Origin: Liolophura sinensis
Taxonomy: Eukaryota; Mollusca; Polyplacophora; Chitonida; Chitonidae
Length of the DNA: 64,000 nucleotides
Assembly: GCF_032854445.1 (NCBI RefSeq)
Contig: NC_088307.1
Coordinates: 682,001 to 746,000, forward strand
Reading direction: 5' to 3'
Below the pieces are notes generated by a model. It was not told where the DNA came from, made no database searches, and worked only from the letters and a program-made list of their open reading frames with translations. The position numbers and the translations under genes are program-made. Each line of letters begins with the position of its first letter. Position 1 is the stretch's first letter. Positions 1 through 64,000 of the stretch are shown piece after piece.

Positions 1-594
1 ACCTGTAGTAAGTGTCATGTTCACCTGATGAGCACCTGTGGTAAGTGTCATGTTCACCTGATGAGCACCTGTGGTAAGTGTCATGTTCACCTGATGAGCA
101 CCAGTGGTGAGTGTCATGTTCACTTGATGAGCATCTGTGGTGAGTGTCATGTTCACCTGATGAGCACCTGTGGTGAGTGTCATGTTCACCTGATGAGCAC
201 CTGTGGTGAGTGTCATGTTCACCTGATGAGCACCTGTGGTAAGTGTCATGTTGACCTGATGAGCACCAGTGGTGATTGTCATGCTCACCTGATGAGCACA
301 TGTGGTAAGTGTCATGTTCACCTGAGGAGCATCTGTGGTGAGTGTCATGTTCACCTGATGAGCACCTGTGGTAAGTGTCACGTTTACCTGATGAGCACCT
401 GTGGTGAGTTTAATATTTGTCTGTTGAGCACCTGTGGTGACTCATGTTCATCTGATGTTGTGTGTCACGTTTACCTAATTTGCACCTGTGGTGAGTGTCA
501 CGTCTACATGATGACCAGCTATGGTGAGTGTCACGTTCACTTGGTAATCAGCCGTGGTGAGTGTCACGTTTACTTGTTGATCAGCTACTGTAGG
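1..594 (+). repeat. 33-bp minisatellite (about 18 units), runs off left edge
   Basis: The unit is close to GTGTCATGTTCACCTGATGA plus GCACCTGTGGTAA and repeats from the first base. It decays after about position 400. Because 33 is a multiple of three it gives a 206-aa open frame (28-648) of Cys/His-rich 11-residue blocks, which I take as a by-product of the repeat. Each unit holds CTGTG followed by GTAAGT or GTGAGT, a good 5' splice-site match on the + strand. Confidence 0.95.
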
Positions 595-689
595 GTCACG
601 TTTACTCATTTTTTGTCCGAGAACTTTTATCAAACTGTGATACATTAATGCATATAACCAGGCAGAGTGAAACTACCTGTAGGCCTGTG

Positions 690-1221
690 TATTTACACAG
701 TAACCCCGTCAAATACCACTGATACCTGTGCACACAATTAAAGACGTCTGTAAATTCACGGTTATGTTTACACCATCAGTTACCACATACACAGTAACCC
801 CATCACAAACCACTGATATTTGTACACCATCAGTTACTACATACACCGTAACCCCGTCAAAGACCACTGATACCTGTGCACACAACTAAACACGTCTGTA
901 AATTCACGGTTATGTTTACACCATCACTCACCACATACACGGTAACCCCGTCACTAACCACTGATACAAGTACACACAGTTAAACACGTCTGTAATGTCA
1001 CGGTTATGTTTACACCATCAGTCACCACATACACAGTAATCCCGTCACTAACCACTGATACAAGTACACACAGTTAAACACGTCTGTAATGTCACGGTTA
1101 TGTTTACACCATCAGTCACCACATACACTGTAACCCCGTCACTAACGACTGATACAAGTACACACAGTTAAATACGTCTGTAAATTCGCGGTTATATTTA
1201 CACCATCAGTTACCACATACA
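690..1221. repeat. Tandem repeat, unit about 95 bp
   Basis: GGTTATGTTTACACCATCAG recurs near 760, 906, 1001, 1096 and 1191, each time followed by a CACATACAC..GTAACCCCGTC stretch and ACCACTGATAC. About five diverged copies; no coding frame. Confidence 0.85.
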
Positions 1222-2936
1222 CACAAGGCTCAAGCCGCAGTGGAGGTATAGCGAGAGTTGGGTTCGAGCCTGTGGCCTCGTAGGGTTCCAGCGAGACAAA
1301 CAACCTCTCAGAAAAAAATCAAACTGGCAGCGTACCTTCATCCATGAGAGCTGTGGAATGAATGTTCAAGTGCAAACTGTTTTCGTGTCTTTTTTATGTA
1401 TTGTTCATTGTAAATGTCATGAAGCTAACAATGCCGCTGCCACGAAGGCTCGGCTGAATCGACGAAAGTTGGATTCGAACCTGCGACCGCACTCGTCAAA
1501 ACCCAACTTTTATCAATTAAAGATTTTTAAAGAATATGATTCATTTATCTCTTTGGAGTTTTACGTGATACTCAAAAATATTTCACCTGTACGACGGCAG
1601 CACCATGTGCAACATTATGGTGGGAGGAAAACGCGAAGAGACCGAGATAAATTGGCCCTGTGTTATTCTAAGGTGGTAGGACACTAATTCCTAGGCCACG
1701 GAATTCCCTTAAAAACATGACTTTCGTACGTTATTTCACAAACATCAAATAGTATTTCATTTATATCTGATTGCTGTTTGAGCATGGCATTAAACTCACA
1801 TTCGAAAAAAAGCGGTTTGTGTGAGTTGCAAATGCGTGTACAATAACTAAATGTTAAGCGGATGCGTATAAAGCCAAGCCCAATGTTTAACACTAAATAG
1901 TGTAGCCGTGGCCGTTTCTACAGGTTAGTGTTTTGCTGATAAAATTGCCTGCTATCAGCTGATGTCTTCAAGTAGGAAGAGAACAATAAACGTGACGAGA
2001 AAGGACAAAGTATTAGATATAGCACACATTTCCCACTGACCTCATACTCCACCGATTTCCACGGTTCGATTTCAAATTGATAAACAAAGGAAAGAGCAAG
2101 CTATTAATAACAAACGTGAACCTTTACTAAGCCGGCTTATTAGTTAAATTCATGACGGCTTGATCTGTAGTGTGAAGGCCTGTGTGGATTGCTGTGATAT
2201 CTCTCAGTTTCTAGCCTTGATTCACTGAAGTAGCCCTACTGTTATCATGACCTGTTATTGGCATTTCAAGGTTACGTGTGACCATTCGCCAACTATCACA
2301 CTGTCGTCTATGTCGTGTTTACATGACCTTATGATGGAAATCATGTAGCTGACACAATTCTCCAAAAGCTCACTTATCTGTTCATTAGCATTGTTACTTA
2401 ATGCTGAAATAGCTCACTTACCTGTTAATTAACATTGTTACCTAATGCTGAAAAGGCTCATTTACTTCTTTGGTAGCATCGTTGTCTATTTCCCCAATAG
2501 TTCACTTATAATTTATTAGCATGGCTAATGATGGAATATATCATACGTAAAACTTTATGTTGGGGTTATTTTGTTAACAGGATCGTTTTCCCAAGAACAT
2601 TGATAGGATAGGTTCACAGCAATGCACCAGCGCTATCTTGTAAAATAATATTTAAAGCATGACTTCAAGGAAAATTTGGTTCATTGTTAGTCGGAGGCCA
2701 TGTTCTGTTGGTTTACAGGTGTGCGGGGTACATGTATAAATGTGAAGAGAACTAATTTAGGACCGGGTTCTGTTGGTTTAGAGGTGTGTAAGGTACATGT
2801 TTTCTTTGTGAAGGGCATTGGTTTAGGCCAAGTATTCTGTCTCCCCTAGCCATAACCTCAGTCCCACCTGACTACACGTGACAAAGTCTTAAGTACATGT
2901 ACGAAGACTAAATGAATAGAGAGCGCCTAAAGTCCT
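1222..2936. other. No gene seen; scattered SINE remnants
   Basis: AT-rich non-coding sequence. A GGTTCGAGCCTG box-B-like motif near 1260, another GATTCGAACCTGC near 1473, and a main-family SINE piece at about 1560-1655 are the only recognisable parts. Short open frames here have no recognisable domain. Confidence 0.6.
1560..1655 (-). mobile_element. Main-family SINE fragment (diverged)
   Basis: Contains TACTCAAAAATATTTCACCT, then ACGACGGCAGC and ATTATGGTGGGAGGAAA, the reverse-complement tail and central region of the SINE seen intact elsewhere in this window. The tRNA-like head is missing. Confidence 0.65.
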
Positions 2937-2996
2937 GTTACTGTAATGGTACTGTAATGGTACAGTAATAGTACGGTAATGGTACTGTAATGGTAT
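2937..2996. repeat. 12-bp microsatellite (GTAATGGTACTG)n
   Basis: Five near-perfect copies of a 12-bp unit. Confidence 0.9.
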
Positions 2997-3422
2997 GATT
3001 GATATGCATTTCAATTGCTTGTTCTTAAGTTTATTACTATGCTGTACTAAACTTTTCTAAATTCCGAATTTATTACGACCAATTGTTATATGAATCTAAG
3101 ATCTGCGCCCGTATTTGCAAACATCTTAAGACTGAAATCAAAAATTTAAACACGACTACAATTAAAATGTTTCGCTCTAGAATGCTTAAAATTTGCAGAA
3201 TAATGTACTAAATACAATTATAGTTCCTTCATCGTTTGAGTTATGATTTAAGTCTTAAGTTGCTTGTTAAAAAACAGGACCTTGTCTAGTTTCATCAAGG
3301 TAAATAAGACTGGGGAATTTTGGGTGGGGGGGGGGAGGTCGGACGGACGGCTATCTGTCTTCCTCTCAACCTGCGCAGGGCAATCTAAGTGATGCTCTAG
3401 CGTTAACAACCTACCTATTTTG

Positions 3423-3640
3423 ATTATAACGATGTTAAACATAAGGCAGATATCCGCGGCCATTCGCGGGGGCAGTGAACCTGTAACTTGTGGCTTTGAT
3501 GATAATCTGTGTTCGGGTCAGCAGGTTTCTTCAAGTAGGAAAACAATCAGAGGGAGAAGGAGGGACAAAGGCCTTATTCCTCCTCGACCTTCAGTACTAC
3601 TGCGCTTAGTTGACATATGACTGGTGCTTAGCGCATGTTA
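3423..3640. repeat. Dispersed repeat R1, copy 1
   Basis: About 180-220 bp closely matching 9588-9815 (shared stretches include TGAACCTGTAACTTGTGGCT and GGTCAGCAGGTTTCTTCAAG). A shorter echo (CTTCAAGTAGGAAGAGAACA) lies near 1965. Family unknown; no tRNA-like head or TIR seen. Confidence 0.75.
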
Positions 3641-3879
3641 TGTGCCTGATTGCTGGGTATTTACTAACTCCTGTACGGTTATACAAACGTCGTTTATCTA
3701 GTTTTTGATCACTCCCGACCTTAGACAGGCAATATGCAGATTCCCCAGTGTCGCTGCTCTCAGCAATCAGCTGAGACCAAGCTTTGCGCACCGTTACCTT
3801 CTATGAAGAACATACATGTACATTTTCCACACATAATGACGTTCAAATCTGTACAACATACTTCGGCTATTTGTCAAAA

Positions 3880-4005
3880 TCGGTGGTTTACTTGGGCACT
3901 CAGGTTTAGCCGGGGCACTCAGGTTTACCCGAGGCAACCAGGTTTACCCGGGGCAACCAGGTTTCCTCCTCCCATAAAAATGAACGCCATCAGGCAAGTA
4001 AATAT
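3880..4005 (+). mobile_element. SINE-like fragment with internal tandem amplification
   Basis: CGGTGGTTTACTTGGGCACT is followed by about four copies of a 20-bp CAGGTTTACCCGGGGCAAC unit and then TTTCCTCCTCCCATAAAAAT. This matches the central part of a second SINE type whose other traces are at 13411-13625, 28000 and 44850. Confidence 0.55.
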
Positions 4006-4204
4006 TTCCCCAATCAATAAATCATTTGAGTCATCGGATACTAGACCAGAATACGAACACAGAAATATTGAAAGGTTATCGCCTGTGTCACAGGATCTTC
4101 ATTTACATCTATCAGCGCCATACGCGTGTATGTATATCAGTGCTGCTCGCTTTCTTTCGAGGGCTACGTACATCTTCCTCTTCATTCCACAAAGTCACAA
4201 TGAC

Positions 4205-4456
4205 AATGATTTATTGATTTATTGATTTATTTATCTTGATAGGTGTTTACGTGGTGACTACGAGAAGACTATCATTATAGTAAGAAGAAAACGGACAGAG
4301 AAAAGCCATGAACATTCACAGGTTGCTGCCTTCCCACGTACAGCCGGAGAGGAATCCAGCATGAGCCGGGCTGGAACTCACAGTGATCACATTGGTGAGA
4401 TTCTCCTGAGTCACAGTGCCACGCTGGTACGTTAATCACCTCGGCCGCGGTGGCCC
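4205..4456 (-). mobile_element. Main-family SINE, diverged, nearly full length
   Basis: Reads TTTATT tail, eroded central region, CCTTCCCACGTACAGCCGGA, CAGCATGAGCCGGGCTGG, box-B complement and a head ending GCGGTGGCCCC. Many substitutions suggest an old insertion. Confidence 0.75.
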
Positions 4457-4718
4457 CGACAGTGTTGTCCATATGGGTTTAAACGTGGATTGACAACGCA
4501 TTGTCAGACTTCATGGGATATTCGTGTGGGCAAGGGGAGAGACGCCCTTACGCTCTCGCTTGTCACGGGGATTCTCTGCAACAAGGGGAGATACGCAAAA
4601 TGACTGCATTATATAAAAGCTCTTCTAGCCTTGGTAATGATGTATCTTGGTGTCCATTTTTGATCGCGACTTTCGCGAACCCGTGAAAAAAGAAATCTCG
4701 GAAGGCAAGGAACACCCA

Positions 4719-6570
4719 CAGATGGACAGAACAGTGCAAGCAAAAGACAAATATACACTGTACTGTAAGTAAAATACAGATATACACTCTGCTGTAGGTA
4801 AAAAAAAGATACTGCACAAAAAATACAGATGGACAGAGTACTGCACGTAAAATACAGACGGACAGAGTACTGCACGTAAAAAACCGATGGACAAAGCACT
4901 GTACGTAAAACACCGATACACACACGCAGTGTACGTAAAACACAGATGGACACATGTACTGTACGTAAAACACAGATGAACACACCTACTGTACGTAAAA
5001 CACAGATGGACAAGCGTACTGTGAGTAAAACATAGATAGACACATGGACTATTCGTACAACACAGATAGACACACGTACTTTACATATAATACAGAAGAA
5101 CACACGTACTGTACGTAAAGCACAGACAGACAACCGTACTGTACGAAAAACACAGATGGACACACGTACTGTACGTAAAACACAAATAGACATACATACA
5201 GTAGGTAAAATACAGACAGATGCATTTACTGTACGAAAAACACTTATCGACACACGTACTGAACGTAAAACACGGATGGAGACACATTCTGTACGTAAAA
5301 CATAGATAGACACATGTAATGTGTGTAGACTACAGATAGGCACACATGCTGTACGTAAAACACAGACAGACAAGTGTACTGTACGAAACACACATGTGGG
5401 CACACGTACTGAACGTAAAACACAGATAGACACACACACTGTACGTAAAATAGAGGTCGGGGCCTCCGTGGCTTAGTTCGTTAGCGCGCTAGTGCAGAGT
5501 AACGACCTCTCACCAATGCTGTCGCTGTGAGTTCAAGTCCAGTTCATGCTGGCTTCCTCTCCGGCCATTAGTGGGAAGGTCCGGCAACAGCCTGCGGATG
5601 GTCGAGGGTTTTGCCCGGGCTCTGCCCGCTTTCTTCCCACCAAAATGCTGGCGGCAGAAATATTCTTGAGTACGGCGTAAAACACTAATGAAATAAATAT
5701 ATAAAATAAATAAATAAAATAGAGATGGACACACGTAATCTACGTAAAGCACAGATAGAAACGTCATGTAAATAAAACACAGGTGGATAGACTTCTGCGC
5801 TTAAAACACAGATGGACAAACGTACTATACTTAAAGCACAGATAAAAAGCACAGACACGTACTGTACGTAAAACGCAAATGGACACATGCAGTATACGTC
5901 AATGAAAGATCAACACACGTACTGTACGTAAAACAGAGATACACACACGTAATCTACGTAAAACAGAGATAGACACACATACTGTACATAAAACACAGAC
6001 AGACAAGCGTACTGTACGTAAAACAGAGATAGACACACGCACTGTACGTAAAACACAGATAGACACACGTACTGTACGTCAAACACAGATAGACACACGT
6101 ACTGTACGTCAAACACAGATAGACACACGTACTGTACGTAAAACACAGATAGACACATGTACTGTACGTAAAACACAGATAGACACACGCACTGTACGTA
6201 AAACACAGACAAGCGTACTGTACGAAAAACACATGTTGGCACACGTACTGTACGTAAAACACAGATAGACACATGTACTGCACGTAAAACACAGATAGAC
6301 ACACGTACTGTACGTAAAACACAGATAGACACACGTACTGTACCAAAAACACATGTTGGCACACGTACTGTACGTAAAACACAGATAGACACATGTACTG
6401 CACGTAAAACACAGATAGACACACGTACTGTACCAAAAACACGTGGTGGCACACGTACTGAACATAAAACAGAGATAGACACATGTACTGTACGTAAAAC
6501 ACAGATAGACACACGTACTGTACGTAAAACACAGACAGACACATGTACTGTACGTAAAACACAGATGGAG
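4719..6570. repeat. 30-bp minisatellite, split by a SINE
   Basis: Unit close to GTACGTAAAACACAGATAGA plus CACACGTACT, roughly 50 copies, interrupted at 5456-5715. Because 30 is a multiple of three, long cysteine/valine-rich frames stay open on the minus strand (up to about 276 codons). They shift frame with unit variants and lack any domain, so I do not call them genes. Confidence 0.95.
5456..5715 (+). mobile_element. Full-length main-family SINE inside the 30-bp array
   Basis: tRNA-like head GGGCCTCCGTGGCTTAGTTC (box A) and GAGTTCAAGTCCAG (box B), central region GGCTTCCTCTCCGGCC, tail GAGTACGGCGTAAAACAC then (TAAA)n. A 9-bp target-site duplication AAAATAGAG flanks it at 5447-5455 and 5716-5724. 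Confidence 0.93.
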
Positions 6571-7109
6571 TTTAATATTCCTATTGCTCTTTTTGTCTTT
6601 TTGTTTTCGATTTAAAACCATATTCACGTATATGCAGATAGATGGACCTACACTCACAAGTGAATGTTTGAAAAGATCCAAGTGTGTTGAATGTGTTTTT
6701 ATGACCACATCGAACAGTACTGGTGTGTTTTAAATCCATAATGAAGGCTCAAATAGTATGTTTTCTATATCCATGGCGAAATATTCCATAAAGACATGTA
6801 TACAATCAGTAGCCAGTTATTTAACAGGCCATTAGTTATGAATGATTCATAATAGCTCCTGGGTTTACTAAACAATCCATATATGTTGTTCAAAAATAAA
6901 GTTACATTAAACCTAACCCAGCTCCAGGATAGTCTTTGTATATTCTGACTGCGTATACTATGTTAATGTCGTGTCCTCGTCATAACATTACACAGGCTTG
7001 TTATACGTCAGCCCTACTCGTCTATGTAAACGAGCACAAAAATTCCTTCCTAAATGTAGGTCACGTGATACAAGCTCAAATCTCCACGTCATGTTTATAT
7101 AAATGACCA
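6571..7109. other. No feature seen
   Basis: AT-rich sequence without repeats, domain-bearing frames or RNA motifs that I can recognise. Confidence 0.5.
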
Positions 7110-7288
7110 TTCAAGTCCAGCTCATGCTGAGCTCCACTTTGACCGCAAGTGGGAAGGTCTGCCAACAGCCTAGGTTTCCACGGGGCTCCGCACGGTTCCT
7201 CCCACCATAATGCTGACGGCTGTTGTATAAGTGAAATATTTTGAGTACGGCGTAAAACACCAGTAACATAAATAAATATATATACGAC
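7110..7288 (+). mobile_element. 5'-truncated main-family SINE
   Basis: Begins at the box-B region (TTCAAGTCCAGCTCATGCTG) and runs through the central region to TTTTGAGTACGGCGTAAAAC and a short AAATA tail. A further crumb of the same family (CAGCAACCTGCGGATGGTCG) sits at 7778-7800. Confidence 0.85.
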
Positions 7289-7806
7289 CAAAAACGGTCA
7301 CAGTCCATTAAAATTGAGACAAATCCGTCCCTCCCTTACTGACGAATCTGTAAAAGGCAGGATTTTCTGGAGGGTCAACTCTCTCTTCACTGTGATAAAT
7401 TCTTCCTTAGTTCCGTTCTTTTCCTCTGACAGAGAGAACCTGTACTCTTTACACCAAGTAAAGGAACCGAGGTAAGACTGATTCAGTGAGAACCATGACC
7501 GACGTACGAACGGGGCGTAACATACCCGATTGCAATAACCGTTATCTTGAGAATTCTCTTCAGATGACGTGGGAACTACAACAACTTGTTCTATTCACCA
7601 GGCCCACACGAGAGAGGTTTAGTCGCCTTTCACGGTAATCTTGCCTACAGGGATGATGTCTTATACTGCTCATCAGGCCCACACTTCTTAATCTGTAACG
7701 TCTGATAAATTGCTAGAGGGCGTGGGATTTGCTACTATTCTACTAGAAGCATGTACATGAACGGTAAAGTCTTCCAGCAACCTGCGGATGGTCGTAGGTT
7801 TTTTTC

Positions 7807-7807
<1 letters not shown>

Positions 7808-7880
<73 letters not shown>
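7808..7880. repeat. (AT)n microsatellite
   Basis: About 36 uninterrupted TA dinucleotides. Confidence 0.97.
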
Positions 7881-7884
<4 letters not shown>

Positions 7885-7966
7885 GAGTTTTTTAGGAGCA
7901 GAAGTGTTACCTGGCTATAATTGACCCTTTGCTAATGTCGGACCGTAATGATATTATGAATTCTTC

Positions 7967-8490
7967 AGCTGATACACAGTACATGGCAATAACGTGTAAC
8001 TGATACACAGTGCATGGAAATAACGTGTAACTGACACACAGTGCATAGCAATAACGTGTAATTGATGCACAGTGCATGGCAATAGCGTGTAACTGATACA
8101 CAGTACATGGCAATAACGTGTAACTGATACACAGTGCATGGAAATAACGTGTAGCTGACACACAGTGCATGGCAATAACGTGTAACTGATACACAGTGCA
8201 TGGCAATAACATATAACTGATACACAGTACATGGCAATAACGTGTAACTGATACACAGTGCATGGAAATAACGTGTAACTGATACACAGTGCATGGCAAT
8301 AACGTGTAACTGATACTCAGTGCATGGCAATAACATATAACTGATACACAGTGCATGGCAATAACGAGTAACTGATACACAGTGTATGGCAATAATGTGT
8401 AACTGGTACACAGTGCAGGGCGATAACGTGTAGCTGATACACAGTACAGGGCAATAACTTGTAACTGATACATAGCGCCTGGTATAAGCA
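7967..8490. repeat. 31-bp minisatellite (about 16 units)
   Basis: Unit AACTGATACACAGTGCATGG plus CAATAACGTGT. Units are 31 bp, so all three minus-strand frames appear open in turn; not coding. Confidence 0.95.
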
Positions 8491-9239
8491 ATGTTTGCCT
8501 CCAGCATATTTTAAAGCAAAAGCAATATAGTTGTATACCGTAACAATTTTTTGTATAAGTTAAAGCGACTGAGTAGGAATGATGTGATTGAGTAATCTGT
8601 CATGAGTTGTCAAGCGTACTGTTTCTGATTGATCAAGTCACGTCCATAATCCCTGAAACATTTGAAGCATCTTCCCGGTCGTTTTAACTTCGTCGAGAAG
8701 GGTCTTTGTGGTGAAAGGATACGCATTAGCCATCAACTTCTGTGACTATGTAGACGCAGTCATAGTAAAAATACAGGGAACCTTCGTGTCCGAGGTGATT
8801 GGTGTGCGGGCGCGGCATAGGAGCATCTTTTATAATTCGGACATTGTTAGTTCAAGTCCAGTTCATGCTGGCCTCCTCTCCAGTCTCCCAGTGACCAGCT
8901 AAATGTTCGTGGAATTCTGCTGCTGGTGGGATCGACAATTACAGCGTTGGCTCCGAACGATTGCCAGGCGCTTGACCTTGCAGTAAGGCCACGTGTATGA
9001 AATCAAGCATTGCTTTCGGCTGTGTCTCTTAGCCAGGATGTTTCTTAGGTCGGCCTACCTAGCTAATGTCATCGATTTACGCCGAGCACTCTGCTTTCTT
9101 TCGTATGTAAACCTGATCGTTATCATCTATATAAAAAACTTTCGAGTACGGCGTACTCAAAAATAAATAAGGTAACAACAGAAACTACTCATTCGTGTAA
9201 TATCAGAGCTAAGTACTTATAAGGTACCTAATTCATAGT
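8491..9239. other. No gene seen; two SINE crumbs
   Basis: Box-B-region SINE crumb at about 8848-8895 (TTCAAGTCCAGTTCATGCTG) and a tail crumb at about 9140-9170 (GAGTACGGCGTACTCAAAAA). A 64-codon frame at 8708-8902 runs into the crumb and has no recognisable domain. Confidence 0.5.
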
Positions 9240-9492
9240 GGGCCTCCGTGGCTCAGTTGGTTAGCGCGCTAGTGCAGCGTAATGACCCAGGAGTCTCTCA
9301 CCAATGCGGTCGCTGTGAGTCCAGCTCATGCCGGCTTCCTCTCCAGCCGTACGTGGGAAGGCCTGCCAGCAAACTGCAGATGGTCGTGGGTTTCCCACGG
9401 GCTCTGCCCGGCTTCCACCCACAATAATGCTGGCCGCCGTCGTATAAGTGAAATATTCTTGAGTACGGCGTAAAAAACACCAATCAATCAAA
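9240..9492 (+). mobile_element. Full-length main-family SINE
   Basis: Head GGGCCTCCGTGGCTCAGTTG, GTTAGCGCGC, central GTACGTGGGAAGGCCTGCCA, tail TTCTTGAGTACGGCGTAAAA. Box B is damaged: GAG is followed directly by TCCAG, so it lacks the TTCAAG seen in other copies. Confidence 0.92.
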
Positions 9493-9587
9493 TCTAATTA
9501 AGAAATGAGCAGTGCTATCAGACCAGCCCAACATGTCCAAAAGCTACACATCGACGCCTACTACCCCATGATCCCTGTTTTCATCAT

Positions 9588-9815
9588 TACGATATTAAAA
9601 CATCGCGCACAATATTCGTGGCCATTCGTGGGGATAGTGAACCTGTAACTTGTGGCTTTGATGATAATCTGTGTTCGGGTCAGCAGGTTTCTTCAAGTAG
9701 GAGAACAATCAGAGAGAGAAGGAGGGACAAAGGCCTCGTTCCTCCTCGACCTTCAGTTCTACTGCGCTCAGTAGACACGTGACCGGCGCTCTTAGTGCAT
9801 GTTACCTACATGGCT
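9588..9815. repeat. Dispersed repeat R1, copy 2
   Basis: Near-identical over about 180 bp to 3423-3640; differences are mostly single substitutions. See copy 1. Confidence 0.75.
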
Positions 9816-10189
9816 GATGATCTTTAACCTTGCACATGTAAGCATATATATCTAACTTACCTTAATGGATCCGTAGATGGAATTACCCATGGATGACGAG
9901 TAGTGCGCCAGTTTGTATGTTGTAAAGTACAAGAAGGGCTTGGGGGACATATAGGTCGACCCTGTAAATAAGCATTGAAGGCTATATATTTCGACTCTGT
10001 ACAGAAACAAGTCTTGATAAAAACTGCTGAATGTTCGAGTTCATAATACTGCTATTCTTACCTACATTCACGCCTGAAGGCTTGGCTAGTCCACGTCAAT
10101 TTAAAGAGCCTTGCATTTGGAAATATTAAAATAGCACCACCCAATGAATTCATCAGGTGAATGTAGCAATGGACATGGAGGGGTTAGTA

Positions 10190-11110
10190 TGGCAAATCCA
10201 GACAAGACACTCTGACCAGAACTCACCAAGCCGTTAATCGGTACGTTAGTATGACAGCTCCAGACAAGACACTCTGACTAGAACTAATGAAGTCGTTAGG
10301 CGGTACGTTAGTTCGACAGTGAGTGAGTGAGTTCTTGTGGTTTAACGTCGTACTTGACAGTTTTTCAGTAATATGACGACGAAGGAATCCTTAGAATGCA
10401 TGTAATGTGACTCCTTGTTGCTGGACAGATTCCCACCGCTCTTTTATTTAGTGCTGCTTCACTGAGACGACTTACCGAAGGCAAGTAAACCGCCCCGCCC
10501 GAGCCATTATACTGATATGGGTCAACCAGTCGTTGCACTATCCCCTTCATGCTGAACACCGAGCGACGAAGCTGCAACTTCCTCTTTTTCCGTCTTAGGT
10601 GTGATTCGGCTCAAGATTGACCCTTGATCTACCGCTCCTGAAGCGGACGCTCTACCAACTGTTCTAGCGGGGCCGGTCTAGACAAGACACTCTGACCAGA
10701 TCTAGCTAAACCGTTATGCGGTACGTTAGTATGACAGTTCTAGACAAGACACTCTGACCAGAACTAGCTAAAACGCTATGCGGTACGTTAGTATGACAGT
10801 TCTACACAAGGCACTCTTACCAGAACTAGCCAAGTCGTTATGCGGTGCGTTAGTATGACAGTTCTATACAAGGTACTCCGACCAGAAGTAAACAAGCCGT
10901 TAGGCAGTACTTAGTATGACAGTTCTACGCTAGGCACTCTGATCCGAACTAGCCATGTTGTTAGACGGTACTCTAGTATGACAGTTTTAGATCAGGCGCT
11001 TTGACCAGAACATACCGAGCAATTAGACGGTACGTTGGCATGACACTTCTAGACAAGTCGCTCTGATCTGAACTAGCCAAGTCGTTAGGCGGTAGGTTAG
11101 TTTGACAGTA
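10190..11110. repeat. About 61-bp minisatellite, split by a SINE
   Basis: Unit contains GTATGACAGTTCTAGACAAG, CACTCTGACCAGAACTAGC and GGCGGTACGTTA. Two units lie left of 10322 and about seven right of 10677; the array resumes mid-unit after the insertion. Confidence 0.9.
10322..10677 (-). mobile_element. Second SINE family (S2), copy 1, inside the 61-bp array
   Basis: Reads GTTTAACGTCGTACTTGACA, ATGACGACGAAGGAATCCTT, then ends with TCTACCAACTGTTCTAGCGG and GGCC. On the minus strand that end is a tRNA-like head (CTAGAACAGTTGGTAGAGCG is box-A-like). A second copy is at 27003-27366 with high similarity over about 350 bp. Confidence 0.8.
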
Positions 11111-11189
11111 TCAGTGGGTAACAACACGCCTTATCAGCATGGCATTGAAAACTCCATAACGGAACTCAAAAATGTAATTAAAATAGTCC

Positions 11190-12785
11190 TCGGTTGAGTG
11201 TGTACACTGCAGTATATGTACTGGTACGTGTGTGAGGAGTGTGTACACTGTGATATATGTACCGGTACGTGTGTGATGAGTGTGAACGCTGTGACACATG
11301 TACCGGTACGTTTATGATGAGTGCGAACACGGTGATATTTGTACCGGTACGTGTGTAATGAGTGTGAGCACTGTGATACATATACCGGTACGTTTATGAT
11401 GAGTGTGAACACTGCAATACACTGGTACTGCTACGTTTGTAACGGGTGTGTACACTGCGATGCATGTACCGGTACGTGTGTGACGAATGTGAACACCTTG
11501 ATATATCTACCGAAACGTTTGTGATGATTATGAACACTGTGATACATGTACCGTTGCGTGTATGATGAGTGTGAACACTGTGATATATGTACCGCTACGT
11601 GTGTAATGAGTGTGAACGCTGTGATACTAATTTATTTATTTATTTGATTGGTGTTTTACGCCGTACTCAAGAATATTTCACTTATACGACGGCGGCCAGC
11701 ATTATGGTGGGTGGAAACCGGGCAGAGCCCTGGGGAAACCCACGGACATCCGCAGGTTGCTGGCAGACCTTCTCACGTACGGCCGGAGAAGAAGCCAGCA
11801 TGAGCTGGACTTGAACTCACAGCGACCGCATTGGTGAGAGATTCCTGGCGCTAACCAACTGAGCCACGGAGGCCCCGCTGAACGCTGTGATATACGTACC
11901 GGTACAAGTACACTGCAATGTATGTACTGGTACGTTTGCAACGAGTGTGAACACTTCGGTATATGTACCGATATGTTTGTGATGAGTGTGTACGCTGTAA
12001 TTCATATGCCAGTGCGTGTGTAATGAGTATGTGCGTTGTGATATTTGTACCGACACGTGTGTAATGAGTGTGTAAACTGTGATATTTGTACCGCTACGTG
12101 TGTAATGAGTATGAACGCTGTGGTAAATGTACCGATACGTGTGTGATGAATGTGAACACTGCGATATATGTACCAGTACGTGTTTGATGAGTGTGAACAC
12201 TGTGATATATGTACCGGTACGTGTGTGTGAGTGTGTGCTCTGTGATACATGTACTGCTAACTGTGTGATTAGTGTCAACCCCGTGATACATGTACCCGTA
12301 CATATGTGATGAATGTGAATACTGTGATACATGTACCGGCACGTTTGTGATGAGTGCGTGTGCTGTGAAACATGTACCGTACGTTTGTGATGAGTGTGTG
12401 CGCTGTGAAACATGTACCGTACGTTTGTGATGAGTGTGTGCGCTGTGAAACATGTACCGGTTCGTTTGTGATGAGTGTGTGCGCTGTGAAACATGTACCG
12501 GTACGTGTGTTATGAGTGTGAACACTGTGATATTTGTACCGGTACGTGTGTAATGAGTGTGAACACTGTGATACATGTACCGGTACGTGTGTGAGGAGCG
12601 TGAACAACGTGATACATGTACCGGTATGTGAGTGATGAGTGTGAACACTGTGATACATGTACCGGTACGTTTGTGATGAGTGTGTGCGCTGTGATACATG
12701 TACACGTACGTGTGTGATAAGTGTGAACACTGTGATACATGTACCAGTACGTTTGTGATGAGTATGAACACCGTGAGTTCACACA
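11190..12785. repeat. 41-bp minisatellite with GTACCGGTAC palindrome, split by a SINE
   Basis: Unit GTGATACATGTACCGGTACG plus TGTGTGATGAGTGTGAACACT. Over 30 units, interrupted at 11627-11878. Most units contain the 10-bp palindrome GTACCGGTAC. Long minus-strand frames here result from 41-bp units cycling frames. Confidence 0.95.
11627..11878 (-). mobile_element. Full-length main-family SINE inside the 41-bp array
   Basis: Tail TTTATTTATTTGATTGGTG first, then GTTTTACGCCGTACTCAAGA, central region, box-B complement CTGGACTTGAACTCACAGC and head GAGCCACGGAGGCCCC. A 14-bp duplication TGAACGCTGTGATA at 11613-11626 and 11879-11892 comes from the array, so its TSD status is plausible but not independent. 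Confidence 0.93.
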
Positions 12786-13239
12786 TCACCAGATTCTGGA
12801 GACGGCAAATCACAGATGGCACCCTCTTTTGTACAGGGTCTTAGTGCAAAATTTGGTTTCTATGTTGAATGGGTTGGAGATATATGATAAGTATAAGCAC
12901 AAAAGGATTGTTGCAAGTACACATTGCTAAAGACAAGAGGACTTTAAGACATTTGTATACAGTAAGAGTATACTATTAAGTGAGACTTCTTTTCTACCAA
13001 GGCATTACAGTATTTGGCGCCAATATGTGATAAACGATCCCTGGAGGCCACCTTTCGTGCACCAGTGTAGTGTGCCTGTCTGTACGTCACATGTGAGAAA
13101 GTTCCAGTAGTCCTCCGTCCATAACATTGACCGCCATCGTTAATGTGAAAAAAAAAAGCCTTGATGGCGTTAAGCAGCAATCCAATAAATAAATAAACTT
13201 ACATTAATGATTACAGTACTCACATCCCGGGTTATGTAT

Positions 13240-13410
13240 TTTATACGTTTGCACAGCCTGACGTTTGGAGAGTCTGACGTTTGTACATTGTGACGTTTGT
13301 AGAGCTTGAAGTTTGCAGTCTAACGTTCGCATTGCCTGACTTTCGCACAGTCTCGCGTTTGCACACTTTGTCGTTTATACAGTCTGACGTTTGCAAGGTC
13401 TGACGTTGGT
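13240..13410. repeat. 17-bp tandem repeat
   Basis: About ten diverged copies around AGTCTGACGTTTGCACA. Confidence 0.8.
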
Positions 13411-13625
13411 TGAGGATAATTTCTCCTCCACCAATGTGATGTGCAGAGCTGCAAGCCTACGTCGCTTGTGGGAAAGTTTGTCAGTAGCTTGCCAAAGATC
13501 AGTGGTTTAATCCAAGTAACCTGGTTTCCTCCACCCACAGAAATAACAACCATAGTATGAGTGAAAATTGAGAATGGGATTAAAGATCACTCAAACTAAT
13601 AAATAAATAAATAAATAAATAAATA
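13411..13625 (+). mobile_element. SINE-like element with (AAAT)n tail
   Basis: TGTGGGAAAGTTTGTCAGTA, TAACCTGGTTTCCTCCACCC, then a tail of about nine AAAT/TAAA units. It resembles the central part of the second SINE type seen at 3880; the head is not recognisable. Confidence 0.55.
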
Positions 13626-13890
13626 AATTTCGGACTCTATTAAAACAGACACAGGTAAAAGGGACACAGCTGTTAAAATCATTAGACATTGCACGATGAA
13701 GCATTCAGAAATCTTTCGCAGCCACGTGTGAGCCTGTTACACACATTAGGGCGGTTGTTTGAAAACTGTCACTGTCAGTATGTCGTTTTCATCCAGCAGA
13801 TCAAGCCTTGTTTAATTGGCTGATCTGGCCTTCGGTCAAAGTCAACTGTCAATCAATTCGCGCGCGCGCTCGGGTGAGTTGTAACCACCA

Positions 13891-13900
13891 TATATAAAAA
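13891..13900 (+). promoter_or_regulatory. TATA-like box of the methyltransferase gene
   Basis: TATATAAAAA lies 130 bp upstream of the ATG at 14021, preceded by a CpG-rich patch (CGCGCGCGCTCGGG at about 13859-13873). Transcription would start near 13920. Position and sequence only; no transcript data. Confidence 0.45.
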
Positions 13901-14020
13901 CGTAAGATTTGTGGTATTAAGTGTTACACGACAGTTGTGCAGTCTGGACAGCAGCCGTCAGACCTAAGTCGTGTGTGTAGAGCTCCGACAGACGCAAAGG
14001 ACTACAACGAAACATTCGAG

Positions 14021-14140
14021 ATGACTGAGCAGGTGAATCACCAATCGATGGATAAATTCGAGTCTTTCTACAGGGACTACACGACACCAGATGAGGTTGT
14101 AAAAGGCTACGCGGAATGGGTGCAAAATGGCTATGACAGC
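14021..14140 (+). CDS. METTL27: METTL27-like exon 1 (coding part)
   Basis: Forty codons from ATG to AGC, donor GTAAGT, phase 0. It encodes the N-terminal lead helix and the YAEWVQNGYDS motif. In-frame sequence upstream to 13937 lacks an ATG, so 14021 is the likely start. Confidence 0.88.
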
Positions 14141-17100
14141 GTAAGTACCCTTGTTCCCTCATCTTTCTTCGCCCTTCGCTGGCGTTCTGGTGCAAGTGTG
14201 CTTGTTTCAGCGTGTTTCCGTAGGAAGCCGGAACTTTATTCCCTGCTGTGGTCGGCTGCAGATGACTTACTAATTCGCATACATCCTGTTTAACTCCTAA
14301 TCAGTAATAAAGGGTAAAAGGGCCATTATTTTTCCTTAGTCTGGTACGGTCGACATTTTAGAAGTGACATTCGGAATGATCTTTGCGGAACGTTGCGAGA
14401 TAACAATTTAGTCTAACACTGTGACAGATATAACATAGTGCAAAAGAGGCCTTGGGAGATATTCGTACTTTTGCGATATTCGTACTTTTGTGTCATGATC
14501 AGGATTCTTTGTTCCATCAAATGGCTAAAATAGGTAATGCAGCAAAACAAATTATTAGTTTGGAACTGCTTCCAAAATGTTTTAATTATAATTAATTCAC
14601 GAATCTCCGAAAAGGTTGGTAATTGTTACAGAGACGGGGATGACCGCGTGCTATGTTTCAGGAGGTGATATTTTTATACAGACTTTCCTTTTTTTATAAT
14701 CATGCACATCGATCCATATATTACAGATATTATTTCTATCACTAACAAGGACTCTCTAATTGGCAGAATGGACAAAGGGTGGGGTGGGGGTGGAAACGAA
14801 GGTCGCAGTTACACGGCAACATCTAGCAGTTGTTGAGGCATTTCTTCCGCAAGATCAAAACGAACGCAGCGGGCTGCATGACTTGGTTGTTGACAAGTGG
14901 CATATAGGCCTACGTATAGTTGGGAGAAACAATTCGACAGCTAAAACCCATTCTTACTACAATTTCGTTTTTTGTTGTATAGTTTAAATTCGCCCCTCTT
15001 AAACGACACTGGTCAGATTTGTATGTAAAACAACACGGAGATAATCGAGCCTGGACTTGGATTCGAACCCAAGCCTAATTAGCGGAAGTTAGACAGCTAC
15101 AGTCTATTTTTTCTCGTATGACTGTCATATTTGTCTTATATAACTTCATGTAAATAATCTGCCGGATCAATACAACTGATAAACTGCCCTTTGCTCACAA
15201 ATTAAAAACTACTCAAAAGTGCACTGAAAGGTGTGACAACAGGTGGACAGGAAATCTTGCGAGGATTTGGTCTTTTGTGTACCTGACGGTGGAATAACAG
15301 ACAAAGGACGAATGAAAGAGTGTGGCTTAACGTCACATGGATAGAAAACACTCCTTCTTAAGCAAAATTGTGGTATACACAGACGTAATAATCTGTCACA
15401 ACAGGTGTAGCAGAAACTGCTGTATTGACAGAGATCGATTTTTGTAACGGTCACTGTTCAGTGCGACCTGATTGCGAGACGTGTCGAACAAATGTACCCG
15501 CCATACTGTACAGACCAGTCATTCTACGTCAATGTTCACAGTTATATGCCGTCATATTGACTTAAAACATAGTTTTTGGACGCTTGTACTTTACCACTCG
15601 CCTGTGTTAGCTATATCATAACGCTAGGGAAACATCGATATGAATTGAAACAATTCGCCCAATTCACGACAGTGTCTTGTCCACGCCATCATTTAACCTT
15701 GGCTGTTTTAGGCCGTACAGAAGAATATTTCACTTATACGAAGCCGGTCAGTAGTATGCAAGGGGAAACTCGCGACCAAGTGACTGACAGACGTTTCAAC
15801 GTGCTCATGTGTGTATGAATGTATTTGTGCGCGTATGTGTGTATATATGTACACATGTATGTTTGCTTCTCGATTTACGTCGCGCAACAATTGTTCGGTC
15901 ATATGACGACGAGGAGTCATTAATTGTGTGTACAGATAATGTGTCTTACTGCAGCAGGGCGGGTCCATGCCACCAATGTGCTGCCGCCACTGAAGTATCA
16001 TGCCGAAGACACCAGATATGACATCACACCCAGTCATATTATACCGATACTGAGCCAACCAGTTCTGTGTCCTTGCTTTAGCCTCTCAGTGCTGAGCGCC
16101 AAACGAGGCAGAAACAAGTGACAGTTTTAAAAGTCTTTGGTATGACCCGACCGAGTTACAGGTTGCATAATATATGAGCCCCGTATTTCACGCACTAGAT
16201 CAGCTGGCGGTGGGGGGGGGGGGGGGTTGTATTTGTATATGATCGTGGAACTTTTCCCTTCCACACGCCCCCACCCCACCCCCCTCCATCACACTCTTCC
16301 ATCCCATGCATCCTATTGTTCCAACTCTCTACACCCTCGATAACCGGAACAGCCTGACATAACCGCACGTCCTTGAAGAGCAGGATTCGAGCCTAGGACA
16401 AGGCCAAGTAGACTCCCGATAAAAATTATTAGGCCTCTTGTATGGCGGAGTTATTAAGGTCAGGTGTTCTCTGGGGCAAGCTTCACACAGGTAATATGTA
16501 AAGGGCACACTGGTTCACATTTGGCCAACTCCGCAGCGGCGACTTGAGTCGTATCAGGGCTGATAGGCAAAAGACATGATGGACCTATATAGATAGTTGT
16601 GGATCACACTGATCTATTGAACCCGACCTCCAAGTGGAGAAAATAAACAATCTTCAGTTCTGTAACATGACATATTTTCTGGAAAAGATTCGACTTGGTT
16701 CAGGTTAAACATGGGCTTCTTTCTTGCTTCACCTAGACAAAAGATGTGCGACAGGGCTGTCGGTTCAAATCCACTAGTTATTTTCTTCTGTCTCCTTGAT
16801 CAAAATTGTTGATCTAGATATATCTGGAGGTCAACACTCGTTAAGTTACATATGTATGCTGTATTTCGTTGATTAGCTTCTAAACCAAGTTAGTTTAAAA
16901 GCGCTCTTTGACTGAATGACACGTTTGTATAATGAGCTATCTGTTCTAGCTCGTCTATATGTGAATACACTTTTATTGCAAACATCAGTGGAAAATTTTA
17001 AGTTCTCGTCTGACCATGGCAAGTGACATGTTTCGGTTTTACCCTCGCAGTTTTCAAAAACTAAATGTACGGAAGAGGATTGATTTGACGTCACTGCCAC

Positions 17101-20100
17101 AATATGTCACCCCATTGAGATAAGTTTGTTTAGCATTCCTTGAACAAGAATTCAATGTTTAGAGATGGTGTGGAATTTTCCACTCTCGGATCGGCCTTCC
17201 TAGCACGATAGCACCATGTAGCAGTTGTATATTAACCTCCGGATTGAGGAGGTGATATTCATAGAATCCTCACCTAACTTGGTCACTTGGTGCACCAGCA
17301 CTCACTGGCTGTGCCATTTAATGATTTTTCAACAACTGATTGTAGTTTGTTATTTTTATCTCTTTCCATTCACACTATCCGTAATAGGATTGAGAAGATG
17401 AGTTCTCCTTTATGGTGACCATCCTCCTGATAACGCCGGAGAGATTCTGTCCGAATAACAATGAAATAAATACATGTAGGCCTACATAAGTTCAAAGTGT
17501 ACGATGTCGTGCAGTAAATCATTGACCAGTTAACAAACATATTTACTAATTTTGCATTTTAATAATAATAAAAAAATATTTTCAACGATCAAATAGGCTT
17601 TAACAATGCGGCCAAAATATGGATCGTGTGGCTTGGATGTGATATTACACTGATAGCGAAAATGAAAGACTCCGACGTTACAGAAATATGCAAGAAGTTA
17701 TTGTGAACATCACTCACTTAAATGTAAAATCGAACACCATGGCTTCAATGTACACTAGAACACAATGGCTTTAATGTACAAAAGAACACCATGGCTTCAG
17801 TGTAAAATACAACACCAAGGCTTCAATGTACAATAGAACACAATGAATTCAATGTACAATAGAACACCATGGACTCAGTGTAACATAGAACACCATGGCT
17901 TCAATGTAACTTAGAACATCATGGCTTCAATGTAACTTAGAACACCATGGCTTTAATGTACAATAGAACACCATGGCTTCAATGTAAAATATAACACCAT
18001 GGACTCAATGTAACATAGAATACCATGGCTTTAATGTACAATAAAACACAATGGCTTAAATAATCACATAAAATACCATGGTTTTAAATAAGCATACAAC
18101 ACATTAACTTAAATATAGCACAGAATACCGTAGCTTAGAAATAGCATAAATGAAAATAACTTTAATGTAGCATAGAACGCCATAATAGTTTAAATGTAGG
18201 GTAGAACACCATGGCCTAAATGTGGTGTTGACGATAATGGCTTAGAAGTAGCGTAAAAAAACAGTACAGGTAACTTAAATGTAGCACAGTACACCATAAT
18301 AGCAGTGTAGGACACCGTGGCCTAAATGTGTTGTAGAAGATGACGGCCTAGAAGTAGCATAGAAAATAATAACTTAAAATGTAGCACACAACACCAAAAT
18401 ACCTCAAATGCAGTGTAGAACACTGTGGCTTAAATGTGGTGTAGAAGATAATGGTTTAGAAGTAGAATAGAAAATAATAACTTAAATGTAGTAAAGAACA
18501 CCATAGCAGTCTAGGGACCATCCCCATAAATCGTTTGCTTTTTTTTCTCCCAAAAAAACGAACTCGGTCCACACCATTGGTTTGCCCATTCGGTTTAAAC
18601 TATTTAAGGGAATCAAACGAATCCCCGTGTCGGTCGGCCAAATGCGTAGTGATGCGTTTAAACATCATAGTGTAAACAGGCGATCGGTAAAGAGGCTTTC
18701 AGCGCGAGTCTACACAGGAAACATACCCAAAGAAACAACAATAACAGTTGTCTCCACTCGTGAAACCTTTCGAAAGCAAAGTTTCGCACTTACATATTTT
18801 CACGATATTCCCGAGTCTAACCATACCCAGTATTTAGGCATTATTATGTGGTGGGACATGCGCGTCAGAAACTCATACAGGCCTAGGCTACACCGTACAA
18901 GTACACGTGTGCCATGTCAGGTCCTGAAGGTTTCGTAGGGGAGAGCGGGGATGGTTCGGACACTTTTCACGAATGTCTCTTAAATACCCAAACTTATCAG
19001 GGAAAAGGTGTCATGAGTGCACCACAGTTAAGTTGCCCGTGCCAGCTGTCTGCAAAACAAGAATCCCATTCTAGTCTCTTAAGAGTTGCTGCTATAATGA
19101 AGGAGACATCTTTGTGTCGAACTGTCCGAACCCTCCCGAAATGTTGGGATACTCTGGACAGGCCGGTGGTACCTCCGGACAGCATGTAATGTAAGGTATC
19201 GTAGAGGCATTGGCGTTTGACTGCATCTCGCAAGAAGCAGTGCGGACTTCTGGCATTGAAAACATAAACAGAAATATCTGAAAACGTTCAGTTTTTTCTT
19301 TTTTATTGAACTTTGAGAACTGGTGTGCGACTCATAACATTCGAGTCGAATACCCGCATTAACTGAATTAATGATGTATGTATGAAAGACAAAAGCAAAC
19401 ATTTGCAATTCCCAAAACATTGAAGTATACAGGTGCTTTATGTAGGACGCGTATTGGTGCACATTTTGCACATCTGACGAAATGTAAGTTCTAAAAATAA
19501 AGCATGTATGACCTCTCTCTTGTTGAACGATTTACTTCAACGCACAACCAGTCCATCAAACGAAAATGCAAACTTGATGTATCCACTTAAGCGCTTGTTG
19601 GACACCACCAGAGGGCTGGGCAGTATCCCCCTTATCTGACTGATGTTAACAGACGCCAAATCCTCGACATGCGGGTAAATGAATGCATTGGCAACTTTTG
19701 ACGATTTTCTGAGATAGGAAATGTCAAAGTCATTCTCTTCGTCCTTACGCGAAGTGATCTTTCCAATGTAATGGACATGGTTTTGAAATTCAACAAGAAC
19801 AAAGTCATTTTGTTCTGGGTCTCTGTCCAGAGGCGCATCAACAAGGAGGGAACTGTCCTCTTCATCGGAGGCTTCCGATTCATCGTGTTCTGTCATTTCG
19901 CCATCAGAGCTACTGCTACTGCTACTGCTTTCCGCATTTTTAGCACCCTTCCGTTGCTGAAACAAGGAGATCTTCCTGGCTCTAATGGATTTGCTCTTCA
20001 TTTCTTCGATAGCTGATTTTTCAGGCGTATCTGTTGCTATCATGCATTTACCACGTTTTCGGCCTGTTTGACCTTTCCTCTCAGGGGCTTTTGGAAAGGG

Positions 20101-23100
20101 GGCAATGTCAGACGGACTTACAGGATTTGAGTTTCCCCAGACTGACCAGGCGCAGCGTTCGAAACCGGAATAGGCGCCATATTTGGCGACTGGCCGCCCT
20201 TCTCCGATGGGTGTGGCCTATCCGTGACATAGGACATCAAGAAATCTTCCTCCCCAAACACATCGCGGTCAAATGGACAAATTCCTGTGCACCGGAATGC
20301 CGACTTTATGTTTGTTGGCGTTGCAGCTCTGTCCCATGCTGTTGCCACAAGAGGCGGTAAGTCGTAAATGGACAGAGTCTGGCCCGGGTGGCTGAGCATC
20401 CAGCTGTCGGCTGCTTGGTTGTAGAATGTTTTTAAAGGGACCAAAAACACAGCGATCTAAGGGCTGTAGCTTATTCGATGTGTGAGGCGGCAGGGTTAAG
20501 ATAACGACGCCGTTTTCTTTGGCATAATTGAGACCATCAACAGACAGGTGTGAATCGTGGTTATCCAGAATGAGGAGAATTTTCTTGTCTTGAGTGGATC
20601 TGGTGTGTTGGACAAGATGTTTCAGCACTAGTAAGAAATTCTCACTTGTCATCCACCCTGACTTATGGACAAGACCAAGGGCACCAGCCGGAGCTCCAGA
20701 CATCATGCGGGCAGCGTCCATGCGAACCCTGGGGAAGACGAAGGCTGGGGGTAGGGCATTTCCATTTGCGCAAATAATTCCCGCCACTGTCACAAGTTCT
20801 CCCCGTTCTCGAGATGTTGCTTGACCCACCTGATGAGCACCTTTATGAGCGATGACTTTTGGAACACGCTGCACTGTTGTGCACCCAGTCTCGTCCAGAT
20901 TGAATATTTCTGATTCATTGAAATTGTAGCGTTGAATGACTTCCGCAAGTTTATCTTGAAACACCTTTAGGTTTGTCCGGTTAAAACTTGTCATGCGCGC
21001 TAGGCTGGTCGCTTCAGGGCTACGGATACTAAGACTTTTGTTTCTGTGAAGAAAACCGGTTAACCAGTCTTTGCCAGCCATTTTGTTTGTTGCCCAGGTT
21101 TCAGGTGTTCTGATGTCATTCTGTCTTGCGTATTCATAAGCTAGCCTGCGCAAGGCCTTGGGTGTTAAGCCGTAGTACATGGCAGAGGATTCAATAAATA
21201 CTCCGTTAGTTGTTGTTCCATTTCCTGAGAAAACACCTGCCTGGTATTGAACTCGCCAACCTTGAACAGGAAACCTTTTCGAGCTTTGTCCACATAATCT
21301 TTCAACGTTGATTTTTTGACATTATGTAAATCTGCAGACTTTCGCAATGACAGATTGCCGTCAAGCACATCTTTTACAGCTCTCTCCATATCTACCGGCT
21401 TCACAACTCTCTCAGTTTTCCGTTTATACGTTCTAGGCATCCTGAGAGGCGTCTTATAGAAATTCTGCAAAACAAAAACATGAGTTGTAGGGATGGTTCG
21501 GGCGCATGGGGAAGATTCGGACAGCTGTCCGAAGTATCCCCGCATGTTATTGAAGGAATAAAAATGGTCGAGTGGGAAATTTCCGCAGGACAGGGATACA
21601 GTTCTACACCTAAATCATGTCGCATGGGCACAGCTTTCAGGGGGTATGGTAGGTTTGTTGAACATCTAAACTTAACCCGTGCATACAGTTACAACGCACC
21701 GACGAAAATATACATCAGAAACGGGGAAAAATTAAAGTTTCCATACCTGTAGAAGTCGAAGACCTGTCAAAACTCCCCATGTGACTGCTGTTGTTGTTTT
21801 AACACTTGGAAACTATCTAACCAATCATAGATGTCGTGACAAGCATTGTTTGGCAAAAATGTGCAGTGTCCGAACTATCCCGCTGTACGAACCATCCCCG
21901 CTCTCCCCTACCAGCCAATAACGAGTGTTGAAAACTATATTGTACGATGGGTGTTTGTCCAAATCTGTGCTTGAGATTTAGTAAAGAATAGTTAAATAAT
22001 TTTATGTGAACTGTACCATATATCCAGACTTGGCATTTGGGGTGTAACCGAGACTGTCATGCAGGTGTTGAGGATTCCAAGTGATCAGGGTCTGTTTCCC
22101 CTTGATAAAAAGTTTTAATTGTCATATATAACCAGCATCTACTCTCACCAGTCTTGGTGAAACAAAATGTGCATATTTCTTTATGTCACAGTAGGCAATC
22201 CTTCATTCACAAACATAATTAAGTCTACCAGCGGGCGTACAGATGATTACGGAAAGCTGTTTAAAAATTTCCGCAGGATACATACAAGCTATCGACTTCA
22301 GCTTTTGTCTGAATTCTCAAATATTGTTTTAATCATGCGTTTTGTGTTTATTTTCTGCTTATAAAATTTGTAAAGTAAATACCACTTTTTCAGTCTCATG
22401 TAATCCATATATATTGTATACTGTTTGTGTCACTATCGTTCAACTGAAACGCTTGTCAAGAAGAGAGGAGAGTTCAATCCAAGTCTGAGGCGAGGCTTCC
22501 AATGGATGGGAGAAGGGGTGACGCAATTCTACATTTACTGTAGACATTTTTAGGACAGGCAGTCATGATATACCGGGCATTAAGGGATAACTTCCAGAAC
22601 CTCATATCTAACAGGGTTGTAAGTGCCACATGAAATATACGTGGTTTGTCTGTGATGGATGACAGGTGTACTTACATTTTCCCTCAACAGATTTCATGCG
22701 GGTTCTGGTCGGGAATCTGGGGATCAGGAAATCACGCCTTTCATCTTTTCATTTAGGTCGAACAGTTCGAACTTTGTTGCCAACTGAGTGAACATTGTTT
22801 GTACTTTCTATCACACTGCTTATAGCCTTCCCCGGGATTAAACACACTCCACCCGAACCACTGACTGATGAACTCTCCCTGCATAGTTTGATAACAGTAG
22901 ACTTTGAAGTCATTATGACAAAAGTATACACAATACAAAAATGCAAATACTCCTGTAAATAATTTAGGAACTATCTTTCTTGACTTAGTCCATATGTTTT
23001 GTGAAGTAGTTTGTAAAGTTAAATAATATTTGGTGAATTGATACCCTCCTGATGATCCGCGTTTGTCAACTATTGGTTGGACACTCGCTCGCGTCCAAAT

Positions 23101-26100
23101 ATGAACGATGATATCGTCAATCCCACTAACCTTGAGGTCAGCAAAGGCCGTTTTAGGGCTTGGCCAGTATAACAATACACAATGGCATACACAGGGAGAT
23201 AACTCTTATCTAGCACAAATATGGGCGCACATTTATAGACTCTGCCCACATAGGCCTATGGAGACAAGCGGTAGGGGACACGCCGGATGGAGAGTTACCT
23301 TTAACTCATGCCACATAACAACCGACTCATTGGATACATAGCATTTTGTTCAACCAAATAACTAGAAGGTGAGAAAGGTAACGAGAAACAAAACGAAAAC
23401 TGATTCTTATACCGATTTGGTATTTAATTTACTACGTTATCAACGTGTCATGTAGAAAAGATTTACTCGGTTAATACAACTGGACGGTATCCTGACAGTT
23501 CTGATCAGTGAAGCGTGTCGTTGTAGTAGTTGACTTTTCCTGCTGTGCTATCGGGACTACTTTCTCTAGGCTTGCTCTCTCTTCGGCAGCTTCCAATAAT
23601 AGGACCCAAGGGAAAAAACTCGACGCCCATCGTTCGTTTCGTTTCTTTTAACCGAACCCAAACCAATCAATTTATGGGGACGGTCCCTTAAATGTAGTTT
23701 AGAACGCCATAGCCAAAATGTGGTGTAGAAGATAATGGCTTAGAACTAGACTACAAAATAATAACTTAAGCGTAGCACAAAGCATTATAATAGTTTAAAT
23801 GCGGTTTAGAACACCGTGGCCTAAATGTGGTGTGGAACGCATAATGTAACACAAAACACCATAATAGCTCAAATGCAGAGTAAAACACCGTGGCCCAGAA
23901 TGTGGTGCAGAAGATAATGGCTTACAAGCTGCATAGAAAAAAAACCTTAAATGTAGCACAGAACACCATGATAGCTTAAATGCAACAAAGAACACCGTGG
24001 CCTAAATGTGGCAAAGAACAGCAACGTTTGAATGTTTTGCTCGAACCAAACATAGCATACCACTGCTGAAATTTAGCACAGCGCGCCATAGTGTAAATGT
24101 AATATATATGTTCACATGACTTAAATCTCGTGTAGAAAATCATAACTTATATGCCTCATAGACGTGACTTATATGTCGTGTAGAACACTGTGACTTACGT
24201 GTCGTATAGAACACTTTTGACTTACATATCCTTTAGAATACTATGACTTGCATGTCCTTCAGAACACTATGACGTACGTGTCGAACAGAACACTATCAGT
24301 TACATGTGACTGATATTTATTACAGAGCACTGTGACTTAAATGTCGTATAGATCACTATCACTTACATGTCGTAGAGAACACTAAGGCATATGTCGTACA
24401 GAGCACTATGACTTAGATGTCCTTTAGAACACTATGACTTAAATGTCGTATAGAACACTGACTTACATGTCGTGTAGAACACTATCACCTACATGTCGAA
24501 TAGATCACTATGACATATGCCGTATAGAGCACTATGACTTAAATATCGTACATAACACTATGACTTAGGTGTCGTATAGAACACTATGGCTTACATGTCG
24601 AGTAGAACACTATGACTTAAATGTAGTATAGAACATTATAACTTATATGATGTATAGAGCACTATGACTTCTGTGTTGTGTAAAACACTATGACTTATTC
24701 TCGGGTAGATTAATATGACTGATATGTCGTGTAGAACACCATGACTTGAAGGTCGTATAGAACACTATAACCTTTATGTCTTATAGAAGACTAATGCTTA
24801 AATATAGCATATAATACCATGGTTTAAATGTAGCATAAAATACTATAGCTTAAATTACGGTTTAAAATCAAGTAACAAAAATGTAAGAAAAACAGTTAAT
24901 GAAATGTTGCGAATGTCTTTTCCAGAAAGTGTTTATATATTTGTTCCACTTATGTATAAATAGTTAGGCGCTGTACAGGGATGGGTTCTATGGGACAGAA
25001 ACACGTCATTTACACTGGTCAACAGGGCCGTGGAACGTCACAGCATTGAAAAACCAAATCGTCAGTTAGGTGACACTGATATATAATATAACAAAGTCAA
25101 CTAAGTTTGCAGAGGGTCTACGTTTTAGAGAACACCATTTATCGGGAGTATTCTAACATACCGTGAAGCGTGCTGGGCAAGAGGCCGACTTCCTCTTTAT
25201 TGTCCCCTCAAATCCTACCTATGCTTAGCTATTGCCATTTGGTGTAATAACACATACATTATTCATTCTAAAGTTGACGAATGAGAGAACAATGGTTGTT
25301 CAGCATCTTGACAAATCATTAGTTTAAAACAAAATTGGAGAGCGTTTGTTTCTATGCCATTATCAACACACTGATAAACACACACATGTGATCAAAATCT
25401 TGAGATTAAGCAGACAATGTTCAGTGTAATATATTTAAGAGAAGTGATTGTTGATTTGTACGTCACAAATGAAAAAGAAGTCATAGTTCTTCCTCTACTT
25501 AAGTGGTTTTTTACTCCACAAATGACTTCTGATCTATCAACGAAATATTCTGGATTACGGCACAAAGCTCAACGGAATAAATAAAGACGCTGTCGCAAAG
25601 CTCAACGGAATAAATAAAAGACGCTGTCTGAAGGTATCCAGGAACATGTCATGTTGGAGGAATGTGTCTGAGTTATGAAAATGGGTAGGTGTATATAATA
25701 ACATATATTTATTGATTTCCAAATATTGTTTTACGCAGTGCTCAGGAATATTTCACTTAAAAAAGTGGGTGTTATGGTGGGAGAAAACCGGGCAGAGCCT
25801 GGGGGAAACCCGTTACTATCTAGAGGTTACTGGTAGACTTTCCTACCAGAGAATAAGCCAGTCTGAGCTGTATTTAAACTGACTGCGACCGTAATGGTGA
25901 GGGACTACTGGGTTATTGTGCTGCGCTTGCACGCTAGCCACAAGTAAACGGAGGCCCGTATATAAAGATAGTTATATTGTCTTGTAAACAATATTGCCAG
26001 TCCGCTTGTGATTGCTTTCTGTATTTCCTTCAGGATTTTGAAGCCATAACCCATCGTGGTCACGTGTTGGTCGGAGATCTCATATCGGAGTTGTTCCCAT

Positions 26101-29100
26101 CCAATCGGGAGGATGTTTACATCTTGGACATAGCAGCAGGCACTGGACGAGTCGGCCAAGCCGTGAGTGACGATTGGATGAAAATTACTCACAGAAATCC
26201 ATAGATTTTAGTCATACTTCCTTGTAGACTGTACTGGTTAGTCTTTCGTATAAACTAGGGAACACTCGACATGGTTTCTGTAGGTAATAGGATAAACTTT
26301 GTAGTTTTCTTTGATAAACAGAATTTTGTGACTTTCACCGTAAAAGAGTCACTACTCACAAGCGTACATTTACTGCAGACGACTCGGTTTCTATCGCTAT
26401 TGTCTATTTCTTATAGAGAGTCGCCTATTTTCAGCTGCCTGTAAAATAATACCCGCTACCACAATTGTCTTTAGTCAGTGACACGAAACAACATCAGATC
26501 TACAGATTGATATGTTTGAAGTTCACATTATTGCACGGAAAATGACGTTAGAAGACTTTTTCTAATTCATAATGTTACAGTCCATAAGCCCCGTTTCTAC
26601 GGCAAGAACCCATTGCATCGAGGGACGTGATAATTATTCAAAAACCAGTGGCATGCTGGATATTGGGCGGAGTTCATCATGTTTTGATGGACGGACACAT
26701 CTGTTTCCTAAACGGCTATCGATCTTACAGCAAACCCTGTTTCTGCCTCTGCCATATTTGAAATTGTTCACACGTTTTAGTATAATATAACCTTAATAAA
26801 TGAATATAATTTTATCTTTTGTTGTATATTATCCCACGACAGTATTGTTTTAAAGATAGTTATTAGGAAATTTTGTTGTAAAACACAATGTATTTTATTC
26901 GCTGAGAGTGTAGTGTAGGATGTGTCACTGCGTGGAGTGTGTTCTTACTGCATGTTGGTGCACCGACTGTAAAACAAATTACCCTCCAGGCCCATTCCCC
27001 ACCATGCCACCATGAGTGAGTGCTTGGCGTTTAACGTCGTAGTCAACATTTTTTCAGTCATATGACGACGAAGGAATCCTTAGGGTGCATGTACGTGTAA
27101 TGTGCCTCCTTGTTGCAGGACGGATTTCCACCGCTCTTTTATTTAGTGCTGCTTCACTGAGACGACTTACCGAAGGCAAGTAATCCGCCCCGCCCGAGCC
27201 ATTATACTGATACGGGTCAACCAGCCGTTGCACTATCCCCTTCATGCTGATTGCCAAGCGAGGAAGTTACAACTTCCTCCTTTACAGTCTTAGGTGTGAC
27301 TCGATCAAGGATTGATCCTGGATCTACCGGTCCCGAAGCGTCCCAACTGTGCTATCCTGGCCGGTGACTAAGTTTGACGACTAAATATAGGCGAATCTCT
27401 GAAAGAAATAGACTATAGACAGGTCAAACTTTGTAAGCGTTCACGATGACCAGAATTCAGAATCTAGAGACATTATTTTGTGACTACACTGTAAAACTTT
27501 GTGAACATTCATGATGACCAGAATTCAGAATCTAGAGACATTATTTTGTGACTACACTGTAAAACTTTGTGAACATTCATGATGACCAGAATTCAAAATC
27601 TAGAGAGATTATTCTTTGACTACACTGTAAAACTTTGTGAACATTCATGATGACCAGAATTCAGAATCTAGAGACATTATTTTGTGACTACACTGTAAAA
27701 CTTTGTGAACATTCATGATGACCAGAATTCAAAATCCAGAGAGATTATTCTTTGACTACACTGTAAAACTTTGTAAACATTCATGATGACCAGAATTCAG
27801 AATCTAGAGACATACTATTGTGACTACACTGTAGAACTTTTACCCAACAACGTGTGTCGTTTTGCCGTTCACGTAAACACATGGTTCACATCTCTACTGA
27901 GATAATACACATTTTAAATTTTACGCTGAACGCTGCTGGGCAGTAAGGTGCGACTCGAAAAAGGATGGAAAAGATAGTTAGGTGCCTGCCGAAGGCCGGT
28001 GGCTTTTTCCAGGTACCGGTGTCTCCTTCTCGCATAAACCTGACCGCGAAAAAGTACGACATTAGAAACCAATCACGTGGAATGGTCGGTGGATGGTCAG
28101 GGGTTTCCCACGGGCTCTGCCCTGTTTCTTCGCAACATAATGGTGGTAACTTCCGTCGTATGTGAAATAGAGCCCGACGTTAAACACCAAATAAATAAAT
28201 AAATAAACCAATCAAATGTTTAAACAAACAAAATGGATACAGATATTGTAATGGTATCTTGTCCTTCCAGCTAACTGATCGAGGATTTCGGCGGATTGAT
28301 GCGCTCGACCCTTGTTTGCCCATGCTGGAAGAGGCCAAGAAGAAAAACGTCTACCAGCGCTACATTAACGATCGAGTGAGCGGAGATCCGCTAGACATTC
28401 CCGAAGGTAAACATCTGGAATTTACCTGTTTAATCGTATGAATAGACATTTAAGTTTGACACCGGTGTTTTGTACCTGGTACTGACGAATATTTCACGTG
28501 TATGACGGCTGCCATGTATGCGGATTATAGAAGCTCCTGGACCACAACAGATGCCTGGGCTGATATCGTTGGTTCACTTGGCTATCTGTCAGCTGACGTG
28601 GTTGGTCCGCTTGGCTGTCTGTTCGCTGATATCGTTGTTTCCCTTAGCTGCCTGCCGACTGTTGTCGTTTGTCTACTTGCGTATCAACATGTGTTTCCGC
28701 ACTTTTCAGTGCAAACAACTAGATATGCTATTTTCGTCCCTTAATCCAACTTTATCTCTGATATCTAAATTCCTAGGCGAGTCTTGTTCATTTACGTTTA
28801 AAATTTTGGCTTAAATGCGGACGGCAAAATGGCGTAACTTCGACTTAATTTACTGAGTTTCTAATATTTCCTGAGTACAAATGAAGCAAAAGCCGTTGAC
28901 TTTCGCCACTGTGACCTGCAACCAAATAATTATGTCACTTGTCATGTTTATTATATAGTAACAAAGTATAGCTGACTGTTGTATCTGAAGAGGATACTTT
29001 GTGTTCAGGAGTTCAGATAAGTTAGATTGTATAGTTGTATTGGTCAAGGCGGACCGTGATGAGAGCCATCTTATGCTGCCTATTCTCAGTTTGGACTTCA

Positions 29101-32100
29101 TTCAAAGGATTCTGTCTGTCAACAAAACTTGGGAATCCATCGTACGATGAAAGTCACAAATTACGTGTCAGAATTGTATTATGTTTACTAGCTTAGCTGA
29201 AATAACTATGCATTGTTTTATGTTCACAATTCCGGTCTTTCAACTGGTAGACTTTGTAAACATCCTGCTAGAGCAGGAGCTTGCCAGAGACCTGTGTACA
29301 TGTATAGATATGTTCTACAGCGAATAGAACTCTAGGAATAGCCAGTGGTATAGGTTGTTTGAAATAACATTATTATATTTGCGTGGATTGAAGAATGCAA
29401 AATAAACTTTGGCGTGAAAGAAAACACTTTAGTTTCTAAATATAAATAGTAAATTGTACCATTAAACATTATAAGATTAAGGCTATGTGTTGTTCACATA
29501 TGTAATTGGTTAGTCAAAGATACTATATCATAGGGTTCCGGCAAAAAAGAGACATTTTTGCCATCGTTTTGTCCGGATACATATACAAAACATTGGTCTC
29601 GTCGATAAACGGTAATAAATTCCCCAAAATTTAGAATGGTAATCGTAGTGTTTTATTCTGTTGATATAAGTGCTTGAGTAGCAAATTACACGCCTCCTCG
29701 CATTATGATTAAAGCAGTAGCAAATTACACGCCCCTTGCACCATTCTTCAAGCAGTAGCAAATTACACGTCCCCTATCACCATGGCTCAAGCAGTAGCAA
29801 ATTACACGTCCCCTATCACAATGGCTCAAGCAGTAGCAAATTACACGTCCCCTATTACCATGGCTCAAGCAGTAGCAAATTACACGTCCCCTAGCACCAT
29901 GGCTCAAGCAGTAGCAAATTACACGTCCCCTACCATCATGACGCAAGGAGTAGCAAATTACACGTCCCCTAGCACCACGGCTCAAGCAGTAGCAAATTAC
30001 ACGTCCCCCTGCCATTATGACGCAAGCAGTAGCAAATTACACGTCCCCTAGCACCATTGCTTAAGCAGAAGCAAATTAGACGTCACCGAGCACCATGACT
30101 CAAGCAGTAGCAAACTACATATCCCGTATCACCATGGCTCAAGCAGTAGCAAATTACACGCCCCCTAGCACCATGGCTCAAGCAGTAGCAAATTACACGT
30201 CCCCTATGACCATGGCTCAAGCAGTAACAAGTTGCACGTCCCTTAGTAACACGGCTCATTCAGTAGCAAATTACACGTCCCCTAGTACCATGGCTCAAGC
30301 AGTAGCAAAGTACACCCACCACCACCCCCACCCCCAGCATCATGACGCAAGCAGTAGCAAATTACACGCCCCCTACCACCATTGCTTAAGCAGTAGCAAA
30401 TTGCACATCCCCTAGTAAAAGGGCTCAAGCAGTAGCAAATTACACGCCCCCCTATCACCATGGCTCAAGCAGTAGCAAATTGCACATCCCCTAGTAACAC
30501 GGCTCAAACAGTAACAAATTACACGCCCCCTATCACCGGGGCTCAAGCAGTAGCAAATTACATATCCCCTATCTTCATGGCTCAAACAATAGCAAATTAC
30601 ACGTCCACTATCACCATGGCTCAAGCAGTAGCAAATTACAAGTCCCCATGGCTCAAGCAGTAGCAAATTACCCGTCCCCTAGCGCCATGGCTCAAGCAGT
30701 AGCAAATTACACGTCCCCTAGCACCATGGCTTAAGCAGTAGCAAATTACTCGTCCCCTACCACCATGGCTCAAGCATTAGCAAATTACACATCCCCTAGT
30801 AGCATGTACAATATATTGTAATCACATTGTTGTTATCCTGATGTCTGTCTGACGGACTCACAGCTACAACATCTACACAATTCTGCGCATGGCATATCCC
30901 CCAGACCAATGTCCAGATTTATCAAGAAGTATTGTTTGTGATCTTGGGGCACCTTTAACCAAAAATCTTATTTAATATACGGGGCCACGAAGTTATTATG
31001 CGAGAAAATCTGTCTGCATCCGTTTGAGTTTTTTTTTACTGTGCCATTTAAGTTGCATTTTATGGATAAACTGTTGCATTTATTTAGATCCTATGTATTT
31101 TATGACGATTTTATTTAACGTCACAAGTTATTACTGCAAACAATTGTGTGGCAAGGATATACCATTAAACACCTGTAATTTATGTTTCTTAAATTTTTAC
31201 AATAAAGAAAGTTCTCTCAAATATCAGATTAGTGTAATAAAACCTTTATATTTAATTAATAAAATATGTGAGCTATATTTAAAGAGGCTTTATCAGAGAT
31301 TTTCGGCAAAAGTTGATAAACCCAAATCCAATCGATTTTTGGATGGTTTTAATAAAGATGTATTATTTCATGATCTCCCAAATATCACAAAACACCTGTC
31401 ACAAAATATCAACCACTTCTGTGCAGGTGTCTTTGTCCAGTATAACCGTTTAAATCCGGTAACAAAACGTCACAGAGACTAAGCTCATCGCCGAGATTCA
31501 CATGCCTATTTTCTCTCTATTTTCAGGGACGTATGACGCTGTGACTTGTAGCGCGGCCTTTGTGCACGGACACCTTCCAGCAGAGGCTATCATTGAACTC
31601 CTTCGTCTTATTAAAACCGGTAATGTCTAACAACCAACCAAGCTAGGCAAACTATCCTATCTAAGCTGAAACCCACGAACTATATTTTTTGTTACAACTT
31701 ACTCCGCATGAAGAAGTCTGGTTGTGCTAGACTAATCCTTTTAACATTTTACATGGTGTTTGAGTCATATTAAGATAGGGAGACTCCGTGTCCGTGGTGG
31801 TTAGCGTGCCAGCGAGGAGCAATGACCGAGGAGTCTCCGTGGCCGTGGTAGTTAGCGTGCCAGCGCGGAGCAATGGCCTAGGAGCCTTCGTGCGCATGGT
31901 GCTGAGCGCGCCACTACGGTGTAATGACCCGGGAGCCTCCTTGCCCAAGGTGGTTAGCGTGCCAGCGCGGCACAATGACCCAGGAGTTTCTCACCAATGC
32001 AGTCCAATGGGCACTGCCCGGTTTACTCCCACCATGATGCTGGTCGCCTTGGTATACGTGAAATACTTTTTTGGTAGGGCGTAATAAAGTCATACATGTA

Positions 32101-34570
32101 GGCATGCCCAAGATTGCTAGAAAAGGATTCATGAGATGTTTAATTCATTACATATTTCATTGTTTTCATAAATTAGCTCAGGAAGTATATGCAAGTTTAC
32201 TAGATACATGTAGTTCGTGAGTTTGCGAGTTTGAAAATACATAAATACTTTGACATCGGCATATGGCTGCTAAGTAAACGTTAAATGTGTGCACAAATAG
32301 ATGTCGTGTGCCGTTTTTTGGACATCGATGTTCACTTGATATGTAAACCTTGGTGACCAGAACAGAATTTCTAAGGTATTCAACAACAACAATATTTATT
32401 CCTCCATGCCTTCGCCGTGAGTTCAAGCCCAGCTACATGGAAAGGTCTGTGGGCTTAACGGGGCTCTGCCAAGTTTCCTCTCACCATAATGTAGAATAAA
32501 GCTGGCTGTTGTATAAGTGAAATATTTATACGTATAATGAAACTGCAATGATTAGAGGCAAATATAAACTTCTATGATACACGCAGTTGTTACAGAATAG
32601 CACATTATCCTGGGCTGTAGATTTCCATGGTGGGACACCAGTGGCTTGTACATGTGTATGTATACTGAACAATGCGATAAGGGGGTACTATGGTCACCAG
32701 TTTTGAGTAGGACTTGTGAGCTATCTGGATTAACGTGGATATATGATTGGTCATTTCCAAGACCCGTATATTTGGTGAGAACATGGCCTAGCTTTCAGCT
32801 TGGCGTCCAGTAGGGCGACAGAACTATGCAAATAAACCAGGCCTATGGGCGCCCTGTCACAAGCAGGCATCTACATTGTTCGTGTCAAACCATTAGGGTT
32901 TTATGTCACCCATTGCAATGTACGAGTTATAGACACATTGTCGTGTGTTTATGTTGTTATACATAATGGATATAGTTTATGCTGTTCAGCATAAAGGAAG
33001 TGTTCAGCTTATGCTATTACAACATCTAGGTGTTCAGCTTATGCTGATACTACGTGTAGGTGTTCAACTTTGTTCCAACAACGTGTAGGTATTCAGCTTA
33101 TGCTGTTACAACGTGCAGGTGTTCAACTTTTGGTGTTGCCATGTGTAGGTTTCAGCTTATCCTGTTACAGCGGGTGGATGTTCACCTTATGCTGTTACAG
33201 CGGGTGGGTGGTCAGCTTATACTGTTACAGCGGGTGGGTGTTCAGCTTATGCTGTTACAGCGGGTCGGTGTTCAGCTTATGATGTTGCAACAGGTGGCTG
33301 TTGAGCCTATGACTTTACAGCGGATGGGTGGTCAGCTTATGATGCTACAATAGATGGGTGTTCACCTTATACTGTTGCAACAGGTTGGTGTTAAGCTTAT
33401 GCTGTTACAGCAGGTGCGTGTTCAGCTTATACTGTTACAGCGGATGAGTGGTCAGCTTATGATGCTACAATAGATGGGTGTTCACCTTATGATGTTACAG
33501 CGGGTGGGTGTTCAGCTTATGATGTTTCAGGAGGTGGGAGTTAAGCTTATGATGTTACAGCGGGTAGTTGCATCTGGGGCTCTTTTAGCGGGCCCTTGAT
33601 TTTTCTAAAAGGTGCAATAACTCTAATGTATGCGAAAATGTTACGTGTGCCCTGTTCCGTAGCTTCAACAGGTTTCACAACGTTACGTTTGCCCTTTTCC
33701 ACAACTTCACCTGGTTTCACAACGTTACGTTTACCCTGTTTCACAGCTTCCACCGGGTTTCACAACGTTACGTTTGCCCTTTTCCACAGCTTCACCGGGT
33801 TTCACAACGTTACGTTTGCCCTTTTCCACAACTTCACCTGGCTTCACAACGTTACGTTTACTCTGTTTCGCAGCTTCACCGGGTTTCACAACGTTGCATT
33901 TGCCCTTTTCCACAGCTTTAACGCATGTCACAATCTTTTGTCCTTTTCCACAGCTTTACCGTGTGTCACAATGTTACGTTTGCCCTTTTCCACAGTTTCA
34001 CCGAGTTTCACAGTGTTATGTTTGCTCTTTTCCACGGCTTCGCCGGGTTTCACAGCTTCACCAGGTTTCACAATGTTACGTTTGCCCTTTTCAACAGCGT
34101 CAACAGGTTTCACAATGTTACATTTGCCCTTTTCCACAGCGTCACCAGGTTTCACAATGTTACGTTTGCCCTTTTCCACAGCTTCACCGGGTTTCACGAT
34201 GTTACGCAGTTTTTTGTGACGGTTAGGTATAACGTTACGGGTTCACCGAAATGCTATAAAGGAAATGTTAATCCAAACATTTCTTATTATCTAGATAACA
34301 GGCAAATACTAATTCGGAAAACCCTAAAGATTCTAAATATTTCTTAAATTAATCCGTCATATTTGGCATATTTTATCGGCAGGGGGATTCATTGCCATGG
34401 TCGGGAACGCGGAATATTGGGAAGCTATTCCAGAGTACCGAGAAAAGATGGCGGGGGTTATCCAAAAACTGGAATCAGAGAAAAAGTTGAAAGTGATCAA
34501 AAAGGAGATCAAGGAAGGGTTTATTGGGCAAAAATACCAAGCCATAGAACTTGTCCTACAGAAGCTTTAA
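14021..34570 (+). CDS. METTL27: METTL27-like (WBSCR27-type) SAM-dependent methyltransferase, five exons
   Basis: Joined exons 14021-14140, 26034-26162, 28271-28406, 31527-31619 and 34383-34570 give 221 aa. All introns are GT-AG and codon phases match at each junction (0, 0, 1, 1). Residues about 29-40 match the Y-x-x-W...YD start of the METTL27 family, followed by a conserved H/Y-R-G helix (about 46-57). Class I methyltransferase motif I is ILDIAAGTGRVGQA (about 70-83), the usual SAM-binding glycine loop. IDALDP (about 92-97) supplies the acidic residue expected to bind the SAM ribose. GTYDAVTCSAAFVHGH (about 129-144) is the motif IV region, and a KTGGFIAMVG strand follows. The C-terminus is a basic helix. 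The substrate of METTL27 proteins is, to my knowledge, unassigned, and no signal peptide is seen. The start is the first in-frame ATG after a TATA-like box; its Kozak context is ordinary. The gene is interrupted by about 20 kb of repeat-rich introns. I am confident of the family, less so of one-to-one orthology. Confidence 0.9.
14141..17699 (+). other. Intron 1, 5' part: no other gene seen
   Basis: Contains an S3 SINE (15868-16140), a main-family SINE crumb at about 15705-15765, box-B-like motifs near 15060 and 16390, and a pure run of 15 G at 16212-16226. Frames at 14760-14987 (+) and 16873-17100 (-) have no recognisable domain. Confidence 0.55.
15868..16140. mobile_element. Third SINE-like family (S3)
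   Basis: TTTACGTCGCGCAACAATTG, CATATGACGACGAGGAGTCA, GTGCTGCCGCCACTGAAGTA, TCCTTGCTTTAGCCTCTCAG, then CTTTGGTATGACCCGACCG. It shares the ATATGACGACGA..GA core with S2, so the two are probably related. Only one copy is in the window. Confidence 0.55.
17700..18513. repeat. About 28-30 bp minisatellite, left part
   Basis: Unit close to AGAACACCATGGCTTCAATGTACAAT, increasingly diverged rightwards. It continues at 23688 after the transposon inserted at 18514. Confidence 0.9.
18938..21908 (-). mobile_element. Pogo/Tigger-type transposon nested in the larger element
   Basis: Ends begin GGGGAGAGCGGGGATGGTTC on both sides (right end in reverse complement) and are flanked by TA at 18936-18937 and 21909-21910, the expected duplication for Tc1/mariner/pogo elements. 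A second, degraded copy of the end motif (complement GCGGGATAGTTCGGACAC) lies just inside the right TIR, and a related motif is at about 21490-21545. The interior encodes one transposase on the minus strand. Confidence 0.92.
19537..21440 (-). pseudogene. Pogo-family (DDE_1) transposase, broken by three frameshifts
   Basis: The N-terminus at 21440 (MPRTYKRKTER) begins a Psq/CENP-B-type helix-turn-helix with a SLRKSADLHNVKKSTLKDYV recognition region. The frame then shifts by one base near 21188. The catalytic core (21180-20450) has NLDETGCTT (first Asp), LLILDNHDSHLS (second Asp) and NKLQPLD (third Asp), the pogo DDD triad. A second shift lies near 20440; the sequence continues as TFYNQAADSWMLSHPGQ in another frame. 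A third near 20140 returns it to the first frame, reading NPVSPSDIAPFPKAP. The tail to 19537 has a poly-Ser/acidic stretch and a FVYP-like beta region common in this transposase group. All domains remain, so loss of function looks recent, or the shifts are assembly errors. Confidence 0.88.
23688..24860. repeat. About 26-30 bp minisatellite, right part
   Basis: Continues the 17700-18513 array (TTAAATGTAGTTTAGAACGC and variants). From about 24100 it changes to a unit near AACACTATGACTTACATGTCGTATAG. Confidence 0.9.
24861..25703 (+). other. Intron 1, 3' part: no feature beyond a short duplication
   Basis: AT-rich. A 32-35 bp direct duplication (CAAAGCTCAACGGAATAAAT) is at about 25564-25625. Confidence 0.5.
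25704..25955 (-). mobile_element. Main-family SINE, diverged, 78 bp before exon 2
   Basis: TTTACGCAGTGCTCAGGAAT tail, GTTATGGTGGGAGAAAACCG central region, and a head ending AAACGGAGGCCCG. It lies in intron 1 on the strand opposite the methyltransferase gene. Confidence 0.8.
26034..26162 (+). CDS. METTL27: METTL27-like exon 2 (SAM-binding motif I)
   Basis: Acceptor TATTTCCTTCAG, donor GTGAGT, 129 nt, phase 0 to 0. Encodes DFEAITHRGHVLVGDLI and the glycine-rich loop LDIAAGTGRVG. Confidence 0.92.
26163..27002 (+). other. Intron 2, 5' part: nothing recognised
   Basis: AT-rich unique sequence. A 72-codon frame at 26572-26790 has no recognisable domain. Confidence 0.5.
27003..27366 (-). mobile_element. 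S2 SINE, copy 2
   Basis: GTTTAACGTCGTAGTCAACA, ATGACGACGAAGGAATCCTT, GACGACTTACCGAAGGCAAG, ending in GGCCGG as in the 10322-10677 copy. It lies in intron 2 of the methyltransferase gene. Confidence 0.8.
27400..27845. repeat. 68-bp tandem repeat (six units)
   Basis: Unit GACCAGAATTCAGAATCTAG, AGACATTATTTTGTGACTAC, ACTGTAAAACTTTGTGAACA, TTCATGAT. Copies are more than 90% alike by eye, alternating between two variants (AGACATTATTTTGTG and AGAGATTATTCTTTG). Confidence 0.95.
28000..28205 (+). mobile_element. Composite SINE fragment upstream of exon 3
   Basis: A second-type piece (GGTGGCTTTTTCCAGGTACC..CGCATAAACCTGACCGCG) is joined to a main-family central region (GGTTTCCCACGGGCTCTGCC) and tail (CGACGTTAAACACCAAATAA). 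Confidence 0.7.
28271..28406 (+). CDS. METTL27: METTL27-like exon 3
   Basis: Acceptor TTGTCCTTCCAG, donor GTAAAC, 136 nt, phase 0 to 1. Encodes the IDALDP acidic SAM-ribose motif and CLPMLEEAKKKNVY, the family's D-x-S/C-x-x-ML segment. Confidence 0.92.
28407..29679 (+). other. Intron 3, 5' part: nothing recognised
   Basis: AT-rich. Frames at 28502-28814 are rich in Leu/Cys but have no domain and lie wholly in the intron. Confidence 0.5.
29680..30805. repeat. 39-bp minisatellite (about 28 units)
   Basis: Unit AGCACCATGGCTCAAGCAGT plus AGCAAATTACACGTCCCCT. Thirteen codons per unit keep frames open on both strands. It sits inside intron 3 with no splice-consistent junction, so it is not coding. 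Confidence 0.96.
30806..31526 (+). other. Intron 3, 3' part: AT-rich, no supported gene
   Basis: A 152-codon frame spans 31024-31482 on the host strand. Its residue make-up (Asn, Lys, Leu, Tyr) is what AT-rich DNA gives and I recognise no domain. Confidence 0.5.
31527..31619 (+). CDS. METTL27: METTL27-like exon 4
   Basis: Acceptor CTATTTTCAG, donor GTAATG, 93 nt, phase 1 to 1. Encodes TYDAVTCSAAFVHGHLP and the ELLRLIKTG stretch leading to the post-motif strand. Confidence 0.92.
31780..32090 (+). mobile_element. Main-family SINE with a tandemly quadrupled tRNA-like head
   Basis: A 51-bp head segment (GAGTCTCCGTGGCCGTGGTA, GTTAGCGTGCCAGC, CAATGACC) occurs four times in a row at 31780, 31831, 31882 and 31933. 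A shortened central region (CACTGCCCGGTTTACTCCCA) and tail follow. Box B has decayed. Confidence 0.85.
32404..32530 (+). mobile_element. Main-family SINE fragment
   Basis: Starts in box B (GAGTTCAAGCCCAGCT), then GGGGCTCTGCCAAGTTTCCT and GTATAAGTGAAATATT. It has internal deletions and a 12-bp TAGAATAAAGC-like insertion. Confidence 0.75.
32990..33575. repeat. 30-bp minisatellite (about 19 units)
   Basis: Unit GTTACAGCGGGTGGGTGTTC plus AGCTTATGCT. Intron 4. Confidence 0.95.
33645..34210. repeat. 42-bp minisatellite (about 13 units) upstream of exon 5
   Basis: Unit CACAACGTTACGTTTGCCCT plus TTTCCACAGCTTCACCGGGTTT. On the host gene's strand nearly every unit contains GCCCTTTTCCACAG, a pyrimidine tract plus CAG that looks like a 3' splice site. 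The true acceptor of exon 5 is 170 bp further on. Confidence 0.95.
34383..34570 (+). CDS. METTL27: METTL27-like exon 5 (terminal)
   Basis: Acceptor TTTTATCGGCAG, phase 1, 188 nt to TAA at 34568-34570. Encodes GGFIAMVGNAEYWEAIPEY, a charged helix and LVLQKL at the C-terminus. No AATAAA is evident in the next few hundred bases; AATAAG occurs at about 34581. Confidence 0.9.
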
Positions 34571-35049
34571 ACAACCCAAAAATAAGCAAGTTGAAACTGA
34601 TGTGAATTTTTCTCAGCTGTTACGATCATAGCCAAAACCTAGCAATCTCAACACAAGCTGTGTCACAAAGGCGAGACTTTTTGGAAGTTTCCATCAATAT
34701 TTTAAAATTATTTCTGAATCACTTTTTACCTGTACATGTAGTTCATTTACTGAAACGAATTTGTTCAAAACTTCCTCACGCGCAGCCCCTCACAGCACTG
34801 CTGTGTACTTAACCATTTTCTACATGTGCATGGAGCCACGGCTGTTTGCTTTTTGTGGTTCATTAATGTGGTTCCCTATTGTCTGTATAGTACACCAATA
34901 AGAGACCTTGTTGACATACACGCGCGTGTATGAACCAGGCACTGCAAATTGCCTTGTCGTCTAGTGTTCTCAAGATGAAATCCCTTGCCCAGATTTTTAG
35001 TGCTCGCGACGTTCTCGTTGGCGATAATATAGCGAAAATTGGTGCTAGC
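34571..35049. other. 3' flank of the methyltransferase gene, nothing recognised
   Basis: Unique AT-rich sequence, presumably including the 3' UTR. Confidence 0.5.
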
Positions 35050-35395
35050 AACAAAATGGTTGACGTTAGTAATGGACCGCAAGTTTGCACCAATAATTTA
35101 CTGATTGACGACAAAAATAAATTGGTTAGTGATAGTAATATAGTGGTTGGAGATAATGATGTACCGGTTGGAGGTAATAATATACTGGTTGGAGATAATA
35201 ATGCTCTGGCTGGAGATAATAATGTACAGGCTGGAGACAAAAATACATACTGGCTTGAGATAACAATGTACTGGTTGGAGATAATAATGTACTGGTTGGA
35301 GATAATAATGTACGTGTGGCGGGGGGGGGGGGACCATAATGCACTGATTCACGGCAATAATGCATGCATTGATTATCACTGACGATAACAATGTA
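35050..35395. repeat. 21-24 bp minisatellite
   Basis: Unit TGTACTGGTTGGAGATAATAA with length variants; it ends after a GGCGGGGGGGGGGGG run at about 35319-35333. Confidence 0.9.
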
Positions 35396-36730
35396 CTGAA
35401 TGTCTCATTGCTGGTGATCTCAAAAATCCGTCTTCACGATAACTCTTTAATATCAAAATGGAGTAAATAATTCGGCATTACTAGTGACCTTAAGGCTTAC
35501 GTATCCAAATATGAGACTACCGGTACCCCTTGTGTACTAGTGGATAACCAAACACACTAAAACATGGCAATGGTCGGGCTTATACGAGCTCAGATACTCT
35601 TTACCACCTTTGTGAACAGCCACGTACCGTTTAAAAATTTAAGATACTTTTTTAAAAAAAGCTGTTAAGTTTTAAGGCTGTTGCCTGCGTGCTGCGATTA
35701 CAAAGTGTACTATTACCGCAGCAGATTTTTCTGTTAAATATATCACACGCATTCCAATAATTCAACACAAAATATTATATTAGACGAACAAGATAATGTG
35801 TTGAACATGACACATTATTATGTTATAATAACAATATATTCCACCATCACTCAGGCAACTGACTTTCTCTTAAAACTGACAGGTATCTTTTTAGTGTATA
35901 GTGTGTGTACTTGTGTTTAATAACACGAACGGAAAAGCTTCTCTGTAGGACAAGTTCTATTACTTACATGTCTAAGTATTTACATAGTCTCATAGGTAAC
36001 AAAAATTACTCAGTTATATAATCATTTATATTGTTAAGTATCGTGCTGTTATAAAGCTCGGGTGACGATGTGGTCACAATAGATATCTGTTAATCCTATA
36101 TTCTTGTAGATTATCTCCCCTTGTATGCACATAAACACTTGAATAAAGGGGAATGACCAGATGTGAACCTTCTATAACCAAGTATATTTCTACAAAGAGA
36201 AAAATTATGATCATGATTTGAGCGTCTATGCTATTAAAGCAGTATTGCGTATGTTCAGTATAGTATTAAACATTATTTTTAAGTCTTCCATTTATACAGG
36301 GAAAATTCCTCGTACAAAACATATCGTGTCCAAATTGTTAACATGCTCCTTTTTCCAATTATGAGGTTTCATCTTTCAAATGATGTTTTACTCTACAAGG
36401 GAATATGTATTACATGCCAGTAGAGACGTTATGCACGCTAATATTTAACTTTGTCTCTTGGTGTCGAATCGCCATGTAGCGGGACGTTGTACAGCATGCA
36501 ATGTTTTAAGATTCAAATACTTAAGACTCCATAAAATGACATTATACACATTTTGATTATGATTGTCAATTTTGCTAGGTGTTAATAAAAGAGTTTAATC
36601 TCTAAACTCAAAAATAAAAGTTATAACACAGAACTGTAGGCTACACGATGCGAGTCATTTTTTCATACGTTTGTACAGGTGGCAAGAAGTTGTGTAATGA
36701 AAGATTAGTGGACGTTTTAAAAACGCCTGT
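35396..36730. other. No gene seen
   Basis: About 1.3 kb of AT-rich unique sequence without repeats or domain-bearing frames. Confidence 0.55.
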
Positions 36731-36972
36731 GGCTCAGTTGGTTCACGAAATGACCCAGGAACCTCACACCAACGCGGTAGCTGTGAGATCAAGTGCAGCT
36801 CATGCTGGCATCCTCTCCGGCCGTACGTGGGAAGGTCTTCCAGCAACCTGCGGATGGTCGTTGGTTTCCCCCGGGCCCTGCCAGGTTTTCTCCACCATAA
36901 TGCCCTCCGCCGTAGTGTAAGAGAAATATTCTTGAGTACGGCGAAAAACACCAATCAAATAAATAAATGAAT
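36731..36972 (+). mobile_element. Main-family SINE, 5'-truncated head, with TSD
   Basis: Begins at TGGCTCAGTTGG and runs to GAGTACGGCGAAAAACACCA and (AAAT)n. The 10-bp duplication AAAACGCCTG flanks it at 36721-36730 and 36973-36982, so insertion was already head-truncated. Confidence 0.92.
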
Positions 36973-37179
36973 AAAACGCCTGAGTGCAAATATAACATAC
37001 AGGCTAGAGTATTCGTAAGACTGAAGTCACCCTCACCCATTTTGTTTAACAGTCCACAAAAGACCTAAGACCCGCGCGATGGACTACACTAATACTAGGA
37101 AGTCGTTTAGAAATCACTAGCGTGGTTTGCATTCAGGTGTTATCTCCCCTTTTCCTAATATGCGGACCCGGTAATTTAA

Positions 37180-37325
37180 TATTTATTTATTTATATGACT
37201 GGTGTTTTACGAAGTAGCGAAGAATATTTCACCTATACGATGGCGGCCAACATAATGCTGGGAAGAAACCGGACAGAGCCTGGGTGAAACCCACGACCAT
37301 CGGCAGGCTGCCGGAAGACCCGTAA
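37180..37325 (-). mobile_element. Main-family SINE fragment
   Basis: ATTTATTTATTTATATGACT, GGTGTTTTACG, CGATGGCGGCCAACATAATG, CCACGACCATCGGCAGGCTG. Truncated in the central region. Confidence 0.82.
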
Positions 37326-37621
37326 TGTAATAAACAACTGTAGGTTAATAATTATCACACCATGGCTAATGTTCTCCAGGGTGTTGTTTTCTCGCAAAGG
37401 CCAAGGCGACGTATGCAGTCAGTATGCGACGTCATGGTGATTAGGCTGGCGTAACGTTGCGACCCCTTTGAGAAACAGCCATCAGGACCATCAGGGCCTC
37501 GAATTAAGTACATGAAATAAAAGTGGGGACGTCCGTCTTTCGTGTAGTATGTGGTACTTAATCATAAAACACTTAGCATGTAGTAGAACCTGCACAATCA
37601 CTGCCTGGTTATATACAGTAG

Positions 37622-37794
37622 AGCTGGCTTCCTCTCCGGACGTACGTGGGAAGGCCTGTCAGCAACCTGCGGATGGTCGTGGGATTCCCCCGGGCTCTGC
37701 CCCGTTTCCACCCACCATAATGCTGGCCGCCGTCGTATAATTGAAATATTCTTGAGTACGGCGTAAAACACCAATCAAATAAATAAATAAATAA
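37622..37794 (+). mobile_element. Main-family SINE, head-less, with 11-bp TSD
   Basis: Starts at GAGCTGGCTTCCTCTCCGG, ends TTGAGTACGGCGTAAAACAC and (AAAT)n. ATATACAGTAG flanks it at 37611-37621 and 37795-37805. Its sequence is close to consensus, so it is young. Confidence 0.92.
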
Positions 37795-37979
37795 ATATAC
37801 AGTAGTATACGACGCGTTCTAACAGAGATGTGAACCTTTTTGTGAGGACGGCTAATTTCACGTTCAGGTGATGTGTTCATTTCCAGCTTTTAAAGACTGC
37901 AGCTGTTGTTTAGGTGACAGGTGATAACGGCCATTTTCTCTGAGCTCTCACAGGTGGCCTCACAGCGTCAGTTCGAATG

Positions 37980-38042
37980 AAATTTATTTATTTATTTGAT
38001 TGGAGTTTTACGCCGTTCTCCAGAATGTTTCATTTATATTTC
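37980..38042 (-). mobile_element. Main-family SINE tail fragment
   Basis: TTTATTTATTTGATTGGAGT, TTTACGCCGTTCTCCAGAAT. Only the 3' end remains. Confidence 0.75.
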
Positions 38043-38119
38043 AGGGTTCTCGGTAATGAAAAAGAAAAATATAAAGGACAGATAATCAAACGACTAAAAA
38101 TATTTTTAAAGCTAAATGT

Positions 38120-38125
38120 TTTATT
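38120..38125 (-). terminator. Candidate poly(A) signal AATAAA downstream of dapF
   Basis: AATAAA on the minus strand, 112 nt after the dapF stop codon. It is consistent with eukaryotic transcript processing, but such a hexamer is expected by chance in AT-rich DNA. Confidence 0.4.
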
Positions 38126-38236
38126 GATTGTAACAGGCCTAATGTGTAATAAATCTGGCTCAATAATATAGAATGTACCATGAAGAAAACAACGCCATCG
38201 AGTTTTTCTCCAATCTTTGCGAGAATGCACAGTGGT

Positions 38237-39067
38237 TTAAGTGCTATGGATTATAACACCGTCGAAGACGTGGCACACAGGCCCCATAAGTCTAACATTA
38301 TAAAAAACACACCCGTCGTCAGTCGCAAAGCTGACTTCTGCCGAACCGCCACTACAGGAAATGACATCACTGAACGTTCCGTGCGCTGTAGTTCCGTGTC
38401 GTCTTTTATGAAGAACTAGGGCAACAGCTGTGATGCCGGTGCCGCAGGCTAGCGTCTCATTCTCCACGCCGCGCTCGTAAGTCCGCACAAACCCCCCAGC
38501 GTCTGTCTCCTGCACAAAGTTCACGTTACAGCCTTTGGCTCTGTACAGCTTCCCCCAAGCTATTTCTCTCCCCAATTGCCTGACATCACACTGTTTTACG
38601 TTGGTGACGAAACGAACGTGGTGCGGTGAACCAGTGTTCACAAAGTAATCCCCATTTTCGTACTCTTTTATGCCGGTAACGTCATTCATTTCAAGTTCTA
38701 TGTAATTGTCACAACGACAGCGGCGTCCCTTATGAACGCCGTCGAACGCCTCGAAAACTAGACACCCGTCAATCAAAGGAACCCCTTTCCTAATTGCGAA
38801 CTCCACAAAACAACGTCCCCCGTTACCACAAAATGACCCCTCCTCTCCATCTGCATTGAAATAAACCAGCCTCACCTCGCAGCCAGCTGTTGCTGAGCAA
38901 CTTTGCTTCATTTCCAAAATTCCGTCCGCACCTATTCCAGTTTTTCGACAGCAAAACGCTCTGCGCATGTAAGGTGACCTCATGACGTCGTCATAGCAAC
39001 CGTTTCGATTGTCGACGATGATAAAATCGTTGCCGAGTCCATGGTATTTGGCAAATTCTACTTTCAT
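38237..39067 (-). CDS. dapF: Diaminopimelate epimerase, bacterial type, intronless
   Basis: The 276-aa protein starts at the ATG at 39067, exactly where DapF proteins begin (MKVEFAKYHGLGNDF). The frame stays open upstream to an ATG at 39184, which would add 39 unrelated residues. DapF interconverts LL- and meso-diaminopimelate in bacterial lysine and peptidoglycan synthesis. Visible family motifs: GNDF at 12-15; YFNADGEEGSFCGNGGRC at 69-86 with catalytic Cys80; NTGSPHHV at 144-151; YERGVENETLACGTG at 197-211 with catalytic Cys208; GPVCHVFDG near the end. Length is normal and nothing is missing, so the enzyme looks functional. GGRC (not GARC) and the NTGSPHHV form remind me of Bacteroidota versions. 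It is unusually cysteine-rich (about 16). Animals are not known to make lysine this way. SINE copies on both sides (37,622 and 39,978) argue against bacterial contamination, so I infer horizontal transfer. Lack of introns fits. Confidence 0.95.
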   Translation of the reverse strand: MKVEFAKYHGLGNDFIIVDNRNGCYDDVMRSPYMRRAFCCRKTGIGADGILEMKQSCSATAGCEVRLVYFNADGEEGSFCGNGGRCFVEFAIRKGVPLIDGCLVFEAFDGVHKGRRCRCDNYIELEMNDVTGIKEYENGDYFVNTGSPHHVRFVTNVKQCDVRQLGREIAWGKLYRAKGCNVNFVQETDAGGFVRTYERGVENETLACGTGITAVALVLHKRRHGTTAHGTFSDVISCSGGSAEVSFATDDGCVFYNVRLMGPVCHVFDGVIIHST

Positions 39068-39179
39068 GGTAAACTTTACAGTGAAAGGGATACAACCGAC
39101 ATGCCGGAAGTCAAAATCTGTGTCCAATATTGCCCAAACTTTCAACAAAGTTTTCCAGATTTGTCCTTCCAGTGCACAC

Positions 39180-39445
39180 AACATGTACTAGGATGTATAA
39201 CACCGAAGTCATGCTTTCAGTGTAGATAGCTAGTCCTCCCAGTGCAGACAATATGTACTAGGATGTATAACACCGAAGTCATGTTCAGGGGGCTTTCAGT
39301 GTAGACAACGTCATCCCAGTGTACACGGCATGTACGAGGACATATTACACCGAAGTCACGTTCCGGGGCTTCCAGAGTAGTCAGCTAGTCCTCCCAGTGT
39401 ACACAGCTTGTTCAAGGACGGATTATACCGAAGTCATGTTCAAAT
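39180..39445. repeat. Tandem repeat of about 60-90 bp abutting the dapF 5' side (four units)
   Basis: AGTCCTCCCAGTG, ACAACATGTACTAGGATGTA and ACACCGAAGTCATGTTC recur four times with indels. The first, partial unit overlaps the 5' extension of the dapF open frame, so that extension probably comes from repeat DNA. Confidence 0.85.
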
Positions 39446-39977
39446 GAATGTACTTTATCAATGTTTTATGTTGAGTGTATGCTTACTTCTAGCTATTGGC
39501 TCTGTACTCCTCTCCTTAAAACTCAACGCCCTACTTAGCACGGCACGATAACCTCAGTAACTTTGCCCTATATATAGGATTGTACCAGACGTATGTCTAA
39601 CTAAAAATGTATATGTACTGGATAAGCAAAGGATATCAGCACGTTACGCGGTTGTATCCCTTTTCCATGTAGGCATACAGCTGTACATGTACTTCCGTCC
39701 CATCGTGGTATAATGGCATGATCGATAACAAGGACATTAAACTTGTCAAAACAATGAAAAGTAGTTTTACACTGGCGTGTTTAGTCGTGAATGTCGGCAA
39801 TAATTTTGTTTTTTGTCATTATCTGTAACAGAGAGCATAACTATTTGTCTGGAAACGAGGAAGATGAAACAGACCGTTGGAGATCCCTGTCGTGGTAAAG
39901 TGTCAGTGCAAAAATGCCCTCATCAATCAATCAGATTATTGAACTGATATGCATCAAGCGCCGTGTTGAGAATGTTT
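39446..39977. other. No feature seen
   Basis: Unique AT-rich sequence upstream of dapF; any promoter would lie here or in the tandem repeat. No clear TATA box or CpG patch. Confidence 0.5.
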
Positions 39978-40142
39978 TTCTCCGGCCATACATGGGAAGG
40001 TCTGCAGCAACCTGCGGATGGTCGTGGATCTCCCTGTCATCTCCCTGGTTTTCTCCCACCATAATAGGCCTACTGGCTGCTGTCGTTCAAGTGAAATATT
40101 CTTGAGTACAGTGTAAACCACCAATCAAATAAATAAATAAAA
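39978..40142 (+). mobile_element. Main-family SINE, head-less
   Basis: TCTCCGGCCATACATGGGAA, AACCTGCGGATGGTCGTGG, TTCTTGAGTACAGTGTAAAC, (AAAT)n. Confidence 0.88.
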
Positions 40143-40540
40143 ATTTTACTGATATGACGACTGTTGTATTTATGATTGGAAGAAGCCAAAATGTTAGGAA
40201 AAAACACAAACTTTTGGGGAGAAAACCTCGAACTTTGCCTGACGGAACTGATCCTGTATGCCAGACTGGTGGAATGAATAAATAAATGAATTGTGCAGGC
40301 ATATCGTGGCGAGAACAGGTTTAAAAACAGGAGCCAGTGAATGGTGTGTGACACAATGTAGCCATACTGGTGAAAGTCAAGTGATAAGGAACAAACTTCA
40401 TGATAGAGCACATAAAAAAACCGTGCAACCTTTCTTGATCTTCAGTTCGCGAAAACAACTGAAATCAAATTAGGCAATATAAATGTCGGAGACAACCCTG
40501 AAAAGATTAAGGGGTATTACCCCTGAACGAGAATGAGAGA
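40143..40540. other. No gene seen
   Basis: Unique sequence between SINEs; short frames without domains. Confidence 0.5.
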
Positions 40541-40795
40541 TTTATTTCCTTATTTGATTGGTGTTTTACGCCGTACTCAAAAATATTTCACTTACACGAC
40601 GGCCAGCATTATTGTGGGAGGAAACCTGGCAGAGCCCGGAGGAAACCCACAACCATTCGCAGGTCACTGAAGGCCTACCCACGTACAGCCGGAGAGGAAG
40701 CCAGCTTGAGCTGGACTTGATCTCACAGCGACCGCATTGATACTAGGCTCCTGTGTCATTACGCTGCGCTAGCGCGCTAACCAACTGAGCCACTG
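40541..40795 (-). mobile_element. Full-length main-family SINE
   Basis: TTTACGCCGTACTCAAAAAT tail, CCAGCTTGAGCTGGACTTGA (box-B side), TGCGCTAGCGCGCTAACCAA and CTGAGCCACTG at the head. The very end (GGAGGCCCC) is missing. Confidence 0.92.
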
Positions 40796-40851
40796 ATATT
40801 TAAAGACACGCATCTTGTACCCAAATCCACCCCTCTCCCCAACAGTATGTT

Positions 40852-40982
40852 TATTTATTCATTTGAGTGGTGTTTTATGTCGTGCTGAAGAATATTTCAC
40901 TTACATAACGGCGACCAGCATTATGGTGAGAGGAAACCGAGCAGAACCTGGGTGAAATCTACGATCATCCGCAGGTTAGTGC
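40852..40982 (-). mobile_element. Main-family SINE, 3' half
   Basis: TTATTCATTTGAGTGGTGTT, TTATGTCGTGCTGAAGAATA, GCATTATGGTGAGAGGAAAC, ATCATCCGCAGGTTAGTGCC. The head is absent. Confidence 0.85.
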
Positions 40983-41384
40983 CTCACAGTGTGAGAAAGA
41001 CTAACTTTGTTCAGTATTTTCACCTGCTATACATTGTTATTGTTCTGTACTCAATCTTCTTCCACCATGCCATTATAACTTGGATTGCCCAGTATCATGT
41101 ATACGGAACAAAATGCAAATCAAGTCATAATTCTTACAATTACATCGAAAATGTTTTTATTTGGCGTAGTGTCTGACTAATGTCAAAAACGATATAGAAA
41201 CGAATGAAGCAAATCTGAAAATGGTAAACAAGACATAAAGAAAAACGATGTGATTACAACGCGGATTGAATCTCCAAAAGGGTTTTTAATGTGCTTTTGA
41301 TAACTCAAGTTCAGCAAAATTTTGGGCACAATAGCGTTCTTTCACCTGCAGCGTTGTGCTTTCAGGATACACAAACACACACAC

Positions 41385-42482
41385 ACACACGAGCATGATA
41401 AAGCTCACGTGCAACAGTGTCCTCCTCCTTACAGAATACACACACACAAGAACACGATGAAGGCTCACGTACATCAGTGTTCTCCTCCTTACAGAATACA
41501 CCCACACAGGAACATGATGAAGGCTCACATACATCAGTGTTCTCCCCCTTACAGAATACACACACACAGGAACATGATGAAGGCTCACATACATCAGTGT
41601 TCTCCTCTTTACAGAATACACCCACACAGGAACATGATGAAGGCTCACATACATCAGTGTTCTCCTCCTTACAGAATACACACACACAGGAACATGATGA
41701 AGGCTCACATACATCAGTGTTCTCCTCCTTACAGAATACACCCACACAGGAACATGATGAAGGCTCACATACATCAGTGTTCTCCTCTTTACAGAATACA
41801 CCAACACAGGAACATGATGAAGGCTCACATACATCAGTGTTATCCTCCTTACAGAATACACACACACAGGAACATGATGAAGGCTCACATACATCAGTGT
41901 TCTCCTCCTTACAGAATACACATACATGAACATGATAAAGGCTCACATACATCAGTGTTCCCCTCGTTACACAATACACCCACACAGGAACATGATAAAG
42001 GCTCTCGTACATCAATGTTTTCCTCCTTGCAGAATACACATACACACGAACATGATGAAGGCTCACATACATCAGTGTTCTCCTCCTTACAGAATACACA
42101 CACACAGGAACATGATGAAGGTTCACATACATCAGTGTTCTGCTCCTTACAGAATACACACACACGGACATGATAAAGGCTCACATACATCAGTGTTCTC
42201 CTCCTTACAGAATACACACACAGGAACATGATGAAGGCTCACGTACATCAGTGTTCTCCTCCTTACAGAATACACACACACACACGGACATGATAAAGGC
42301 TAACATACATGAGTGTTCTCCTCCTTACAGAATACACACACACAGGAACATGATGAAGGCTCACATACATCAGTGTTCTCCTCTTTACAGAATACACCCA
42401 CACACAAACATAATGAAGGCTCACGTACATCGGTGTTCTCCTCTTTACAGAATACACACACACGAACATGACGAATGCTCAC
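41385..42482. repeat. 60-bp minisatellite (about 18 units) just past the death-domain gene
   Basis: Unit TGAAGGCTCACATACATCAG, TGTTCTCCTCCTTACAGAAT, ACACACACACAGGAACATGA; 20 codons, so frames stay open on both strands. The array ends about 55 bp beyond the AATAAA of the death-domain gene. On the + strand each unit has TTCTCCTCCTTACAG, a 3' splice-site look-alike with no adjoining gene. Confidence 0.96.
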
Positions 42483-42535
42483 ATGCATAAATGTTTTCCC
42501 TTTGTATGAGATGTATTTTTAACAGCAAGATTGTG

Positions 42536-42541
42536 TTTATT
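42536..42541 (-). terminator. Poly(A) signal AATAAA of the death-domain gene
   Basis: AATAAA on the minus strand about 150 nt after the stop codon, just before the 60-bp minisatellite. The spacing gives a short 3' UTR. Confidence 0.7.
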
Positions 42542-42692
42542 GACAGAGCAAGGCCGATAAAGGCATGGACGCAATTCGACCCACCAGTTAATACTATTGG
42601 AGGCATCAACATTACAGTGTTGATGTAAAATAGTTCTGCTTTCCGACAAGTCTCTAAATGAAGAACAGGAGGTTTGTGGCGCTGTGGATTCC

Positions 42693-59786
<17,094 letters not shown>

Positions 59787-60009
59787 TTAGGTAAAACACA
59801 AATGTTCACGAGGGATGAAGTCGTGAGGCTTTCCGTCATCTAACGCCTTGATATTTAATGAAAATAGAAAAGACAAAGATGATTTCCAATGAGAGAAAGA
59901 AATTTATGCAAAGGAAAAAATAATTAAAAAAGGATTTCGTTTATGAGGCCAACTATATCTTTATAAATACCACCTCTCTTTTACCAATATTTTTCGTCAA
60001 TGGTCAGAA
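59787..60009 (-). promoter_or_regulatory. Presumed 5' UTR/promoter region of the death-domain gene
   Basis: AT-rich; no clear TATA box or CpG patch. Assigned by position only. Confidence 0.3.
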
Positions 60010-60545
60010 ATTTTCGTCAACGGTCGGAATTTTCCGCGAAATGCTGGTTACGAATACATGATCTTCAAAATTTAACGGCCTGAAATCGAACATGACCTTA
60101 TGAGTGAAAGGTTAATGGCGTGGAATTGAACACATGACCTATTGGGTCAAAGGTTAACGGTTTGAAATCGGACACATCACCTCATGGCTCAAAGGTTAAC
60201 GGCCTGAACTTGGAAACATGATCTGATGGGTCAAAGGTTAACGGCCTGAAATGGAGCACATGACCTCGTGAGTCAAAGGTTAACGGTATGAAATCGGACA
60301 CATCACCTGATGGGTCAAAGGTTAACGGCCTGAATACGAGCACATGACCTCGTGAGTCAAAGGTTAACGCCCTGAATACGAGCACATGACCTCGTGAGTC
60401 AAAGGTTAACGGCCTGAATACGAGCACATGACCTCGTGAGTCAAAGGTTAACGGTATGAAATCGGACACATGACCTGATGGGTCAAAGGTTAACGGCCTG
60501 AAATAGAACGCATGATCTTTGTGAAAAGTTAGCGGTCTGGACACG
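60010..60545. repeat. About 41-bp minisatellite upstream of the death-domain gene
   Basis: About 12 units of GGTCAAAGGTTAACGGCCTG, AAATCGGACACATGACCTGAT. Starts about 220 bp upstream of the ATG. Confidence 0.95.
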
Positions 60546-60724
60546 AAGGCGTGATTCGCCTTCCGACGTGGCGTTAAATAGTTACCACGTCGATGTCGTC
60601 ATACGCTTTATCTCGTTTTTGTCGTTCGTTGTGCATTACAGTCAGAATAGGGGCCTAGGTCTTTATATACATAAGTGCACATGACAAAATGAACAACAGA
60701 AAAATGTTATCAAGAGCCAAACTA

Positions 60725-60870
60725 GACCTGTTCGCTGGCCTAATGCTTAGATCGTCCAACTCTAAATTGAGAGACCTAGAATCAAACCCGGGTCAGATCA
60801 TCCCAAAGAATTTAAAAATAGTATATGTTGCTGCCTCGCTCGAAGCTCAACAGTGGGTGGTTAGAGCAAA
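60725..60870 (+). mobile_element. tRNA-like SINE fragment
   Basis: GTTCGCTGGCCTAATGCTTA resembles box A and AGAATCAAACCCGGGTCAG resembles box B, about 50 bp apart. Weak evidence. Confidence 0.35.
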
Positions 60871-61134
60871 AGAAACATGACTGGTCGGCCCGGTGCCTGC
60901 GACATGGCAGGACTTTGGCTTTGAAATTTTGACTCGCGCTGTCACAAGAAAACATAGTAGGTGCACACACACTTTAATGACTCGTCGTTGCCGTCAGGGT
61001 ACCATGTCAAGTACAAAGCGCGTATAAGTAAACAAGCGTGAAAACCGGTATTCCAATTAGTTGGCTGTGTGACTGTTTACAGCGCTGTCAGAAACGTTTG
61101 ACATATATGACGTATATACACGTATAGATGCTGT

Positions 61135-61340
61135 ATTATTTATTTATCTATTTGATTGGTGTTTTACGCCATACCCAAGCTTGTACAACGGCGACCAGCA
61201 TTACGCTGGTTGCTGCCAGGTTTTCCTGGAGAGGAAGTCAGCATGAGCTGGGCTTGAACTCACAACGACCGCATTAGTGGGAAGCTCTTGGGTCATTGCG
61301 CCGCGCTGGCATGCTAACCCCCTCGGTCACAAAGGCCCCG
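61135..61340 (-). mobile_element. Main-family SINE, internally deleted
   Basis: TTTATCTATTTGATTGGTGT tail, GCATGAGCTGGGCTTGAACT (box-B side), GCTAACCCCCTCGGTCACAA and AGGCCCCGG head. The central CGGGCAGAGCC region is mostly missing. Confidence 0.88.
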
Positions 61341-63199
61341 GGTGTTTTTTTATGCAAGCTCTTGGTAATATCGGTATTCCCATCCAAACATTATCGCTGT
61401 CGTGTCAATAAAATACTCTCAAAGCACGGCTGAATGCATCAAGCAAATGAAATACACAGAGAAAAACCTCTTTCTTACCATAGCACATATACAATTCAAT
61501 GTTGACAAAATATATTAAAACCTCGTAAAAAATATTTGATTGATTGAGAAATGAATGCGCCATCAGATAGGGGTACACCAGAATGGTTGTGACGTTCAGA
61601 ATAATGGTGTGTACTTTGGACAGGTAGGCCTCCGACACTACAGGGACATTTTGGTTGAATAATATATCCTTTTTGAAGGTGTCAGCCGGTAGGTCCTGTT
61701 CGAGATCTATATATTCTGGGCAAGGGCATAACGTATGTTGTATTTTCAGTATGCAGACAGGCTAATCTATAACAGTATCAGCTCCCCACCCCCATCCTCA
61801 CCCCCCGGTACGCATAGTACATAGTGTAGTAAAAGCGATTGTACCAAATCCTTAATTATCCATACAGGTTCTAAGGCTTTGTTGAAAACAATCTCATTGT
61901 GTTTCACCCGAGTTAATCCATGGCCAGAAAGAGGATTACACTCTCCGTGGGACGGATTCTTCAGTATAAGATTATCGGGTTATTGTCAAGTTAAGGTGTG
62001 TTTGCATATATCGTGGTTAGAGCACTAAGAGATTGACTTTTTTTACATCGGGACATATGGCCATATTAACTTCCTATGTTATAAGATATCGCCCTTAAAG
62101 CTTGTCTTTCCACGTATCAGCGAGCACAGCACGTATTATTAAACACTGATCAGACAATGGCATAGTTATAACGGTGCAGCGATTTAAATGGTCGATATAC
62201 AAATATCCCACATCTCATGAACACGGCGTCAATTCGGTCAGGTACGTTCTGTTATTGACTCTCCCCCATCCCTGTTCTAACCCCACATTCTGGTAATAAA
62301 TCCCTGTATACACAGTCCTTTGACCCCCACGCTTAAATGGCCACTTAAACTGCATGTGTGCCTATGCCCCCCTCCCCTCCCCACTCCCACGTTCTGCGTA
62401 ACTCACAAACCATACCCATGTCATTTAAACAGCCAGCAGTCATACGGAAGCCATGTTGCGTTGTTCATTGCGTGAGGAGCTGTGTCTTCGAAGTAGGACT
62501 TGTACGACCAGTGGATAGGATTCCTAGGGAAGAGTGGACTAATTAAGGCGTGTCTTTGATTAAATCTGCTGCCTGACATGATTTCTACAGCCAGTGGTCC
62601 TTAGACTAGGTAAGTTATTTTCAAAGTTTTACTTCAAAATCATATGTGTTCACAAATATGCAGTGATCGACCGTTACCTGTTTATACGGCAGGCATACCA
62701 ACAGTTACATGGTATTTAGATTTGTATACATATACTGTGAAAACCGTGATTGGTACATTGCAGTTAAAATAGTACGTCTTTATTTTGTCATTATTATTTT
62801 TTTCACGCTTTTTAACATTGTATCAAAACATAACCTCTCTAGCTGGCCTTCAGGCCTTAATGTCCAATTTACGTCGCTAAGTAATACATGTCTTCGGCAT
62901 GGTGTTCCTGTGAGGCCGCACTGTAAATATGAACCGGCCTGCTCCAAGGATACGTGTACATTGTAGCGATATAAACACAGCATACAGAGTAAAACAAGGG
63001 CAGTTATGACAGTGTGGTGGTGAATTGTAACACGTAACCGGTGAAATACAGCCTTTTGTCAGTTCAATGACCGATATTGTGTTGTAAAGGACGTTGAACT
63101 CCAAGCAAACAAATGCTATCTTTACGATTATATCTTCAACGACGTAAGTCTGCATGTTTAACTCGGAAACAGATCTACTGAGGGTAGGGGGAGTGATTA
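61341..63199. other. No gene seen
   Basis: About 1.85 kb of unique AT-rich sequence with a C-rich patch at about 62330-62395. Short frames at 61405-61638, 62358-62546 and 62709-63155 have no recognisable domain. Confidence 0.5.
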
Positions 63200-63795
63200 T
63201 TTTTCATGTTTTCAGTACCATCTGACAGACACGCGTCTAGTGTTAAGCTCATGTACATACCATCTGACAGACAAGCGTCTAGAGTTAAGCTCCTGCACAT
63301 ACCATCTGACAGTCACGCGTCTAGAGTTAAGCTCACGTACATACCATCTGACAGACACGCATCTAGTGTTAAGCTTGTGACACACTCCATATGACAGACA
63401 CGCGTCTCGGGTTAAGCTCATGATAGACACCATCTGACAGACACACCTCTAGTGTTAAACTCATGGTGCACACCATCTGAGAGACACGCGTCCAGTGTTA
63501 AGCACGTGACGCAGACCATCTGACAGACACGTGTTTAGTGTTAAGCTCATGGTAGACACCATGTGACAGACACACGTCTAGTGTTAAGCTTATGGTACAC
63601 ACCATTTGCTGGACACATGTCTAGTGTTAAGCCCATGGTACACGCCATCTGACAGACACGCGTCTAGTGTTAAGCCCATGGTACATATCATCTGACGGGC
63701 ACGTGTCTAGTGTTAAGGTCATGGTATACACCATCTGACAGATACGTGTCTAGTGTTAAGGATGCGGCGCACGCCATCTGACGCCTCTACGGTTA
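63200..63795. repeat. 42-bp minisatellite (about 14 units)
   Basis: Unit CCATCTGACAGACACGCGTC, TAGTGTTAAGCTCATGGTACACA. Sequence from 63796 to the window end is unique and unassigned. Confidence 0.95.
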
Positions 63796-64000
63796 AGATT
63801 TCTACAAATGAACACAATAATCCCATGAGATAAATATAGAAATCACATGATGCACTCATAATAAGACAATTGGTATCGACGTTGAGAGATCGCAAGATTT
63901 CTTGAAATTTTGTACTTGTATATTTTATTTATGCGCATATTACCCAACTTAATTTCTGCCTTGTAGGTAACATGTAATTGTTGCAGATCGTCGTGCTAGT

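Follow-up and report, generated by a model that had tools for sequence, protein, structure and literature searches.

A bacterial-type dapF gene in a chiton genome, with gastropod relatives, pocket-changed paralogs and a lysA partner

The window, by which is meant the whole 64-kb stretch of DNA analysed, corresponds to C13:682001-746000 on a 30.1-Mb scaffold of Liolophura, a chiton of the class Polyplacophora. The published assembly, whose species was first named L. japonica and then corrected to Liolophura sinensis (PMC12441733), is HiFi-based, was screened for contaminants and is accompanied by polyA RNA-seq from five tissues (PMC11068029). On the minus strand of the window, positions 38237..39067 hold a coding sequence for 276 amino acids plus a stop codon (TAA), identified as dapF by its open reading frame and by Pfam and TIGR00652 matches. 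The frame runs from an ATG at 39065-39067 to the stop codon at 38237-38239, uninterrupted and without an intron. An alternative in-frame start upstream would give 39 more residues; P0002 and most relatives start at or near the same point as the 276-aa form, whose start codon has an A at -3, and P0223, P0226 and P0273 start earlier. The GC content of dapF is 0.49 versus 0.42 in its surroundings, and the CpG observed/expected ratio 1.2 versus 0.78. An AATAAA motif on the same strand, 112 nt past the stop (38120..38125), is a possible polyadenylation signal; such motifs arise commonly by chance in DNA of this kind, and on its own it is weak evidence.

The predicted protein reached 155.9 bits with the DapF equivalog TIGR00652, above the curated cut-off of 114.65, and 101.9 bits with Pfam PF01678. 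In the alignment, Cys73 and Cys217 of the E. coli enzyme correspond to Cys80 and Cys208 of the window protein, one in each half; their codons, computed from the frame, lie on the minus strand at 38828..38830 (motif CGNGGRC) and 38444..38446 (motif ACGTG). The claim of the preliminary description that a complete, intronless dapF of 276 residues with both catalytic cysteines is present was therefore borne out by the frame, the TIGR00652 score and the alignment. Structure prediction yielded a confident model, with a pLDDT of 90.7 and a pTM of 0.88.

Fifteen catalytic or contact positions were compared, the DAP contacts being those of solved DapF structures. At every one of them the window protein carries the letter found throughout a sample of 27 bacterial relatives, of which 26 are Bacteroidota by title or classification and one is 'bacterium A37T11'. 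E. coli DapF departs from the window protein and these relatives at three of the positions (Gln44, Asn157 and Ser219). The O-ureidoserine racemase DcsC (chain of 7vdy) has Thr and Tyr at the aligned positions of Asn64 and Arg209; the window protein lacks this mark of the DcsC type and has Asn71 and Arg199 there.

Repeat comparison placed SINE copies on either side of dapF, two of them with target duplications of 10-11 bp. On one side lie plus-strand copies at 36735..36973 (10-bp duplication 36720/36973) and 37623..37793 (11-bp duplication 37611/37795), with a minus-strand fragment at 37982..38031 between the latter copy and dapF. On the far side are a plus-strand copy at 39979..40141 with a possible 9-bp duplication (39943/40148) and a minus-strand copy at 40540..40763 without a target duplication found; beyond the three copies with a certain or possible duplication, two copies in all gave none. 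The assignment to the tRNA type is a reading of the sequence by eye, because ARAGORN found no tRNA within the 64-kb window. With one copy as query, 18 matches including itself were obtained between 4.3 and 61.3 kb of the window. The position of dapF between SINEs, one with an 11-bp target duplication, thus agrees with the preliminary description, whose label of 'young' for these elements is doubtful because the remaining copies are only about 70-92% identical to the query copy. A minisatellite of four copies of about 75 nt (39143..39442) lies just upstream of the dapF start codon.

Spliced animal neighbours had been claimed earlier. Two plus-strand exons of a methyltransferase gene, at 26034..26162 (AG acceptor, GTGAGT donor) and 28271..28406 (AG acceptor, GTAAAC donor), have canonical splice sites; joined, they clear the cut-offs of the Pfam families Methyltransf_25 and Methyltransf_11, in each case by less than one bit. 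Of two Death-domain frames, the one on the minus strand at 43566..44036 scored over the cut-off and is a probable host gene exon, whereas the second, at 44925-45314, reached 18.5 bits and fell below the cut-off of 22.6. Elsewhere in the window, remains of a DNA transposon with DDE_1 and Psq helix-turn-helix matches, presumably pogo-like, were seen at 20272-21614. Repetitive stretches at 1-645, 4.6-6.6 kb, 11-12.8 kb, 41.3-42.4 kb and 47.6-52.4 kb produce spurious long open reading frames and are minisatellites judging by their translations.

Relatives of the window protein were collected by several searches. Among the best 120 of 8000 scored proteins were P0002 (84% identity), P0003 (44%), a Haliotis asinina protein (44%) and bacterial proteins with identities no higher than 47%, most of the named ones from Bacteroidota; candidates for this search were pre-selected by shared words, and the lack of bivalves and cephalopods among the listed matches carries no weight. 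Profile searches added Haliotis rubra (two copies, probably on one scaffold), H. rufescens, Physella acuta, Lottia gigantea and further proteins, bringing the named gastropods with relatives to five (three Haliotis, Lottia and Physella). Aligned with the window protein, these gastropod sequences are 39-48% identical to it. In bacterial genomes, searched with patterns derived from the mollusc alignment, at least 567 loci matched, and the best 80 were all Bacteroidota by title with the exception of L002 ('bacterium A37T11'). The top long match among plasmid records was one Bacteroidota gene at 35.7%, the others among the matches listed being at 32% or less.

In a FastTree analysis of 322 proteins, 16 mollusc-type rows formed one clade with a support of 97. 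For IQ-TREE, 57 rows were picked by hand (25 of the 322 protein ids and 32 of 86 loci; P0254, a near copy of P0240, and L046 were left out, and L082, L083 and L086 included). All 15 mollusc-type rows (the window protein, six rows from the five named gastropods and eight further ones) again formed one clade, beside Bacteroidota DapF (95/84). When the distant outgroups were removed (52 rows), support for the mollusc clade was 98/93, and it was recovered in 98% of 200 bootstrap trees. Upon addition of six chiton paralogs (the near copies C12_21002, 21063, 21122 and 21176 being left out of this tree and included in the residue table), the 21 mollusc rows grouped together at 86/86 and support for the 15 rows dropped to 83/85. 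P0273 was the nearest row outside the mollusc clade; it and P0264, a second DapF protein branching beside the clade, are perhaps from protists.

A single clade beside Bacteroidota DapF suggests that the gain is older than the divergence of chitons from gastropods, which dates back about half a billion years, and one such old gain is our best reading of these trees. Related bacteria may instead have passed the gene to different molluscs on several occasions, the window gene being one such case; in favour of this, long branches separate the mollusc sub-groups in the 57-row tree. When the window pair was forced to join the bacteria, the sole alternative topology compared, the trees were 17.6 and 13.4 log units worse, and the AU test did not reject them (p-AU 0.202 and 0.285); because this placement is permitted, a single old transfer is not proven. 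Among 19 columns with a letter shared by molluscs and rare in bacteria, the window protein lacks the mollusc letter at 11, but it has it at eight, for example Gly114, His266 and Asp269. With these shared letters and the 98/93 clade against it, the reading by repeated transfer is judged rather improbable.

The gene is not confined to one species, having relatives in gastropods, and it occurs in several copies in the chiton. A search of the genome (609,464,459 bases in 632 contigs) gave 12 matches, two of which are pieces of the same gene, so that at least 11 genes are represented: besides the window copy, these are two genes on C13 at 23.16 Mb and eight diverged copies on C12 at 20.91-21.24 Mb (C12:20911374-21238212; L096-L102). 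Six C12 copies make up a tandem array, one per 54-61 kb, in which the flanks are 93-98% identical, and additional dapF fragments adjoin C12_20911. An open frame and both cysteines were found in nine of the 11 copies, the window copy included; C13b has one in-frame stop, and in C12_21002 the segment carrying the first of the catalytic cysteines is missing. The SINE of the window was also present near the paralogs at all three paralog loci checked (L095-L097).

These results bear on the origin of the sequence itself. A bacterial-type, intronless gene is what contamination or a chimeric assembly would leave, but dapF is flanked by SINEs on a 30-Mb scaffold of a screened assembly (PMC11068029), it has an 84% identical relative in P0002 as well as named gastropod relatives, and ten paralogs occur on two scaffolds with the same SINE near each of the three loci checked. 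Because of the flanking SINEs, the family of at least 11 copies and the relatives in Haliotis, Lottia and Physella, contamination was rejected as the source of the window gene; we regard it as very unlikely, with a probability close to negligible. The suspicion of a recent bacterial contaminant, for which a search of relatives and a tree had been proposed, is answered by the relatives and by the mollusc clade beside Bacteroidota. The demand for long reads that join dapF to its flanking SINEs is addressed indirectly, through the HiFi-based 30-Mb scaffold. The evidence supports the presence of an intact dapF of bacterial type in the genome of an animal, and its integration there is very likely.

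The substrate pocket was compared across the family at 16 catalytic and contact positions (E. coli numbering). Eleven of the 15 mollusc-type rows, the window protein among them, have the same letters as two Bacteroidota rows; P0226 and P0227 show a single departure (Ser for Thr219), P0122 a single one at Asp66, and P0218 departs at three positions. The positions of Asn64, Ser157, His159, Asn190 and Arg209 are kept in 14 of these 15 rows, the exception being P0218. In this second copy of Haliotis rubra, Asp replaces Asn64, Ala replaces Ser157 and Asp replaces Glu208, changes that parallel those of the chiton paralogs.

In the ten chiton paralogs, Asn11, Glu208 and Cys217 are kept in all and Cys73 in nine. 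Asp12 and His159 are lost in all ten, Arg209 in nine, and Asn64 in all nine paralogs with letters at that position; Asn190 is missing in seven of the ten, at a position where the alignment is uncertain. This pattern suggests that the paralogs may have kept the same chemistry while their substrates changed. When four of them were scanned with TIGR00652, three passed the DapF cut-off (132.7, 129.6 and 118.0 bits) and one failed (105.2 bits), so the family name alone would mislead, because three of four pocket-changed paralogs still pass.

The window enzyme might itself have abandoned DAP and, without PLP, racemise or epimerise some other amino acid or peptide in the animal. D-amino acids are common in molluscs, enzymes of the DapF fold that act on other substrates exist (O-ureidoserine racemase), the second H. 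rubra copy has altered residues, and all ten chiton paralogs have a changed pocket, nine with the cysteine pair. However, the window protein is among the 14 of 15 rows that keep the Asn64, Ser157, His159, Asn190 and Arg209 positions of Bacteroidota DapF, and a lysA gene is present in the same genome (see below). We consider another substrate unlikely for the window enzyme, though it is the most serious competitor to epimerisation of DAP. The 'new racemase role' proposed in the preliminary description would be a better fit for the diverged paralogs than for the window copy.

Constraint on the window protein was assessed from conserved columns. The window protein and P0002 differ at 41 of 259 compared sites, and all 41 lie outside the 68 columns whose conservation in other rows is at least 90% (p ~1e-6); in addition, 62 of the 67 columns invariant in the 27 bacterial relatives are kept. 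The sparing of conserved columns points to purifying selection on the window protein.

Nucleotide dN/dS values were obtained from the paralogs only, the dS of the window gene versus the paralogs being saturated. Among the older paralogs, dN/dS was 0.09-0.34: 0.09 between C13a and C13b, with dS saturated at 2.4, and 0.27-0.34 for C12_20911 and C12_20914 versus each other and versus the array copies. Four older pairs with dN/dS of 0.09-0.29 (the C13 pair and three C12 pairs) were bootstrapped, giving upper 97.5% limits of 0.15-0.43, and dN/dS reached 1 in none of the usable resamples (of 200 drawn per pair, 149 were usable for the C13 pair and all 200 for each of the three C12 pairs). The 15 pairs among the six near-identical array copies ranged from 0.19 to 1.09 and say little, because they contain very few changes. 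For the paralogs, then, dN/dS argues for purifying selection. The selection claimed earlier for dapF is supported in part by the conserved columns spared relative to P0002, and the dN/dS part of the argument applies to the paralogs only.

A profile search of the genome for LysA gave six matches, five of which are exons of one gene at C6:34558746-34564588 (L109), with GT or AG borders at the exon ends wherever these were read. Each single exon scored below the LysA cut-off, in a search that detected 13 of 14 controls, whereas the joined exons, with approximate ends, reached 360.9 bits and exceeded the cut-off of 297.9. The nearest solved relatives of the joined protein are two chloroplast diaminopimelate decarboxylases, at 376 bits (6n2a, from Arabidopsis) and 374 bits; the next solved relative scored 279 bits, and human ornithine decarboxylase 34 bits. 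DapF and LysA thus occur as a gene pair in one chiton genome.

No match to dapB was found in the profile search of the chiton genome (11 of 14 controls detected), nor to plant-type dapL (14 of 14 controls detected, two of them over the cut-off). As short exons can escape an exon-by-exon search, these absences are moderate evidence, and a fuller lysine pathway in the chiton is doubted at DapB and DapL only. The general statement in the preliminary description that animals lack the diaminopimelate pathway does not wholly apply to the chiton, because a spliced lysA is present.

DapF converts free LL-DAP to meso-DAP by cofactor-free epimerisation with two cysteines, and LysA converts meso-DAP to L-lysine. 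Algae and plants make LL-DAP, and bacterial walls contain DAP. The reading we prefer, to which we would give an even chance, is that a Bacteroidota-type dapF entered the mollusc lineage before the chiton-gastropod split and was retained as an intronless gene whose product may serve, with LysA, to make lysine from dietary DAP, the paralogs forming a family for other substrates. The window copy would be the conservative member, presumably expressed. Its residues predict an LL-diaminopimelate epimerase that needs no cofactor, with Cys80 and Cys208 placed on opposite faces of the substrate to remove and return the alpha proton. The meso-DAP so formed would be the substrate of the LysA encoded by the C6 gene, yielding L-lysine.

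With no match to DapB or plant-type DapL, DAP would have to be supplied from outside. The most likely sources would be algae, which offer free LL-DAP, and the bacteria of the grazed biofilm, whose walls release DAP on digestion; DapF would render the LL form usable by LysA. The DAP of bacterial peptidoglycan is mostly in the meso form already, for which DapF is unneeded, and the proposed role hence hinges on LL-DAP in the food. The duplicates with changed pocket residues would make up a separate family, probably of racemases or epimerases for other substrates.

Two other uses of the enzyme were weighed. Its substrates could be muropeptides or DAP-containing peptides, whether derived from food or from gut bacteria, and its role immune or digestive, not one in lysine supply. 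Animals sense DAP in peptidoglycan; the known DapF enzymes work on free DAP, however, and the lysA in the genome offers a simpler use. Aphids are reported to use an acquired peptidoglycan enzyme on the wall of their symbiont (PMC8689515). On balance a role on DAP peptides seems to us a minor possibility. Alternatively, the window gene might supply an intracellular symbiont that has no dapF, as in whiteflies, but relatives of the gene occur in abalone, limpet and pond snail, which are not known to have an obligate symbiont in common, and nothing in the sequences analysed hints at a symbiont. The dapF of the whitefly Bemisia is a working precedent for such service (PMC8659303); for the chiton gene it appears very improbable.

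If lysine is indeed made from dietary DAP, the consequences would be broader. The usual teaching is that animals cannot make lysine and must obtain it from the diet, and a free-living mollusc with DapF and LysA would partly escape this rule. Such an escape need not depend on a symbiont; DapF is common to abalone, limpet and pond snail. More tentatively, and with a probability clearly short of even, grazing molluscs may have kept the last two bacterial lysine steps for about half a billion years, turning DAP from algae and walls into lysine, and may have built a new PLP-free racemase family from the same fold. The diverged paralogs offer a natural series in which an acquired epimerase changes its substrate pocket and keeps its catalytic pair.

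Among known systems, Bacteroidota DapF (Chitinophaga, Flavobacteriaceae) resembles the window protein in identity (about 40-47%), in the 15 catalytic and contact positions and in length; the window protein differs in forming part of its own clade, in the mollusc-typical Gly114, His266 and Asp269 and in lying on an animal scaffold. The gastropod predictions named 'diaminopimelate epimerase-like' (Haliotis asinina, H. rubra, H. rufescens and Physella acuta) and Lottia LOTGIDRAFT_162386 belong to the same clade and have the same residues apart from P0218; as their automatic names stand in databases, these sequences are already public. In the choanoflagellate Salpingoeca rosetta, a dapF was reported as a transfer, together with lysAC candidates (PMC7971027). 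It is like the chiton gene in being a bacterial dapF, here in a relative of animals; the trees above were built without a Salpingoeca sequence.

For corals, a diaminopimelate decarboxylase is listed as a transfer from chlorophyll c-containing algae (PMC4878875). This resembles the chiton case in being an animal lysA of algal type, the chiton LysA being nearest to chloroplast enzymes among solved structures; corals belong to another phylum, and the paper mentions diaminopimelate once and names no dapF (PMC4878875).

In the open-licence literature searched, several listings of which gave the best 20 of more matches, no paper on a molluscan dapF was among the matches listed. A close parallel is Bemisia tabaci, in which an acquired dapF is reported to have rescued a dapF deletion of E. 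coli K-12 and an acquired lysA is present in the same animal (PMC8659303). As in the chiton, an intronless bacterial dapF accompanies lysA in one animal (PMC8659303). The Bemisia gene clusters with Pantoea and was probably gained after the split from Trialeurodes, and it is studied in a symbiont setting (PMC8659303). The chiton dapF, in contrast, lies near Bacteroidota DapF, is apparently old, is shared with gastropods and belongs to a family, and its lysA partner is spliced and plant-like. Not described in the literature searched are the presence of dapF in two mollusc classes, the growth of the family with a change of the pocket and the lysA partner; an acquired dapF together with lysA was already known from Bemisia.
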